From Natrialba magadii ATCC 43099 (lineage in GTDB: Archaea > Halobacteriota > Halobacteria > Halobacteriales > Natrialbaceae): 64,000 nucleotides of DNA. The stretch is from the NCBI RefSeq assembly GCF_000025625.1, contig NC_013922.1:2418001-2482000 (forward strand), written 5' to 3'. The translations under genes were made by a program, and so were the position numbers. The notes beneath the pieces were generated by a model that did no database searches, was not told the origin of the DNA, and was given only the letters and a program-made list of their open reading frames with translations. Below, piece after piece: positions 1 to 64,000 of this stretch (the stretch's first letter is position 1; each line of letters opens with the position of its first letter).

Positions 1-162
1 CACGCCGATCAGATCGGGCATCCTGATAGACCGGCGACCGAAGCTGATCTGTTTTTACCGGTCCACGTTCGTGCGCTCGATCGAGCGGTTGATTTGGGTA
101 TGTACTGGTCAATCCGTCCCGTCGGTGCCGACGAATCCAATCGGAACGTATCGAAGCCGTGA
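1..162 (+). CDS. C-terminal end of an unidentified protein (cut by window start)
   Basis: Frame 1 is open from the first base to a TGA at 160-162, giving 53 codons that probably form the tail of a gene starting outside the window. The tail contains ALDRAVDLGMYWSIRPVG and no motif I can assign with confidence. It lies upstream of, and in the same direction as, the ABC transporter operon, with a 250-bp AT-richer gap between them. The frame could also be open by chance. Confidence 0.3.
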   Translation, partial: HADQIGHPDRPATEADLFLPVHVRALDRAVDLGMYWSIRPVGADESNRNVSKP

Positions 163-372
163 ACAGCGACGAGTAGTCCCAAGCAGGTTTGTGAGCCGAT
201 CTCTCGAAGCGATCGTTCTATCATAACTGGTGCTACCGACGAGACGAACTGCGGTCGCTCACGTGTCGGTCGTGGCATAATTCAGTCGGTTCTACGGATG
301 TCATGGCAATCTATGACCGGTATATAGTGAACGATACCAGTGCATATGACACCTCAAACATATATGCTAAAA

Positions 373-382
373 TTATAATTTT
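373..382 (+). promoter_or_regulatory. TATA-like element of the ABC transporter operon
   Basis: TTATAATTTT sits in a markedly AT-rich patch (about 355-390), 30-40 bases before the ATG at 413. Haloarchaeal TATA boxes are centred about 27 bases before transcription starts, which would give a nearly leaderless mRNA here. The position is inferred from sequence alone. Confidence 0.5.
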
Positions 383-412
383 ATTTGTAACTCGACTTGT
401 CCAATACTTTCG

Positions 413-1603
413 ATGGCAAAATTCACACGACCGGTATCCAGGAGAGGGGTTTTAACGAGTGGTGCAACTGCAGTCGGAGTGGCGGTTGCTGGTTGTATAA
501 GTGACGATACAGACGGAGCCGGCCAGAGCGGCGAGTCTGGGGGTGGATCGGGCAATGGATCCAGCGAAGAAACGTACGAGGTTGGATACGGAGACTATCG
601 AACGACAGTAAACGCGTCGGCGTTTCCGGACGAACTACGAATTTACGCGGTCCAAACCGGTTGGTCGAATTGGGACGCCGTAATGGAGAACTTCGAAAGC
701 GAGTACGGTGTTCCCCTCTACGACGCACAGGGATCGTCTGGCGAGGCACTCACCGACGCACGGTCAAACGCCGGTAATCAGACACATTCAGCGTTTAACG
801 GCGGCTACTCGTTCGCTCTCGAGGCGATGAACGATGGCCTGACGACGGATTATAAGCCCGCCAACTGGGACGTGGTCCCTGACGAACTCAAAACCGACAA
901 TGGTCACGTCGTTTCGACTCGACAGATGACGACAGCGGTCACCTACCGTGTTGACATTTATGAGGAACGCGGTCTCGACGCACCCGAGACCTGGGAAGAC
1001 CTCAAACACCCAGACATCGCACAAGATCTGGCCTTCACGCCACCTCATACAGCTAATGGACTTGCGTCGGCACTGTCGGTCAATAGAGCCTACGGCGGTT
1101 CGATGGCGAATCTAGATCCTGTTATCGAGTATCACGAGGAAATCGCCGACCACGGCGCAGACATTCGTCGAAACATCGAGGGAGACGTTACCAGCGGCGA
1201 GATATCGACCGTCATTGAGTACGATTACTCGGGACTGAACATGAAGTACAACATGGATGAGATCGACGAGGAACAACTCGAGGTCGCAATATTGACCGGT
1301 CCGAGCGGCAGGGAGGGGGCGATGAACGTTCCGTACGGGTTTGGACTGCTCGAGGGGGCACCAAATCCCGAGGCGGCGAAGTTGTTCATGGACTACGTGC
1401 TCTCGCTAGAGGGTCAGGAGCTGTTCTTCGACGCGTTCGTCCGCCCGATTCGGGCCGACGAACTCGAGCAACCCGAGGAATTCCCCGATCAGTCCGACTA
1501 CGACGCAGCCGAGTTCGCCCTCGATCAGGAGGAACTGGTCGCAAACCAGGAGTCGATCCAGCAGGAACTCACCGAACGAACCCCGCTACCGGGCGCACAG
1601 TAG
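413..1603 (+). CDS. ABC transporter substrate-binding lipoprotein
   Basis: This is a 396-residue extracellular solute-binding protein. The N-terminus has a twin Arg (10-11), a hydrophobic stretch and a lipobox ending at Cys28, so Tat export and lipid anchoring are expected. A Gly/Ser-rich spacer (about 38-50) precedes the binding fold. The fold resembles the Fe(3+)/polyamine/2-aminoethylphosphonate cluster of binding proteins, with the typical region DAPETWEDLKHPDIA near residue 190. The stop is followed after 3 bases by the first permease, so this is the first gene of a four-gene importer operon. The substrate cannot be read from the sequence; iron, thiamine, polyamine or an organophosphonate are all possible. 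Two CTAG sites lie in the gene. Confidence 0.85.
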   Translation: MAKFTRPVSRRGVLTSGATAVGVAVAGCISDDTDGAGQSGESGGGSGNGSSEETYEVGYGDYRTTVNASAFPDELRIYAVQTGWSNWDAVMENFESEYGVPLYDAQGSSGEALTDARSNAGNQTHSAFNGGYSFALEAMNDGLTTDYKPANWDVVPDELKTDNGHVVSTRQMTTAVTYRVDIYEERGLDAPETWEDLKHPDIAQDLAFTPPHTANGLASALSVNRAYGGSMANLDPVIEYHEEIADHGADIRRNIEGDVTSGEISTVIEYDYSGLNMKYNMDEIDEEQLEVAILTGPSGREGAMNVPYGFGLLEGAPNPEAAKLFMDYVLSLEGQELFFDAFVRPIRADELEQPEEFPDQSDYDAAEFALDQEELVANQESIQQELTERTPLPGAQ

Positions 1604-1606
1604 GCG

Positions 1607-2527
1607 ATGTCGAGACAATTTCCGAGCCGCGACCAACTTCGTCAATCGATCGGGCGGACGCGATCGATGGCGTTTCCGACGACAGAGCGCGACCGTGAAC
1701 GGCGTCGGATAATCATCATGTGCCTTCCATTTTTCGTGCTCGCGACGTTCGCTGGATTCGTCCCGCTGATCGTGATGGCTCGAATGAGCCTCTCGGCGGA
1801 GAACTTGGAGAACGCCGGCTGGAGTCTCGCCGCGTGGGAGACGCTACTCACGGAGCCGGTGTACCGTGAAATTGCCTGGAACACCCTCTGGTTCGCGACC
1901 GTTGCTACCGTGGTGAGCGTTGCGCTCGGGGTAGTGATCTCACATGTCCTCGAGAAGTACTCGCTACCCTTGGAGAACGTCCTCGTGGCGGCAGTGTCGT
2001 TCCCGATCGCACTACCTGGGATCGTGGTGGCGTTTATGGTCATCGTACTGTTGGGCCGGCAGGGGCTGGTCACCAATGCGGTCGCCGTCTTTACTGGCTC
2101 AAGTGCGATCGATCTCGCGACGGCGACGACCGTCTTCGGGCTCTTTCTGGGGTACGTCTACTCGCTGGTGCCACGGGCAACGATGGTGTTACGAGGGACG
2201 TACGCAGAAGTCGATACGCGCGCTGAAGAGGCCGCTCGCTCGCTGGGTGCGACCCCGCTCGAGACGTTCTACCACGTTACGCTCCCTGAGATCCGACCGG
2301 GAATCGTCGCGGCGTTTATCCTCACGTTTCGGTCCGCGCTTGCAATCTTCGGCACCGTGTTGATTCTGCAGGCGCTTGCTGTCGTGACGCTCCGGATCGA
2401 TTACGAGATCGGTGTCGGATTCAACACCCAGATAGCCGGGGCGATCGGGTTGGTGTATGCTCTATTCTTGATCGCGTTCACGTTCGTCGGACTGCGATTC
2501 GTATCGAAGGGAACGGTGGAGATCTGA
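1607..2527 (+). CDS. ABC transporter permease 1
   Basis: This is a 306-residue inner-membrane permease of the binding-protein-dependent family, with about six hydrophobic segments after a charged 40-residue N-terminus. The EAA loop that docks on the ATPase is clear at about residues 206-230 (EEAARSLGATPLETFYHV, followed by LPEIRPG). It resembles PotB/PhnU-type permeases in size. It starts 3 bases after the binding protein stop and ends 6 bases before the second permease, which fits a heterodimeric channel of two separately encoded subunits. Confidence 0.88.
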   Translation: MSRQFPSRDQLRQSIGRTRSMAFPTTERDRERRRIIIMCLPFFVLATFAGFVPLIVMARMSLSAENLENAGWSLAAWETLLTEPVYREIAWNTLWFATVATVVSVALGVVISHVLEKYSLPLENVLVAAVSFPIALPGIVVAFMVIVLLGRQGLVTNAVAVFTGSSAIDLATATTVFGLFLGYVYSLVPRATMVLRGTYAEVDTRAEEAARSLGATPLETFYHVTLPEIRPGIVAAFILTFRSALAIFGTVLILQALAVVTLRIDYEIGVGFNTQIAGAIGLVYALFLIAFTFVGLRFVSKGTVEI

Positions 2528-2533
2528 TTACAG

Positions 2534-3448
2534 ATGACTGAGTACGATACCAACTCGAAAGCGGAGATGGAAACGAGACAGGAGGAGTTGCGATCGGGGA
2601 CTGGTTCCAAGTGGACATCAACTCGGCGTTCAGCGTCGGAACGGATCGGGCGGCCCACCCTCGTCTGGATCGTCTACCTGACCGTGGCGATTCTCGTAGT
2701 CCCGATCCTGGTGACCTTCGTTGCTTCGTTCGCAAGTACGGCGACAGGAGTTGTTCCCCGTGGGTTCATTACGTTCGAACACTGGCGACACGTCCTTGGT
2801 TTCGGAGAGTACGGTGTTCGCTCGAACGCCATTCCGGGACTGACGTTTAGCGTGCTGGTCGCGACGGGTGGAATGATCTTGAACGTGATCATTGGCGTTC
2901 CGATCGCGTACGCGCTCTCCCGATACGAGTTCGCCGCACATAATTGGGTGAACACGCTCGCGATCCTCCCGGTCGTTCCAGGTGTTATCCTCGGAATCGC
3001 GTTCCTGCGAACCTATCCCGATTATCGGGGCTCGGCACTCGTCCTGATCGTCGGCTATTGTTTGCTCAAGTCGCCGTACATGGTCCTTACGGTACAGAGT
3101 TCCTTCCAGTCGATAGACATCGTGAAGCTCGAGGAGAGCGCTAGATCTCTCGGCGCATCGTGGCCCCGAACCTTCCTGACTGTTATCGTTCCACACGCGA
3201 AACGCGGCATTCTCGCGGGCTGTATCATCACCTGGACCCTCGCCGCCGCGGAGTTCAACTTCACCTATATGGTTCACACCGGCGACCCGGAGCCGTTCTC
3301 GATGTTCCTGTTCAGAAACATCTCGAACGCCCCCTATCTCCAGTCCGCCGCGGCGATCTCGATTTACTTCTGTATCGTCGTCGGTGCGATCCTGATACTA
3401 CAACTGCTCGGCAATCGTGGCTTCACGACTCTCAACGACGATCGATGA
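2534..3448 (+). CDS. ABC transporter permease 2
   Basis: This is a 304-residue permease subunit, partner of the preceding gene. A hydrophilic N-terminus of about 38 residues precedes roughly six membrane segments. The EAA loop is at about residues 198-222 (EESARSLGASWPRTFLTV, then IVPHAKRG). It is of the PotC/PhnV type. Its TGA at 3446-3448 overlaps the ATG of a 30-codon open frame that leads into the ATPase gene. A CTAG site lies at 3141. Confidence 0.88.
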   Translation: MTEYDTNSKAEMETRQEELRSGTGSKWTSTRRSASERIGRPTLVWIVYLTVAILVVPILVTFVASFASTATGVVPRGFITFEHWRHVLGFGEYGVRSNAIPGLTFSVLVATGGMILNVIIGVPIAYALSRYEFAAHNWVNTLAILPVVPGVILGIAFLRTYPDYRGSALVLIVGYCLLKSPYMVLTVQSSFQSIDIVKLEESARSLGASWPRTFLTVIVPHAKRGILAGCIITWTLAAAEFNFTYMVHTGDPEPFSMFLFRNISNAPYLQSAAAISIYFCIVVGAILILQLLGNRGFTTLNDDR

Positions 3449-3537
3449 GTACAATCATGCACTCCGATACCAATAATCGAATCGACTGTACCGGACGGAC
3501 AAATACCTGCAGTATCTTGGGAGAGGATCGCCTGTGA
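3445..3537 (+). CDS. 30-codon open frame bridging permease 2 and the ATPase
   Basis: An ATG at 3445 overlaps the permease stop (ATGA). The frame runs 30 codons and ends with a TGA at 3535-3537 that overlaps the GTG start of the ATPase (GTGA). The peptide (MSTIMHSDTNNRIDCTGRTN...) matches nothing I recognise. The double overlap suggests it may only keep ribosomes moving into the ATPase gene (translational coupling). It may equally be chance in an 85-base spacer. Confidence 0.3.
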   Translation: MSTIMHSDTNNRIDCTGRTNTCSILGEDRL

Positions 3538-4577
3538 GCAGCGTCCGTCTAGAGTCGATCCGAAAGGTCTACGGCGAAGAGGTCGCCGTCGACGGAATCG
3601 ACCTCGAGATTCAGGACGGCGAAACGCTCGGTATCGTCGGCCCCTCCGGCTGTGGGAAGACGACCACGCTCCGGACGATCGCCGGCTTCGAAACGCCGAC
3701 CGACGGCCACGTCACCTTCGATGGGATCGACGTTACACACGTCCCACCGGAGAAGCGAAATGTTGGACTAGTGTTCCAATCGTACGCCCTCTTCGAGACG
3801 AAAACGGTCCGCAAAAATGTCACGTTCGGCCTACAAATGCGCGACGTTCCGAAAGCAGAACGACGAAAACGGGCGGACGAACTGCTCGAATTGCTCGATA
3901 TCGCCGATCTGGCAGACCGAAATCCTGCGACGTTGTCGGGTGGGCAACAACAACGCGTCGGACTGGCTCGCGCTCTCGCAATCGAACCTCATGTTCTCTT
4001 GCTGGACGAGCCAATGACTGGTCTCGACGCGGAACTGAAACTCAAGCTTCGCGACGAGATCGGATCGCTACTCGACGAGCTGGACGTGACCGCACTGTAC
4101 GTGACTCACGATCAGGAGGAGGCGATGGCGATGTGTGATCGAATCGCTGTGCTCAACGACGGACAAGTCGAGCAGGTTGGGACGCCGGATCGCATCTACC
4201 GGCAACCTGCCAACGAGTTCGTAGCCACGTTCGTCGGAACGTCGAACATACTAACGGGCACCGCACGAAACGGTCGAATAGATCTTGGATTTACCGAACT
4301 CGTGACCGATATACAGGAGACTGGCGAGGTTACGGTCGCGGCTCGGCCTGAAGACTTCTCGCTCGGCGGTCCGGTTGATGCGACTGTCCTTGAGACGACG
4401 TACCTCGGTCAGCGAATGGATCTTCGAGCGGAACTCCCCGATGATAGTGTGGTCACCATCCACGTCGACGGCGATGCCGACTACCGGGCTGGTGATGTTG
4501 TCGGCGTCGAGATTGATCCCGAAAAGATACAGATCTTCTCGACTGGCACTCGCGAGCGCACCACCGCCGTAACGTAG
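3534..4577 (+). CDS. ABC transporter ATP-binding protein
   Basis: This is a 347-residue cytoplasmic ATPase energising the importer. The motifs are Walker A GPSGCGKT (36-43), Q-loop FQ (81-82), signature LSGGQQQR (134-141), Walker B LLLDEP (155-160) and switch His192 (THDQEEAM). The C-terminal third is a TOBE-type regulatory domain, as in PotA/FbpC/MalK-like ATPases. The start is a GTG. The preceding TGA of a 30-codon frame overlaps it, and there is no better upstream ATG in frame. It ends the operon, and a polyphosphate kinase remnant follows after 21 bases. Confidence 0.9.
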   Translation: MSSVRLESIRKVYGEEVAVDGIDLEIQDGETLGIVGPSGCGKTTTLRTIAGFETPTDGHVTFDGIDVTHVPPEKRNVGLVFQSYALFETKTVRKNVTFGLQMRDVPKAERRKRADELLELLDIADLADRNPATLSGGQQQRVGLARALAIEPHVLLLDEPMTGLDAELKLKLRDEIGSLLDELDVTALYVTHDQEEAMAMCDRIAVLNDGQVEQVGTPDRIYRQPANEFVATFVGTSNILTGTARNGRIDLGFTELVTDIQETGEVTVAARPEDFSLGGPVDATVLETTYLGQRMDLRAELPDDSVVTIHVDGDADYRAGDVVGVEIDPEKIQIFSTGTRERTTAVT

Positions 4578-4598
4578 CCGAGCTATTAGACTGGATTG

Positions 4599-4826
4599 AT
4601 GACGCGAAACCTCCACAACAGAGTCGAAACGATCGCGCCGCTCGACGATCCGCGACTGGTCGGATGACTCGAAACCATCCTCGAGGCGTTGCTTCAGGAC
4701 ACCGAGAACAGGTGGGTCATGCAGTCAGACGGAACCTACGAACGAGCCCGCGACGAGTCGTCGACGTCTGTCGACGTCCACAAGCAGTGGATGGAGGTCA
4801 TCGGTTCAGATCAGCGTCCATTCTGA
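4599..4826 (+). pseudogene. C-terminal remnant of polyphosphate kinase (PPK1)
   Basis: The frame reads MTRNLHNRVETIAPLDDPRL, then VG and a TGA at 4665-4667. It continues in the same frame as LETILEALLQDTENRWVMQS and DGTYERARDESSTSVDV to a second TGA. This is the end of a PPK1: the family has DWM-RNL-RRVE followed about 40 residues later by W-L-DG-Y. The internal TGA is explained by one C-to-T change of a CGA Arg codon. GACTGG just upstream (4589-4594) is in another frame, pointing to a frameshift inside the DWMTRN motif. Nothing further upstream survives, because the ABC operon occupies that space. Confidence 0.7.
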
Positions 4827-4884
4827 TACGGACTGTTGTCACTCCACCGGAGAGTGTTTGATCGGTTTCACGTCGAAATAGCTG

Positions 4885-5649
4885 TTACTGAACTACCGCG
4901 AGCAACCGCTCGAGTCTGTGTCGTCCCTGTCGCACGCGGGTCCCCATCGTGGCACACGCCGCAAGCACTGGATACGTGTGTTCACAGTCTGCGTAGAGAT
5001 ACGCCTCGAACATACCAATATCTCCTATCGTTAGTTCGCGGCGTCTTCGAATCCGATCCTGACGTTTCGCGGAACTCTCGTCACAGGCCCTCTGTAACTC
5101 GAGTAGCCGTCCCCTCGAGAGTCGAAGCGCGTTGAACTCGAGGCTGTCCAGTGGTTGGGTGAGAATCGAATCGAGATCGTCCTGAATAGCCCGCAGCTCT
5201 CGACCTGCCGAGTCGACTGCCTCTCGCTCGCGTTCGATCGCCTCGATGAGTTGGTGTCGCAACGTCACCGACTGGCCAGACATCTCGAGCAGCGGCTGTT
5301 TCAGCTGTGGGGTGAGTACCGAGTGTGACTCGAGTGCAGCTGCGAGTTCCGCACTGAACTCGCCAGCGACGTGTTCGGACAGCGACTCGTCGTAGCTGTC
5401 CTCGTAATGTGGGACGTTCATGATCGTCTCTTCGTACAGCGTTCTGACCCTCGAGAGCCCCTTCGTTGCAGTCCCCGAGACGTGCATCGTCGATCCGTTC
5501 GACCCCGCCGCACTTCCGTTTGCGTCGAGGGCCTGAAGCCGGTTATTGAACCGATCGAAGGCGCGTTTTTCAGCTATCAACACCTCATGTTCTCGGTCGA
5601 TAACCCGACGGGCGGCGTCGATCGTCCGAAGGGGCGCTGGTTCAGTCAC
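4885..5649 (-). CDS. DUF7260-type haloarchaeal protein
   Basis: This is a protein of about 254 residues, mostly alpha-helical, with long charged heptad-like stretches (RTIDAARRVIDREHEVLIAE near the start, ALRLSRGRLLELQ later). The pattern matches the haloarchaeal DUF7260 family, whose function is unknown. The frame is open upstream to an ATG at 5778. I prefer the GTG at 5649 because it gives the usual family length and has a TATA-like TTACTATTAG about 36-49 bases upstream on the minus strand. No membrane segment or signal peptide is evident. Confidence 0.65.
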   Translation of the reverse strand: MTEPAPLRTIDAARRVIDREHEVLIAEKRAFDRFNNRLQALDANGSAAGSNGSTMHVSGTATKGLSRVRTLYEETIMNVPHYEDSYDESLSEHVAGEFSAELAAALESHSVLTPQLKQPLLEMSGQSVTLRHQLIEAIEREREAVDSAGRELRAIQDDLDSILTQPLDSLEFNALRLSRGRLLELQRACDESSAKRQDRIRRRRELTIGDIGMFEAYLYADCEHTYPVLAACATMGTRVRQGRHRLERLLAVVQ

Positions 5650-6186
5650 GGTTACGGCTACTCTCGGCGTCTCGATCCTAAACGTATCTAATAGTAAGAA
5701 TGACCCGTACGTAGTACAATGAACGGCACAGTTGGCACACGATTCCAACACCGTTGAACCGTGTTGTGACAACACCACCGACAGTCACGAGGCGACTCCT
5801 GTCCGCTCGCAAAGAAGCATAGTCGACAGACCGGGGACTACTCATCGATCTTGTCGATGGATTACTGCAACGGGTACCGCCATTCGGCGTCACGGTCGGC
5901 GAGCGCAGCGAGGATAGACACCGATGATCGTCGCCAAATGTTACAGACCTGATTGCCGAGTGTGGCGACGCCTGGGTACTCGGGTACTCGAGTGCCTCGG
6001 GTAACACGTATAGATGCTCGTCTTTTCCAGGAGTTGTTTGCCACCGTTCTCGACTACTCCCCACTGCTCAATAGTCACCACGATCACACAATACACCAAC
6101 TAGAAGCGTCTTTGGGCCGCGTCGACATCCACTGATCTGTCCGCACCGACACGAACCGCGGCACGAGAGACAAGCCACTGCCACTC
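5650..6186. other. Intergenic region, no gene supported
   Basis: These 537 bases separate two unrelated genes transcribed away from each other. The left end probably holds the promoter of the leftward gene (AT-rich around 5681-5702). Short open frames exist on both strands but none has a recognisable family or convincing start. One is GLLIDLVDGLLQRVPPFGV at about 5840-5900, preceded by a stop codon. Confidence 0.4.
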
Positions 6187-6597
6187 ATGACAGACAGTTA
6201 CCGCGAGCGAACTGGCGAGCGCGTTACCGGAACCAATACCGACATCGACACCGATACCGACACCGATACTGATTCTGACACTGAAACAGATACTGAATCG
6301 GCGTCCAAACCGACGACACGTCCCGAACACGACGACGAGACCGACCGTCGCCAACCAAACGCTCGCGTTCTCCCCAGTTCTCCATCACCGGCATCAGCTT
6401 CCGATGTACACATGTCCTCGAGCGACGAAACACGTGAGTCTGACCCCAGAACAGCACTCGAGCGAATCGTCGTCCAGTACGAAGACGGGCCGAACCAGTG
6501 GACGCTCGTGCCACAGGAGGGGACAGCTGAGGAACGGCTGACGGCGTGGCTCTCGGCGGACGAGGATCTCTTCGTCGATCGATTGGCGATGCGGTAA
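6187..6597 (+). CDS. DUF7511-type small haloarchaeal protein with Thr-Asp repeat
   Basis: The C-terminal 50 residues (LERIVVQYEDGPNQWTLVP ... LTAWLSADEDLFVDRLAMR) match the short haloarchaeal DUF7511 domain of unknown role. The N-terminal 75 residues are low-complexity (TDTDTD, then Ser/Pro-rich) and encoded by a hexanucleotide run at about 6237-6300. An internal ATG at 6412 gives a 61-residue protein closer to the domain alone and may be the true start. No neighbour suggests a pathway. Confidence 0.6.
   Translation: MTDSYRERTGERVTGTNTDIDTDTDTDTDSDTETDTESASKPTTRPEHDDETDRRQPNARVLPSSPSPASASDVHMSSSDETRESDPRTALERIVVQYEDGPNQWTLVPQEGTAEERLTAWLSADEDLFVDRLAMR
6237..6300 (+). repeat. Hexanucleotide-type run in coding sequence (Thr-Asp)
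   Basis: Imperfect copies of GACACCGATACC-type hexamers encode alternating Thr and Asp. A change in copy number would keep the reading frame. Confidence 0.7.
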
Positions 6598-6661
6598 TCC
6601 CAGTCTTGTCATTCCGGAACGGTCGTACTACGCAGCAACTCGCCGAGCTGAGAACGACCGC

Positions 6662-6705
6662 AGGTCAAGGCCAAGGTCAAGGTCAAGATCAAGGTCGGGG
6701 CCGAG
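6662..6705 (+). repeat. CAAGGT hexamer run, non-coding
   Basis: Six or so imperfect copies of CAAGGT/CAAGAT lie in the 175-bp spacer between the DUF7511-type gene and the convergent Lrp-type regulator. No coding frame uses it. Confidence 0.65.
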
Positions 6706-6772
6706 ATCACGGTCGAGTACCCTGCAGTCGATATCGTCCGCTCGTCGCGTTCGGGTAACCCAGACGTGAGAC

Positions 6773-7201
6773 TTACTTGAGTCGCTCCTGCAAGAACGAT
6801 GGGTGTGCTGCCGTTACACCGTCGATATCGAGCATCTCATCCGAGATGAACTCGCCGAGTTCGTCGCCGTCCGCGGCGCGCACCTCCGCCATCAGCATGT
6901 GGTCACCACTCGAGCTGTATAACGCTTCAATCTCCGACAGTTCCTTGAGCGCCTTCGTCGCCTCGACGTAGCGTTCGCTCGCCACGTCGAGTCCGACCAG
7001 CGCGATAGTCTTACTCGAGAGCTTCTTCGGATCGACGTCGGCCGAGTAGCCGACGATGACGCCGTCGTCCTCGAGTTGGTTGATGTACTTTCTGACCGTT
7101 GGTTTCGAGACGTCGGCCCGGTTGGCGATCTCGGCGTAGGACGCCTGGGCGTCCTGCTCGAGAACCTCCAGGATCCGATCTTCCGTCGCCTGGGTACTCA
7201 T
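6773..7201 (-). CDS. Lrp/AsnC-family transcriptional regulator
   Basis: This is a 142-residue one-component regulator. An N-terminal winged helix-turn-helix (residues about 5-60, ASYAEIANRADVSKPTVRKY) is followed by a RAM/AsnC ligand-binding domain (about 65-140). Family members bind DNA as multimers and sense amino acids or related metabolites. The length is full for the family. The upstream minus-strand sequence has an AT-rich TATA-like patch (7229-7250), 30-50 bases before the ATG. The divergent neighbour is a small membrane protein, so its targets cannot be inferred from context. Confidence 0.9.
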   Translation of the reverse strand: MSTQATEDRILEVLEQDAQASYAEIANRADVSKPTVRKYINQLEDDGVIVGYSADVDPKKLSSKTIALVGLDVASERYVEATKALKELSEIEALYSSSGDHMLMAEVRAADGDELGEFISDEMLDIDGVTAAHPSFLQERLK

Positions 7202-7342
7202 GTGCGATACTTTTGCTCGGATGGGAAAATATCTTTTGTATACGAAAAAGGTCGGATAGGCTAGCGGTAGGTGGGTCAGAGCGGGCGCTGAGGCGGCGTA
7301 TCGCCGGGTTTATTCGGGTGCTGTTCGGACCCTCACGAACGA

Positions 7343-7660
7343 ATGGTCGATCCGAACGTCATCGCCGCCGCGGTCTGGTACGTCTGCGGGGGGTTGATCC
7401 TGTATCTCGGTTACCTCATCGCGGTTCGCGGCCGTGCTGACCTCCACGCGGAGTACGACGAGTCGGTCGACCCGGCGTACGTGTCTCGCTGGGCTGGCGG
7501 CACTGCGCTGGTGATGGGCGGCCTCGTCGTCGCCTACGCAACCCACCAGTTGCTGTACGGCTTCGACCCGTTCTTGCTCGGGGCCCTTATCGTCGCGCTA
7601 CTCGTGTTGAGTTACGTCACGAAACTGTTCGCACGCGGGTATGGGTATCGCGGTGAGTAA
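7343..7660 (+). CDS. Small membrane protein, three to four helices
   Basis: The 105 residues carry about three hydrophobic segments (roughly 5-27, 48-68 and 73-92). A conserved-looking polar loop after the first (RGRADLHAEYDESVDPAYVS) resembles DUF3784-like small membrane proteins. The function is unknown. It is divergent from the Lrp-type gene, with about 140 bases between them. Confidence 0.65.
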   Translation: MVDPNVIAAAVWYVCGGLILYLGYLIAVRGRADLHAEYDESVDPAYVSRWAGGTALVMGGLVVAYATHQLLYGFDPFLLGALIVALLVLSYVTKLFARGYGYRGE

Positions 7661-7743
7661 GTGCGTACGGTGATCCTGCGGTGAGTAAGTGTGTACGGTA
7701 ACCCATCGGTGCGCTAATAGGTGACGCGGTTCAACGAACGTGT

Positions 7744-8976
7744 ATGTCCCCTCCAGCAGACGGTCGGGTCCCCACTCGCCACTATCTGGTGGTCGTTCTC
7801 GTTCCGCTTCTGGTTCTTCTCGCAGGCTGTACGGGGCCGCTCGCCAGTGACCTCTCAGCAAGTGATCTCGAGACGGAGTTTGACGAGACCACCCCACCTG
7901 CCGAGGTGAGCGCGACCGTCGAAATCCGCGAAGAAATCGACGGCGACGTTCGCGAACGCACAGAGGCAGTCTGGCTGCGCGACGATGGTGCCGTCCGAAC
8001 CGATCCGGTCAGCGATTCGAACGGCGATCCGGGAACCCTCACCGTCAGCGACGGGGAAACCCGCTGGCATCACGACCGCGCCACCGGTTCGACGACAGCG
8101 ATCGAGGTCGATCCGGACGCGTCGTCGTGGCTCGACGGCCTCTACGGCCAACAGGAGCGCTACCTCGCGGCGTACGACCTCACCGAGGCGACGGAGACGA
8201 CCGTCGAGAACCGCGACAGCTACCACCTCACGTTCGAGCCACCGGCGAACGAAACTGTCGACCAATCCGTCGCGATTCTCGTCGGCGAAACCGCCTACGA
8301 ACTCCCGCTCTCGACCAGCGAAGAGCCATCGGAACTGGGCGTCGACCGCGTCGAGGTCTGGCTCGACCAGGAGACCCTGTTCCCGGTCAAACACCAGATC
8401 TCGGGAGACGACCTGCTCCTCGAGACGACCTACACGGACCTCACGATCGACAGTGAGTTCGACGATGACCTGTTCGAGTTTACGCCGCCGGCTGCAAACG
8501 GCGGCGAGGGCGAAACCAAGAGCGAGGGTGAAACCGAACCGTCGCCACCGGACGACGAGAACGACACCGATTTCCTCCCGCTGCCGACGATCGAGGATCA
8601 CGAGTCGATCGCCGACGCTGAGGAAACCGTTCCGTTCGCGGTCGCAGAACCGCGCCCGAGTACACTCCCCGACCGTGTCGTGTTCGACGGCGTCACGAGC
8701 TACGAGTTCCCCGACGAGGACCGCACGCAGGTTTCGGTCTTCTACCGAGGCGGGGGCGACGGCACGATAACGGTCACGACGAGTGACGGTCCGCGAGAAT
8801 TCGCGACGAACGGCCACGATGTGCCCGTCGGAGACGCCACCGGCTCACTCGAACAGACCCCGCAGGGCACGGAACTGCAGTGGACCTGCGGCGAGCAGTA
8901 CTATTCAGTCTATGTCGACACCCAGTTCGGCGACGACACCGCACTCGAGATCGGCCAGCAACTCGGCTGTCGCTGA
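7744..8976 (+). CDS. LolA-like secreted lipoprotein
   Basis: This is a 410-residue lipoprotein with a Sec-type signal (VVVLVPLLVLLAGC) ending at Cys29. The body resembles the LolA/LppX-like fold of archaeal outer-surface lipoproteins. It has repeated beta-rich units with WLDQETLFPVKHQI and LTIDSEFDDDLFEFTPP, then an acidic linker (about 255-280) and a C-terminal domain ending WTCGEQYYSVYVDTQF...LGCR. The gene at 18423-19592 has the same two-part layout and a similar ending (FWTCSELSYEV...VGCP), so the two are paralogues. It may bind or carry lipid at the cell surface, but this is inferred from the fold only. Confidence 0.75.
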   Translation: MSPPADGRVPTRHYLVVVLVPLLVLLAGCTGPLASDLSASDLETEFDETTPPAEVSATVEIREEIDGDVRERTEAVWLRDDGAVRTDPVSDSNGDPGTLTVSDGETRWHHDRATGSTTAIEVDPDASSWLDGLYGQQERYLAAYDLTEATETTVENRDSYHLTFEPPANETVDQSVAILVGETAYELPLSTSEEPSELGVDRVEVWLDQETLFPVKHQISGDDLLLETTYTDLTIDSEFDDDLFEFTPPAANGGEGETKSEGETEPSPPDDENDTDFLPLPTIEDHESIADAEETVPFAVAEPRPSTLPDRVVFDGVTSYEFPDEDRTQVSVFYRGGGDGTITVTTSDGPREFATNGHDVPVGDATGSLEQTPQGTELQWTCGEQYYSVYVDTQFGDDTALEIGQQLGCR

Positions 8977-9112
8977 CCGAACTGTCCAGTTTTGTGTCTT
9001 GTCCGTCCCGCTCTCCTGTACGGCACCTCCCGACCGACTGAGACCGCGTACTCGAGTAGCCTGTCGTCTCGCACACCTGAGCAGCTGTTGTTCGGTGGTG
9101 GACGGTGGATAC

Positions 9113-9118
9113 AAAAAA
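9113..9118 (-). terminator. T-run terminator after porB
   Basis: Six consecutive T residues on the minus strand lie about 65 bases beyond the porB stop. Archaeal transcription often ends at such runs without a hairpin. A CT-rich run lies just before it. Confidence 0.4.
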
Positions 9119-9183
9119 CGAACGCGAGTCTCTCTCTCTCTCTCACTCTCTGCTGTCCGAACCGAAATACGACTCGACGACGG

Positions 9184-10119
9184 CTACTTGTGCCGTTCGA
9201 GCAGGTCGTAGCTGCGTTCCCACTCGGCGTCGTCGTCGAAGTACCGCTCTGCGAGCGGCTGGTCGGGCAGTTCGCCGACTGCCTTCTTCTCCTGGGTGTA
9301 AGACGGTCGATCGTCGTCGATGTAGTAGCGGCCGGTGAGGACGGTGCCCTCGTTGAGCACGTCTTCGGTCTCGCGCATCATCTCGGCGGCTTCGGCCCGA
9401 TCGTGGACGTCGAAGTCGTAGTCGTCGGACTCCTGGACGTCGACGTAGGGCACGTACTGGCGCGCGTCCTTGTTCCAGGTTGGACACTGGGTCAGGAAGT
9501 CGATGTGTGCGAAGCCGTCGTGTTCGATGGCCTCCTTGATGATCTCCTTGGCCTGGTTCGGGTTGACCGCGGCCGTGCGGGCAACGTAGCTCGCGCCGGC
9601 GTTCAGCGACATCGACAGCGGGCGAAGCGGCGTCTTCGCGCTGCCGGATGGCTGGGTCTTCGACTTGTGGCCCTTGGGGCTGGTCGGGGAGGTCTGGCCC
9701 TTCGTCAGCCCGAAGATCTCGTTGTTGAACACGATGTAGGTCATGTCGTGGTTCTCGCGGGCCGAGTGGATGAAGTGGTTGCCACCGATCCCGTAGCCGT
9801 CGCCGTCACCGCCGGCGGCGACGACCTCGAGGTCGGGGTTGGCCAGTTTCGCGGCGCGAGCCACGGGCAGTGCGCGACCGTGGATCGTGTGGAAGCCGTA
9901 CGTGTCGAGGTAGCTGTTCAGTTTGCCCGAACAGCCGATCCCGGTAACGGTCAGCACTTCCTCGGGGGTTTTGCCGACCTCCGGGAGGGCCTGCTTCAGC
10001 GCCTTCAGGACGCCGAAGTCGCCACAGCCCGGACACCAGGTCGGCTGCGGTTCGACACCGGGCGTGTACTCGTCCCGGTCGATCTCTCGTTCGTCTCCGA
10101 TTGCGTTGAAAGCACTCAT
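9184..10119 (-). CDS. porB: 2-oxoacid:ferredoxin oxidoreductase beta subunit (pyruvate type likely)
   Basis: This 311-residue subunit binds thiamine diphosphate and a [4Fe-4S] cluster. The cluster ligands are C29 and C32 (WCPGCGDFG), C62 (GIGCSG) and a Cys in FLTQCPTWN. The Mg-TPP motif is GGDGDGYGIGGNH. With the alpha subunit it oxidises a 2-oxoacid to acyl-CoA using ferredoxin. It starts 9 bases after the alpha stop, so the two are one operon. The length matches the haloarchaeal pyruvate enzyme better than the shorter 2-oxoglutarate subunit (about 288), but the substrate is not proven. Confidence 0.88.
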   Translation of the reverse strand: MSAFNAIGDEREIDRDEYTPGVEPQPTWCPGCGDFGVLKALKQALPEVGKTPEEVLTVTGIGCSGKLNSYLDTYGFHTIHGRALPVARAAKLANPDLEVVAAGGDGDGYGIGGNHFIHSARENHDMTYIVFNNEIFGLTKGQTSPTSPKGHKSKTQPSGSAKTPLRPLSMSLNAGASYVARTAAVNPNQAKEIIKEAIEHDGFAHIDFLTQCPTWNKDARQYVPYVDVQESDDYDFDVHDRAEAAEMMRETEDVLNEGTVLTGRYYIDDDRPSYTQEKKAVGELPDQPLAERYFDDDAEWERSYDLLERHK

Positions 10120-10128
10120 GGATCTGTG

Positions 10129-12033
10129 TTAGTCACCTGCAGCGGGTTCGATTCGGACCTGTGCGGTCGGTTCGCGCTCTTCCTCGGCAACGTTGACCTC
10201 GTAGCCCTCGACGACCTCGGCGGGCTCGAACGGGTTGCCGTTGTACTTGAGGAGGCTGGTGAGCTTCTCGCCGAAGCGGCCCAGTTCCTTCTGCAGCAGG
10301 CCGCGGAACTGTGCGCTGGCGTTCATCTCGACGACCATCGCCTCGTCGACGCTCTCTAAGAACTCCGTCACTTCCTGCTCTGGGAACGGCATCATGTCCG
10401 AGACGCTGAGCCCGCGGACGGAGTGGCCGTCCGCGTTCAGGCGATCGACTGCCTCTTCGACGGCACCCTGGCTCGATCCCCACGTGATGATACCGTACTC
10501 GGCGTCTTCCTCGCCGAAGTAGGTCTGCGTGGAGTCGCGTTCCTCGTCGAGTTCGGTCCGGATCGCCTCGAGCTTCTCGAGACGCCGGTCCATCTGAGCG
10601 ACTCGGTTGTCGGGGTCCTCGCTGATGTGGCCGACTGGGCTGTGTTCGTTACCCGTCGCGAGGTAGCGCCCGTTCTTCTGGCCGGGCAGCGAGCGCGGTG
10701 CGACGCCGTCCTCGGCGGTTTCGTAGTTGAAGCGCTTGAACTTCCCGGAGTTGTCGTGTGCGGCCTCCTTCAGCTCTTCTTCGGTCAGCGTCGAGCCCAG
10801 ATCCGGCGACGGCTCGCGGTCGAAGAACTCGATGTCGACGTTCTTGTTCTCGCCGGAGAGCTTCTGGTCGTAGATGAGCATGACCGGGATCTGGTAGTCC
10901 CACGCGAGGTCGAACGCGAGGCGGGTCTGCTCGTAGGCTTCCTCGATGTTCCCGGGCGCGAAGACGACGCGCTGGGAGTCGCCCTGACTCGTGTAGAGAA
11001 CGTGTTCGAGGTCGGCCTGCTCGGGCTTCGTCGGCATCCCGGTCGACGGACCGGCACGCATCGACTCGACGAGCACCAGCGGCGTCTCGGTCATCTCGGC
11101 GAGGCCGAGCGGTTCGCTCATCAGCGCGAAGCCACCGCCCGAGGAACCGGACATCGCCTTCACGCCGGCGTGGCTGGCACCGACGGCCAGCGCAGCAGCA
11201 GCGATTTCGTCTTCGACCTGCTCAGAGATCCCGCCCATGTCTGGGAAGTTCTGGCTGAGGATGGTGAAGACGTCCGTCCACGGCGTCATCGGATAGCCGG
11301 CGATGAAGCGACAGCCGGCGTCGATCGCGCCGTAGGCGATCGCGTTCGATCCCGAGAGCAGTGCCTGCTCGGTGTCGTGCTCGCCAGTTGGCACGCGAAG
11401 GTCGTGTTCGAACTCGTACTCTTCGTTGACGTCCTCGTAGGCCTCGTGGAGAATGTCCAGGTTCGCCTCGAGTACGTCGCCGCTCATAGCGTCTTCCATG
11501 AGGTCCTCGATGTGCTCGAGGTCCATGTCGAGCAGCGCGGCGGTCGCGCCGACACCAGCGGTGTTGCGCATGACCTCGCGGCCGTGTTCCTTGGCGAGGC
11601 CGCGCAGGTCGAGCGGGAAGACGTGCCAGTCGTTCTCCTCGGCGCGTTCGTCCAGGTTGAGTGCCTCGACATCGTCCTCGCTGACGAGACCCTCATCGTA
11701 AATGATGACACCGCCTTCGCGGAGTTCATCCAGGTTCTCCGAGAGGGGCTTGATTTCCTCGTTGCCGTAGTAGGCCTCTTCCTGCGGGTTGCGGGCGAAG
11801 GAGTCACCCAGCGCGAGCAGGAAGTTGTAGCCATCCCCACGTGACTGTACCTCGTGTTCTGCGGCTCGGATCTCGACGTACGTGTGGCCGCCCCGGATCC
11901 GCGATGGATAGTGGCGGTGTGTAAATACGTTGAGCCCCGAACGCATCAGCGCTTTTGCGAAGTTCTGGCTCGTCGAGTCGATTCCGTCACCGGAACCCCC
12001 TGCGATTCGCCAGATAAGTTCGTCGTCGCTCAT
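10129..12033 (-). CDS. porA: 2-oxoacid:ferredoxin oxidoreductase alpha subunit (gamma-alpha fusion)
   Basis: This 634-residue catalytic partner of PorB has the haloarchaeal gamma-alpha arrangement. The N-terminal gamma domain (about 1-190, GGSGDGIDSTSQNFAKAL) is followed by the pyrimidine-binding alpha domain (from about 210, SNAIAYGAIDAGCRFIAGYP) and a C-terminal transketolase-like domain (ITWGSSQGAVEEAVDRL). It converts pyruvate plus CoA to acetyl-CoA with ferredoxin reduction; a 2-oxoglutarate role cannot be excluded. It is first in the porA-porB operon. Upstream (12034-12130) is AT-richer and probably holds the promoter. Confidence 0.88.
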   Translation of the reverse strand: MSDDELIWRIAGGSGDGIDSTSQNFAKALMRSGLNVFTHRHYPSRIRGGHTYVEIRAAEHEVQSRGDGYNFLLALGDSFARNPQEEAYYGNEEIKPLSENLDELREGGVIIYDEGLVSEDDVEALNLDERAEENDWHVFPLDLRGLAKEHGREVMRNTAGVGATAALLDMDLEHIEDLMEDAMSGDVLEANLDILHEAYEDVNEEYEFEHDLRVPTGEHDTEQALLSGSNAIAYGAIDAGCRFIAGYPMTPWTDVFTILSQNFPDMGGISEQVEDEIAAAALAVGASHAGVKAMSGSSGGGFALMSEPLGLAEMTETPLVLVESMRAGPSTGMPTKPEQADLEHVLYTSQGDSQRVVFAPGNIEEAYEQTRLAFDLAWDYQIPVMLIYDQKLSGENKNVDIEFFDREPSPDLGSTLTEEELKEAAHDNSGKFKRFNYETAEDGVAPRSLPGQKNGRYLATGNEHSPVGHISEDPDNRVAQMDRRLEKLEAIRTELDEERDSTQTYFGEEDAEYGIITWGSSQGAVEEAVDRLNADGHSVRGLSVSDMMPFPEQEVTEFLESVDEAMVVEMNASAQFRGLLQKELGRFGEKLTSLLKYNGNPFEPAEVVEGYEVNVAEEEREPTAQVRIEPAAGD

Positions 12034-12268
12034 AGTAAATCAGTGGCCGGTGGGCCAACCGTAGCGGAGATTTGCCCCACTTGCCCTAAAGCCTTTGCTA
12101 TAGATTACCAAGGATCTATCGTGAAGAATCTATACTCGCCGGCCTAACCCCTACGAACAATCATTACTAAGTGGGCGTAACTGTGCAGAATTGTCCACAT
12201 TTTCACCCCCGATACAGTCCGATACGTGACACTATTTGCGCTGTTGAACGAGCACACGTACACACTCA

Positions 12269-12481
12269 TCATCGGAGCAGCCTGTACACACCGTACCCAA
12301 GACCCACACCAATCACGACTCCAGCAAGCGACCCAAGACGGACGCCATCGTCCTGCCCGACTGTCTGCACGACCAGGACGAGAGTACACGCATATTCGAC
12401 CCCCGCAGTCCCGAGTATCAGTCTGAACTGCAGGTCCGTCACGGCGATTCGTTCGAAGAGACCCAGTAGCCTTAGTATCAT
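12269..12481 (-). CDS. Small two-helix membrane protein
   Basis: The 70 residues (MILRLLGLFERIAVTDLQFR...) contain two hydrophobic helices (about 21-40 and 50-66) joined by a short polar loop (VQTVGQDDG). The family is not recognised. Composition and frame look coding, unlike the alternative frames here. The upstream side (12482-12510) is AT-rich on the minus strand and may hold a promoter. The rest of the 545-bp gap between porA and the VOC gene holds nothing else I can support. Confidence 0.5.
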   Translation of the reverse strand: MILRLLGLFERIAVTDLQFRLILGTAGVEYACTLVLVVQTVGQDDGVRLGSLAGVVIGVGLGYGVYRLLR

Positions 12482-12578
12482 AACACCAACACAAATAAAT
12501 TAGTACGTTCTTTGATGAGTCTCCTCCAATCTCGCACCGAGTAGTTCATTGGCGGACAGTTCGGCGCGGTAAACACGC

Positions 12579-13049
12579 ATGGACACCAACCACGATACAT
12601 CTGACCACGCCGCACCGGACCACGCCGCACCCGAACACGCCGCACCCGAACACGCCGCACCCGAACACGCCGGCCAACTCCACCACGTCGAACTCTGCAC
12701 CACGGACCTCGAGTCGTCGGTCGACTTCTGGGACTGGCTGCTCCGTGCACTCGAGTACGAACCCAAAAACGAGTGGGCGGGTGGCCGCTCCTGGATCAAC
12801 GGGCCGACATACATCGTCGTCAAAGAGACCGACACAGACGATCCGTTCGACCGACGCGCGCCGGGACTGGACCACCTCGCGTTCCACGCGGCATCCCGAG
12901 CGCAGGTCGACGAACTCACCGCAGGCGTCCGCGAGCGGGGTGATTCGAGCGTTCTCTACGACGACCAGCATCCCTACGCTGGCGGCTACTACGCGCTCTA
13001 CTGTGAGAGCCCAACGGGGATTACCGTCGAAGTCGTCGGTCCGGAGTAA
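12579..13049 (+). CDS. VOC (glyoxalase/dioxygenase) superfamily protein
   Basis: This is a 156-residue protein with one vicinal-oxygen-chelate fold (about 33-155). Likely metal ligands are His in QLHHVEL, His in GLDHLAFH and Glu in GITVEVVG. The reaction is unknown; such proteins act as lyases, dioxygenases or resistance proteins. The N-terminal 32 residues are a low-complexity tract of HAAPE units from a 15-base tandem repeat and are not part of the fold. Confidence 0.8.
   Translation: MDTNHDTSDHAAPDHAAPEHAAPEHAAPEHAGQLHHVELCTTDLESSVDFWDWLLRALEYEPKNEWAGGRSWINGPTYIVVKETDTDDPFDRRAPGLDHLAFHAASRAQVDELTAGVRERGDSSVLYDDQHPYAGGYYALYCESPTGITVEVVGPE
12606..12672 (+). repeat. 15-bp tandem repeat encoding HAAPE
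   Basis: Four to five copies of CACGCCGCACCCGAA, some nearly exact, encode HAAPE/HAAPD at the N-terminus of the VOC protein. Slippage would keep the frame. Confidence 0.85.
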
Positions 13050-13126
13050 CTGCTGCGCCAGCTCGCGGCCTCTTCGTGGTGTTCACGGACGGGCCCTGTA
13101 TCCCTGAGTTCCGACCGACGTCGAGA

Positions 13127-13909
13127 CTACGACTCGAGTACCGTCGACGGCGAAACCGGCTCCAGACCCAACTCGGCGGCGTACTCCTCGAGGAACGTCG
13201 CCCGCTTACCGATCTCTCCGGGACGGTGGGAGTCAGAGCCGATCGTCACCGGCACGTCGTACTCGCGCAGCGTCGACAGAAACGCCGACGACGGGTGGAC
13301 GATCTCGGCATCCGTGAGTGCTCGACCCGCGTTGAGTTCTGGGATGGTACTCGAGTCCGCGAACGCCTGGGCGACTCGGCGGTAGTGGTCCGTGGTTGCG
13401 CGGCCGCGAAGCGGCGGGGTGCGTTCGATCAGGTCGACGTGGGCGGCGATGTCGAACAGTTCTGACTCGATGAGCGAGACGAGGGTGTCGAAGTAGTCGT
13501 CGACGACGGCATTGAGCTCGTCGTCGGTCCGCTCTGTGAACGCCGAGGGTATCTGGACGTTATCGCCGTCGACGGTGTGGACGCTGCCGATGCTGTAGTC
13601 GAAGCCGGCATCGTCGAGAAAGGCCTCGATTTTGGTCTCGTCGCGCGGATTGTAGTCCATTTCGACGGCGTCGTAGATGGAGACCGACGTTTCCTCGCGG
13701 ACGCGCTCGATGCCCTCGCGGCGGCGTTCGTAGGTGAGATCGAGGTTGAAGCCGTACAGTGTGCGCATGCTGTCAGCACCGGTACGGTCGGCGACGTTGC
13801 AGTGGTCTGCGAAACCGATTCCGTCGAGATCGGCGGATTCGGCGGCGCGGACCATGCCTCTGAGAAAGCTCCCGTCCGAGTAGTTCGAATGGACGTGGAA
13901 GTCGTGCAT
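13127..13909 (-). CDS. PHP-domain phosphoesterase (histidinol-phosphatase-like)
   Basis: This is a 260-residue PHP-superfamily metallo-hydrolase. Metal-binding motifs are HVHSNYSDG at the N-terminus, FADHCN (about 33-38), a Glu in VEMDYN, SVHTVDG, AAHVDLI and DSHRPGE near the end. The domain organisation fits HisJ/HisK-type histidinol phosphatases and related phosphoesterases. No other histidine gene is nearby, so the substrate is open. It is convergent with the VOC gene. Confidence 0.8.
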   Translation of the reverse strand: MHDFHVHSNYSDGSFLRGMVRAAESADLDGIGFADHCNVADRTGADSMRTLYGFNLDLTYERRREGIERVREETSVSIYDAVEMDYNPRDETKIEAFLDDAGFDYSIGSVHTVDGDNVQIPSAFTERTDDELNAVVDDYFDTLVSLIESELFDIAAHVDLIERTPPLRGRATTDHYRRVAQAFADSSTIPELNAGRALTDAEIVHPSSAFLSTLREYDVPVTIGSDSHRPGEIGKRATFLEEYAAELGLEPVSPSTVLES

Positions 13910-14036
13910 ATCGGAGACACGGCGAACGATGGGTTAGGTGTTGTGACCGATGCAAGTGCGCGCGTGCTGTACGCCGTGTCGCGTTCTCAAACCCCAGAAA
14001 AGCCTGTAACCGGCGCGAGCCTACTTGTTTTGCGGC

Positions 14037-15188
14037 CTACTCGTTTTGCGGGTTGCTCGGATGGTAGTCGGTGTCGTACTCGCCGGGCTGGTCGTCGACG
14101 CGGTCGGGATTGAGCCGACCCGAGAGCAGCATGAAGTCGACCAGCGTCAGCGCGAGCATCGCCTCGACGACCGGCACGCCACGGGGCGGGAGAACGGGGT
14201 CGTGCCGACCGATGACCTTCTCCTCTTTCAGTTCGCCGGTCTCCCAGTCGGCAGTCTGCTGGCTTTTCGGAATCGAGGTCGGTGCGTGGAGGGTGACCTC
14301 GCCGTAGATCGGTTCGCCCGAGCTAATGCCGCCCTGGATGCCGCCGTGGTCGTTCTCGACGGGCGTCGGATCCCCGTCCGAATCGAACTCCCAGTCGTCG
14401 TTTCGCTCCTTTCCGGTCCACTCCGCGGCCTCTGTTCCGAGGCCGAACTCGAACGCCGTCGTCGCCGGCACTGCCATCATCGCCTGCCCGAGTCGCGCCG
14501 AGAGCGAGTCAAAGCGGGGCGCGCCGAGTCCGACGGGGACTCCCTGCGCCTCGAAGTAGATCGAACCGCCGATCGAGTCGCCCTCCTCCTGGTACTCCTC
14601 GATCAGTTCCTGCATTTCGGCGGCCGTCTCGGGGTGTGCACAGCGCACGTCGTTCTCCTCGGAGTGCTCTAGCATCTCCTCGAAGCTGACCTCGGGCGCT
14701 TCGATATCGCCGATCTGGTTGACGTGGGCCTTGAGTTCGATGCCCTCGCGGGCGAGCAACTTCTTCGCGATTGCACCCGCTGCGACCCAGTTGACCGTCT
14801 CCCGCGCCGAGGAGCGGCCGCCGCCGCCCCAGTTTCGCGTGCCGAACTTTGCTGAGTACGTAAAGTCCCCGTGCGACGGCCGCGGCGCGGTGATGAAGGG
14901 CTCGTACTTGCCCGAGCGCGCGTCCTTGTTCTGGATCACGAGCCCGATTGGTGTGCCGGTGGTGTAGCCGTCCTGAATCCCGGACTTGATCGAGACATCG
15001 TCGGGTTCGCCGCGGCTGGTCGTGATCATCGACTGACCCGGCTTGCGCCGGTCCAGGTCGGCCTGAATATCCTCCTCGGAGAGCTCGAGGCCGGCGGGGC
15101 AGCCGGAGATGGTACACCCCATCGCCTCGCCGTGGCTCTCACCGAACGTGGTCACCTGAAAGAGGCGACCGAACCGATTGCCGTTCAT
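14037..15188 (-). CDS. aroC: Chorismate synthase
   Basis: The 383-residue enzyme converts 5-enolpyruvylshikimate 3-phosphate to chorismate using reduced flavin. Signature regions are present: TTFGESHGEAMG (N-terminus), RPSHGDFTYSAKFG, GGGRSSARETVNWVAAGAIA and DPVLPPRGVPVVEAM. The length is typical. It lies among other aromatic pathway genes (aroA 1.7 kb away, tyrA 6 kb away). A 158-base spacer separates it from the gene upstream on the same strand. Confidence 0.97.
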   Translation of the reverse strand: MNGNRFGRLFQVTTFGESHGEAMGCTISGCPAGLELSEEDIQADLDRRKPGQSMITTSRGEPDDVSIKSGIQDGYTTGTPIGLVIQNKDARSGKYEPFITAPRPSHGDFTYSAKFGTRNWGGGGRSSARETVNWVAAGAIAKKLLAREGIELKAHVNQIGDIEAPEVSFEEMLEHSEENDVRCAHPETAAEMQELIEEYQEEGDSIGGSIYFEAQGVPVGLGAPRFDSLSARLGQAMMAVPATTAFEFGLGTEAAEWTGKERNDDWEFDSDGDPTPVENDHGGIQGGISSGEPIYGEVTLHAPTSIPKSQQTADWETGELKEEKVIGRHDPVLPPRGVPVVEAMLALTLVDFMLLSGRLNPDRVDDQPGEYDTDYHPSNPQNE

Positions 15189-15346
15189 TGGCTCCCCCTC
15201 GGAGACGCGGACACTTAGCCCTGCAGGATCCCTGCGAATTTTCGCCGCTGCTGGCGTTCGGGTAGACTCGACTCGAGTCGGGTGCCATCCCTGACAGTCA
15301 CCACTCAGTACCCACCACCATCAGGAAACCACCACCACCCAGCACC

Positions 15347-16759
15347 TTACCCGCGAAGCGAATCCAGCCGCACCGCCGCGAGCGGCACGAGCATCTCCTC
15401 GCGCGTGAGCCCACCGTGCAGGCCGATCTGGTCCCCAACCGCGCTCTCGTCGGTGCCCGGCAGCGGCCACGACAGCCCGCGATTGCGGTGGATGACGAGC
15501 AGGTCGCCACAGCGCGATTCGAACAGCGACGACGGCACCCCGGGGCCGAACAGGTCCCCCTCCAGTGCCACCTCACGAGTGACGATCATCGCCTCGTCTC
15601 CGAGGTGGGTCTCGAGTCGCTCCCGAACGTCAGCGATTCGATCGGGCTGTACGTGGAAGTGGACGTTTCGCGGACTGCCGGTCGGCAGCCGCGGCTCGCC
15701 GTGTTCGTCGCGTCGGAACGACTCACGAATGGCCGGCCAGTCGTCCCACGTCCCCATCTCGATGTTCTCCGAGGGTACGGTATCGACGAGTCCGTGATCC
15801 GCCGTCACCAGTAGGAGCGTCCGCTCGGCGGCGGAGGACTCGAGTGCCCCCACGAATTCCTGCTGGAGCTGCGTCGTGATCGTGGCGAGTTCGTCCTGAT
15901 ACCGGTCGGCTGTCGTCCCTTCGACGTGGGACACCGCGTCGATGGTCGGTTCGTAGGCGTAGATGTACGTCGGCATCCGCGTCGGTGTCGACGTTGCGGT
16001 TGACGACGGCCCCGATCCAGACGACTCACACACCTCTCGGATGGTCGCCGCGAGGTCTGTCGGGTCGTCGTACCCGATCCGCTCTGCGCCGGCCGTGCTG
16101 GCGCGGCTGTACCCCGAGTCCGCGTACGCCTCGGGCTGAATAACGTAGCTGTCGATTCCCTCGTCGGCTGCCCGTGCGTACAGCGTCTCGGCGTCGAACA
16201 GCTCACGCGGGTCCGCGTCTGGCGCGACGGACTCGAGTGGCTCGCCGCTCGTCGTCAGGAACGGAAGCGTCGTGATCACCTGGTCGGCTGATTCGAGGTA
16301 CTGATACCAGCCGAGAAGGCCGTGTTCAACGGGCAGCGAACCGGTCTGGAGGGTCGTAATCGCTGCGGCGGTTTCGGAAGGGTAGATCGAGGTGAGCGGC
16401 GTGACGGTTCCCTGGTCGGTAATCCGGGCGAGCAGGTCGTGGTCGCGATAGTCGCGCTTCCAGTGTTCGTAGCCGAAGCCGTCGAGGAGGAACAGGACGA
16501 CGGTGTCGATGCCGTCGAGGTCCACGCCATCGAAGACGGATTTTGGGAGTCGGTGCTCGAACGTGTCTGAACTCGAGTGCGAAAGCAGCGAGAGCGCGGT
16601 TTCGGGAACGTTGGCGACGCAGTAGTCGTCGTACGCGGGGAACCAGTACTCACCCCGACCGGCATCTTCATCTGTACCGGTATTCCCGTCGCCCCTGGTG
16701 AAATCGCCACCTGCCCGTTGTGTCGTGAACAGCTGTCGTTCCACCGACTCCTGAAGCAT
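15347..16759 (-). CDS. Alkaline-phosphatase-superfamily (nucleotide pyrophosphatase/phosphodiesterase-like) protein
   Basis: This is a metal-dependent phosphodiesterase-type enzyme of about 470 residues. The metal/nucleophile region is VVLFLLDGFGYEHW followed by the catalytic Thr/Ser loop LTSIYPSETAAAITTL. Downstream ligands are YEPTIDAVSHVEG, LLVTADHGLVDT and, near the C-terminus, GLHGGLTREE. The frame is open to an ATG at 16816, but the ATG at 16759 (MLQESVERQ) fits homologues better and removes a non-conserved leader. There is no signal peptide, so it is cytoplasmic. The substrate is unknown. Confidence 0.8.
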   Translation of the reverse strand: MLQESVERQLFTTQRAGGDFTRGDGNTGTDEDAGRGEYWFPAYDDYCVANVPETALSLLSHSSSDTFEHRLPKSVFDGVDLDGIDTVVLFLLDGFGYEHWKRDYRDHDLLARITDQGTVTPLTSIYPSETAAAITTLQTGSLPVEHGLLGWYQYLESADQVITTLPFLTTSGEPLESVAPDADPRELFDAETLYARAADEGIDSYVIQPEAYADSGYSRASTAGAERIGYDDPTDLAATIREVCESSGSGPSSTATSTPTRMPTYIYAYEPTIDAVSHVEGTTADRYQDELATITTQLQQEFVGALESSAAERTLLLVTADHGLVDTVPSENIEMGTWDDWPAIRESFRRDEHGEPRLPTGSPRNVHFHVQPDRIADVRERLETHLGDEAMIVTREVALEGDLFGPGVPSSLFESRCGDLLVIHRNRGLSWPLPGTDESAVGDQIGLHGGLTREEMLVPLAAVRLDSLRG

Positions 16760-16863
16760 AGCCCGTCGTTCGACACACGGCCAATAAGTCCTGCCGGTGG
16801 TCTGCGACGTTGTCACATATCGCCGTTACGCCGAGCGTACTCGAGTAGACCTGTCTGTATCAG

Positions 16864-18162
16864 TCAGGCGTCTCGCTCAACCGACACACCCAGCTCCGCC
16901 AGCATCTCGAAGAAGCCGGGGAACGAGACGTCGACGTGCTCCGCGCCGCGAATCGTCGTCTCGCCCTCCGCGACCAGCCCCGCCAGCGCGAGCGCCATGA
17001 TAATCCGGTGGTCGCCCCGGCCCTCGACGGTCGCGCCCTCGAGTACCGACTCGTCGCCGTGGACCGTCAGCGAGTCCTGTTCTTCGGTCGTCTCGACGCC
17101 CAGTTTCCCGAGTTCCTCGGCCATCGCGCTCACGCGGTCGGTCTCCTTGTAGCGGACGTGTTCGGCGTTCGTGATGTGCGTGTCTCCGTCGGCGACCGCG
17201 CCGAGGGTCGCGATGGTCGGCAGCAGATCCGGCGTGTCCTCGACCGAGACCTCGATGCCCTCGAGTGTCTTTGCTTGCACGTCGATCGTCCCGCCCGATC
17301 GATCCCAGTCGACGGTCGCACCCATTCGGTCGACGATGTCGACGATGGCAGTGTCACCCTGTGCGCTCGGGTGTGCACCCTCGATGCGGACGCCGCCGTC
17401 GCCCGCGATAGCGCCCGCCGCGAGCGGGTAGGAGATCGACGAGAAGTCGCCCGGGACGGCGTACTCGCCGTCGGCCGGGTCGTAGGTCTGGCCGCCCTCG
17501 ACCGAAAATCCGGTGTCCGTTTTGCGTGCCTCGACGCCGAACGCCTCGAGCACTTCGAGCGTGATGTCGACGTAGGGCGCGGATTTGAGTGCCGTCTCGA
17601 GTTCGATTACGAGTCCCTCGTCGGTTACCGCACCAGCCATCAGCAAGGCCGTGATGTACTGCGAGGAGACGTCGCCCGGAATCGAGACGGTTCCGCCCGA
17701 GAGCGGGCCGGTGACGACGAGCGGTGCCTGACCGTTCCCGCGGGTACTCAGTGCCTCGCCGCCGAGATCGGCGACGGCCTCGAGCAGTGGTCCCTGCGGG
17801 CGCGAGCGCAGCGACTCGTCGCCGGTGAGCACCGATGTCCCGTCTGCGAGTGCGGCTGCGGCGGTGACGAGGCGCATCGTCGTCCCGCTGTTGTCACAGT
17901 CGATGACGTCCGCGGGGACGCCGGGGCGACCGCTGAAGCCCTCGATCTCGAGTGTGCTGTCCTGGCGCTCGACATTGCCGCCGAACAGATCGACGGCGCG
18001 GGCGGTCGCCTGCGTGTCGGCGCTCCAGAGGGCGTCCCGGACGGTCGTCTGCTCGGCGTAGCCGGCGGCGAGAATTGCCCGGTGGGTGTAGCTCTTCGAG
18101 GGGGGCGCTCGCGCGGTTCCCGCGACGCGCGAGGGCGTGATGGTGACGGTCGTGTCGTTCAT
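16864..18162 (-). CDS. aroA: 3-phosphoshikimate 1-carboxyvinyltransferase (EPSP synthase)
   Basis: The 432-residue enzyme of the shikimate pathway makes 5-enolpyruvylshikimate 3-phosphate, the substrate of AroC encoded nearby. Motifs are [16 protein letters not shown] (N-terminus), [51 protein letters not shown] and [14 protein letters not shown]. The frame is open upstream to 18273, but the ATG at 18162 ([11 protein letters not shown]) matches family length. The region before the start (18163-18422) contains an unusual degenerate repeat. Confidence 0.96.
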
Positions 18163-18239
18163 GCTCGGGGTGTGGACCGGCCGGCCTATACCGGTACCGG
18201 TCGCGCCAGTATCTGTGCTCGTGCTGTCGGTTGGTGGCA

Positions 18240-18405
18240 ACGCAACGAACCACAGCGTACCACGCCACTGCACACTACACCACTACGAACCACACTACAG
18301 CGTACTACACTGCAGCCCACCATACTACAGCGTACACTGCAGCGTACTACACTACAGCCCACCATACGACAGCGTACACACTGCAGCGTACCGCACCACT
18401 CCGTG
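18240..18405. repeat. Degenerate tandem repeat upstream of aroA
   Basis: About four imperfect units share CTACAGCGTAC, TACACTGCAG and GCCCACCATAC in varying order and spacing. The tract is almost wholly built of CAC/CTA/GCA triplet-like blocks, and every reading frame through it is low-complexity. It fills the spacer between a lipoprotein gene and aroA, both on the minus strand. Confidence 0.8.
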
Positions 18406-18422
18406 TCTCCGCGGACAGCGAG

Positions 18423-19592
18423 CTACGGACAGCCCACCGACGCTGCGACCTCATCGAGCGGCTCCTCGACGGTCGCACTCGAGACCTCGTAACTCAGCTC
18501 CGAACAGGTCCAGAACAGACTGTCAATCCGGCCCCGCCGACGGTAGGCCGTGTGGCCGTTGACCGCGGTCTGCTCGAGTGTATCCGTGCTGAATCGCGGC
18601 TCCGTTCGGACGGCGACGTAGACTTCACGCTCCGGCCGCCCAGGATCGATGTACCACAGCATCGTCGTCGGGCCGGTCTGTCGCTCCTTCTCGACGAGCG
18701 TGACTCGATCGAGTTCGTACGGCGCTGGCACGTCGGGTTCGGGAAGGTCGTACGGCGCGTCCGCCGCGGCCGCCTCGATCGAGTCGTAGATCCCGCTCGG
18801 CTCGAGTCCGATCGTGACGACCTCGGTCTCCGCGGGCGGCTCGTAGACGAACGTTTCTGGGTCGAGGTCCGGGTCGATCTCGAGATCCTCGTAGGTCACT
18901 GTCAGCCGGTGGAGCAACTCTCCATCGCCGCTCCGGACGTCATCGCGCTCTTTGATCGGATACCGGCGCTCGTCGTCGATCCAGATCGTCCGTGAGACGG
19001 TGGCCTCGTCCAGCTCCGACTCGGAGACCGTCTCGAGTGGAATCCGATACACCGTTTCGCCAACCAGTAAGTCGATGGAACGCCCAGCATCGTCGCCCGC
19101 AGGGTCGATCGGACTTGCTTCGATCCGGCGAGCGTCGCGGCCATCGACAGTGTCGAAGCCGTCGTCGCTGAGGTCGTAGTTCGTGCGGAGGCTCTCGAGT
19201 GCGAGCCGTGGCCCGTCGGCGACGACCCGGTTCGGGTGGTGGCGCTTCATCACGAGTCGCTCCTCGGGGTAGTAGTCCCAGGAAATCTCGCGGTTCGTGA
19301 CCGACACCGTTCCCGCAGCCGGATCATCGTCGTCAGACCGACGAACTGCGCGTCGCTTCTCGGCCGGCGGCTTGCGGTAGATCTCCTCGACCTGTGTCGT
19401 CGTCTCGTCAGGTGTTTCTGCCGTCACCCGTCGTCGTGCCTGGAGATCAGTGAGCGCGATGCGAGTCTCGATTGCGTCTTCAATGTACTCCTCGCCGGTC
19501 TTCTCGTCGGTTTCGTCTTCGTCCGCAGGCAGTGAGACACAGCCTGCGAGGGCGACAACAACACCCGTCGAAAGGAGCCGGCGGCGGCGCAT
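18423..19592 (-). CDS. LolA-like lipoprotein (paralogue of 7744-8976)
   Basis: This is a 389-residue lipoprotein with a short Arg-rich Tat-like signal (MRRRRLLSTGVVVALAGC, lipid Cys18). An acidic linker leads to a beta-rich LolA-like domain (IWIDDERRYPIKERDDV; LEIDPDLDPETFVYEPP). A second domain ends FWTCSELSYEVSSATVEE. The spacing and these segments parallel the lipoprotein at 7744, so a common origin is clear even though identity is low. Placement at the cell surface is expected; the cargo is unknown. Confidence 0.75.
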   Translation of the reverse strand: MRRRRLLSTGVVVALAGCVSLPADEDETDEKTGEEYIEDAIETRIALTDLQARRRVTAETPDETTTQVEEIYRKPPAEKRRAVRRSDDDDPAAGTVSVTNREISWDYYPEERLVMKRHHPNRVVADGPRLALESLRTNYDLSDDGFDTVDGRDARRIEASPIDPAGDDAGRSIDLLVGETVYRIPLETVSESELDEATVSRTIWIDDERRYPIKERDDVRSGDGELLHRLTVTYEDLEIDPDLDPETFVYEPPAETEVVTIGLEPSGIYDSIEAAAADAPYDLPEPDVPAPYELDRVTLVEKERQTGPTTMLWYIDPGRPEREVYVAVRTEPRFSTDTLEQTAVNGHTAYRRRGRIDSLFWTCSELSYEVSSATVEEPLDEVAASVGCP

Positions 19593-19728
19593 ACTCGTGG
19601 GTTGGAACCGTCAGCCATAAGTCTATGGTTCCGCGAACGCTTTCGCTGAATATATCGGTGAACCGCCAGGCAGCGGCGACCCCATCCGAGACCCTCGACA
19701 TTATGTGCGGTCGGTCACACGAGAACGT

Positions 19729-20919
19729 ATGAACGACCCCGTCGACCTCACCCCGCTGCGGACGGCACTCGAGACAGACGACCTGGACGGCTACCTCATC
19801 GACGCCGACGCGTCCGATTCGGACCAGCGCTACGTCTCCGGCTTTACCGCGCCGGATCCCTACCAGACGCTCGTCACTCAGGACGGCGTCCACCTGCTGG
19901 TGTCGGGACTCGAGTACGGCCGCGCGGAGTCGGAGGCTGCCGCGGACTCGGTGTCCCGGCTGTCGGCGTACGACTACCACGAGCACCGCGCCGAGCACGG
20001 CCCGTACGGCGGAAAACTGCACACGCTCGCGGCGTTTCTGGCGGACCACGACGTCGAGTCGGTCGCGGTTCCACGTTCGTTCCCGACCGGGACCGCGGAC
20101 GGCCTGCGCGAACAGGGGCTGACGGTGACGGTCGAGAGCGAGGGAATCGTCGAGGGAATTCGCGCGACGAAGACGCCCTGGGAGGTCAACCAGATTCGGG
20201 CGACCCAGCAGGCGAACGAGGCCGCGATGGCGACCGCGGAGCGACTCATCGCGAGCGCAGAGATCGATGACGACGGCGGACTCGTCCTGGACGGCACGCC
20301 GCTCACCAGCGAGCGCGTCACAGAGGAGATCGAGGTAACGCTGCTGCGCCACGGCTGCGGACTCGACGACACGATCGTCGCCTGCGCCGCGGACGGGGCG
20401 GACCCCCACGACCGCGGCAGCGGCCAGCTCACGGCAAACGACCTCATCGTGATCGACATCTTCCCGCGAGACAAAGAGACGGGCTACTTCGGCGACATGA
20501 CACGGACGTTCGCCCGCGGCGAACCGAGCGAGGAGATGGAGCGACGCTACGAGGTTACTCGAGAAGCCTACGAGGCAGGGCTCGAAGCGGTCGAGCCGGG
20601 TGTCACTGGAGAGGCTGTCCACGACGTGGTCTGTGACGTGATCGAAGACGCGGGCTACGAGACGCTGCGCAGTGATCCGAACGCCGAAACCGGTTTCATC
20701 CACAGCACCGGCCACGGCGTTGGGCTGGACATTCACGAGGAGCCACGGGTCTCCCCAAGCGGCGGGGAACTCGAGCCGGGCCACGTTATCTCGATCGAAC
20801 CGGGCATCTACGACCCTGCTGTCGGCGGCGTCCGAATCGAAGACCTCGTCGTCGTCACCGAGGACGGCTACGAGAACCTGACGGAGTACCGCGTTGGACT
20901 CGAGCCGGTCGCCGCATAG
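19729..20919 (+). CDS. M24 family aminopeptidase (Xaa-Pro dipeptidase type)
   Basis: This is a 396-residue metallopeptidase with a creatinase-like N-terminal domain (about 1-150) and a pita-bread catalytic domain. All five metal ligands are visible: Asp in IVIDIFP, Asp in GYFGDMTRTF, His in STGHGVGLDIHEEP, Glu in ISIEPGIY and Glu in VRIEDLVVV. It probably removes N-terminal residues next to Pro or cleaves Xaa-Pro dipeptides in the cytoplasm. The ATG at 19729 is preferred over one eight codons earlier because homologues start near MNDP. Confidence 0.9.
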   Translation: MNDPVDLTPLRTALETDDLDGYLIDADASDSDQRYVSGFTAPDPYQTLVTQDGVHLLVSGLEYGRAESEAAADSVSRLSAYDYHEHRAEHGPYGGKLHTLAAFLADHDVESVAVPRSFPTGTADGLREQGLTVTVESEGIVEGIRATKTPWEVNQIRATQQANEAAMATAERLIASAEIDDDGGLVLDGTPLTSERVTEEIEVTLLRHGCGLDDTIVACAADGADPHDRGSGQLTANDLIVIDIFPRDKETGYFGDMTRTFARGEPSEEMERRYEVTREAYEAGLEAVEPGVTGEAVHDVVCDVIEDAGYETLRSDPNAETGFIHSTGHGVGLDIHEEPRVSPSGGELEPGHVISIEPGIYDPAVGGVRIEDLVVVTEDGYENLTEYRVGLEPVAA

Positions 20920-21046
20920 TCTTGGTTGTCGGCGCTGGCGGACGGCAGAGTCGGCAGCACCGAGCGCAGATTTGCTGGCGCGCGTGACGCTCACGCGAAC
21001 TGATCGATCGAACGGCTTTTGCAACGGCAGACGGTAGGAGCCACCG

Positions 21047-21910
21047 ATGAACGTCTTGATCGTCGGCGCTGGCTCGATGGGGATCTGGCTTGGGACCGCC
21101 ATCGGGAGCGTCGCGACGATCACCTACGCCGACGTCGACCGGGAGGCGGCGGCTGCAGCGGCGGCGGCGACTGGCGGGTCCGTAACGACGCTCGACGGCG
21201 ACGATACCGGCCGCGACGACACTGTCGGCGGCGAGGACACCCAGAAGGAACAGGACACCTACGACGCCGTTTGCCTCGCCGTGCCGATGGCCCACGTCAC
21301 CGAGGCAATCGCCGAGCAGGCCTCGCGGGCCGATCACGCCGTCATCGACGTCTCGGGCGTCATGGCCCCACCGCTCACAGCAATGCGCGAACACGCACCC
21401 GACCACGAGCGCGTGAGTCTCCACCCGCTGTTCGCCCCCGAACGCTCCCCCGGCTCGATTGCCGTCGTCCGCGACGCCGAGGGACCAGTCACCGACGACC
21501 TGCTCGCGGCGCTCGCCGCCCGCGGGAACGACCTCGTCGAAACGACCGCGGCGGAGCACGACGACGCCATGGAAACCGTCCAGGCGATGACCCACGCAAC
21601 CGTGCTCTCGTTCGCCCTCGCGGCCGAGTCAGTTCCCGATGGCTTTGAAACTCCGATCTACGAGCAGCTGCAAACGCTCGCCGAACAGGTAACCGGCGGC
21701 ACACCCCGCGTCTACGCCGACATTCAGGCCACCTTCGACGGTGCCGAGGCGATCGCCGACGCCGCACGCACGATTGCCGACGCCGACGCTGCCGAACTCG
21801 AGTCCCTGTACCAGGAGGCGGGGTCGCGGTGGCACGACGACAGCGAGACCGAGACCGCGACCGACAGCCCGGCGACTGCCGACCAGCCAGCAGAGGGAGC
21901 AGACCAATGA
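21047..21910 (+). CDS. tyrA: Prephenate dehydrogenase
   Basis: This is a 287-residue NAD(P)-dependent enzyme for tyrosine synthesis (prephenate to 4-hydroxyphenylpyruvate). The Rossmann motif is LIVGAGSMGIWLG at the N-terminus. The catalytic/prephenate region is LHPLFAPERSPGS near residue 125, followed by the helical dimer domain. The C-terminal 25 residues are acidic and low-complexity. It overlaps the next gene by four bases (ATGA), so the two are co-translated. aroA and aroC are within 7 kb. Confidence 0.9.
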   Translation: MNVLIVGAGSMGIWLGTAIGSVATITYADVDREAAAAAAAATGGSVTTLDGDDTGRDDTVGGEDTQKEQDTYDAVCLAVPMAHVTEAIAEQASRADHAVIDVSGVMAPPLTAMREHAPDHERVSLHPLFAPERSPGSIAVVRDAEGPVTDDLLAALAARGNDLVETTAAEHDDAMETVQAMTHATVLSFALAAESVPDGFETPIYEQLQTLAEQVTGGTPRVYADIQATFDGAEAIADAARTIADADAAELESLYQEAGSRWHDDSETETATDSPATADQPAEGADQ

Positions 21911-23520
21911 CCGACCAACGAGAAGCCATTCGATCCAACGCGAAGTATCTACGCAACGTCCGGCCGATCGACCCCGACGAAATCTCCGAATACGTTACCG
22001 GCACACCACATCCGGCCGTCGTTCGCCAACATCTCCGCGAGGAGGCGCTGGACCTCGGACTGATCGAGCGCGACGACGGCACGTTCGTTCCCGTCTCTGA
22101 CGAGCCAGTCCCCCCAAATCGGGGACCTGTCCAGGCGTTCCCCGACCGCTACGCACGGGCACTCGAGGACCTCCTCGTCGAGCGCTACGGCGTGAACTGG
22201 CACACGGACAGCGTCGGCGACCTCCTCCGGTCGACGATCCGCCGGTTCAAAGCCCAGTACCTCGACCGCCAGGCAGTGACGTACGACGAAGACGTGGCAT
22301 CGGGCTATGCGATTTACCACCTGCCGGGCTACTACGCCGCAGTTCAGTACGCGCTCGACGACCTGGCCGAGCGCGGGCTACTCGACCGCACGCTCCGCGT
22401 GCTCGACGTCGGCGCAGGCGTCGGCGGCCCCGCGCTCGGACTCTGTGACTACCTGCCCGATGACGCGCTCGTCGAGTACCACGCCGTCGAACCGAGCGCC
22501 GCCGCCGATGTACTCGAGTCCCTGCTTGCGGAGACAGGGCAGAACATCCATACGACGATTCACCGCGAAGCGATCGAGGCCGTGGAACCGGCAGCGCTCA
22601 GCACTACTGCGCAGGGCGGCGATGAACCGTTCGACCTCATCCTCGCTTGCAACGTCCTCAACGAACTCGCAGATCCTACGGCCGTCGCTCGCTCGCTGCT
22701 CGACGCGCTCGCTCCCAATGGCACCGTCCTCGCGATGGAACCTGCCGACAAGAACACGAGCGTCGGCCTGCGCGAACTCGAGCGGACACTCGAGGACGAG
22801 CGGGTTCGAGACGCGAGCGAGTTCTCGGCGGAGTCGGTTGCGGGCGACAGCAGGGGTGACGATGGCGGCGACGACGATAGTGTCGATAACGATGACGATG
22901 GCGATGGCGATGACAGCGTGATCCCCGACAGCAGAAACGACCGCCGCGGGCGCGTCACCGTCTACGGGCCGACGGTTCGCCTCTGGCCTGACGAGCGACC
23001 GACGGATCGCGGCTGGTCGTTCGACGTTCGCCCCGACCTCGAGGTCCCCGACTTCCAGCGCCAACTCGACGAGGCGACGCCCGAAGACGACGAGGAACAC
23101 GCACCCGGCGAGTTCGTCAACGTCGACGTCCAGTTCTCACACTCGCTGTTGCGCCTGGACGGCACTCGCCGGATCGACCTCGAACTCGACGACGGCGACT
23201 GGGCGAAGATGGCCGAGATGGAGCGCCACGTTCCGAACCGGATCGACCTCGTCGCGGCGAAGCTGAGCCATTCGCTGAGTTCGGACGCCGACGCCGAGTA
23301 CGGCGACTCGTCGAACCCGCTATTCAAGATCAGCGACGGCAGCGAGGCGATCGACCACTACGCCGTCCTCACGAAGGAGACCTCGCTCAACCGACCGCTA
23401 CTCGAGGCCGAGTACGGTGAGGTCTGTTCGTTCGAGCAGATTCTCGCGCTCTGGAACGACGACGAGGAGGCGTACAATCTGGTGGTCGACGAGGAGACAA
23501 TCGTCGACCGAATCGGTTGA
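21907..23520 (+). CDS. Rsm22-like small-subunit rRNA methyltransferase
   Basis: This is a 537-residue protein with an SAM-binding core (RVLDVGAGVGGPALGL at about 160; LILACNVLNELADP at about 245). It has the long C-terminal half of the Rsm22/mtRsm22 family, which acts on or assembles the small ribosomal subunit. An Asp-rich insertion (DDGGDDDSVDNDDDGDGDD, about 317-340) interrupts it and is probably a surface loop. The start at 21907 overlaps the tyrA stop. An upstream in-frame ATG inside tyrA is unlikely. Confidence 0.8.
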   Translation: MTDQREAIRSNAKYLRNVRPIDPDEISEYVTGTPHPAVVRQHLREEALDLGLIERDDGTFVPVSDEPVPPNRGPVQAFPDRYARALEDLLVERYGVNWHTDSVGDLLRSTIRRFKAQYLDRQAVTYDEDVASGYAIYHLPGYYAAVQYALDDLAERGLLDRTLRVLDVGAGVGGPALGLCDYLPDDALVEYHAVEPSAAADVLESLLAETGQNIHTTIHREAIEAVEPAALSTTAQGGDEPFDLILACNVLNELADPTAVARSLLDALAPNGTVLAMEPADKNTSVGLRELERTLEDERVRDASEFSAESVAGDSRGDDGGDDDSVDNDDDGDGDDSVIPDSRNDRRGRVTVYGPTVRLWPDERPTDRGWSFDVRPDLEVPDFQRQLDEATPEDDEEHAPGEFVNVDVQFSHSLLRLDGTRRIDLELDDGDWAKMAEMERHVPNRIDLVAAKLSHSLSSDADAEYGDSSNPLFKISDGSEAIDHYAVLTKETSLNRPLLEAEYGEVCSFEQILALWNDDEEAYNLVVDEETIVDRIG

Positions 23521-23622
23521 CCGGCCGGAATACAGGCTCTTGTCGCTGGTGCACAACCGGAACTGAGCGAGCGAATCTCCGAAACCAGAGTGCTTTTCGC
23601 GTCGGACTCCAAGCCAACCGAT

Positions 23623-24447
23623 ATGAGCGACTCTCTCGAGATCCTGCTGACTAACGACGACGGGATCGATAGCGTCGGCATTCGCGCGATTCACGACGCG
23701 CTCGTCGACCACGTGAACGCAAACGTCACCGTCGTCGCGCCCGCGAGCGACCAGAGCGCGTGCGGTCGCTCGCTCTCACACAACGGTGAGATCGGCCTCG
23801 TCGACCACGAGCTCGGCTACGCCGTCGAAGGTACGCCTGCGGATTGCGTCATCGCTGGCCTCGCAGAACTCGGCCCCGACCCGGACCTCGTTGTTGCTGG
23901 CTGCAATCGGGGCGCGAATCTCGGCGAGTACGTCCTCGGCCGTTCGGGAACGATCAGCGCCGCCGTCGAAGCGGCGTTTTTCGACGTTCCTGCCATCGCA
24001 ACCTCGATGTACGTCCCGGTTGGCGACGTTCCCCTCGGCGAGATCGACCTCACGACCGACGACTTCCGCGAGGCCCAGCTCGTGACGACCTACCTCGCAG
24101 AGCACGCCCTCGCCGCTGGTGCGTTCGAGCACGCGGCGTATCTCAACGTCAACGTCCCGATGGCAGACGCCAACGACGGTCCCGCGCCGATCGAGATCAC
24201 GCGCCCGTCGAAGCGCTACGAGATGGACGCCAAGTCGGATGGCGATCAGGTCACCCTCTACGACCACGTCTGGGAGACGATGGACCCCGAGCAGATTCCG
24301 GATCCCGAGGGGACTGATCGGCGCACGATCGCCGAAGGCCGCATCAGCATTTCACCGCTTACTGCGCCGCACTCGACGAACCACCACGAAGTGCTCACTG
24401 ACCTCGCAGCGACCTATCACGACCGCGTTGCAACGGCTGGCGAGTAA
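23623..24447 (+). CDS. surE: 5'-nucleotidase SurE
   Basis: This is a 274-residue nucleoside monophosphate phosphatase. The metal-binding DD pair is in LLTNDDGIDSVGI, the Ser region is PASDQSACGRSLS, the Asn motif is GCNRGANLGE and the active-site loop is GRSGTISAAVEA. The length is normal. The ATG at 23623 is preferred to one 11 codons upstream. It is monocistronic, about 100 bases after the Rsm22-like gene. Confidence 0.95.
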   Translation: MSDSLEILLTNDDGIDSVGIRAIHDALVDHVNANVTVVAPASDQSACGRSLSHNGEIGLVDHELGYAVEGTPADCVIAGLAELGPDPDLVVAGCNRGANLGEYVLGRSGTISAAVEAAFFDVPAIATSMYVPVGDVPLGEIDLTTDDFREAQLVTTYLAEHALAAGAFEHAAYLNVNVPMADANDGPAPIEITRPSKRYEMDAKSDGDQVTLYDHVWETMDPEQIPDPEGTDRRTIAEGRISISPLTAPHSTNHHEVLTDLAATYHDRVATAGE

Positions 24448-24824
24448 CGACATCCCTGGTCGAGACTGGCGCACACACGCAGACACGCAGACACGCTCTC
24501 CACCTCTCCACCCGTTCGTATGCAGGCATGACGCTGAGAATGGATGCACACGATAACATATATGAGCGTGCTGGTCACTGGTGGCGACTGTACTACGACG
24601 ATTCAGACGACCGATAGTCCGCAGCCAGTCATTTCAACTCACGTACCCGTTCTGCCAAGACGCACGGTGGACGAGTATAGTGTCCATCGAAACCACGGTA
24701 CGTCACTCGCTGCCCACACACAACCGCGTTGCTCGGGCAGAGCACAGATATATAACCGATAGGACAGAAGTAGAGTATACCGACAACACTCCGCGACACG
24801 CAGTTCCGGTTCGGGTGATCGACA
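24448..24824. other. Intergenic region with probable promoter
   Basis: These 377 bases hold no supported gene. AT-rich TATA-like stretches (AGATATATAACC near 24747-24758, and AGAGTATA near 24772) lie 50-80 bases before the next start and probably drive it. Confidence 0.4.
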
Positions 24825-25229
24825 ATGGTATTCAGCACACTCTGGACTCGCCTCTCGTCGCTCTGGCAGGGGAATTCGACAGACGAGAGCGACGCACGCG
24901 AGTCAACATCGACATCGGATGCAGTTGACGAATCGACAGACAACGGTGAACAGGAGACGCTCAGTTACGCCGAAGAAATCGAGTACGGCGTCGACGAACA
25001 CGACCTGCCGGACGAGGACAAGGTATTACGGCTGCTCGTTAAACGCGGCGGCCGCGTCGACGAATCGACCGTCCGCGAAGAAACCGGCTGGTCTGCGGAC
25101 CGACTCGAGTCGGTGATCGACCGTATGGAGGACGACGACCAGATCAGCGCGATCACGGTCGGCCGAAAGCGCGTCATCTGTCGGCGCGGGTTCGAGCCGA
25201 AAGGGTATCGATCGCATCTCGGCGAGTAA
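24825..25229 (+). CDS. Winged-helix protein (DUF7343-like)
   Basis: This is a 134-residue protein. The N-terminal 50 residues are Ser/Thr/Asp-rich and probably disordered. The C-terminal 75 residues form a winged helix (LPDEDKVLRLLVKRGGRVDE, VREETGWSADRLESVIDRM) ending in a basic wing (TVGRKRVICRRGFEPKG). This matches haloarchaeal DUF7343-type DNA-binding domains. Its target is unknown. Confidence 0.75.
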   Translation: MVFSTLWTRLSSLWQGNSTDESDARESTSTSDAVDESTDNGEQETLSYAEEIEYGVDEHDLPDEDKVLRLLVKRGGRVDESTVREETGWSADRLESVIDRMEDDDQISAITVGRKRVICRRGFEPKGYRSHLGE

Positions 25230-25539
25230 GCCGACAGCGAACAACGTACTGAACGCCCTGCACTGGCTGACCCTGTGACCCACTCTCTGCAGCGCAGCAC
25301 TCCTCGTCTGCGAATGGTCTCTTCGATCTGTCTTGTCGGGTGACGCTTCTCGACACCACCGCGCGCAAACGTGTCTCGCTCTGGTTCCATTTCGTGAGAG
25401 TCAGCCGCTCAGGAGAGTTGCTCTCGAGTACCCCTCAGTACGTGAGAGAACGTCGACCGAGAACAGAATAGCAGTGATGTCCAGTGGTTTGGCGTATGCA
25501 TGCCGAATTCATATCCACGTCTCGGGCTTGTGTCTATCC
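25230..25539. other. Intergenic region, no gene supported
   Basis: These 310 bases hold no frame I can support. A TATA-like AATTCATATCC at about 25506-25516 lies 25-35 bases before the DUF1328 start and would make that mRNA leaderless. Confidence 0.35.
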
Positions 25540-25686
25540 ATGCTAGAACTTGCACTGCTGTTCTTCGTGATCGCAATCATCGCCGGTGCACTCGGTGCGG
25601 GCGGCGTCGCCGGACTCACGATGTCCATCGCGAAGTGGCTCGTGTTGCTGTTCCTGGTGCTGGCCGTCGTGTCGTTGCTGCTCTGA
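25540..25686 (+). CDS. DUF1328 small membrane protein
   Basis: This 48-residue, almost wholly hydrophobic protein has two helices ([18 protein letters not shown] and a second starting [17 protein letters not shown]) joined by a Gly-rich turn. It matches the widespread DUF1328/YtjA family of tiny membrane proteins of unknown role. The ATG at 25540 is chosen because the open frame upstream is not conserved-looking. Confidence 0.85.
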
Positions 25687-25938
25687 CCGGCACCATCCGC
25701 GCAACCGTGTCCACACAGATCCACAGCGACTGCTTTTGTCGGGTCCCGCAGTCGCCCTCGTCGACCTGTGAAGTGACAGTAATACACTGATACTGACGAT
25801 ACAAAACACGCCTGCTGACGTTTCGGAACTAGATTTGTACTGAACGAGTTCCACCACATAGGAAATCAGCGCTCAGGCTACCGCCGCTATCCACTGTAGT
25901 TCTGAGAGCGGTGGAACACCATCTTCGCTGGTAGCCCG

Positions 25939-26340
25939 TTATGGATTACCCACAGAAACACTCCGATTGCTCAGTTCGACCGGATCATCCGGGTCTCCTT
26001 CCCATCGGATTGCGATAGTCACAGCATTGTCGTAGAGGGGCATGAGTTCAACTTCGTCCCCTTCTTCAACGGCCTCGTCGGCTGGCACTCCGGCCACATC
26101 CGCCCACGTTTGCCCATCCTCCTCAATAGTACCAGAGAATCGCAGTAGTCCTGCTTGGACTGGCTCACCAATCTCGTGCCATAGGTCTACTGTGTCTGAA
26201 TCGCCCAGATGATGTCCCCATGCGAACGTCATCTGCGGGTGATCGTTGGTCTCTCCGGTATTTCCACTATCGAGACATCCCGAGAGTAGTGCGAGACCAG
26301 TTACCGACAATAGCGTGCGCCGCCCGATGTTCCACACCAT
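25939..26340 (-). CDS. Small Tat lipoprotein
   Basis: The 133 residues start with a twin-Arg signal (GRRTLLSVTGLALLSGC, lipid Cys near 22). They continue as a beta-rich extracellular domain with GTIEEDGQTWADVAGVP and VELMPLYDNAVTIAIRWEGD. The latter stretch resembles the C-terminal part of archaeal pilin/archaellin-related secreted proteins. The function is unknown. GC content is below that of neighbouring core genes. Confidence 0.65.
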   Translation of the reverse strand: MVWNIGRRTLLSVTGLALLSGCLDSGNTGETNDHPQMTFAWGHHLGDSDTVDLWHEIGEPVQAGLLRFSGTIEEDGQTWADVAGVPADEAVEEGDEVELMPLYDNAVTIAIRWEGDPDDPVELSNRSVSVGNP

Positions 26341-26698
26341 ATGCGAAATTCATACTTCCCGCAAGTAAGTACTATGGTTCAATACAATCATAACTATGCA
26401 TTCATCACGCTGAACAAAGCAGGCTAGTCACTCGTGAACAGGGATTTGCGAGATCACTCAGTCCAGCGGGTAGTCGCCAGTAAACCTGTGTAGAATCTCC
26501 TCTCTTCGCAACACGTGCTTTTCTCGTACGATTACATCAGTCTCATCTCCTAACGGCTGCTGCAGACCCACAGCAGTCGTAGGCTGTCTTATCAGCAACC
26601 CTGAACGACGAACACGTGTTTCAATCCGATACGACGCTCTCCCGAATCAATAAGTACCCACCAGCCGACCGTCCGGACGAATACGATTTCGTCCCCAC
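26341..26698. other. AT-richer spacer with a possible gene fragment
   Basis: These 358 bases separate the small lipoprotein from the AddAB-like operon. They contain a short minus-strand frame, listed separately. A probable promoter for the operon lies within the last 100 bases, but no clear TATA box stands out. Confidence 0.4.
26458..26571 (-). CDS. Short open frame or gene remnant (37 codons)
   Basis: From a GTG at 26571 the frame reads MGLQQPLGDETDVIVREKHV and LRREEILHRFTGDYPLD to a TGA. The frame stays open upstream for about 20 more codons to a stop. The text looks like the C-terminus of a real protein but I cannot name it. Third-position GC is lower than in neighbouring genes. It may be a degraded gene end. 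Confidence 0.25.
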   Translation of the reverse strand: MGLQQPLGDETDVIVREKHVLRREEILHRFTGDYPLD

Positions 26699-29290
26699 AT
26701 GTCTCAGTCTCAACCACCCGCTTCAGACACAGCAGCCCCTCCCCTCACCGGCACGCTCCACATCCTCCCCTTCGGCGGCGGCTCGCTCGCCGCGCGCGTC
26801 GCAGGAATCTACTCGAGTACCCTCGAACACGACGCAGTAGCTGGCGACCCGCGGAACGTCCTGGTGCTCAAGCGGTTGCCGACGGCGATCGACGAGTTTG
26901 CGGCGTCGTTGCGCGACGAAGCCGGGCTCGAAGGGCGACCGAACGTGAAGTCGTTGCCCCGGCACGCGACGGCGGTTGTGGAGGAAGCAGAGCCGGAGTT
27001 GACGCGACTGTCCTACGAGGAGCGGATCGAGTTTCTCGCGCGAGTGCTCGACGGCTACGACTGGTCGTCGTACTTCGAGCGGGCGAGCGAGCACGATTCG
27101 TTCGGCCGGGACGTGGGGCAGTTGTTGTTGGATGCGACGTGGAACGGTGGGTTCGGTGTGACTGTAGCTGCGGATACAGGTGCAGATGCAGATGCGAATG
27201 CGGATGCGGGTCTGGGTGCCGATGAGGCTGTGGACACCGAGAGTGATGTGACCAGTGAAAGCGACGGCTCCGCCACAGACGACGATCACGACTACGACGA
27301 CTACCTCCGGGAACTGGCCGACGTCAACGCCTCCTTCCACGACCACCTTGCCGAGCGCAACCTGGCGGAGCAGGCCCAGACGATCGAACGTGCAATCGCG
27401 GCACTCGAGCGCGAGGCGATTCGCGAGCGGATCGAGCGCGAGTTCGACGCGGTGCTCGTCGTCGAATACGAGGAGTGTGGCGACCTCGACCGGGAGTACC
27501 TGCGTGCGCTCACCCGGAACGTCGACCTGATCTGCGTCGCCGAGGAGCACGCGAGCATCGAGCGGACGAAGACCGAGGTGGGATCGGTTCGGCGATTTGC
27601 GGACGAACTCGAGATCGTCGATCACACCGCCGACGCCGCACTCGAGCGAGAAACCGACGCGATTCCCGGCGTTGCCTCGGATGGCGGAACGGCAGCAACA
27701 CAGCCGGACACGGTGTCCGAACCGGGACGAGTCGGTCAGCCGTTCGGCGCGTTTCTCGCGACTGGACGGCCGACTCGCCGGGGAGAGAACGGCGAGTCTG
27801 CAGAACCCGAAGTCCACGGTACGACCACCGCTGCGCGCGTAATCAGTGAACCCACGCTCGACCAGCAAGTCGAGACCGTCGCGAATGAAATCGAGTATCT
27901 TCGACAGGAGCAGGGTCTCGAATACGAGGACGTAGCCGTCCTGCTCCGCTCTATCGGGAACCCTGCGCCGCGCGTCCGCAGAGTGCTCCAGCACGCCGGG
28001 GTGCCGACGGCCTCCGCCGGTGTCAACGGCCTTGAGCAGGACCTCGCCGTCCGGGAACTGCACGCGCTCGCCCAGTATCACATCGACGACCGCGAGCGGG
28101 CCTACGAGCTGCTCGCGGCGCGGGTGCCGGACCTCACCGAGGACCTCGTCCAGCGCTGTGTCGTCAGGAACTCGGTTTCGAAGAGTCTGAAGCGCTGGAT
28201 CGTCACGACGGATCTCAAACGTCGAATCGCCGAGGAAGCCGACCCGATCGATGCCAGAGAGCAGTTTCGAAACGTCTCCCGGCTCCTTTCGATTGCCGAG
28301 TTCGTCGACGAACAGGATATCCTCGCGGGCGACTGGATCCAGTTCGTCACCATGCTCGAGCGGGCGATTACCTACGACGCGCCCTACGCCCACACGGCCG
28401 AAGTCGCCGTCCCCGAAGGCGGCGTCACCGTCGGTGACGTAGGGCTCGTAAAACACGATAGCCGGCGCGCCGTCTTCCTGCTCAACGTCGTCGATGGCGA
28501 GTATCCGGGGAGCGAACCGCTCTCGCCGCTCTTTCCGACCGCCTGGATCAAACGGATGGACGACTATCCGGCCGTCACGAACCCGAGTCCGGAGGCCGTC
28601 GCGGAGACGTACGCCACCGTCGACGTCGAGGAGATCACGGACAACGCGTTCGAGCGCTACCACGCCGAACGGACGCGCCGCCAGCTCGCGATCGGGGCAC
28701 GCGCCGCCGAGGAGCATCTCTACTTCTGTACCTACCGCCAGACGGACGGCTCGGTTGGCCGTCTGCAACACCGCTCGCGCTATCTCCACGCAATCGACGA
28801 ACATCCCCATTCCGCGCTCTCGCTCGCTGACCTCGGCGGAGCGGACGTTCCTGATCGCGACCTCTACACCCTCGGCAGCGCCTCCGCCGAAATCCTGTCC
28901 CAGCCCTGGAACGCCCTCGAAACAGTCCAGGCCGAAGCCAGCACCGGCGGCGAGGTCGCACTCGAGTCCACTGAAGAAACGCTGGCTGCGATCCAGCGGG
29001 TACTCGAGGAGAGCGATGATGTGGACCTGCGGTTCGAGCGGGCGGTCGAGACGCAGTTCGATCTGGCGAGAGGGGCGATTCGGCCGGAGAGTGGTGAGGG
29101 CGGTGGTAGTGGCGGTAGTAGTGAGAGCGGTGTGAGCGGTGAGAGCGGTAAGTGCGGTAAGTGCGGTGAGAGCGGTGAGAGCGGTGGGAGTGGTGGGAGT
29201 GGTGGGAGTGACAGGAGTGAACGAGTAGATGACGGTGGACGGAGAGATGACGACAAACTGGGCGGAAACGGTGGAGGTGAGACGCGATGA
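26699..29290 (+). CDS. AddB-like helicase-fold protein (first gene of helicase-nuclease operon)
   Basis: This 863-residue protein is related to the helicase-like part of AddB/RexB and UvrD-type enzymes. The N-terminus (LHILPFGGGSLAARVAGIYS) aligns in place with a Walker A loop but lacks the GKT, so ATP binding is doubtful. Later segments are UvrD-like (VETVANEIEYLRQEQGLEYE; VAVLLRSIGNPAPRVRRVL; GLVKHDSRRAVFLLNVVDGE). The last 70 residues are a Gly/Ser-rich tail with KCGKCGESGESGG, encoded by a 9-base repeat. An acidic insert lies at about 160-195. It overlaps the next gene by four bases (ATGA), so the two products are probably made together. Confidence 0.7.
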   Translation: MSQSQPPASDTAAPPLTGTLHILPFGGGSLAARVAGIYSSTLEHDAVAGDPRNVLVLKRLPTAIDEFAASLRDEAGLEGRPNVKSLPRHATAVVEEAEPELTRLSYEERIEFLARVLDGYDWSSYFERASEHDSFGRDVGQLLLDATWNGGFGVTVAADTGADADANADAGLGADEAVDTESDVTSESDGSATDDDHDYDDYLRELADVNASFHDHLAERNLAEQAQTIERAIAALEREAIRERIEREFDAVLVVEYEECGDLDREYLRALTRNVDLICVAEEHASIERTKTEVGSVRRFADELEIVDHTADAALERETDAIPGVASDGGTAATQPDTVSEPGRVGQPFGAFLATGRPTRRGENGESAEPEVHGTTTAARVISEPTLDQQVETVANEIEYLRQEQGLEYEDVAVLLRSIGNPAPRVRRVLQHAGVPTASAGVNGLEQDLAVRELHALAQYHIDDRERAYELLAARVPDLTEDLVQRCVVRNSVSKSLKRWIVTTDLKRRIAEEADPIDAREQFRNVSRLLSIAEFVDEQDILAGDWIQFVTMLERAITYDAPYAHTAEVAVPEGGVTVGDVGLVKHDSRRAVFLLNVVDGEYPGSEPLSPLFPTAWIKRMDDYPAVTNPSPEAVAETYATVDVEEITDNAFERYHAERTRRQLAIGARAAEEHLYFCTYRQTDGSVGRLQHRSRYLHAIDEHPHSALSLADLGGADVPDRDLYTLGSASAEILSQPWNALETVQAEASTGGEVALESTEETLAAIQRVLEESDDVDLRFERAVETQFDLARGAIRPESGEGGGSGGSSESGVSGESGKCGKCGESGESGGSGGSGGSDRSERVDDGGRRDDDKLGGNGGGETR
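29099..29215 (+). repeat. Gly/Ser-encoding 9-bp repeat at gene end
   Basis: Imperfect copies of GGTGAGAGC and relatives encode GES/GGS/GKC units at the C-terminus of the AddB-like protein. All unit lengths are multiples of three. Confidence 0.75.
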
Positions 29291-30297
29291 CGCCGCCCTC
29301 GGCTGTTGAAAGTGAGACAGACGACGAGTTGGCTGCGCAAGCGGACCAAACCGTCGTCACCGCCGACGCGCTCGCGACACACATCGTCTGCCCGCGCCAG
29401 TACGAGTTCGCGTTCGAACGCCCGCTCTCGGCGCGCGAAACGAGCACCGACCGGGTTCGCGACCGTCGTCGGCAACTGCTCCGGCGGTCGATTATCGCTG
29501 GACTCCGCTCGGAGGCGGATTCTGAGGAGGGGCGTGTCGAGGCCGCACTCGAGTGGCTCGATCACGAGTGGCGACAGGCTAGCGCCGGCGACCGGCAGCC
29601 CTACATCGCAGACGCACAGGAGCAGTACGATGCGGACGCGCTGGCGGCTGCGGTGGAGACGTATTTCTCGAACGGCGGACACGAGCACGCCGAGCGGCTG
29701 GTCGAGGCGGACACCGTGGTCGGCTACGAACGCGACGGCGTTCGGTACGAGGCGACCGTCGATGCTGTAGTCGAGCGCGACAGGGGCTACCTCGCCATCA
29801 GGTACGTCCCGACGCTGCACGGCGTGTTGCAGGTAAGCTGGTCTGACACGCACGTCCGGGAGTTTATGGACGGCCAGTCGTACTATCCGCGCCAGATCGG
29901 GAGCTTCGTCAGGGCCGGTGTCGCCATTCGGGGGCTGAAAGCCGAGTACGGCTTCGACCTGCCCTGTGACTTCGCCTACGTCGCGCCGCTGGCTGAGAGT
30001 CGACCGGTCTACGAGTCCGAGTCGGGCGTGCGCGTCGAGGTAGAACAACGCCACTTCGAGGACGCCTTCGAGGAGGAGACGCGGGACCTCGTAGACCTGA
30101 TCGAGGAGCGCGCCGCAGCGATTCGCGACGGGAAGACCGACCCGCGGGCGTGGCGGTTTGCGAAGATCACCGACTCGGCCTGCGAGTACTGTGCCTATCG
30201 GGACGCCTGTCCCGATCGGATGGGTGCCGAACTCGCGTTTATCGACCGAGAGCCGACTCGCGGTGAGCGTGGTGGACGAGGTGAGATCGATGACTGA
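29287..30297 (+). CDS. PD-(D/E)XK-fold Fe-S protein, AddB C-terminal/Cas4-like
   Basis: This is a 336-residue protein with the Cys arrangement of AddB and Cas4 nucleases: Cys35 (VCPRQYEF) and C-x2-C-x5-C near residues 298-306 (CEYCAYRDAC). Together these would hold a [4Fe-4S] cluster. Between them lies the nuclease fold with VRYEATVDAVVERDRGYLAI. Where active enzymes have (D/E)xK followed by a conserved Tyr/Thr, this protein reads AIRY, so catalysis may be lost. It overlaps both neighbours (4 and 8 bases). It probably corresponds to the C-terminal half of AddB, split off as its own gene. Confidence 0.7.
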   Translation: MTPPSAVESETDDELAAQADQTVVTADALATHIVCPRQYEFAFERPLSARETSTDRVRDRRRQLLRRSIIAGLRSEADSEEGRVEAALEWLDHEWRQASAGDRQPYIADAQEQYDADALAAAVETYFSNGGHEHAERLVEADTVVGYERDGVRYEATVDAVVERDRGYLAIRYVPTLHGVLQVSWSDTHVREFMDGQSYYPRQIGSFVRAGVAIRGLKAEYGFDLPCDFAYVAPLAESRPVYESESGVRVEVEQRHFEDAFEEETRDLVDLIEERAAAIRDGKTDPRAWRFAKITDSACEYCAYRDACPDRMGAELAFIDREPTRGERGGRGEIDD

Positions 30298-33200
30298 GCG
30301 TGAGACAATGAGTGAGCGTGAGACAACGGCTGATACCGCGGACGCTGTCGCAGCGAGCGGTGAAACGGACGCCGAACCCGACGCCGCGGCTCTCGAGCCA
30401 AAGGGCAACCAGCCGGCCGTCATCGACGCGACCGGCGGCGCACACACCGTCGAAGCCGTCGCCGGCTCCGGCAAGACGACGACGATGGTCAAGCGCCTGC
30501 AGGCCGAAATCGAGGAGCGCGACGTTTCGCCTAACCGCCTGCTGGTGCTCACCTTCGCGAACGAGGCCGCCCACACGATTCAGGAGAAACTCCGCGAGGC
30601 GCTCGGCCCGCAGGTCGCCTTCGATATCGACGTTTACACCTACCACTCGTTTAGCTCGAAACTGCTGACCGAGTACGCCTACCACGTCGGCGTCTCACCC
30701 GAGTTCGACCTCGTCACCGAGGAAGACCGTCCGCAACTGATCGAGTCCGTCTACGGCGACGTCGACTTCTCGTTCGTCGCAGCCGGCTCGCCCTCCGCCG
30801 GCGGCACAAGCGACCAGACGCTCTCCGCGCTCACTTCATTCATCGAGGCGATGCGCCGCGAGGCCGTCACCCCGGCCGATATTCGGTCGTACCTCCCCAG
30901 TGACGAGGACCTGCGTGATCTGCTCGGGCTCGTCACCGATCTCGAGGAGATGGCTCACCAGGTCATCAACGTCGACGCGAACGGCATTATGTGGGACGCC
31001 GAAGCGCTCGCCGACCGCTGTGACCGCCTGCCGCGCGTCTACCGCGCAAAAGCCAGCCAGTTCGACGGCGACGGTCGGGTTCACTCCGCCGTCAGTGCCC
31101 ACCTCGAGGCCATGGCCGAAACGGCCGAGAACATGGCCGACCACCTCCGAACTGAATCCGAACTCGAGTGGCAGGCGTTTCGGCTCCCCGAGGCGATGTT
31201 CGAGGGCGAGCGGGGGCCACTGACCTCGATCACGCAGACGCCGATGGGGCGGCTGTCGAACTACGTTCACATGCTCCGGCGGGCACGAGCGTTCGTCGGT
31301 GCATATGAAGCCTATCTCGAGGCGCTCGACGAGCGCAACGCCTTCGACTACGACGAACTGATTCACCGGACCGTCGACCTGCTTCGTGACGAGCGCGTCC
31401 GTGACGACATCCTCGCCGAGTGGGACGCCGTCTACTGCGACGAGTTTCAGGACACGGACGAGTCCCAACTCGAGTTGGTCGAGGAACTGCGCGACGGCCT
31501 CGACATCATGGTCGTCGGCGACAGCGATCAGGCCATCCACGAGTGGCGCGGGCAGGATCCCGAGAATATGTCGAAACTGCCCGAGTCGTTCGAGGAGATC
31601 GGCCTGGATCTGAACTTCCGGTCGCGCCAGCCGATTCTCGATCTGGCGACGAATCTCGATCCCGACAAGGACGAGATCGAGGCGTACAAGGAGCCGAACC
31701 CGCCCAGCGTCGTCACAGTCGACAGCGAGGGCGAGCGTACGCCGGCACAGGTGAGCACGACGATTTCACATCTCCTCACGGGTCGGTTCGAGGACGTTCC
31801 CGAGCGCGAACTCGAGGACATCGCGGTGCTCGTCCGCCGAAACCAGAACGCTCGCGATATCGCGTCCCAGCTGGATCGGGACAGCATTCCCTACACCCTC
31901 TCGAGCGATGCGTCGGGCGAACTCGGCCACGGCGTGCGGACGGTGCTGTCGTACTTCCGTGTCCTCGTCGAACCCGGCGATGACGTGAGCTGGCAGCGCG
32001 TCCTTCTCCACCTCTACCGCGTCCCCGAGGGAGACGTGGATACGCTGTTGCGAGCCGGCGAGACCGTTCCGGCGGGGTACGACGCGCTCGCAGAGCCGGC
32101 CGCCGAACTTCGCTGTCCCGACCGTGTCCACGAGGCGCTCACGGACTACAAGACGCTTCGATCGGTCTCGGACACCCACGCAATCTCCGAGCTTTACCGC
32201 CACTTCAAGCGCGAGACGCGTATCGACTGGTTCCTCCGGGAACACGACCGAGACGCCCTCGCCAACGTCGAGCGCCTGATCGAGGCGTTCAACGACAGTC
32301 CCGTCCAGTCCGAGCTGACGCCGGCGTTCGTCGACTACCTGGAGCGCCAGGCCCACCTGCTCTCGGCCGACGACGAGACGGCGACTAGCCCTGGCTCGCA
32401 GTCTGCGGATGCCGTCGACGTCATGACCATCCACCAGGCGAAGGGCCTTGACTTCGATACCGTTCTACTTCCCTTCCTCACCGAATCCGAGTTCGGCCAC
32501 ATCACTCTCGCGAACTATCAGCGAGACCTCTACCGCTACGATATACTGGTTGACGACGTGCAGGGCGAGCTGGCCGACCCGCTGCGGGCCGACTGCAGCG
32601 ACGACCAGATCGCAGAGGAGTGGCGCGTCCTCCACGTCGCACTCACCCGAGCGAAGGAGCACCTGTTCCTCTTCGGCAACGACGTCGAGGAGCAGGGCCC
32701 CGGTGCGGACATGCTGGACGATCACCTGCCCAGTGAACGCAGCGAGACCCCGATCCACTGGTCTGCCGAGGGGCCACGCTTCTCCGTCTGGAACGCGCTC
32801 ATGGACAGCTACGACGAGATTGCGGCCGACACACCCGACGCCGTCCGGGACTACACCGACGCCGTCAACCGCGGCGTCGACGAGGACCCGGGGACGATCA
32901 CGTACTACCAAACCGAGGTCTCGACCGACGAAGCGCTCGAGACAGTACTCGAGTTCGCCGACGAGGTCGTCGCCGGGACGCTCGCTGATGGCGACAGCGC
33001 CGCAAGTCCGAACACCGCCCGCTTCGCCGACGCCCCCCTCGGCACCAGCGTCGACGTCGAACTCGCCCGCCAGCACAGCCACACCGCACTCGAGTCCGTC
33101 CGCAACTGTGAGCGAAAGCACGTCCTCGATCACGTGGTGGACGCGTTCCCCGACCCAACCCCAGCTACCGGCGGGGAAGCAGAGGTGACCCAGGCCGACG

Positions 33201-33874
33201 TTGGCTCGCTCTTCCACGACGTCGCCGAACTCGCCTACTGGCGCGGCTACGACAGCAAAACCGAGTGGCGCGAGGCCTGCGAGTGGGTCGCCCGTAGCCG
33301 CGACCTGACGACCGCACTGGAGCCGGCACTCGAGTGCATCGATCGCTACTTCGAGACCGACGTGCCGGAGTGGCCGGCGGTCGGTGCAGAGGTGCCAATC
33401 GCCGTCGACGGCGACGAGATTGCGGAGGTGAACGGCGACATCGCGGCTGTGGACGACGGCATCGCAGCTATCGAAGGCGACATAATCGGCTACGTCGACA
33501 GCGTTCGCCGCCACCCTGACGGCGGCCTCGTCGTACTCGACTACAAGACGAGCCAGGCCCAGAAGGACCTGGAGACGAGCCACCAACTCGAGCTCTACGT
33601 CCGCGCCTGTCGGGACCGCTTCGACGAGCCACTCAGCCACGCCGGCTACGTATACGTCGGTGACGCCGGGCCAGCAGTCCAGGTTTTCTCGGTCGACGAA
33701 CTGGCCACGCTGTGGGAGTCGGTACTCGAGGACCTGGCGACGGCGGACGGCTCGTCGTTCGCGAACGCGACGCCGGGACCACACTGCCAGTTCTGTCCGC
33801 ACCGGTCGCTTGGCTGTTCCGAGGGCGAAGACGAGTCACCGTCTCTGGATGCGTTCCAGATCGATGGCCAGTGA
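30290..33874 (+). CDS. UvrD/AddA-like helicase-nuclease
   Basis: This 1194-residue superfamily 1A helicase carries a C-terminal nuclease. Helicase motifs are VAGSGKTTTM (about 57-66), VYCDEFQDTDESQLELV (about 380), GDSDQAIHEWRGQD, MTIHQAKGLDFDTVLLP and LHVALTRAKEHLFLFG. The PD-(D/E)XK nuclease has GYVDSVRR and VVLDYKTSQ (about 1067-1090), with the Fe-S Cys set RNCERKH (about 939) and CQFCPHRSLGC (about 1166-1176). This is the AddA-type organisation: ATP-driven unwinding plus an active nuclease. The ATG at 30290 overlaps the preceding stop by 8 bases; an in-frame ATG further upstream lies inside that gene. It probably acts on DNA ends in break repair. Confidence 0.85.
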   Translation: MTERETMSERETTADTADAVAASGETDAEPDAAALEPKGNQPAVIDATGGAHTVEAVAGSGKTTTMVKRLQAEIEERDVSPNRLLVLTFANEAAHTIQEKLREALGPQVAFDIDVYTYHSFSSKLLTEYAYHVGVSPEFDLVTEEDRPQLIESVYGDVDFSFVAAGSPSAGGTSDQTLSALTSFIEAMRREAVTPADIRSYLPSDEDLRDLLGLVTDLEEMAHQVINVDANGIMWDAEALADRCDRLPRVYRAKASQFDGDGRVHSAVSAHLEAMAETAENMADHLRTESELEWQAFRLPEAMFEGERGPLTSITQTPMGRLSNYVHMLRRARAFVGAYEAYLEALDERNAFDYDELIHRTVDLLRDERVRDDILAEWDAVYCDEFQDTDESQLELVEELRDGLDIMVVGDSDQAIHEWRGQDPENMSKLPESFEEIGLDLNFRSRQPILDLATNLDPDKDEIEAYKEPNPPSVVTVDSEGERTPAQVSTTISHLLTGRFEDVPERELEDIAVLVRRNQNARDIASQLDRDSIPYTLSSDASGELGHGVRTVLSYFRVLVEPGDDVSWQRVLLHLYRVPEGDVDTLLRAGETVPAGYDALAEPAAELRCPDRVHEALTDYKTLRSVSDTHAISELYRHFKRETRIDWFLREHDRDALANVERLIEAFNDSPVQSELTPAFVDYLERQAHLLSADDETATSPGSQSADAVDVMTIHQAKGLDFDTVLLPFLTESEFGHITLANYQRDLYRYDILVDDVQGELADPLRADCSDDQIAEEWRVLHVALTRAKEHLFLFGNDVEEQGPGADMLDDHLPSERSETPIHWSAEGPRFSVWNALMDSYDEIAADTPDAVRDYTDAVNRGVDEDPGTITYYQTEVSTDEALETVLEFADEVVAGTLADGDSAASPNTARFADAPLGTSVDVELARQHSHTALESVRNCERKHVLDHVVDAFPDPTPATGGEAEVTQADVGSLFHDVAELAYWRGYDSKTEWREACEWVARSRDLTTALEPALECIDRYFETDVPEWPAVGAEVPIAVDGDEIAEVNGDIAAVDDGIAAIEGDIIGYVDSVRRHPDGGLVVLDYKTSQAQKDLETSHQLELYVRACRDRFDEPLSHAGYVYVGDAGPAVQVFSVDELATLWESVLEDLATADGSSFANATPGPHCQFCPHRSLGCSEGEDESPSLDAFQIDGQ

Positions 33875-33957
33875 GTTTCGGACCGAGTGCAGTCGTTCGT
33901 GCGGACTCGCTCGTCCGTGTTCGGTCGAGTTTCCCGCGGCTCTATCCGTGTCAACGA

Positions 33958-34914
33958 CTACGGCGTCGTATCAGACCCTCCGATTTGACTAGTCTCGGGT
34001 CGACGCGGTCGGTCCGGAGCGACCGCGTGCGCAAGCACCTCGAGTCCTGTCCCGAGCGGGTACTCGAGAATTGCCGCCGGCTCCTCGAGCACGCGTCCGA
34101 AAACTAGCTCAGACGCCCGTGCAACCGGGTTCCAGGTATCGTAGTAGGCGTCGTAGACGCCCGCCATCTCCGCAGTTTCCATGTACCCACAGAGCACGTA
34201 CCCCTCCGGTCGTCGCTCGAGCACCACCGACTCAGTGTACATGGCTTCGGTCTCGAGCATCGCCGCGCTCCACCGCTCGACGGGGCCGAGCTCGATCTCA
34301 CCCGCCGCGACGCGCCGCGAGAGTCCGGCGAATCGGTCCGCGAGCCGCTCAGCCAGCCCCGGTTTCAGGTGCAACTGGACGAGGTCGATATCGACGCCGT
34401 TCTCGAGTGCTGCACCGCTGACGGCGAGGGGGCCGTCGTCGGCCCCCATCGCGGTCCGAGGGCGGTTCGGGTTGACCGCGTGGACGAGCAGCTCGCGGTC
34501 GACGCGGGCTTCCTCGGCGACGAGCGCGTCGTCCTCGAGTGGGAACGCCGCTTCGATTCGCGATTCTGGATTCTCCCAGCCGGCCATCGCAGAATGTGGC
34601 ACCTCGACGTACCAGATCAGCTCCGGGTCGTCGCCAGCGTCGAGAAACAGCGTCGCCGTGGCCGCCCCCTCGAGCCCGAGCAGCGGTCGTGGGTCGTCGG
34701 GGTCGACACAGCGCTCGGCGACTGCCTCGCGAACGGACTCGAGGCGGTCCTCGTCGATGGGTCGACGGACGAGAAATGCGCTCGCGTGGCGCTCGGTGAT
34801 GTTCCGAGTTTCGTGCGCTGTCGATGCGACCCGCCGGCGATACCATGCGTAGCTGGCGGTGGCGGCGAGTGCTCCGAGGACGATGCTCCGGCGTATCCAC
34901 GGTCGAAGGTCCAT
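33958..34914 (-). CDS. Membrane-anchored haloarchaeal protein (DUF6176-like)
   Basis: The 318 residues begin with a signal anchor (IRRSIVLGALAATASYAWYR). Two ferredoxin-like dimerisation-type domains probably follow: WYVEVPHSAMAGWENPESRI in the first and ESVVLERRPEGYVLCGYME with VYDAYYDTWNPVA in the second. The second block resembles DUF6176-type domains. It is common in haloarchaea, with unknown function. It is convergent with the AddA-like gene, with 83 bases between them. Confidence 0.6.
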   Translation of the reverse strand: MDLRPWIRRSIVLGALAATASYAWYRRRVASTAHETRNITERHASAFLVRRPIDEDRLESVREAVAERCVDPDDPRPLLGLEGAATATLFLDAGDDPELIWYVEVPHSAMAGWENPESRIEAAFPLEDDALVAEEARVDRELLVHAVNPNRPRTAMGADDGPLAVSGAALENGVDIDLVQLHLKPGLAERLADRFAGLSRRVAAGEIELGPVERWSAAMLETEAMYTESVVLERRPEGYVLCGYMETAEMAGVYDAYYDTWNPVARASELVFGRVLEEPAAILEYPLGTGLEVLAHAVAPDRPRRPETSQIGGSDTTP

Positions 34915-35080
34915 ACTAGATGGTCGGCGCGAGCGGCGTTCGCACTGTTCCCGAAACCTATCGTGATTTTAAGCACCTGTACGTTCTGTGAAAGCAGTTA
35001 CGTGCCCAGAGGTGGCGAATCCGTTCTCTCCATGGTCCGCACCTTGCGGTGTCGAACCCTGAACACAACGGAGAAATTGG

Positions 35081-35105
35081 AGTGGACTCGCCGGGATTTG
35101 AACCC
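35081..35105. repeat. Duplicated 3' end of the tRNA-Ala gene (possible att scar)
   Basis: The 25 bases match 35211-35235, the 3' end of tRNA-Ala with two flanking bases, at a distance of 130 bases in direct orientation. The match stops inside the T arm. Such duplications arise when an integrase uses a tRNA 3' end. No integrase gene remains between the copies. Confidence 0.75.
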
Positions 35106-35177
35106 GAAGGAAGACGGTCGTTCGCTTCGCTCACGCTGCGACTTCCAGGGCTTCAAATCCGCCATCGACGACGATTC

Positions 35178-35205
35178 GCGGCGCTCACGAATTTGTTCGC
35201 GCCGC
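35178..35205. terminator. Inverted repeat downstream of tRNA-Ala
   Basis: GCGGCGC (35178-35184) and GCGCCGC (35199-35205) form a 7-bp perfect stem with a 14-base loop, just beyond the tRNA 3' end on the minus strand. It may help termination or processing, or may belong to the integrated scar. Confidence 0.35.
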
Positions 35206-35212
35206 AAAATAG

Positions 35213-35284
35213 TGGACTCGCCGGGATTTGAACCCGGGGCCTCTCCCATGCCAAGGGAGTGATCTACCTCTGATCTACGAGCCC
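35213..35284 (-). tRNA. tRNA-Ala (anticodon GGC)
   Basis: This is a 72-nt gene on the minus strand. The acceptor stem GGGCTCG pairs with CGAGTCC, followed by discriminator A; CCA is not encoded. The anticodon stem is CTCCC/GGGAG with loop TTGGCAT, giving anticodon GGC for Ala codon GCC. The T arm has GGTTCAAATCC. No intron is seen. A partial copy of the 3' end lies 130 bases downstream. Confidence 0.95.
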
Positions 35285-35647
35285 GCTTCGCAATACGCAC
35301 TTTCCCACGGGAATAGATAAACCCCTCGAAATCGTCGGGTCGGCACTGTCGTTGTCACACAGGGGTACTCGAGTACATCGCCGTTTCCGACATCCCAACC
35401 ATGTCTACGACGGCGTCGGGCTCACAACCCATACCGACTGTGGCCGCTGTCTAGAAACCCTTTAGTCCGTGCCGCGGGAAGCGACGGTGGGAAGCGCACG
35501 GCCGCAAATCTGACAGTGCCACTCGCTTGGGTGGCTTGGGATTGCGGAAGTGCATCTTGCACGGAGCCGGATTGCGGTCGGCTGGGTCATTCGATCCAGT
35601 GCGAACGCTATCCATCCGAGCGGTCAGTGCGGTTCCTATCCTCACCA
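35285..35647. other. Intergenic region upstream of rps15
   Basis: These 363 bases hold no supported gene. They lie between tRNA-Ala and rps15, which are divergent, so promoters of both are expected here. No clear TATA box could be fixed by eye. Confidence 0.4.
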
Positions 35648-36118
35648 ATGGCACGAATGCATACCCGCCGTCGTGGCTCGTCCGGTTCGGACAAGCCAGC
35701 GGCAGACGAACCACCGGAGTGGAGCGACGTCGACCCAGCAGATGTCGAAGAACGGGTCGTCGAACTGGCAGATCAGGGTCACGACCCGAGTCAGATCGGC
35801 ATCAAGCTGCGTGACGAAGGCGTCACCGGCACCCCCGTCCCTGACGTGAAGCTGGTGACCGGCAAGAAGATCACCGAGATTCTCGAGGAGAACGACGCCA
35901 AGGCGGACGTTCCCGCGGACCTTCGGAACCTGATGGAGCGTGCGGTCCGACTGCGCGAGCACGTGCAGGCGAACCCACAGGACTACCAGAACAAGCGCTC
36001 CCTGCAGAACACGGAGTCGAAAGTTCGCCGTCTCGTCGACTACTACCGAGGCAACGAGCTCGAGCCGGACTTCACGTACTCCTACGAGGTTGCAGTCGAC
36101 CTCCTCGAGGAGCACTGA
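35648..36118 (+). CDS. rps15: 30S ribosomal protein S15
   Basis: This is a 156-residue archaeal-type S15 (S13e in eukaryotes), which binds the central domain of 16S rRNA. The N-terminus MARMHTRRRGSSGSDKP is typical, as are HDPSQIGIKLRDEGVTGTP and the C-terminal SKVRRLVDYYRGNELEP. The ATG at 35648 is chosen from the universal MARMH start; the longer open frame upstream is not used. It is first in a four-gene operon with a recJ-like gene, pcc1 and rps3ae. Confidence 0.97.
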   Translation: MARMHTRRRGSSGSDKPAADEPPEWSDVDPADVEERVVELADQGHDPSQIGIKLRDEGVTGTPVPDVKLVTGKKITEILEENDAKADVPADLRNLMERAVRLREHVQANPQDYQNKRSLQNTESKVRRLVDYYRGNELEPDFTYSYEVAVDLLEEH

Positions 36119-36223
36119 GTGCTGAGCTGGAAGGAAGCAGACGGGAGGAGCTAGAACCTAGAAGCTGGACGCTGCGTCCGTAGCGTCCGCAGGTGACCCG
36201 CGACCGCAAACACGACACCCACA

Positions 36224-37621
36224 ATGTCCACGAACGGCCACCCGGATCAGGAATCGAACACCGAGTTCGGTTCTGACGCCGACACTGCTGTGACAGCCGC
36301 CACCGCCATCGAGAGCGCCGGCTTCGTCCGCGTTATCACGCGGGCCGACGGCGACGCCCTCGCGGCCAGCGGCCTGCTTACGGCAGCACTCTCGGCGACG
36401 AACACACCGTTCCAGGTGACTGTCGGTCGGACAATCGCCGAGCGAACCGAGCGCGCGACCTGCCGCGCCGACACTGCCGACGCCAGTGACGAACTGACCG
36501 TCGTCTTCGGCACCGTCGACGAACCGGCGCGCGAGCACGCGATCCGTCTTGATTCCGACGAGCGGCCGGCCACACTCGCGGCGGCGGACACCGTTCGCGA
36601 ACTCGGTTCGAGGGACTCGGACGACTCGAGTAGCCCGGCCGAGACACGGACCCAGACACCGACCGACGACCCACCCGGACCCGAGCCCACACTCGATCCG
36701 GTGCTCGCACTCGCAGGTCTCGTCGCCGCCGGCGTCGATCCCGGTGCCGGCGAGAGCGAGTGGGTACTCGAGTCCGCACGCGAGCGCGGACTCGTCGAAC
36801 GCCGGCCGGGCGTCGCGGTGCCGACCGCGGATCCGGTCGACGGGTTGGCACACTCGACCCGACTGCGTGCGCCGTGGTCGGGCGACCTCGAGGCAACACG
36901 GGAGGCACTCTCGCCGACCGGACTCGACCTCGACCAGCCCGAGACGTTCGACGGAGACGATCACCGGACACTCGGCTCACTCGTTGCACTCGATGTCGTC
37001 GGCGCTGACGACGCAACGGAGACGGCGGCGACGTCGATCCAGCGCGTTCTTCGCCCGTACGCGATCACGAGCGACGAGTACGCGTTCGTAACTGTCGGCG
37101 GCTACGCCGCCGTCCTCGAGGCGACCGCCCGCGCGGAGCCCGGCACGGGAGCCGCGCTGGCGATGGGGCTCGATGCTCGGGAGCCAGCGCTCGCCGCCTG
37201 GCGGGCATACGGCTCGCGCGCACACGCCGCACTCGAGTCGGCATCGACGGGACGCTACGACGGGCTGTTCGTCGTCGGCATCGACGACGGGCCGGTCGAA
37301 GCGGTCGCACAGATCGCACTCGCGTACCGCTCGCCGGAGCCGACGGTGCTCGCCGTGGGTTCGGGCGAGGCGGCGCTTGCGACTCGCGAGACCGGGCCGA
37401 GTTCGGGCTCGATCGCAGCCACCGTGGAAGCGATTGTGCGTGACCTTGCCGACGATGGCGTTCAGGCGGCGTACGACGTGGGTCACCGATGCGGCTATCT
37501 GCGCTTCGGTGCAGCCGAGTCGGCGTCGGAGCCAGCGTCGGCTGCCGATCCGGACTCACAGGACGCAGTGACAGTGGCCGACGAATCGACGATCATCGCG
37601 GCAGTGAGAGGACACTACTGA
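36224..37621 (+). CDS. RecJ-like (DHH-family) exonuclease homologue
   Basis: This is a 465-residue protein in the place where haloarchaea carry a RecJ-like exonuclease, between rps15 and pcc1. The N-terminal motif VRVITRADGDALAASGLLTA corresponds to the DHH-family metal motif (D-ADG). DGLFVVGIDDGPVEAVAQIA resembles the second domain. A classical DHH triad is not obvious, so activity may be reduced or lost, as in GINS-associated RecJ homologues. An acidic, variable stretch lies at about 125-150. Its TGA is 2 bases before the pcc1 ATG. Confidence 0.7.
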   Translation: MSTNGHPDQESNTEFGSDADTAVTAATAIESAGFVRVITRADGDALAASGLLTAALSATNTPFQVTVGRTIAERTERATCRADTADASDELTVVFGTVDEPAREHAIRLDSDERPATLAAADTVRELGSRDSDDSSSPAETRTQTPTDDPPGPEPTLDPVLALAGLVAAGVDPGAGESEWVLESARERGLVERRPGVAVPTADPVDGLAHSTRLRAPWSGDLEATREALSPTGLDLDQPETFDGDDHRTLGSLVALDVVGADDATETAATSIQRVLRPYAITSDEYAFVTVGGYAAVLEATARAEPGTGAALAMGLDAREPALAAWRAYGSRAHAALESASTGRYDGLFVVGIDDGPVEAVAQIALAYRSPEPTVLAVGSGEAALATRETGPSSGSIAATVEAIVRDLADDGVQAAYDVGHRCGYLRFGAAESASEPASAADPDSQDAVTVADESTIIAAVRGHY

Positions 37622-37623
37622 GC

Positions 37624-38095
<472 letters not shown>

Positions 38096-38103
<8 letters not shown>

Positions 38104-38737
38104 ACGTTCAGTCTCACGTGCGAAACAGGAAAAGCGGTGGTACACCGTGCTCGCTCCGGAGCAGTTCGACCGGACAGAGCTCGGCGAGACCCCTGCTGAC
38201 GAACCGGAAAAGGTCTACGACCGAACCATCGAAACGACGCTCGGCGACCTCAACAACAACGCCAGCGAGAACAACACGAAGCTGACCTTCAAGATCACCG
38301 ACGTGGGCAGCGACGCCGCGTACACGGAATTCAAGGAGCACTCCCTGACCCGTGACTACCTGCGCTCGCTCGTCCGCCGCGGTGCCTCGAAGATCGAGGC
38401 CTACGTCACCGTCCTCACGACGGACGACTACCGCGTCCAGATCCAGCCCGTCGCCTTCACGACGAAGAAGGCCGACGCGAGCCAGGAGAAGGCCATCCGC
38501 AACCAGATGGTGCAGATGATCGAAGAGGCAGCCGAAGAGCGCACCTTCGAGGAACTGATCGACAGCGTCGTCGAAGGCCGTCTCTCCTCGGCAATCTACG
38601 GCGAAGCCAAGACGATCTACCCGCTTCGCCGCGTCGAGATCCAGAAGACGACACTCGAGGCCCGTCCCGAGGAAGTCGCCGAAGAGGAAGCGACCTCCGT
38701 CGACGTCGACGACGAAGACGTCGCAGCCGACGACTAA
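38096..38737 (+). CDS. rps3ae: 30S ribosomal protein S3Ae
   Basis: This is a 213-residue archaeal/eukaryotic-type small-subunit protein (eS1). Diagnostic segments are KRWYTVLAPEQFDRTELGET near the N-terminus, HSLTRDYLRSLVRRGASKIE, and IYPLRRVEIQKTTLEARP near the end. The acidic C-terminal tail is typical of halophiles. The start overlaps the pcc1 stop (ATGAGTGA). It is last in the operon, with a T-run terminator beyond it. Confidence 0.96.
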
Positions 38738-38767
38738 CGACTCGAGTCCCGTTTCGAGACGATTTCG

Positions 38768-38773
38768 TTTTTT
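38768..38773 (+). terminator. T-run terminator of the rps15 operon
   Basis: TTTTTT lies 31 bases after the rps3ae stop, preceded by GTTTCGAGACGATTTCG. This is the usual form of an archaeal terminator. Confidence 0.5.
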
Positions 38774-38799
38774 AGGGTACTCGCAGGAAGTAGCAGCGG

Positions 38800-38885
38800 C
38801 TATAGTAACAACTGCAACTAGTTACACACTGATCGCCGAGTCGTCTGGCAATCAGGTGTGCATTGACTTGCAATGGCTACTATAG
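38800..38885. mobile_element. 86-bp palindromic repeat, copy 1 (MITE-like)
   Basis: The element starts CTATAGTAACAACTGCAACT and ends GTGGCTACTATAG-like (GGCTACTATAG). Its two halves form an imperfect inverted repeat of about 38 bases around a 9-10-base centre (GAGTCGTCT). It equals the reverse complement of 51719-51804 with only a few differences and the same length. It lies between the rps3ae terminator and truD (tail to tail), outside any gene. Confidence 0.85.
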
Positions 38886-38921
38886 ACTGCGTGTCCGTCG
38901 AACAATCCGACCGTAGCGGCC

Positions 38922-40364
38922 CTACCCGAGGTGGATCGGGTCGACCTTCATGAACTCCCGAAGGACGACGGTCGCGTACGATCCCTTCGGCAGCGCAAAC
39001 GAGAGGGTGAGCGAGTCTGCTGCAGCCTCGGATTCAGACTCCTCTCCTCCACCCGTCTCGACTCCGAGTTCAGTCTGCACGAGGACTGCCCGCCGCGTGC
39101 CGGTCGAGTGGAACTCACCGGGCAGGTCGAAGTCCTCGGGGGCGAGATCGAGGTCGTCCAGTACGGCGCGTTCGATCTCGCCCTGTTCGCCGTCGGCGAG
39201 TTCTGTTTCGGTGCCAACGAGCGGCGCAGTGACGAACGCGCGGCCGCGCTCACAGTGACGAGTTACAGACCGGACACGGCGCTCGTCGACGCGCTGGAGG
39301 CGGTCCGTGTCGGGGAGGACGAGTTCTTCAGGCACGTCGTCGCCAGTATCGGAAAAGCACGCGACGTCACCTGCAACGGGTCGATCGAACGGTAGCCCGC
39401 GCTCGAGACGCTCCGAGAGCATCAGGTTGAACGCGTACGACTGCGCGGCGTGGACGAACAGCCGCTGGAGATTCGAGGGCAGACGCTCGAGTGCAGCGCG
39501 GAAATCGGCGGGGTCGGGGTCGCCGTTTCCGTCGCTGTTGGCCGTGCACTCTGCGAGTTCGTGAAGCATCGAGCGTTCGTAGCGCAGTCGGTTCGGGAAC
39601 CGATCGAGGGCTTCCTGCCAGTCTCGCGTCTCCTCGATAAATCGGCGAGCCTCCTGGGTGCTCTCGGGTTCGGCGTTGGTCGGCGCGCCGAGATAGGCCA
39701 TCACCGCGCCCTCCCAGTCACCGCGGACGATTTCGAGGCCGACCTCGTGGGTGACCGGTCGGCGGCTGCCAAAGCGCTGCTGGCCGAAGAAGTTGGGGAC
39801 GCCGACGGGTGTTGTTTCCGTTTCCGAGTCCGCGCCAGCGGCCCCAACAGCGTCGAGACCGCCGAACTCGCACAGTTCGTCCGCGATCTGTGACGCGGTC
39901 TCTGGTTGGTCGGCATCGCTCACCACGATCTCGAACTGGTTCCCTGCGAGGTCACCGAACTCGAGTGACCGACCGGCGCGCCCGAGGACCTCGAGGTCGG
40001 CACCGTCGATGTCGGGGAGGCCGGTGGCACCGGCATCGCTGGTGGTATCGTAGACGGAGAAGAGTTGGGTCGTGACGGCGTACTTGTCCTTGGTGCCGGC
40101 CCAGTTGACGCGCTCGCGGGAGATGCCGAGTGCGTCCGAGAGGCGGGTTGCGAAGTCGTTGGTGTCCCAGCCGCGGAGGGTTGCGCGAAAGACGAGATGT
40201 GGGTAGGCGTCGGTTGGGGCGTCGATCGGTTCAGTCGCGAAGCGCTCGCGTTCGCGAACGCGAAAGTGGTCGTCGGCTGCGCGGAGGCGGCCGCCGACGC
40301 CGTTGGTGTCGCTGACGTAGGCCTGCATTCCGACGGCCTGCTCCGTGGGGTGTGCCGGGCGCAT
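38922..40364 (-). CDS. truD: tRNA pseudouridine(13) synthase TruD
   Basis: This is a 480-residue pseudouridine synthase. The catalytic Asp lies in [17 protein letters not shown]. The family entry [15 protein letters not shown] and the insertion domain with [19 protein letters not shown] are clear. The C-terminal strand ends [20 protein letters not shown]. The start [13 protein letters not shown] fits haloarchaeal homologues. An acidic, variable stretch with Glu/Ser lies near the end. It is convergent with the rps15 operon, and a palindromic repeat sits between them. Confidence 0.93.
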
Positions 40365-40546
40365 GTTGATGGCGGGGCTTCGGGTGCCGGCGGTAAATCG
40401 GTTCGTTCTCGGCGGTCGTGCGACCGGTTCGCCCCGTCTCCCGCTACGGGGGTAGAATCGCCGACACGGTTATTGCTGGTGGTACCCTACAGAGACAGGC
40501 GATCGACTGCCGACTACCGACTGCCGATCTGTCTTGGAACCCCATC

Positions 40547-40765
40547 ATGGATGCAAACCACTCTCCAGAGGACCGTGCCGCCGCGACTGATGCGTTCGAG
40601 TCTGAATTGAAAACGCTCGTGACGACCAGTTTCGCACGCGGTGCGACGATCGAAGCGACGTGGGTGATCAAAACGCCGATTTCGGATGCGCCCGACTGGA
40701 CCGTTACAGTCAAGCGAGCGGATACGGAGCCGAAGCCGCCCTACGACGGCGCTCCGGACGATTAG
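40547..40765 (+). CDS. Small conserved haloarchaeal protein
   Basis: The 72 residues include LKTLVTTSFARGATIEATWV and APDWTVTVKRADTEP. The protein is soluble and acidic at the ends and has no known motif. The ATG at 40547 is preferred over longer frames because the upstream stretch is not protein-like. Proteins of this size and sequence type recur in haloarchaea without known function. Confidence 0.6.
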   Translation: MDANHSPEDRAAATDAFESELKTLVTTSFARGATIEATWVIKTPISDAPDWTVTVKRADTEPKPPYDGAPDD

Positions 40766-40832
40766 TGTCGGACTGTCCACTCACCGCGACTATTCCTTTC
40801 GCTTGTAGAATGAGACAATAAAGACTATAATG

Positions 40833-40850
40833 GTGCCCATCTAGGGGCAC
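40833..40850. promoter_or_regulatory. Inverted repeat just after a TATA-like box
   Basis: GTGCCC-ATCTAG-GGGCAC is an 18-bp dyad placed 4-10 bases after an AT-rich TATA-like stretch (AGACTATAATGG, 40822-40833). The DUF7344-type gene starts 73 bases further on. A regulator bound here would block the start of transcription. Confidence 0.45.
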
Positions 40851-40923
40851 ATGTACTCTGCTGAAGTCGGCTAGCGAGAATTGTCGGTGACCGGGAGCAG
40901 TGTAGGTGAAGTACGGAGCGAGT

Positions 40924-41349
40924 ATGAAGACCCAGACACGCAATCCTACCGATGAAGCGACAGAGACACGACTGATCGACGCGACCGACCTGTTCGATGC
41001 GTTCGCCGTTCTGCGGCGACAGTACGCACTCGCCTCTCTCTCACAGCACCAATCACCGGTTCCGATCACGGACCTCGCCCGGTTCATCGCTCGCCGCGAG
41101 CGCGAGGCTGCAACCGGACCGTACGCGATGGACGATCAGTACGAACGAATACTGGTCGACCTTTGTCACGTTCACCTCCCGAAACTGGCCGATATCGGTC
41201 TGCTTCGATACGACACGGACACCGAACTCGTCGAACTACTCGTCGATACACACGTCCTCGTCCCGTACCTCGAACTGGCAGATATCGACTACCTGACCGT
41301 CGATGTCAGCGTCGACGACACTGACACCGACACACCACCCTCAGCGTGA
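40924..41349 (+). CDS. DUF7344-type winged-helix protein
   Basis: This is a 141-residue protein. The central region is a haloarchaeal winged-helix-like fold: DLFDAFAVLRRQYALASLSQ, VPITDLARFIARRE and HVHLPKLADIGLLRYDTDT. This layout is typical of DUF7344 proteins, which are probably transcription regulators. The C-terminus is Thr/Asp-rich. The ATG at 40924 is chosen over a GTG six codons earlier. A dyad upstream (40833-40850) may be its operator. Confidence 0.7.
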   Translation: MKTQTRNPTDEATETRLIDATDLFDAFAVLRRQYALASLSQHQSPVPITDLARFIARREREAATGPYAMDDQYERILVDLCHVHLPKLADIGLLRYDTDTELVELLVDTHVLVPYLELADIDYLTVDVSVDDTDTDTPPSA

Positions 41350-41485
41350 GCCACAGCGCGCGGTTGCGAGCCGCGGACTCACTTCTATCGCCTGCACGCC
41401 GTCTCCGTGCCGTGCGCCGTCGTCGTGGACGGACGCGCTGACGCAGGAACGACCACTTTTCAGGACGGATCGCGACCGATACCGT

Positions 41486-41737
41486 ATGGTTACGCCCGTG
41501 AGTCCCCCAGTGAGCCAGACGACGGCGCTCCCAGGTATCCCTGTCATTGCTCCCCTGCTTCCTGCCAGTGCCGTCGGCACCACCGCTGCTGTCATTGTGC
41601 TCGCCGCAGGCGTGTACACGCTTGCGTTGCTCGTCGGCCTCGTATACGTCGACGAACCGCTCTCGAGACGAACGGCCTGGTGGGCGGGCCTGTCGCTCTC
41701 GGTACTTCTCGTCGCCGCCGCGGTGTGGCAACTGTAG
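41486..41737 (+). CDS. Small two-helix membrane protein
   Basis: The 83 residues hold two hydrophobic helices (about 31-54 and 65-82) separated by DEPLSRRTAWW. The start at ATG 41486 is chosen because the open frame upstream is Arg/Pro-rich and not coding-like. The family is not recognised. It is convergent with pth2. Confidence 0.55.
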   Translation: MVTPVSPPVSQTTALPGIPVIAPLLPASAVGTTAAVIVLAAGVYTLALLVGLVYVDEPLSRRTAWWAGLSLSVLLVAAAVWQL

Positions 41738-41769
41738 GGCAGGTCGTCGCTAAAACTGAAACTGACCCC

Positions 41770-42108
41770 CTAGAACAGCGAGAGTTCGCCCGTAATGCTA
41801 TCGACCCGATCGTCACCCGCCGGTCCGACTGCGAGCGCCGTCACCGTCCCGGGCTCGAGTTGGGTGTGACCAGCGTCGCGGACGACCGCCTTTGGCACGC
41901 CGTCGCGTTCGGCGATTTCAGCGAGTTCGTGCAACTGCCGCTCGCTTTCACCCTTGAGTACGACCTTCTTCTGCCCGTTTCGCTTCCACTGGTCACGCAG
42001 TTGCGAATCTGCCTTCTCGTAGGCCGACAGCGACGCGTGTGCGACCTGCGCGGCGAGCTTTCCCTGTCCCATGCCGATATCCGTTCGGGCGACGATGGCC
42101 TGCTTCAT
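41770..42108 (-). CDS. pth2: Peptidyl-tRNA hydrolase, Pth2 type
   Basis: The 112-residue archaeal/eukaryotic Pth2 releases tRNA from stalled peptidyl-tRNA. Motifs are [36 protein letters not shown] and [19 protein letters not shown]. The ATG at 42108 ([14 protein letters not shown]) is the normal family start; the frame open to 42225 is not used. Haloarchaea often keep it near truD, as here. Confidence 0.96.
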
Positions 42109-42252
42109 GTCTCCGTACTCGAGTGCGAACGATAAAGCAGCGACGATCGCTCGACAGTGGTCGCCGACCGACGCTGGTGTCAATGTGAGTGGCGTCCCGG
42201 TGCCATCGTGCGAGACGATACACATTTGGGGGCCGCATCGCTAGTCCCGAGC

Positions 42253-42876
42253 ATGAATCAGACGCGCCGTGCCTTCCTCGGGACGACGGGCACCGTCGGT
42301 CTCGGGGTCGTTGCCGGCTGTCTCGGCAGCGAGGACCCACCCGAGCCACCGGTCGCCGGCAATCCGGACGCAGACGTCACCGTGGCGGTGTACGAAGACT
42401 TCTCCTGTCCGTTCTGTCGTGACTTCAAACTCGGCGTCTTACCGGAGCTCGAGGAGCAATACCTCGAATCAGGCGACGTTCGGTACGAGCATCGAGACTT
42501 CCCGATCCCGGTCGACGACACGTGGTCGTGGGCGCTTCCGAGCGCGGCCCGCGAGGTCTTCGAGAGTGAGGGGAACGATGCGTTCTGGGAGTTTACGAGC
42601 GAGATCTACACCTACCTGGGATCGTACAACTACGGTGCCATCGAGGGCGTCGCAGACGAGATCGGAGCCGACGGCGCGGCGATCCGCGACGCTGCCGAAG
42701 AAGAGAGCCACCGATCGACGATCGAGGACGACAAGTCCTACGGCGAATCCAACGGCGTCGGCGGTACCCCCACCATTCTCGTCGACGGTGACGCCGTCGA
42801 ACTCTACGAATCCGAGGACTTCGAGGCGATGGCACTCGAGGAGACGACCGCCGCGATCGACGCGGCACTCGAGTAA
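42253..42876 (+). CDS. DsbA-family thioredoxin-fold lipoprotein
   Basis: This is a 207-residue Tat lipoprotein ([20 protein letters not shown], lipid Cys23) with a DsbA/DSBA-like thioredoxin fold. The active site is CPFC (52-55, [11 protein letters not shown]) and the cis-Pro loop is [12 protein letters not shown]. It probably oxidises or isomerises disulfides in exported proteins outside the membrane. The ATG at 42253 is chosen to place the signal at the N-terminus. Confidence 0.88.
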
Positions 42877-42887
42877 CTGTCTGCGCT

Positions 42888-42970
42888 CGTCTGTTGTCTG
42901 CATCCACAATCTGTTCCTGTCGTCTGTTACTGCAATCCGTCCCTGCTGTCTGTTACTGCAATCTCCCCCT
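42888..42970 (+). repeat. Short degenerate repeat upstream of dcd
   Basis: Three to four units related to CTGTCTGTTACTGCAATC follow one another in the 235-base spacer between the DsbA-like gene and dcd. They are non-coding. Confidence 0.6.
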
Positions 42971-43111
42971 CGTCAGTCGTACCCAGTCGTCCATACTCTG
43001 CCTCGCTCACCTGCTCTCGCCCCGAAGCAGCTACTCGGGTGCCGCCAACGCTCACCCCTATCCAAACGCTGGATCGAACAGTTTACACACCCGCCGTTCG
43101 ACTCCTCGGAT

Positions 43112-43714
43112 ATGATCCTCTCCGATGCGGACATCCTCCGACGACTGGAGGAAGGCGACCTCGTCGTCGACCCACTCGACGATCCTGAACTGCAGATTCA
43201 GCCGGCAAGTGTCGACCTCCGACTGGGACGGGAGTTTCTCGAGTTCCAGCGGACGAACATTCCATGTATCCATCCGACCTCGGAACGAGAGGTCGACGAG
43301 TATGTTACCGAGACGGTCGTCGAAGACGGCGACGACTTCATTCTCCACCCGGGCGACTTCGTGCTCGGAACGACCTACGAGCGCGTTGAGATCCCGGCGG
43401 ATCTGATCGCCCACGTCGAGGGCCGCTCCTCGCTCGGCCGCCTTGCAGTCGTCGTCCACGCCACTGCAGGGCTCTGTGATCCCGGCTACCGCGGCCAGAT
43501 CACGCTCGAACTGTCGAACCTCGGCAGTGCGCCGGTCGCGCTCACGCCGGGAATGCGAATCTCACAGCTCACGTTTACGGAACTCAAGACGGAGGCAGAG
43601 CGACCTTACGGCAGCGAGCGCGGGTCGAAGTATCAGGATCAGGACGGGCCACAGGCCTCGCGCATTCAGAGTGACCACGAGTTCGGTGGTGACCAGTTGG
43701 ATCGAGACGACTGA
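43112..43714 (+). CDS. dcd: dCTP deaminase
   Basis: The 200-residue trimeric enzyme deaminates dCTP to dUTP in dTTP synthesis; some archaeal members also hydrolyse the product to dUMP. Motifs are [48 protein letters not shown] and [17 protein letters not shown] with the catalytic Glu. The ATG at 43112 is chosen from the universal MILSD start. Confidence 0.96.
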
Positions 43715-43777
43715 ACGCGGCCTGGACGCTGGAACCGAAGTTGGAACTGAAACTGGAATCGAAACTGGAACCGCAGT

Positions 43778-44149
43778 CTACACCTGCGACGAAAGCCACG
43801 TTCCGAGAACGATTCCGATACCGATTCCGATCAGAGCGGCCCATGTAAGCGAGTACCCGAGGAGTTCGGTCCCGACAACGACACCGATCAGGAAGCCGAT
43901 GCTGAGTCCGGCGTAGCTACCGGCACTGCGACGCTGACTCTGAGAGACCTCACCCGTGAGCCCGGCGACGACGCCAGCGACCGCGAGCGCGCCCGCAAGC
44001 GCGCCGACCGGCAGCGCGAGGAGCATCGAGAACCCGATCATGTGCGTGAGGAGTCCCTCGACAGCGGCACTGACGACGATGAACGTTGCGAAGCCGGAGG
44101 CAATCGCGAGTGCGGGAGCGGGGACGGGTGCCGAAGTAGTGTCGGTCAT
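43778..44149 (-). CDS. Four-helix membrane protein
   Basis: The 123 residues carry four hydrophobic segments (about 13-32, 38-62, 76-94 and 98-116) rich in Gly, Ala, Val and Leu. The start at ATG 44149 (MTDTTSAPVP) is chosen because the frame further upstream is only the shadow of the opposite gene. The family is not recognised. It is divergent from thiR; a possible shared promoter region lies at 44150-44317. Confidence 0.65.
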   Translation of the reverse strand: MTDTTSAPVPAPALAIASGFATFIVVSAAVEGLLTHMIGFSMLLALPVGALAGALAVAGVVAGLTGEVSQSQRRSAGSYAGLSIGFLIGVVVGTELLGYSLTWAALIGIGIGIVLGTWLSSQV

Positions 44150-44317
44150 TCGTTTTTCGTAAGTTTCGGCGACGACCGTATAAATGGTCCGTCGCGCCGC
44201 TGTGATTTGCCAGTCGCCTACGGCCGAGAGGAACTCCAGCGCGCGTACGAGGCCCACAACCAACGCACAACGAGACCCACAAGTTATTCCCCACGCGGTC
44301 GTACAGACACTCAACAG

Positions 44318-45217
44318 ATGCAATTCGTCGAAGAGATAGTCGTCGACGAGTTCCTGCCGACGATCCGGTCGCTGTTGGCAGGCGAACTCCGCGAACGCGG
44401 CCTCACCCAGAGCGACGTCGCAGACGTCCTGGGAATCAGCCAGAGCGCCGTCTCGAAGTACGCCCACGGCGACGTCACGATCAACGAACGGGTCGCCAAC
44501 GACGAGCGCGTCAGCGCCACCATCGAGGAACTCGCCGACGGCCTCTCGACCGGCGACGTGACGCCCGTCCAGGCGCTCATCGAACTCGAGGTCCTCGTGC
44601 GCGAACTCGAGACGGGTGGCGATTTGCTCGCCCAGCTCCACGAGGAGGCAGTACCCGAACTCGCGGATCACGGTGCGAGCTTCCGGGTGCACGACCCCGA
44701 GAGCGACCTGCGGACCAGTGAGCGGGTCGTCTCGTCGCTGCGCCGTGGGTTGCGCATCCTCGAAAATGCGAGCGGCTTTGCGAGACTCATTCCGGCGGTT
44801 GGGTCGAACCTCGTCGCCTGTACGCCGGATGCGGAGGGTATCGACGACGTGGCCGGCGTCCCGGGCCGTATCTTCGACGTAAAGGGGCGAACGACGGTCC
44901 CCGCTGCTCCCGAGTTTGGTGTCTCCGAACACGTCGCAACTGTGTTGCTCGCCGCGCGTCGTCACGGCGCGGACGCCTCGGCGGCGATCAATATCGCCTA
45001 CGAGGACGATCTGCTCGCCGACCTCACCGAGCGCGGCCACGTTGCCGCCGAGTTCGACGAGGTCGACGACATCGCCTCGAGCGTCGGCGCGGCGATCGAC
45101 GACCAACCCGAAGCGACTGTGCTGTACCAGACCGGCGGTACCGGTATCGAACCGCTGATTTACGTTCTCGGTGCCGATGCGGAGTCCGTCGCGAACGACG
45201 TGCGGTCGCTGCTCTAG
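44318..45217 (+). CDS. thiR: Thiamine biosynthesis regulator ThiR (HTH plus ThiN domain)
   Basis: This is a 299-residue regulator. The N-terminal helix-turn-helix (about 18-50, GLTQSDVADVLGISQSAVSKY) is followed by a ThiN domain (about 115-295, VGSNLVACTPDAEGIDDVAG ... GTGIEPLIYVLG). In other archaea ThiN also occurs fused to ThiD as thiamine-phosphate synthase. Fused to an HTH it is the ThiR repressor, which senses thiamine phosphates. thi4, a likely target, lies 4 kb downstream. The ATG at 44318 is chosen to start directly before the HTH. Confidence 0.85.
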   Translation: MQFVEEIVVDEFLPTIRSLLAGELRERGLTQSDVADVLGISQSAVSKYAHGDVTINERVANDERVSATIEELADGLSTGDVTPVQALIELEVLVRELETGGDLLAQLHEEAVPELADHGASFRVHDPESDLRTSERVVSSLRRGLRILENASGFARLIPAVGSNLVACTPDAEGIDDVAGVPGRIFDVKGRTTVPAAPEFGVSEHVATVLLAARRHGADASAAINIAYEDDLLADLTERGHVAAEFDEVDDIASSVGAAIDDQPEATVLYQTGGTGIEPLIYVLGADAESVANDVRSLL

Positions 45218-45298
45218 CGTTCGCGGTTTCACAGAGCGGTGGTAGCAGACGACGATTTATCTGTCCGGTCGTGGAACTCTGAGCAGAGCACCGATAGC

Positions 45299-46171
45299 AT
45301 GTCGATGGGTTCTGATTCTGATTCTGATTCTGATACTGACTCTGGCTCCGGCCCTGGCACTGGCTCCGGTTCCGACGCCACCTCGGACTCCGACACCACA
45401 TCCACATTCCAGTCCAGATCCGGGCTCGAGTCCGAGTCCGCACAGGAGTTCTACGGCCGTTGGGCACGACTGTACGACCTGATCGCCCGCCGAACGCCCG
45501 GCATCGCACGCCTTCGACGACGAGCAGCCGCCGCCTGCCGACTCGAGCGCGGCGACACCGTCGTCGAGATGGGCTGTGGCACCGGGGCAAACCTGCCGTA
45601 TCTCCGAGAGCAGGTCGGCCCCGAGGGAACCGTCATCGGGGTCGACTTCACGCGACCGGTACTCGAGCGGGCGCGTGCGATGGTCGCCGACCGCGGGTAC
45701 GAAAACGTTCACGTCGTCCGTGGCGATGCGACAGAGCCGCCGTTTGCAGCCGTCGCTGACGGTGCAGCGGGTACTGAAACCGGTGACGACAAAGACGCCG
45801 ACGAGGCCGACATCGACGCACTCCTCGCGACGTTCGTCGTCGGGATGCTCGACGACCCTGTCGGCGCGGTCGACGACTGGTGTGACCTCGTCGGTCCCGG
45901 CGGCCACGTCGTCCTCGCGAACGCTGCCCGCTGCGACGACAACCGCTGGTATTCGTTCCTGGTCAACGCCGTCTTCCGTGCGATCGTCGTCCTCTCGACG
46001 CCGCCGACGACCAAACTGCGCTACGAAAGCGAACCACACCTGCGACTCGATGAACGAATCGACGCGGCACACACCCGACTCAGAGAGAACTCGCGCGCCG
46101 TCGCCGACGAGACGCACGTCTTCGGCGTGGTTCGGCTCACCGGCGGTGAACTTCCAACCGACACAAAATAG
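45299..46171 (+). CDS. Class I SAM-dependent methyltransferase
   Basis: This is a protein of about 290 residues with a UbiE/type-11 methyltransferase core. Motif I is VVEMGCGTGANLPYLREQ (about 86-103), followed by VIGVDFTRPVLERARAM and VVRGDATEPPF. The N-terminal 45 residues are a Ser/Asp-rich low-complexity leader from a GATTCT repeat. The frame is also open from a GTG at 45239; ATG 45299 or 45305 is preferred. The substrate is unknown. Confidence 0.8.
   Translation: MSMGSDSDSDSDTDSGSGPGTGSGSDATSDSDTTSTFQSRSGLESESAQEFYGRWARLYDLIARRTPGIARLRRRAAAACRLERGDTVVEMGCGTGANLPYLREQVGPEGTVIGVDFTRPVLERARAMVADRGYENVHVVRGDATEPPFAAVADGAAGTETGDDKDADEADIDALLATFVVGMLDDPVGAVDDWCDLVGPGGHVVLANAARCDDNRWYSFLVNAVFRAIVVLSTPPTTKLRYESEPHLRLDERIDAAHTRLRENSRAVADETHVFGVVRLTGGELPTDTK
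45305..45366 (+). repeat. GATTCT hexamer run encoding Ser-Asp
   Basis: Imperfect copies of GATTCT/GACTCT encode SDSDSD at the N-terminus of the methyltransferase, then drift to Gly/Ser codons. Confidence 0.8.
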
Positions 46172-46231
46172 CTGCGTTCACGAGTTCGGCGGCGACCATC
46201 GTGGCTCTCCGTTCGTGCTCGTTCGCTCTCG

Positions 46232-46642
46232 CTACGCCGGCACGCCGAGCTCTTCGAACTCCCGTACCTGCTCGCGGATCGCGTCCGGAATTGGCGCTGG
46301 ACGGCCGGTCTCCGGATCGATCTGGACCATCGTCGTCTCCGCCGTCGTCGCCACCTCGTCACCCGTCCGGATTTCGTACGCCATCGTGCAACTGCTCTCG
46401 CCGAGCTCGGTCACCTCGAGTGCGACGACTGGCTCGTCGTCGATCGTGATCGGTCGCTTGTAGGTGAGTTCGAGATTTGCGATTACGAAGGAAACCTCGT
46501 CCTGCGGAATGTCGAGCACCGCCTCCAGATACTCCGTTCGCGCCGTTTCGATGTAGGTCGCGTGCACCGCGTTGTTCACGTGATCCAGCGGATCGAGATC
46601 CCGAAATCGCACGGGGACCTCGGTCGTAAACTTCTCACTCAT
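46232..46642 (-). CDS. Acyl-CoA thioesterase, hot-dog fold
   Basis: This is a 136-residue 4-hydroxybenzoyl-CoA-thioesterase-type protein. VRFRDLDPLDHVNNAVHATY and IETARTEYL form the active-site helix with the conserved Asp/His/Asn, and the rest is the hot-dog sheet (VIANLELTYKRPITIDDEP). It hydrolyses an acyl-CoA of unknown chain. The ATG at 46642 (MSEKFTTEVPVRF) is chosen, and the longer frame upstream is discarded. Confidence 0.88.
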   Translation of the reverse strand: MSEKFTTEVPVRFRDLDPLDHVNNAVHATYIETARTEYLEAVLDIPQDEVSFVIANLELTYKRPITIDDEPVVALEVTELGESSCTMAYEIRTGDEVATTAETTMVQIDPETGRPAPIPDAIREQVREFEELGVPA

Positions 46643-46731
46643 TGTGTGTTTGAAGGAGAGGCCGACAAAAGTACACGTCGATTCCGTCGACGACTGTCGG
46701 CTGTTCTCATGCCCGAGAGGGTGCCAGACGG

Positions 46732-47514
46732 TCAGTGTGACGTTGTCGCGTCGTACAATGAAGCATGCTCCTCGCAGAACGTTGGTTCTCCAAGCTGGGC
46801 CTCGACCAGATCCTCGTGGTAGTGTGCGTTGAAAAGCCGACACCGCTCTTGCTCGCAGAAGGCCTCCCCCGTCTGCAAGTAGTGCACCGCCTGCAACACG
46901 TATCCCTTCAGCGCATCCGTCGTCCTCGGGTCGTCTTCGATCAAAAACTCACCTTCGACCTGGTTCTCGAGTACCTCCCGCGGCGGCGAGTCTCCTGATA
47001 GAAGCGCGTGGCGCTGTTTCTCCTTGTAGTACGCCTCCGGCTTCGCCGGCGCTTCGTAGAGCCCCGGCACCGACACGAGCGCGGGCTGGCCGAGTACGTT
47101 CACGCGCTTGTGCCAGCGGCCGTCGTGCTCGCCCCAGGTCCCAAGAACGCGGTCGAGCACCGGCACGTGAAGCGTCTCGAGGTCGCGCTCCGTCGGCGGA
47201 AGCGCCCCGTTCAGCGCCCGCTGGACGCCCACCCCGTCATAGAGCACCCCACCCGCGCGCTCGGGGGACTCGAGTGCCCGCTCCTCGTAGCGGATCGTGC
47301 CGAGCATCGTGTTGCCCGTGTCTCGGTCGTAGGGCGATTTTACGCGCGCTTTGGCGAACTGTTCGGCGAGTTCGTCGTCGTCGCTGTGGTGTACATCGAG
47401 GAACCGGTCCCGGATTGTGACCGCTGCGTCGACCCGGGGAGCGAGCCAGTTGCCGATGGCGTCGACATCTGCGACAGTCGTCGGCGCTCGGTAGAGAACG
47501 ATCTGATCGACCAT
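46732..47514 (-). CDS. Conserved haloarchaeal protein, DUF6775-like
   Basis: This is a 260-residue protein. The C-terminal Cys/His cluster (FCEQERCRLFNAHYHEDLVE ... EPTFCEEHASLY) probably binds zinc. The layout resembles DUF6775, a family described as putative metallopeptidases related to archaemetzincins. A classical HExxH is not visible, so peptidase activity is doubtful. There is no signal peptide. It lies 90 bases before the thioesterase gene on the same strand. Confidence 0.6.
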   Translation of the reverse strand: MVDQIVLYRAPTTVADVDAIGNWLAPRVDAAVTIRDRFLDVHHSDDDELAEQFAKARVKSPYDRDTGNTMLGTIRYEERALESPERAGGVLYDGVGVQRALNGALPPTERDLETLHVPVLDRVLGTWGEHDGRWHKRVNVLGQPALVSVPGLYEAPAKPEAYYKEKQRHALLSGDSPPREVLENQVEGEFLIEDDPRTTDALKGYVLQAVHYLQTGEAFCEQERCRLFNAHYHEDLVEAQLGEPTFCEEHASLYDATTSH

Positions 47515-47612
47515 ATATTCCCTAGTTGTACCACGCCGTGAATCAGTTACGGTCGCCGCGCTGACCGAGATCCAGTACGCTTATTCCACCCCATAGCCAC
47601 AGCACTGATGAC

Positions 47613-47924
47613 ATGTTCCCGCCGCCCTTCTCGCGCGAGTCGGTAGTTCCCGACGGCGCGAACCCGCTCACTCGCGCGTACCAGGACGTTATCGTCTACG
47701 AAAGTGCCGACCCGGACGACGTGCTCTACGAGGGGCCGATCGTGGTCCACGCGAACGGCTGGCTCGAACTCGAGGGCAACCGATTGCTCTCGCCGAGTGC
47801 GGTCCATCACATCGACATCTACGACGACGAGACTGATCCCGCGGCTCGTTCAGATGAGCGAACTGATCACGGGGGCAGCGACACTGGCAACGACGCCGAC
47901 AGAACCGACGAGTACGGCTTCTAA
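47613..47924 (+). CDS. Conserved hypothetical haloarchaeal protein
   Basis: This is a 103-residue protein. The first 70 residues look like a compact beta domain (DVIVYESADPDDVLYEGPIV, VHANGWLELEGNRLLSPSAV), and the last 30 are an acidic disordered tail. The function is unknown. It is divergent from the DUF6775-like gene and convergent with the epimerase. Confidence 0.65.
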   Translation: MFPPPFSRESVVPDGANPLTRAYQDVIVYESADPDDVLYEGPIVVHANGWLELEGNRLLSPSAVHHIDIYDDETDPAARSDERTDHGGSDTGNDADRTDEYGF

Positions 47925-47957
47925 CGCCGGTCCCCACGTTACCCGCTTTAGCCACCA

Positions 47958-48848
47958 CTAGCGGTCGACGAACGACGGCCCACTGGCTGGTTCGCCTTCA
48001 GCGTCTCGCCAGGAGTGAGTGGGTTCCCATTCCAACTCCGCTCGCGCCTTCGCCGACGAGAACGCAGACTCGTCGCCCTCGAGTGCACACTCCTCGGGCA
48101 GGTCACCGAAAACGGTCTCGATCGTCTCGGCAGTCGGCCGATCCAGGAAGTTCTCCGCGGCGACTGCGAGGTAGGTTTCGTGGCCGTCGCTCGCGTTCTC
48201 GAGTGCTGCGTCTACGATCGACACCACGTCGCGTACGTCGACGTAGGTCCAGAAGTTGCCGTTTGGCTCCGCGGTTTCGGGGTCGAACTGATCGCGCGCG
48301 GCCGCCGTTTGTTGCTCCCCCGGGAAGGTAACCCAGGACGGCCGGATCGATGTCACCGACACGTCGTGCTTGCGGGCAGTCATGGCCGCGATATCCTCGC
48401 CGACCAGTTTCGAGGTCGCGTAGGGGTCCTCGGGTCGTCGGGGGTGGTCTTCGTCGACCGGAAAGTACTCGGGCAGCCACGGCTCCGCCGCGAACACCGC
48501 GCCGTAGATGCTTTCGCTCGACGCCCAGACCACATCTGCGCCCGCCTGACCGGCCGCCTCGAGGACGTGGTACGTGCTCGTGACGTTCGTCAGGAACGTC
48601 TCAGCATCTGGTTCGATTCCCACGCGCGGAATCGCAGCAAAGTGGACCACGGCGTCCGGATCGAACGATAGAATTGCATCCCATGCCTGTCCCTGGTCGG
48701 TGAGATCGGCAGCCAGGAACGTCGCGTTCTCGCGCTCTCTGGGCGGCCGATCGAGGTCGAGGCCGAGCACGTCGTGGCCCGCAGCCGCGAAGTGGTCGAC
48801 GAGCCAGCTTCCGACACCGCCGGTCGCGCCGGTGACGACGATTTTCAT
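47958..48848 (-). CDS. NAD-dependent epimerase/dehydratase-family protein
   Basis: This is a 296-residue extended short-chain dehydrogenase. The cofactor motif is VVTGATGGVGSWLVDHF at the N-terminus, with Asp-rich GLDLDRP after the second strand, which favours NAD. The catalytic set is Ser in ASSESIYGAVF and Tyr/Lys in YATSKLVGED. Members modify nucleotide sugars or related alcohols; no sugar gene cluster is nearby, so the substrate is open. Confidence 0.85.
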   Translation of the reverse strand: MKIVVTGATGGVGSWLVDHFAAAGHDVLGLDLDRPPRERENATFLAADLTDQGQAWDAILSFDPDAVVHFAAIPRVGIEPDAETFLTNVTSTYHVLEAAGQAGADVVWASSESIYGAVFAAEPWLPEYFPVDEDHPRRPEDPYATSKLVGEDIAAMTARKHDVSVTSIRPSWVTFPGEQQTAAARDQFDPETAEPNGNFWTYVDVRDVVSIVDAALENASDGHETYLAVAAENFLDRPTAETIETVFGDLPEECALEGDESAFSSAKARAELEWEPTHSWRDAEGEPASGPSFVDR

Positions 48849-49112
48849 ATCGCCACCCTGTGGCCCACTGTCGAAAACAGTGTGGATTCGTCGTCCCTGT
48901 CGGTGTTTTTCGGTGTGGCTGCCTCGTGAAGATGGCTGTGGCTATGTTGATCGATGGGATCTGTCCGTGATTGTACTCGAGTCCGCCTGGGACTACGTCG
49001 CGGCTCGCACTGCTGTTGGAAGCGAACAGTAGCAGTTGCTCCGTGACTCGAAAACCGGTGGGCAAACCCACCGAAAACATGACTGAGAGTGACTGTGGGG
49101 AGTCGCTAGTGA

Positions 49113-50042
49113 CTAGTCGTCTGCTGGTGCAGCGCGCGACGTGAGTTCGACAGGCTCGGCGTCGACGCCGAGTTCGTCGAGTGCGACCTGGGCGGCGCGC
49201 TTGCCGGAGACGAGCATAGCACCGAACGTCGGGCCCATGCGCGGGAGGCCGTAGGTCGTCGCGGTCGCCATACCGGTCGCGATCAGGCCCTCGTGGACGA
49301 GGCCGGTGTGTTCGACGATGGCGTCTTCGGACTTGCCGACCCACATCGAGTCGTGGCCGGGTGAGTCGTGGCCGGGGGCACCGTACGTGTCGTCGTCGGT
49401 CTGGTCCATGACCGTTCCGCGCTCTCTGGCGTCCTGAACGCCAGGTGCGTCGAGCACGCCGCGCTCGTCGAGTTTGGTGATCGCCATCGCGTCGTGACCC
49501 GTCGCGTCGATGACGAGGTCCGCTTCGACTGCGATCGGGTCGACACAGGTGATCTCACGCGGGAGCGCGTGGACCGGCGTCCAGTTCATGACGATCCCGG
49601 AGACCTTGTGGTCCTCACGGATGACGATGTCCGTGAACTCGGTCATGTTCTGCATCTTCGCGCCGGCGTCGCAGGCGGCCTTGATGAGGCCGGAACACGC
49701 CTCGGGTCCGTTCGCGACGTAGAGTCCCTCACTGTCCTGGGACTGCTTGTAGGAGACGTCGAGTTCGTCGAGAACCTGCTGTGCGGGATCACGCACGGTG
49801 ACCTTGTTCATGAGGAAGCCGCCGAGCCAGAAGCCGCCGCCGAGATAGTTGTTCTTCTCGACGACCATCGTCTTGACGCCGCGCTCGGAGAGCTCCTTCG
49901 CCGCGGTCAGTCCCGAGGGACCGCCGCCGACAATGATGACATCTGAATCCGAGAAGTCCATGAACTCCTCGGTCCACTCCTGTCCGATTGCGCGCGTTAC
50001 GTCCGCTTCACCGACGTCGCTGAACTGTTCGAACTCGCTCAT
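49113..50042 (-). CDS. thi4: Thiamine thiazole synthase Thi4
   Basis: This is a 309-residue FAD-like dinucleotide-binding enzyme making the thiazole part of thiamine from NAD and glycine. Motifs are [20 protein letters not shown] (36-55), [20 protein letters not shown] and [21 protein letters not shown] Cys at about position 166 ([15 protein letters not shown]) occupies the sulfur-donor site, as in the Cys-type (suicide) Thi4 described for Haloferax. Methanogen enzymes have His there. The ATG at 50042 ([13 protein letters not shown]) is chosen over a longer frame. ThiR probably controls it. It is divergent from the citrate synthase-HTH fusion gene. Confidence 0.93.
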
Positions 50043-50230
50043 ACAACTAGGTGGTATCATCCAGTAGTGAAAAGTCTGTCGCGATGATTCGCAAGCAGTC
50101 ACCCACCGCGAGCGAAACGGACGGGGGCTGGAGGCAACCCTAACGGAAAAAATAAAATTCCCTATTTGCTGTACCGCGAGAACGTCCCCCGTAACACTGT
50201 TGATAGCATGCATACAATAGTCGAGACACT

Positions 50231-51676
50231 GTGACTCCTTCCGTCTTCGATCCTGGCCTCTCTTTCACCGCAGTCGCTGAAACTGGCCTCAGCGAAATCG
50301 ATGGTAACACCGGCGAATTGCGAATTCAGGGGTTCGACATCGAAGACCTCGCCGAGAACGCGGCGTACGAAGAGGTAATGTGGTTGTTGTTCAACGGACG
50401 ACTCCCAACCGATACCGAATTGGCCACGTTCACGAACGAACTCTCGTCCGCTCGAAGCCTCACAGATACGATCTACAGTCTGATTCAGGAGGGTGCAGAA
50501 GAAGGTGTACCGGCAATAGACGCACTCCGTATGGGGTTGGGAGCGGGAAGCCTCTCTTTCGACAGCGAGGATACCCTCATGGCGACCCGACGCGTCGTCG
50601 CAATCTGTCCACCGATCATCGCAGCCTACTGGCGATATCGCCAAGGGAGAGAGCCGATCCTGCCACGAGAGGACCTCTCACATACGGCAAACTTCTTATA
50701 TATGCTCTCCGGGGTAGAGCCGGCAGAATCGACTGTGAAGGGGGTAGAGACGTATCTCATTACGATCATTGAGCACGGGCTCAATGCCTCAACGTTCGCC
50801 GCTCGAATTATTGGCTCAACTGGATCTGATCCCTTTTCGGCGGCCACTGGTGCCGTCGGGGCACTCAAGGGACCACGACACGGTGGCGCACTCGAACGAG
50901 TTAGTGAGATGCTCACTGGCCTTGACAACGGGACAGACCCAGCAACGTTCGTTCAAGAGCGACTGGAAGGCGATGGGTCGTTTCCCGGATTTGGTCATAT
51001 CGTCTATGAGACTCGAGACCCGCGAGCGGAAATCATCGAACAAGCTGCAGAACACGTGGGCGGGAAACAAGATTCGACACCGTTTCTTCGGAACGCACGA
51101 CAGCTCGAAGCTGTGGCTGCGGAGTATTTCACCGAACAGTATCCCAAGCGACAACTGCACGTGACTGTCGATTACTACGCAGCAGTCCTCCTTTCCGAAC
51201 TCGATATTCCACCAGAACTGTTCACCGCGATCTTTGCGATCGGACGTTCCGCCGGTTGGATGGCCCACTACCTCGAACAGCTCGAAAGCGAGACACTCCT
51301 TCGTCCTCGAACACGATATGTCGGTCCAGACGAACGGTCGTGGATTTCGCGCTCGGACAGATACGTCGCTGGCGATTCGAGTCCTCCTTCATCCACCGAT
51401 CTGGAGGGAATCTCCTCGATCCTTGGCACGCTTTCAGAACCCGCTCGGTTGGAGATCTCATTGATTCTGTATGAGTCGGCAGAGCCACTTTCGTACTCGA
51501 CGATTCGAGCGCAGAGTTCGATTGAAGATAAAGGACGGTTCAACTATCATCTCCGGAAACTTCGTCGCATCTATATCACGAATACAGCGGCTGGCTATTC
51601 GTTGACTGACACGGGTCGGAAAGTTGTCGAGATGCTTGTCGATGACGAGCAATTGCTCGCACAAACAATCGAATAG
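50231..51676 (+). CDS. Citrate-synthase-like enzyme fused to a C-terminal winged-helix DNA-binding domain
   Basis: This is a 481-residue protein. Residues 1-375 are a type II citrate/2-methylcitrate synthase with all catalytic residues: His182 (EHGLNASTF), His217 (GPRHGGA), His256 (GFGHIVYE), Arg265 (DPRA), Asp314 (VDYY), Arg339 and Arg358. Residues about 394-475 form an ArsR/DUF7347-like winged helix ([47 protein letters not shown]). Such a fusion would couple acetyl-CoA or oxaloacetate binding to DNA binding. The start is a GTG 188 bases from the divergent thi4. The paralogue at 55324 lacks the winged helix. Confidence 0.85.
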
Positions 51677-52084
51677 GTCGTTCACGCTTGAAGCTACACT
51701 CAGCCAACGAGGTTCAATCTATAGTAGCCACTGCAAGTCAATGCACACCTGATCGCCAGACTGCTCGGCGATCAGTGTGTAAACAGTTGCAGTTGTTACT
51801 ATAGCAGTGCCGACTGTATCATCGTATTAGTTTGTTATATATTACAATGATGGGCACATATAATATCACATTTCTGCCACAGGAGGAAATATATACTGGC
51901 TGATACCGATCAGATGAATTATATATCGGATAGTGCCCAAGTCTAGTTTGTTAAATACCCTAATACATACTAGCCATTGAGCTTAATAAATATACCTATA
52001 CCGATGAGATATGTTATAATATTGGCTTCATTTGATATATAAATAACAATCTTTATGAGGGTTTCAATATTTGACCGATATGCA
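51677..52084. other. AT-rich spacer with palindromic repeat and possible promoter
   Basis: These 408 bases hold the 86-bp repeat (listed separately), then an AT-rich stretch unlike the rest of the window. TGGGCAC (51851-51857) and GTGCCCA (51933-51939) form an inverted pair 89 bases from end to end around ATATAATATC- and ATATATCGG-type sequence. No gene is supported. The promoter of the phospholipase-like gene must lie near 51960-52060. Confidence 0.5.
51719..51804. mobile_element. 86-bp palindromic repeat, copy 2 (MITE-like)
   Basis: It starts CTATAGTAGCCACTGCAAGT and ends AGTTGTTACTATAG. It is the reverse complement of the copy at 38800-38885, with the same length and only a few differences. 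The two halves pair over about 38 bases around AGACTGCTC. It lies 42 bases after the citrate synthase-winged-helix gene. Confidence 0.85.
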
Positions 52085-53416
52085 ATGTCAAGGAAATCAA
52101 GGCGAAAGGTGCTAAAAGCGATTACAGCAGGATCTACGTTGGGGGTTGCTTCTGGGGTTGGTGCTGCTATGGGTAGTGCGCAAAAGAAGACAGTTAATCC
52201 TAGCGAGGCAGAACCCCCATATCCGGACGTTGAGTACAAGACTGTTGGTGAAGATGTTTGGGAAGCAGTCGGTCCACAGTATTGGCTGCTGACCATTGAC
52301 AGAAGTCGACTTGATGAATTGCTGAAAGTGTCCCCGGGAGGTGACGAACTGACGCAGGATCATGCTGAAACAATTGATGAAATTCGAGACTACTACGAAA
52401 TTGAACAGTTACGTAGAGGTAACGAATTGATCTATACACTCTCTGACCAGGATATTGAACCTGCTAACAAAGACCGGCGCTCTGACTTCCAGTCAGTTGC
52501 AGGAACCGTTCTCGATGGGTTGGCGGCTGAATCAGACAGTGGCGACCCAAGTGTGACCTGGGAACCAGATCATCACGAGGACATGACTCATCCGGCACTG
52601 GCTGACTTCGAAATAGCAATTGGGAGAAGAGATGATATCGCCGAAAGCACGCCACAACCGGACGAATTCGGCTGTGAGGAATGTTCCTTCGACTGGCTAC
52701 CAGGAACCGGCTTCTTAGATGATTTCCTCGTCGATGCTATCGCAGCTGCCGTTAACATGCATTCTGACGCACACACTCACGAGCCATATCACTTCTATTG
52801 GCCCGATCCCCCATCTATCGATCTTTATCTATGGGAGATTGGTCCATCGGCCTTCGGCGGCGCACCAGGTGAGGCTCAATATATGATGGACCAGGCCTAC
52901 GACAGCAGTTTCTCGACGAGACGAGATTATCTCGGATATGCCCTCCACTACGTACAAGATATGGGTGTCCCGCTTCACACCGGTGCAGTCTGGCAGCAGC
53001 TCAACCCCGATCCACAAGGCTGTTCCACTTCAGGCTGTGATCAGTACTTTGATCCAAAATTTGACCTTCACTTCGATTACGAGGAATGGGCGGCGGATAA
53101 CTTCGAAGACGCAGATTGGTACCTAGATGAACCATTCGAAGAATCGTTCAATGATTCGTTCCCGTATCATATCCCCAGCGTTGAGGAAGCGTGCAAAGAT
53201 CTTGCTGAGTATACCACTCAGTATGCGACAACGGTCTTTGAGGAACTCCTCACAACAGGTAGTGACAATCCTTCGTTGTGGGATAGCAAGATTTACGAGC
53301 TTACGCACAACTGTATGTACGAGACCGGCGGCTATACTCGCGGGCTGATCACCCAGTTCTACGACATCGACTCTGACGATTGCGAACCAGGTGAACCGTG
53401 TCCAGAATACAATTAA
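52085..53416 (+). CDS. Secreted zinc-dependent phospholipase C/P1-nuclease-like protein
   Basis: This is a 443-residue protein with a Tat-like N-terminus (SRKSRRKVLKAITAGSTLG, then a small-residue stretch). Zinc-site motifs of the phospholipase C/S1-P1 nuclease fold are visible: NMHSDAHTHEPYHFYW (about 220-236) and LGYALHYVQDMGVPLHTG (about 285-302), the latter the typical H-x2-QD-x3-P-x-H element. Codon use and base composition are clearly AT-richer than in the neighbours, which points to transfer. A lipid or nucleotide substrate outside the cell is likely but unproven. ATG 52085 is preferred to 52055. Confidence 0.7.
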   Translation: MSRKSRRKVLKAITAGSTLGVASGVGAAMGSAQKKTVNPSEAEPPYPDVEYKTVGEDVWEAVGPQYWLLTIDRSRLDELLKVSPGGDELTQDHAETIDEIRDYYEIEQLRRGNELIYTLSDQDIEPANKDRRSDFQSVAGTVLDGLAAESDSGDPSVTWEPDHHEDMTHPALADFEIAIGRRDDIAESTPQPDEFGCEECSFDWLPGTGFLDDFLVDAIAAAVNMHSDAHTHEPYHFYWPDPPSIDLYLWEIGPSAFGGAPGEAQYMMDQAYDSSFSTRRDYLGYALHYVQDMGVPLHTGAVWQQLNPDPQGCSTSGCDQYFDPKFDLHFDYEEWAADNFEDADWYLDEPFEESFNDSFPYHIPSVEEACKDLAEYTTQYATTVFEELLTTGSDNPSLWDSKIYELTHNCMYETGGYTRGLITQFYDIDSDDCEPGEPCPEYN

Positions 53417-53552
53417 AACAGTAGAACTGCTAGCATAACCAGCGTGATGACGCAGGGGGGGACTATGCTGTAGCGTCCTTTTCGTGCTCATCAGCGCATT
53501 AATTAGATAATATTTATATTCCCACAACATTTACCATACTAATATCGATTGT

Positions 53553-54632
53553 ATGGTAATGTCACCCGATCAATTCCAACTCGGTACGAGTACTCGACGG
53601 CGACTGATTACAGGTATTGGAGCCGCGACCGTCGGCTCTCTCGCAGGCTGTCTCTCGGCCGGTGAAACGCGATACACACTCAGGAGTCGACCCCAAACTG
53701 GTGCAGATGCCATCGAATTATTTGCCCTCGAGCCCGCCGCATACGCGTTTCACCAGCGCCAGGTCGACGACGAGTTTGTCGAGTCCCTGCTCGACGAACT
53801 GCACGAGACCGGTTCCGTCGAAACGATCGAAGCGCCCCTCGTTGAAGAACGATCGAACGACGAGGGCGAATACGTCCCTTCCTACGTTCAGGAACAGGAA
53901 GACAGCGAGTTCAGCCGCGTTCGAGTCGACCTGGAGCCGGTCACGATGGAGCGTTGGTGCGTGTGGATGGAACCCCTCGAAGAACTGCCGGACGACGCGG
54001 AGTACGTGACTGATCCAAGTGAACCGCGAGACGTTCCGACGGAGGATCGTTCTGCACTCGACGCGGAAATCCTCGAGGAAGTGACCAGCACTGCGGTTTC
54101 GTCCGTCGTTGGGGACAGGGAGCACACTGACCTGCCGTACCCGCGTCGGGGAGTCGTCTTCTTCGACCCACTGGATCCGGCGGACAGCGAACTCGTGCCG
54201 GAACCACCGTTTCAGTACGCGCTAATCGAACCAGAGGGGCATGGAACGCCCGACGAACTCGCGCTGCGCCTGCACGGAGAGAAAGCGGCCGTGGAGACCA
54301 CCAAGTACAGTCACGAGTTAGTGCCAGTCGCCGACTCGACCGATGGATTCGACGAGCACGTCCGATCCGAACACGTCGCCGTCGAATTTAGTGAGACAAC
54401 TCTCTCCGAAGAGATGGAAACGATTCTCACCGAGTCGGCCGACTCGTCGAGCGGCCCGATGGAGTACGTCGAGGAGGGCGCTCGATCGGATGCGTTCGAC
54501 GAGATTCTCGCTGAACTCGGGCTGGACAACACCGCGCTTTCCGATGGGGAGGAGATCGGGAGCTGGTACCGGTATTACGAGTACGACGACAGGTACTACG
54601 AGATGCGGTACCGGATCAGCGATTTGGTCTGA
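53553..54632 (+). CDS. Tat lipoprotein of unknown function
   Basis: This is a 359-residue protein with signal TRRRLITGIGAATVGSLAGC (lipid Cys at about 33). The mature part is acidic, mostly alpha/beta, with RWCVWMEPLEELPDDAEYV, LPYPRRGVVFFDPLDPADSE and a Tyr-rich C-terminus (WYRYYEYDDRYYEMRY). No family is recognised. GC content returns to normal here after the AT-rich gene before it. Confidence 0.65.
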   Translation: MVMSPDQFQLGTSTRRRLITGIGAATVGSLAGCLSAGETRYTLRSRPQTGADAIELFALEPAAYAFHQRQVDDEFVESLLDELHETGSVETIEAPLVEERSNDEGEYVPSYVQEQEDSEFSRVRVDLEPVTMERWCVWMEPLEELPDDAEYVTDPSEPRDVPTEDRSALDAEILEEVTSTAVSSVVGDREHTDLPYPRRGVVFFDPLDPADSELVPEPPFQYALIEPEGHGTPDELALRLHGEKAAVETTKYSHELVPVADSTDGFDEHVRSEHVAVEFSETTLSEEMETILTESADSSSGPMEYVEEGARSDAFDEILAELGLDNTALSDGEEIGSWYRYYEYDDRYYEMRYRISDLV

Positions 54633-55323
54633 TATTGTCGGACAAAAGTCAGTGAACACTCGATCGCGTCTCGCAGATCATTGCTAGCGTGACTCATCCC
54701 GGCCAGTCCGTTCAGGCGTCCTCGTTGTTCTCGTCGTCACCTTCGTACTCGTCGATGTCGTCGTCAGAGAGCCAGCGGAGGATTTCAGACCGTTCGCTGT
54801 GTAGCAGTCCTCAATGGCGATGTGAGAAAGAAGGAGGTAAAAGTCAACCCTCTCGAGTCACACCATCATCAGTCCAGAACCGCCAAGACTCGATGATTGA
54901 GGGTGTCAGAATTACCGGATACTTATGTCGATCTGAACACAGGGTTCGATTGTGGATGACATCGGGACGAGGATCGCTAAATTATTAGTTATCCGAGAGG
55001 ATTCTGGCCTGAAATCCCATAAAACGGTTTGTTCCTTCGAATAGCCATATGTGATCTAGTGGTTTGTAGGAATCTACCTTCCGAACCTGCAGCGATAGGG
55101 AAGCAGATTTACCCTGTCGTATTGAGAATCGTTCATAGATCGAGCACTCCTTGAAACCCTCTAATGGAGTGTTCCCACTCGTTTCTGAACGAATACCCAC
55201 ACACGAGAACAATTCATTCACTGCCTGATCTGTTCCTGTGGTCGATGATGCGTGGTGGTCGTGGAGAAATGGCCTTCTCCAAAGCCCTATCCCCAATTCT
55301 TCCGTCTCTCGATACGAACTACC
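54633..55323. other. Gene-poor spacer with gene fragments
   Basis: These 691 bases precede the second citrate-synthase gene. The left part has the C-terminal fragment listed at 54712. Around 54950-55050 the plus strand reads DDIGTRIAKLLVIREDSG before a stop, another possible scrap. A minus-strand frame (54985-55344) stays open but overlaps the next gene start and has no recognisable domain. The region looks like decayed accessory DNA. Confidence 0.4.
54712..54810 (-). pseudogene. C-terminal fragment of an unidentified protein
   Basis: The minus strand reads GLLHSERSEILRWLSDDD then IDEYEGDDENNEDA and a TGA, with a TGA also directly upstream. The acidic tail and the helical SEILRWL segment look like a true haloarchaeal protein end. 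No N-terminal part remains. Confidence 0.35.
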
Positions 55324-56457
55324 ATGGGTAACCAAGAGCTCCACCGAGGGTTAGACGGTATCGCCGTCGCGGAAACACGGCTCAGTACGATCGATGGCGA
55401 GGCTGGTGAACTCAGTATCGGGGGATACCCTGTTGCAGAACTCGCCAAGAACGCAATCTACGAGGAAAGTGTGTTCCTGTTGTTCAACAACCGGCTTCCG
55501 ACGAAATCGGAACTCGAGTCGTTCTGCACAGAACTCGCTGGCTACCGGAGCATTTCCACGGAAGTCAGACAGGTGCTTCGACAAGCGGCACGAGAGAACG
55601 CGGACCCGATGGATGCGCTTCGAATGGGAGTAGCCGCAGCCAATCTCGGCGTCGACGTGACGGAACCGACGGAGCTCGCCAAGCGACTGGTAAGTGTAAT
55701 CCCAACTATCGTCACGACCTATTGGCGATATCGCTCGGGCAAAGAGCCGGTCGATCCACGCGACGACCTCGGCCATACCGCGAACTACCTCTACATGCTG
55801 TCCGGCGAAGAGCCCGACCCCGCAGCCGTGAGAGGGCTCGAAACCTACCTCAATACGGTTGTTGACCACGGACTGAACGCATCCACCTTCGTCGCTCGGT
55901 CTATCACGTCATCCGATTCAGATCTCGTTTCTGCAGTAACGGGTGCAGTAGGATCACTGAAGGGGTCGCTTCACGGTGGAGCGCCTGGGCCGGTTTTGGA
56001 GATGCTCCTCACAGCAGACGACTCTGGCGACCCGGAGGGGTATGTACAGGAGAAACTCGATTCCGGTGAGCGGCTTATGGGATTTGGACACCGAGTGTAT
56101 CAGACGCGCGATCCACGTGCCGAGGTCCTCTCCCACGCCGCTGAACGGTTCTATTCTGGATCGGACGACAGAGCGTTCTTCGAATTTGTCGAAGAATTCG
56201 AAGAAACCGCGGTCAACCGACTGGCCGACCACAGGCCTGACCGAAACCTCGAAACAAACGTTGAGTTCTACACGGCTGTGCTCCTGCATGGAGTTGACAT
56301 TCCACAGGAGTTGTTTACGACCACCTTCGCCATGTCACGAGTCGGTGGTTGGACAGCCCACTGCCTCGAGCAGTTAGCAGATAACAAAATAATTCGCCCT
56401 CTGTCCATCTATACTGGTGACCGTGACCGATCGTGGACTCCAGTCGACAGCCGCTAG
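55324..56457 (+). CDS. Citrate-synthase-like enzyme with Asp-to-Glu change at the catalytic site
   Basis: This is a 377-residue type II citrate/2-methylcitrate synthase homologue. It aligns without a single gap with residues 1-375 of the fusion protein at 50231. Conserved: His182 (DHGLNASTF), His217 (GSLHGGA), His256 (GFGHRVYQ), Arg265, Arg339 and Arg358. Residue 314, the catalytic Asp of the NVDFYS motif in other citrate synthases, is Glu (NVEFY). It may have lower or altered activity. The ATG at 55324 is set by this alignment. A decayed palindromic repeat begins at its stop. Confidence 0.85.
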   Translation: MGNQELHRGLDGIAVAETRLSTIDGEAGELSIGGYPVAELAKNAIYEESVFLLFNNRLPTKSELESFCTELAGYRSISTEVRQVLRQAARENADPMDALRMGVAAANLGVDVTEPTELAKRLVSVIPTIVTTYWRYRSGKEPVDPRDDLGHTANYLYMLSGEEPDPAAVRGLETYLNTVVDHGLNASTFVARSITSSDSDLVSAVTGAVGSLKGSLHGGAPGPVLEMLLTADDSGDPEGYVQEKLDSGERLMGFGHRVYQTRDPRAEVLSHAAERFYSGSDDRAFFEFVEEFEETAVNRLADHRPDRNLETNVEFYTAVLLHGVDIPQELFTTTFAMSRVGGWTAHCLEQLADNKIIRPLSIYTGDRDRSWTPVDSR

Positions 56458-56540
56458 CGATAGTAGCCACCGCAAATCACTGCACAGTAGATCGAACGAC
56501 GCCTGTGCGATCAGTGTACAATTAGCTCTACCCAGTTCTA
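56457..56540. mobile_element. Decayed copy of the palindromic repeat (copy 3)
   Basis: GATAGTAGCCACCGCAAATC, TGCACA and GCGATCAGTGTACA match the copy at 51719 in the same order and orientation. The right end (GTTCTAC) is worn down. It follows directly on the stop of the second citrate-synthase gene, as copy 2 follows the first. Confidence 0.65.
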
Positions 56541-56843
56541 CAATTCCATCTCGATCGATGGGAAACGACATGCTCCCAAAGATGGGCGATTGTTCTCGTT
56601 CCTACGCTGCTGAAACTCAGAACCAGTGCATACTCCGTAACTCTGATCTGACGACCCTCAACGAGTTCACTCGACCCTGGGTTTTGTATATCAATATACT
56701 GTTTACAACACCAGCACGCCGAACCGATGACAGAACGGAGCAGTCTCACACGGCAACAGAGGGACTACCCGATACGAACACAACAGGGCGAAAATCAGGC
56801 AGATCGTCACACGAAAATCCGAGAAACCGATTGAATCCGCAGT
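56541..56843. other. Intergenic region, no gene supported
   Basis: About 300 bases between the repeat and the cupredoxin gene. A 35-codon plus-strand frame (MTERSSLTRQQRDYPIRTQQ, from about 56727) is polar and unrecognised; I do not support it as a gene. Confidence 0.35.
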
Positions 56844-57284
56844 CTACTCGCGGACGACAACTGTCCCGATCATGTTGCCCTCGACGTGTGGCTCGCAAAT
56901 GTAGGTGTACTCACCGGGAACCTCGAACGTGTGCTCGTACGTTTCCCGCGTTCCAAGCCGGCCACCGCGGTACTCGTGCCAGGCATCGCGAGCAGTTTGT
57001 TCGTCTTCATAATCGCCGGTGGCGAAGTACGCTGCGTCCTCTGGAATGCTGTTCTCGAGGGCCGTCACGGTGTGGTCTGCACCGCTCGTGTTCTTCCAGA
57101 CGACCGTCTCGCCGACGGTTGTCTCGTACTCAACCGGAACGAACGCGTTGCGAGTCATCCCGATATCGCACTCGTCACCGCTGCAGGGTTCCTCGTCGTC
57201 GAAAACGCTCATGACCGAACTACAGCCGGCGAGGCTGGCCGAGAGGGAGGTGCCGACAGCGGCGAGGTAGACGCGCCGGTTCAT
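56844..57284 (-). CDS. Halocyanin/plastocyanin-like copper lipoprotein
   Basis: This is a 146-residue Tat lipoprotein (NRRVYLAAVGTSLSASLAGC, lipid Cys at about 21) with a cupredoxin fold. Type 1 copper ligands are His in GADHTVTAL and the C-terminal set Cys-x2-His and Met in YTYICEPHVEGNMIGTVVV. It probably carries electrons at the outer membrane face. The ATG at 57284 is chosen to start with the signal; the frame continues upstream only as a shadow of pssA. Confidence 0.88.
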   Translation of the reverse strand: MNRRVYLAAVGTSLSASLAGCSSVMSVFDDEEPCSGDECDIGMTRNAFVPVEYETTVGETVVWKNTSGADHTVTALENSIPEDAAYFATGDYEDEQTARDAWHEYRGGRLGTRETYEHTFEVPGEYTYICEPHVEGNMIGTVVVRE

Positions 57285-57473
57285 ACCCCACCCTTGGGAG
57301 AGTCGCGGTATAACCGCCCCGGTTCGGCGGCCCGGTTCGACGTCTGAACCACCGAAAACGGCCACCACAGGGCCGAACATCATCGCCCCTGAAATTCGAC
57401 CAGTCACTACCAGAAACACAAGGGCCGTCGAGAAACGAAAACACGTAAGGTACGCGCCCGCCGACTCGGCGAT

Positions 57474-58205
57474 ATGCTTCCCCGGTTCGTCGGGCGACTC
57501 GGCATCGCCGACGCGGTGACGATCGCCAATGCCGCCCTGGGGTTCGTCGCCGTCGTCGTCGCCTTCGTCGACATCAACCTCGCCGCCCGACTCATCCTGC
57601 TCGCCGCCGTCGCGGACGGACTCGACGGACTCCTGGCCCGACGGTACGGCGGCACCGACGCTGGTCCCTACCTCGACTCGCTCGCAGATGTCGCCTCCTT
57701 CGCCGTCGCCCCCGCAGCCCTCGCGTTCGTCGTCGTCACCGACGGCCTCGGTATCCCACTCGAGTCCGTCTCCGCTGAATTGCTCCTCGTGTCGGCGATC
57801 TGTGCGCTGTTCGTCGCGATGGCAGTCGCTCGGCTCGGCATGTACACGGCCTACGACACCGCCGACGACTACACAGAGGGCGTCCAGACGACGCTCGCGG
57901 CGACCGTCATCGGTGCTGCCATCCTCGCGGGCGTCGCAGACCCCTGGCTCGTCCTCGCGGTTACGGGTGCGTTCTGTTACCTGATGGTCTCGCGCATCCC
58001 CTACCCGGACCTTCTCGCCCGCGATGCTGGAATCATGGGCGTCATCCACGTCCTCGCAATCCTCATTCCGAACTTCGCCGGCCGCACGTTCCCGTACGCG
58101 CTCCTGACGCTTGGAATCGCTTACATGACACTCAGTCCGTGGTTCTACTGGCGCGACCGCGAAGACGCCGGCTCCCAGACGACGACCACGCATGGAAACG
58201 CTTAG
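57474..58205 (+). CDS. pssA: CDP-alcohol phosphatidyltransferase (archaetidylserine synthase type)
   Basis: This is a 243-residue membrane enzyme with about seven hydrophobic segments. The CDP-alcohol motif is DGLLARRYGGTDAGPYLDSL followed by AD, with the first Asp pair and the LDSLADVASF ending typical of PssA-like enzymes. The gap between AR and G is one residue shorter than the usual eight. It should transfer serine (or a similar alcohol) to CDP-archaeol, giving archaetidylserine. The start MLPRFVGRLGIADAVT fits homologues. It is divergent from the cupredoxin gene. Confidence 0.82.
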   Translation: MLPRFVGRLGIADAVTIANAALGFVAVVVAFVDINLAARLILLAAVADGLDGLLARRYGGTDAGPYLDSLADVASFAVAPAALAFVVVTDGLGIPLESVSAELLLVSAICALFVAMAVARLGMYTAYDTADDYTEGVQTTLAATVIGAAILAGVADPWLVLAVTGAFCYLMVSRIPYPDLLARDAGIMGVIHVLAILIPNFAGRTFPYALLTLGIAYMTLSPWFYWRDREDAGSQTTTTHGNA

Positions 58206-58280
58206 GACGCTCCTGACACGACCGTAGCGTATGAACAGTGGTACGTCTCGGCGTCGTCCCGCCCCAGGGACGGTGGGAGT

Positions 58281-59675
58281 ATGAGCGACGACGAACCGCA
58301 GGACGGAGACGGCGTACAGGAACCAGAGCCAGAACCAGAGCAATCCGCCGACTTAGACGCCATCGAAGCCGATCTCGAGACATTCGCAACAGACATCGAG
58401 GCACTCGAGAACGACCTCGAGGAAGCGGAGACCGAAGACGACCTTGACGTCGTCGAAGCCGACCTCGACGAATTCCGGACCGAACTCGAGTCCGTCGAAA
58501 TTCCGGACCCACCTGAGACGGACGAGGAGGACGAAGACGACGAGGACGACGAACCCGCGCGCGAGGAGGAACTGCAGGACACTTACGACGACATCGAGAG
58601 TGACCTTTCGGATCTCGAGTCCGACCTGGAAGACCAGCGCGGTCCCTACGGCGAGGATGTCGTCAGCGAAATCGACGGCGTCAGCGGAACGATTACGGGC
58701 ACCCGCTGGACGTTTGAAGGCGACGAAGAACTGATCGAGGCGACCGACGCCTTCCTCGCGGACGTGAACGGCCTGCTCGGTACCAGTCTCGAACTCCCGT
58801 CCGGCCTCGAACCCGCAAGCGGTGCCGAACTGGGCGAGAAGGGCGACGAAGAGGGCAACGTCCCCGAAAAGCTGGACGAAGCCCTCGACGAGGCGACTGC
58901 AGCCGTCGAGAACGCCGACCTCGATGCGGACGACGATGCGGAGACGATCGCCGGCCTCCTCGAGGCGACCGACGACTTCGAGAGCGAGGTCGACGACGCC
59001 ACCGAGTGGACCGATCTCGAAGTCCGCGAACAGCTCCGCCGCGAGGGCTTTTATGACGTGCTCGACCACATCAAGGACTTCCCGCCGGAGTGGCACGCCC
59101 TCAAGGTCCACGAGAAGCGCGGTAACGTCGAGCAGATCCTGCTCGCCTACGACAGCCTCGACTCCGACTTCATGGAGAAACACTGCCTCGAGGCGCTCGA
59201 ACGCATGGGTCCCGAGGAGGCAATCGACACGATGGTCCAGAAGGCCGGCCGGCGTGATGAACACGCGATCAGCATCCTCGGCAAGATCGGCGTCGCAAGC
59301 GACGAGGTCGTCGACGCGCTGGTCGACTACGTCGACTCGAACCCGGCACTTCAGAAGCCATCCTTCCGTGCACTCGGCGAACTGGGTGCCGAGGACGCAG
59401 TCGAGCCCCTCGCCCAACAGCTTGCCGCCGACGACGCAGACGTCCGTAGCTGGGCGGCCCGCGCACTCGGGATGATCGGTGACACCCGCACAATCGACCC
59501 GCTTGCAGACGTGCTCGCAGACGACGAGGAAGACCGCGTTCGCGCGAGCGCCGCCTGGGCGCTCAACCAGATCGGCACGGCCGATGCACTCGAGATCGTC
59601 GCCGAGTACGACGACGACCGAGCGTATCTCGTGCAAGCCGAAGCCGAGAACGCGGATCTCGAGCCTGTCGCCTGA
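58281..59675 (+). CDS. HEAT-repeat protein with acidic coiled-coil N-terminus
   Basis: This is a 464-residue, very acidic protein. Residues about 25-130 are predicted coiled coil with many Glu and Asp (LDAIEADLETFATDIEALEN). Residues about 290-460 contain HEAT/PBS-type repeats (ALGELGAEDAVEPLAQQLAA, ARALGMIGDTRTIDPLADVL, AAWALNQIGTADALEIVAEY). It is probably a scaffold for protein binding in the cytoplasm. It starts 76 bases after pssA in the same direction. Confidence 0.78.
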   Translation: MSDDEPQDGDGVQEPEPEPEQSADLDAIEADLETFATDIEALENDLEEAETEDDLDVVEADLDEFRTELESVEIPDPPETDEEDEDDEDDEPAREEELQDTYDDIESDLSDLESDLEDQRGPYGEDVVSEIDGVSGTITGTRWTFEGDEELIEATDAFLADVNGLLGTSLELPSGLEPASGAELGEKGDEEGNVPEKLDEALDEATAAVENADLDADDDAETIAGLLEATDDFESEVDDATEWTDLEVREQLRREGFYDVLDHIKDFPPEWHALKVHEKRGNVEQILLAYDSLDSDFMEKHCLEALERMGPEEAIDTMVQKAGRRDEHAISILGKIGVASDEVVDALVDYVDSNPALQKPSFRALGELGAEDAVEPLAQQLAADDADVRSWAARALGMIGDTRTIDPLADVLADDEEDRVRASAAWALNQIGTADALEIVAEYDDDRAYLVQAEAENADLEPVA

Positions 59676-59840
59676 ACCGGTTGAGTACCTTCCCACCGCT
59701 TCTTTGTGACGCTGCGTCTGGGTGCCTGGTTTCTCGATTACGACTGGGTTTGCGTTTCGCACCTACTTCGCCCGACACTCGCCACTGTCCGCTTCCCTTC
59801 GTCCCGTAGTTTAAGTACGAATACGCATCCAGACTCCCTG

Positions 59841-61703
59841 ATGTCCGGCAGTTCGGGACGGGCAATCGCGCTCTGTGCACTCCTCGCGTGTAGTCTCCTC
59901 AGTGGACTCACTGTGGGTATCTGGGGCGTTGCTGCCGCGACGCCGTTGTCAGTGAGTTCGGCTGGCCCGTCCGGCTCTCCACCCATGTCCACGCCGGCTG
60001 ACAGCGTCACCTGCCCCGTTGACCACCGTTCGCCGACCACGCAGGACGCGACACAGCCTCGACTCGTCGAAGTCGCACCCAACCCGACCACCGACCAGAA
60101 CGTCGGCGAGTTCGTCGTCCTCGAGACGCCACCCAAAACCCACGTCGGGAACTGGACGCTCACCGACGGCCACACGACTGCACCGCTGCCCAACGAGACC
60201 GTTTCGGGGCGTACCGCGCTGAGTACGGCCCCGAACGCGACGACAGACCTGACCGACGACCCCGTCATCGAACTCGAGGGCTCGATTCGGTTCGCTGCTG
60301 ACGGCGACGTACTCGAGTTACGGAACGGATCGACCACAGTCGACACCGTCGAGTACGACCGCGCCCCGCTGGCACAGCGGTGGTATCGGGGGTCGACGGC
60401 GGACAGCGACACCGACATCGCTGCCGACGCCAACGCCAGCGTCACCGCTGGTACCGCCGACAGCACCGAACCCGCCGACACCAACGGCCAGTGGTGGCCC
60501 CACGACGCAACCTGCGTCCCACCGACCAACAGCAAGGTGTCGACCGCCACCGCGTTCGTCCTTCCTGACGAGCCTGCCGTCCCACTCGAGACGATCCGAT
60601 CCGCTGAGGACCGACTCCTGCTCGCCGGCTACACGATCACGTCCAGCGAAATCGCGGACGAACTCGTCGCCGCAGCCGAGCGCGGCGTCGAGGTGGCCGT
60701 CCTGATCGAAGCCAGCCCCGTCGGCGGCACGCCGGCCGCGAGCGAGCCGGTACTCGAGTCGCTCCTCGAAAGCGACGTCGACGTTGGCGCAACTGGTGGC
60801 GAGGGCGCACGCTACCGGTTCCATCACCCGAAGTATGCTGTCGCGGACGACACGGTGCTTGTGACGACCGAGAACTGGGGGCCGTCGGGCGTCGGTGGCG
60901 AATCGAGTCGCGGCTGGGGCGTGGTACTCGAGGACCCAACGCTCGCAGCCGAATTGGCGGACATTTTCGAGGCGGATTTCGACGGCTGGGACACCGTCTC
61001 CGGTGAGGCGTATCTGGCTGATACCTCGTTCGTCGAAGACGACGATGGTTTCGGTGCGGATGTCTCTCCATCGTACCCGACAGAACACGATGCGGAAGGG
61101 GTCTCGACGACGAGCGCTGAGTTACTGGTCGCGCCGGATAACGCCGAGCCCCGACTCCAGACGCTCATCGCCGACGCCGATGACGAGATTCTCCTCAAAC
61201 AGGCCAGCATCGATCCAAGCCTGTCCCTACTCGAGGAGACGGTCGACGCAGCGCGACGTGGTGTCGACGTTCGGATCCTGCTCGACTCGACGTGGTACCA
61301 CGAGGACGACAACGAGGCCCTGGCGGCGGATCTCGAGCAACTGGCAGAGACGGAGGAGTTACCGATCGACGTTCGACTGGTCGACGACACTGACCGGTTC
61401 GAGAAGATTCACGCCAAAGGCGTCGTCATCGACCGCGAGGTTGCCGTCGTCGGCAGCGCGAACTGGAACGAGAACGCCTTCGAGAACAATCGGGAGGTCA
61501 TGCTCGCTCTGCACGGCTCGGAGGCAGCAGCGTACTACGCAGCCGTCTTCGATACGGACTGGGAGGGAGACTCCTGGTCGCTCTCGCTGGGAACGGTCGT
61601 CATCGTACTGCTCGCGCTCGCGTTCGCAGCGCTCGTCGGTCGGCGATACATTCGGTTCGGTGACGAGACCGAGAGAGTGAAACCGGAGGAAAAATCACGG
61701 TAA
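59841..61703 (+). CDS. Membrane-anchored phospholipase D-like protein with lamin-tail-like domain
   Basis: This 620-residue protein has a signal peptide (about 5-35) and a C-terminal membrane helix (LGTVVIVLLALAFAALVG), so the body faces outside. Residues about 60-150 look like a lamin-tail domain (LVEVAPNPTTDQNVGEFVVL). Two HKD motifs follow: HHPKYAVADD with TTENW, and IHAKGVVIDREVAVVGSANW. Both keep H-x-K-x4-D, so a phosphodiesterase acting on phospholipid or nucleic acid is likely. The ATG at 59841 is chosen to begin with the signal. Confidence 0.82.
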   Translation: MSGSSGRAIALCALLACSLLSGLTVGIWGVAAATPLSVSSAGPSGSPPMSTPADSVTCPVDHRSPTTQDATQPRLVEVAPNPTTDQNVGEFVVLETPPKTHVGNWTLTDGHTTAPLPNETVSGRTALSTAPNATTDLTDDPVIELEGSIRFAADGDVLELRNGSTTVDTVEYDRAPLAQRWYRGSTADSDTDIAADANASVTAGTADSTEPADTNGQWWPHDATCVPPTNSKVSTATAFVLPDEPAVPLETIRSAEDRLLLAGYTITSSEIADELVAAAERGVEVAVLIEASPVGGTPAASEPVLESLLESDVDVGATGGEGARYRFHHPKYAVADDTVLVTTENWGPSGVGGESSRGWGVVLEDPTLAAELADIFEADFDGWDTVSGEAYLADTSFVEDDDGFGADVSPSYPTEHDAEGVSTTSAELLVAPDNAEPRLQTLIADADDEILLKQASIDPSLSLLEETVDAARRGVDVRILLDSTWYHEDDNEALAADLEQLAETEELPIDVRLVDDTDRFEKIHAKGVVIDREVAVVGSANWNENAFENNREVMLALHGSEAAAYYAAVFDTDWEGDSWSLSLGTVVIVLLALAFAALVGRRYIRFGDETERVKPEEKSR

Positions 61704-61761
61704 CGAGACCCGTTCGGTGACCGGTGGCGCTCTGGGCGTGAGACGGTCGAACTCCTGGCGT

Positions 61762-62199
61762 TCAATCACACTGCGTCCCAGTGCCGGGACTCTCGAGTCG
61801 CTCGCAGTGATCCAGTTCGGGATCGAAGCAGTCCGGACACTCGTCCGGCCGGTCGATGATCGTATCGAGACGGTCGGCGACCGTATCGTCGATGACGCTC
61901 TCCAACGCGCGTGCCTCGTCGCGGAACTCCTCGACCTCGAGGACGTTGGTGAGAAACCGCTCGATGATGCAGTAGGTCTGGAGCGCATCGTGGGCGCGCC
62001 CGAGCCCCTCGTCCGTGAGCGTGGCACCTTTGTACTTCTCGTGCTCAACGAGGCCCTGGTCTTCGAGTTTGCCGATCATTTCGTTGACGCTCGCCGGACT
62101 GACTTCGAGCAGGTCCGCGAGTGTGCCGGTCGAGGCTGGGCCCTCTTCAATCCGCTGTGCGAGATAGATCGCCTTGAGATATTGGTCTGCCGTGTTCAT
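61762..62199 (-). CDS. DtxR/IdeR-family metal-dependent regulator
   Basis: This is a 145-residue repressor. The winged helix (about 5-60, STGTLADLLEVSPASVNEMI) is followed by the dimerisation and metal-binding domain (CIIERFLTNVLEVEEFRDEA; late Cys/His/Glu residues CPDCFDPELDHCERLE). It probably senses iron or manganese. Neighbours are a ferritin-like protein and sufD, so iron homeostasis fits. It lacks the SH3-like third domain of bacterial DtxR. Confidence 0.88.
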   Translation of the reverse strand: MNTADQYLKAIYLAQRIEEGPASTGTLADLLEVSPASVNEMIGKLEDQGLVEHEKYKGATLTDEGLGRAHDALQTYCIIERFLTNVLEVEEFRDEARALESVIDDTVADRLDTIIDRPDECPDCFDPELDHCERLESPGTGTQCD

Positions 62200-62269
62200 T
62201 GCGTCCCTCCGTCACTGCTGGTTTCGGTCCGTCCACCGAAGCGGTTGGCGACGACCGTCCGTGCTCCGC

Positions 62270-62764
62270 TCATGCTCTGCGCTCCATGATTTCGGTTACC
62301 TCTTCGGCACCTTCCTTTTCCTCCTCACGAAGCGTTCTGAGCGTCTCGAGGAGGCGTTCGCGGTCGACTGCGAACTCGCTGTCCGAAGCTTCGATCGCCT
62401 CGATCAGATCGTCGTAGAACTTGTAGGCCGTCTCCTCGTTTGCGAGCTGGTCGTAGAGCACGCCATCCGTGTCCTCCGGCGGCCCGTACTGCGCGTCGAC
62501 CAGCGCGTTGATTTCCTCGTAGGGGACCGTCTCCGCATCGAGATCTGCGATCAGGTCTTCGAGGCGGTCACGGTGGTCGGCGGACTCCTCGGCGGCATCG
62601 ACGAGTAACGCACGTACCTCCTCGTCGACGGCATCCCGCTCTTCTGGCGGGAGCGTCTCGAGGTGGTGGGCGGCACGCGACTCGACGACCTCCTCCAGCA
62701 CGACCCCGATCTGGAGGAGTCGTGTGAGCTGCCGGTCGGTCGAGACACGCTGTCCCAGGCTCAT
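62270..62764 (-). CDS. Ferritin-like domain protein
   Basis: This is a 164-residue, all-helical protein. Glu and His residues are spaced as in rubrerythrin/ferritin-like diiron proteins (VVLEEVVESRAAHHLETLPP; AAEESADHRDRLEDLIADL; NEETAYKFYDDLIEAIE; EEEKEGAEEVTEIM). It probably binds iron or handles oxidants. It lies 70 bases before the DtxR-type gene on the same strand and may be co-transcribed with it. Confidence 0.75.
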   Translation of the reverse strand: MSLGQRVSTDRQLTRLLQIGVVLEEVVESRAAHHLETLPPEERDAVDEEVRALLVDAAEESADHRDRLEDLIADLDAETVPYEEINALVDAQYGPPEDTDGVLYDQLANEETAYKFYDDLIEAIEASDSEFAVDRERLLETLRTLREEEKEGAEEVTEIMERRA

Positions 62765-62940
62765 GCTACGGCGTCAGAGCCGCGGCTACTTAATCGTCCC
62801 TACTCCTCGCCACCTTCTCTTTTCTCCCCCGAACAACCCACTACTGCCACCGCTGGCACTGGTTGCTGGCGACACGAGAATTAGTCGGTGAGAGTACAGA
62901 GACAGCACGAGCGAAAAAACCGAACCGTCGCCCGCAGTCG

Positions 62941-64000
62941 TTAGTCGCGCTTGCGGAGCCGCGCTGCGATCAGCTCTTCTAAGTCGTCGCGCAGTTCGTC
63001 GACGGCAATCTCCTCGAGTACCGGCACGAAGAAGCCTTCGACGAGCATGTTCCGCGCGTCACGTGGCTGGACGCCGCGCGAGGTCATGTACAGGAGGTCT
63101 TCCTGATCGATCTGACCCACCGTGGCGCTGTGGGAAGCCTCGGTGTCGTGGTTGTTGATGATCAGCTTCGGCGAGGCGTCGGCCTCGGACTCATCGGAGA
63201 GCATGAGCGTGTTCTCACGCTGGTAGGAGCTGGTGTCCCACGCGCTGCGGCCGACGTCCTGCACGCCCTCGTAGACCGAGCGGGCGACGTCGTCGGTGAC
63301 GCCGCGGGTGACGAGGTCGGCCGTCGTGTGTTCGGCGCGGTGCCAGACTCGCGCGTCGATGTCGAAGTGCTGGTCGTTGTGACCGTAGAACGCACCGACG
63401 ATCTGGCTCTCGGAGCCGTCGCCGTTGAGTTCGGTCTCGACGCCGGACTTCGTCAGCTGGGTGCCGAGGTTGGCCTCGATCCAGTCGATCGTCGCGTACG
63501 TGTCGGCGTCGCCACGCTTGAGCGTGAAGTTGTAGGCCTCCTCCGAGAGGTTCTGGAGGCTGCCGTACTGGACGTTGCTGTTCTCGCCGGCGACGATTTC
63601 AACGATGCCGCTGTAGTACTGTTCGTCCTGCTCCTCGCCGGTCGACTGGCGTTCGAGGATCGTGACCGAACTCGACTCCTCGGTGACGACGAGCGTGTAG
63701 TTGAACAGCGAGCGGGAGTTCTGCTCGGTCCGGACCGTCACGCCCTCGGCGTCAACACCTTCTGGGACGTAGATGACCGTTCCGGTGCTAAACAGCGCCG
63801 TCGAGAGCGCCGTCAGGTAGTTCTCCTGGGGATCGACAACGCTGCCGAAGTGCTCCTTCAAGAGCTCCTCGTGCTCGTTGACGGCCTCGCTCCAGGCGAG
63901 GACCTCGGCCTCTTCCGGGCCGACCTGGTCCTTGTTCTCCGCCGCGTTCAGCGGATCCACGAGCGACTCGTAGTCGAGTTCGTGGAGGTTCGTCCAGTCG
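62941..64000 (-). CDS. sufD: Fe-S cluster assembly protein SufD (5' end beyond window)
   Basis: This is the C-terminal 350 or so residues of SufD, which forms the SufBCD scaffold that builds Fe-S clusters. Characteristic beta-helix segments are YVPEGVDAEGVTVRTEQN, SQIVGAFYGHNDQHFDIDAR and NNHDTEASHSATVGQIDQED with LLYMTSRGVQPRDARNMLVE. The frame continues past position 64000 (DWTNLHELDYESLV just inside), so the start is outside. sufB and sufC would be expected upstream, to the right. Confidence 0.93.
   Translation of the reverse strand, partial: DWTNLHELDYESLVDPLNAAENKDQVGPEEAEVLAWSEAVNEHEELLKEHFGSVVDPQENYLTALSTALFSTGTVIYVPEGVDAEGVTVRTEQNSRSLFNYTLVVTEESSSVTILERQSTGEEQDEQYYSGIVEIVAGENSNVQYGSLQNLSEEAYNFTLKRGDADTYATIDWIEANLGTQLTKSGVETELNGDGSESQIVGAFYGHNDQHFDIDARVWHRAEHTTADLVTRGVTDDVARSVYEGVQDVGRSAWDTSSYQRENTLMLSDESEADASPKLIINNHDTEASHSATVGQIDQEDLLYMTSRGVQPRDARNMLVEGFFVPVLEEIAVDELRDDLEELIAARLRKRD

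Follow-up and report, generated by a model that had tools for sequence, protein, structure and literature searches.

A citrate synthase fused to a winged helix in haloarchaea: most likely a one-component transcription factor that controls an auxiliary citrate synthase

The gene at positions 50231..51676 (+ strand) of the window, i.e., of the 64,000-nucleotide stretch of the Natrialba magadii ATCC 43099 genome analyzed here, encodes a citrate synthase joined to a C-terminal winged helix (F). We confirm this fusion, which an earlier note had read from the DNA letters, and propose a new target for it: most likely, F is a one-component regulator built on a citrate synthase and acts on the gene of an auxiliary citrate synthase, the stand-alone paralog S (55324..56457, + strand, 377 aa). 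According to this reading, to which we assign a probability of about 0.82 on the strength of sequence comparison, F would be a transcription factor derived from a citrate synthase that binds two predicted dyads in front of S and controls S. The comparison established the fusion and its single origin, the fixed pairing of F with S, the paired dyads, the association of the dyad motif with the winged helix, and the preservation of the ligand residues.

Domains, residues and descent of F

F comprises 481 aa, starts with GTG and occupies one open frame, as had been claimed. A citrate synthase domain (residues 9-360, 50255..51310, + strand; PF00285, E 2.4e-105) is followed by a linker delimited from the alignment (residues 373-392, 51347..51406, + strand), in which R-x-VAGDS is common to most F of both sub-clades, and by a winged helix of the DUF7347 type (residues 398-468, 51422..51634, + strand; PF24038, E 3.3e-17, 63 bits against the curated Pfam cut-off of 27.6). 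The AF2 model of the citrate synthase domain matched citrate synthase structures in Foldseek (E 3e-24 to 6aby). The full-length AF2 model gave the winged helix low confidence; when modeled separately with 29 sequences, it reached a pLDDT of 88.6 with the element order H-H-H-E-E-H, and its best PDB folds in Foldseek were the ArsR/MarR-type repressors HucR, SmtB, SqrR, BigR and YodB (probability 1.00, TM 0.6-0.76, with modest E-values of about 1e-3 to 1e-2). Profile, model and fold search agree on the C-terminal winged helix of the earlier note. The best conserved part of F is the S-I... block in the recognition-helix region (residues 430-445, 51518..51565, + strand), which consists of invariant alignment columns. 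Pfam gave no match to an N-terminal HTH_17/MerR domain in F, and with the haloarchaeal CitZ equivalog NF041301, F scored 336.6 bits, below the curated cut-off of 550. A DNA-binding domain and a ligand domain are combined in one chain, as in a one-component transcription factor.

The citrate synthase part is complete and its catalytic His, Asp and Arg positions align, again as claimed: F keeps the ligand-binding and catalytic residues H182, H217, H256, R265, D314, R339 and R358, and the oxaloacetate-binding positions are retained in the alignment. Because these oxaloacetate-binding and catalytic residues are retained, we infer that F senses a ligand, which would be oxaloacetate or an acyl-CoA. 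All F deviate at two sites adjoining the catalytic histidines. The Leu/Ala preceding the second His is replaced by Arg (GPRHGG), a residue found there in 0/16 other haloarchaeal S-like and CitZ genes and in 2/11 S, and the Arg of GFGHR is gone (Ile in the F of N. magadii), which is the case in none of 27 haloarchaeal S, S-like and CitZ genes. One F (L064) has, in addition, Arg in place of the His of HGLNAS. The two altered positions, together with the long stem of the main F sub-clade (0.71 changes per site in a mixture-model tree), suggest that the binding site was kept for sensing while catalysis was changed or lost; F is probably a dedicated gene switch, an enzyme fold turned metabolite sensor.

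In trigger enzymes such as PutA and BirA, a metabolic enzyme fold carries a DNA-binding domain and a ligand controls transcription. F likewise joins an enzyme fold, that of a different enzyme, to a DNA-binding domain, and it could be a full enzyme for which DNA binding is secondary: a bifunctional, PutA-like protein that condenses oxaloacetate with acetyl- or propionyl-CoA and goes on and off DNA with its substrate load, or that forms mixed dimers with S, which would then be target and co-subunit at once. The catalytic and oxaloacetate-binding residues kept in F favor such an enzyme, and mixed dimers are favored by the fact that F and S are paralogs (about 48% identical), always adjacent, in a family whose active sites are shared between subunits. 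Yet all F carry two otherwise rare changes beside the catalytic histidines, the stem of the main sub-clade is long, and an undisturbed citrate synthase and S are both encoded in the same genome, so that we regard a bifunctional F as doubtful. Regulator and catalyst seem here to be split between the paralogs, in contrast to PutA and BirA. S carries Glu at the catalytic Asp position, as does Bacillus subtilis citrate synthase 1 (2c6x), and the third citrate synthase of the genome (C1:1505348-1506475, 447 bits to PF00285) is, by its score, the housekeeping one. The earlier note had offered either a metabolic sensor controlling genes or an enzyme tethered to DNA; the former is well supported by the comparative evidence, the latter is less likely.

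The full-length fusion was found in 13 haloarchaeal species, including N. magadii, that span several families. When 391 genomes of the class were scanned, the full-length fusion turned up in N. magadii itself and in 8 of the 390 others, and these eight relatives are 49-96% identical to the N. magadii F over the whole length. More F were located on named contigs of Natrialba sp. SSL1, Halovivax sp. KZCA124, Halogranum rubrum, strain YIM A00010 and Actinarchaeum halophilum, partly of the same species as the relatives from the class scan; a scan of the order with the winged helix alone added F in two genomes (G435 and G438), and a megaplasmid of Halomontanus rarus also carries F. The citrate synthase domains of all F form one clade in the mixture-model tree (support 100/95). 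Two origins of the fusion were considered after FastTree had split F into two places, and were rejected in favor of the single clade; the split is probably a long-branch effect. Values of dN/dS between species were 0.14-0.20 for the citrate synthase and 0.03-0.17 for the winged helix, i.e., both domains are under purifying selection, and together with the 13 species this rules out an assembly or read-through artefact. Could F be a normal citrate synthase whose C-terminal extension is only decorative or in decay, an accidental fusion without function? The rarity of the fusion (the own genome and 8/390 of the other class genomes sampled) speaks for this, but the fusion arose once, long ago, and occurs across several families, its winged helix is under purifying selection with an invariant recognition block, and the predicted operators described below are co-conserved. 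This explanation is in essence refuted, and we consider it extremely improbable.

The F-S pair and the dyads in front of S

The gene maps of 13 loci show F followed by S on the same strand, and other neighbors vary between these loci. The earlier note had proposed to look for the same architecture and a fixed neighborhood in archaeal genomes; among haloarchaea the architecture recurs, the constant part of its neighborhood being the F-S pair. The gap between the two genes measures 155-267 bp in twelve loci. In this genome only, an insertion of 3.4 kb (51677..55092), which begins directly after the stop codon of F, splits F from S and leaves both dyads attached to S. Within the insertion there is a MITE-like inverted-repeat element of 86 bp (window 51719-51804, CTATAGTAG...TACTATAG) with about 40 copies in the genome at >=92% identity, and there are two genes (52055-53416 and 53553-54632) whose products, 453 and 359 aa long, have signal-like N-termini and matched no Pfam family. 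On two megaplasmids, integrase genes (L119:9471-10652 and L120:5687-6985) lie close to S, hinting that the module moves.

When the F-S gaps were aligned, a dyad emerged ahead of S, GGRGAA-N6-TTCYCC. In N. magadii it occurs twice: as the predicted operator O1 (55097..55114, AGGGAAGCAGATTTACCC), which fits the dyad at 10/12 positions and has an equivalent in all pairs, and as the predicted operator O2 (55263..55280, GGAGAAATGGCCTTCTCC), which fits at 12/12 and is the sole exact GGRGAA-N6-TTCYCC in the 4.4 Mb of its genome. A BRE/TATA-like stretch (55281..55291, + strand, AAAGCCCTATC) abuts O2, with a geometry as in azlC promoters (TTCTCC-GAAnnTTTA). All 13 S promoters and that of the S of Haloprofundus salinisoli have a dyad of 11-12/12 at -52 to -61 relative to the start of S (in N. 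magadii this start, 55324, was set by homology, the longest ORF beginning at 55252), and the same 14 promoters have a second dyad of 10-12/12 located 107-188 bp further upstream. Among 5964 dinucleotide shuffles, one site of at least 11/12 arose in 0.4% and two sites in none; as a background, 196 kb of comparable loci from haloarchaea contained 6 sites that scored at least 11/12. The regions ahead of 19 S-like genes in genomes that lack F contained no dyad of at least 11/12, and the upstream regions of F none at 11/12. With regard to a wider regulon, exact dyads elsewhere in genomes with F are few, and four stray sites (L115-L118) show no clear pattern.

The spacer between F and thi4 (50043-50230), which had been proposed as the first target, found no support: it holds no dyad of at least 10/12, the gene read as thi4 adjoins F in the two Natrialba loci alone, and the predicted operators are found instead downstream of F, before S. 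A different element, CCGTAACACTGTTG (50189..50202, + strand), lies some 40 nt before F begins; it is conserved in six of the closer pairs that were aligned and probably serves F itself as a promoter or control element.

Haloprofundus salinisoli has S and both dyads but no F, which fits a recent loss of F; another protein might use the dyads there. In G159 (L097:7565-8353), an in-frame deletion has removed residues 36-242 of F, the frame has stayed open and the winged helix is kept, and neither S nor a dyad was found in 18 kb. Both the decay of F in G159 and its loss in Haloprofundus salinisoli agree with F acting on S.

The dyad beside stand-alone winged-helix genes

In genomes without F, exact dyads were found directly beside the closest stand-alone homolog of the fused winged helix. 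Fifteen such loci were retrieved, of which 14 encode small proteins of the azl type (~118 aa) and one a longer protein of another type. The azl-type proteins are linked to azlCD and 33-43% identical to the fused domain, and a dyad of 11-12/12 is present in 14/14 of their loci, as the only site of at least 11/12 in each 8-10 kb, whereas the fifteenth locus has no dyad. The dyad coincides with the stop codon of the winged-helix gene or is no more than a few dozen bases away from it, before azlC and azlD (PF03591 and PF05437; azlC was checked with Pfam in two loci and assigned by sequence motif or position in the others), and it abuts GAAnnTTTA, a BRE/TATA-like element comparable to the stretch in the S promoters. 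These loci (L099-L110, L112 and L113) represent a recurrent haloarchaeal unit, DUF7347 regulator-dyad-azlC-azlD, with a predicted operator. In a further locus (L114:3319-5215), a dyad is located just after the stop codon of a DUF7347-DUF7351 protein and before a cupin-like gene. The azlC region of N. magadii itself has no dyad.

The azlCD regulators resemble F in the type of winged helix, in the dyad abutting a BRE/TATA-like element and in the position of the gene directly upstream of its target; unlike F they have no sensor domain, and they would control a predicted branched-chain amino acid transporter instead of a citrate synthase. The same type of winged helix accompanies the dyad in the S and azl settings, which means that motif and domain go together in two unrelated gene settings. 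This bears on the view that the dyads serve another regulator and that the winged helix of F acts elsewhere (on its own promoter or on thi4) or only in oligomerization. Haloprofundus salinisoli, with S and dyads but without F, and the separate CCGTAACACTGTTG element upstream of F would suit that view; however, the dyad stands beside all 14 azl-type homologs of the fused domain in other genomes, and it is missing from the promoters of S-like genes in genomes without F and likewise from the thi4 spacer. We consider a different regulator improbable.

For F as the regulator of S, we envisage the duplication of an S/gltA-type citrate synthase gene in haloarchaea, after which one of the copies acquired a DUF7347-type winged helix at its C-terminal end; elsewhere, a winged helix of this type would be a small local regulator of azlCD. 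DNA specificity would have arrived with this domain, so that a dimer of F would read GGRGAA-N6-TTCYCC at the two sites ahead of S, O2 next to the BRE/TATA region and O1 107-188 bp upstream, and F would switch S transcription through occupancy of its citrate synthase site with oxaloacetate and/or acyl-CoA. Physical binding of the dyads by F and the geometry of the dimer are, we infer, part of this mechanism; activation or repression of S is not readable from the position of the dyads.

Related systems and significance

The earlier note had remarked that citrate synthases are not normally DNA-binding proteins. This is true, although bacterial fusions of an N-terminal HTH_17/MerR domain with a citrate synthase exist in databases as 'citrate synthase family protein', e.g., ATU_RS25370 of Agrobacterium fabrum C58 and proteins of Niveispirillum, Azospirillum and Deinococcus. 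Like F, they join a citrate synthase to a DNA-binding domain and have often lost the Arg after GFGH, but their DNA-binding domain is the N-terminal HTH_17/MerR and not a C-terminal DUF7347; two of eight inspected (Niveispirillum, Agrobacterium) are divergent to a solo citrate synthase gene, whereas F and S are in tandem. Most of the others among these loci (L131, L139-L145) adjoin CoA transferase or pyruvate carboxyltransferase genes. Such neighborhoods are an arrangement typical of local regulators. The best tree places F inside the haloarchaeal citrate synthases, with the bacterial fusions far off, and gives no support to F as a transferred bacterial fusion with a swapped DNA-binding domain (in the AU test a joint clade was not rejected, p-AU 0.186); the archaeal fusion probably evolved separately. 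No paper on archaeal or bacterial fusions of this kind was found in the literature searched, in which few subscription journals were covered, and the bacterial proteins are apparently unstudied as regulators. We lean, by a narrow preference, toward the broader view that the citrate synthase fold became a transcription-factor sensor more than once, in bacteria and in archaea, each time when a duplicated copy was joined with a local DNA-binding domain; the archaeal winged helix would have brought the operator specificity, and F and S would form a self-contained oxaloacetate/acyl-CoA switch at the entry of the citrate cycle.

The citrate synthase CitA of Caulobacter has a regulatory role independent of catalysis (PMC7083601). 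It is, like F, a citrate synthase paralog used as a regulator, but it has no DNA-binding domain and acts indirectly on CtrA. In Haloferax mediterranei, a knock-down of gltA raises PHBV (PMC8387396), which indicates that an S-type citrate synthase draws on acetyl-CoA. We take gltA to be the plasmid-borne S-type gene L121, because this is the sole citrate synthase match on that plasmid; it belongs to the S sub-family, but has no F partner, an Lrp/AsnC gene nearby and only a 10/12 dyad at -208.

The F-S pair would provide a concrete case in archaea of a central enzyme turned gene regulator, for which the protein, a predicted target and predicted operators can be named, and it suggests that archaea read their acetyl-CoA/oxaloacetate state through a dedicated sensor. 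For the winged helices of the uncharacterized DUF7347 type it yields a candidate binding site, and it brings the bacterial HTH-citrate synthase proteins into view. A biosensor based on citrate synthase could be useful for work on bioplastics from haloarchaea, where acetyl-CoA is drawn off by competing citrate synthases.
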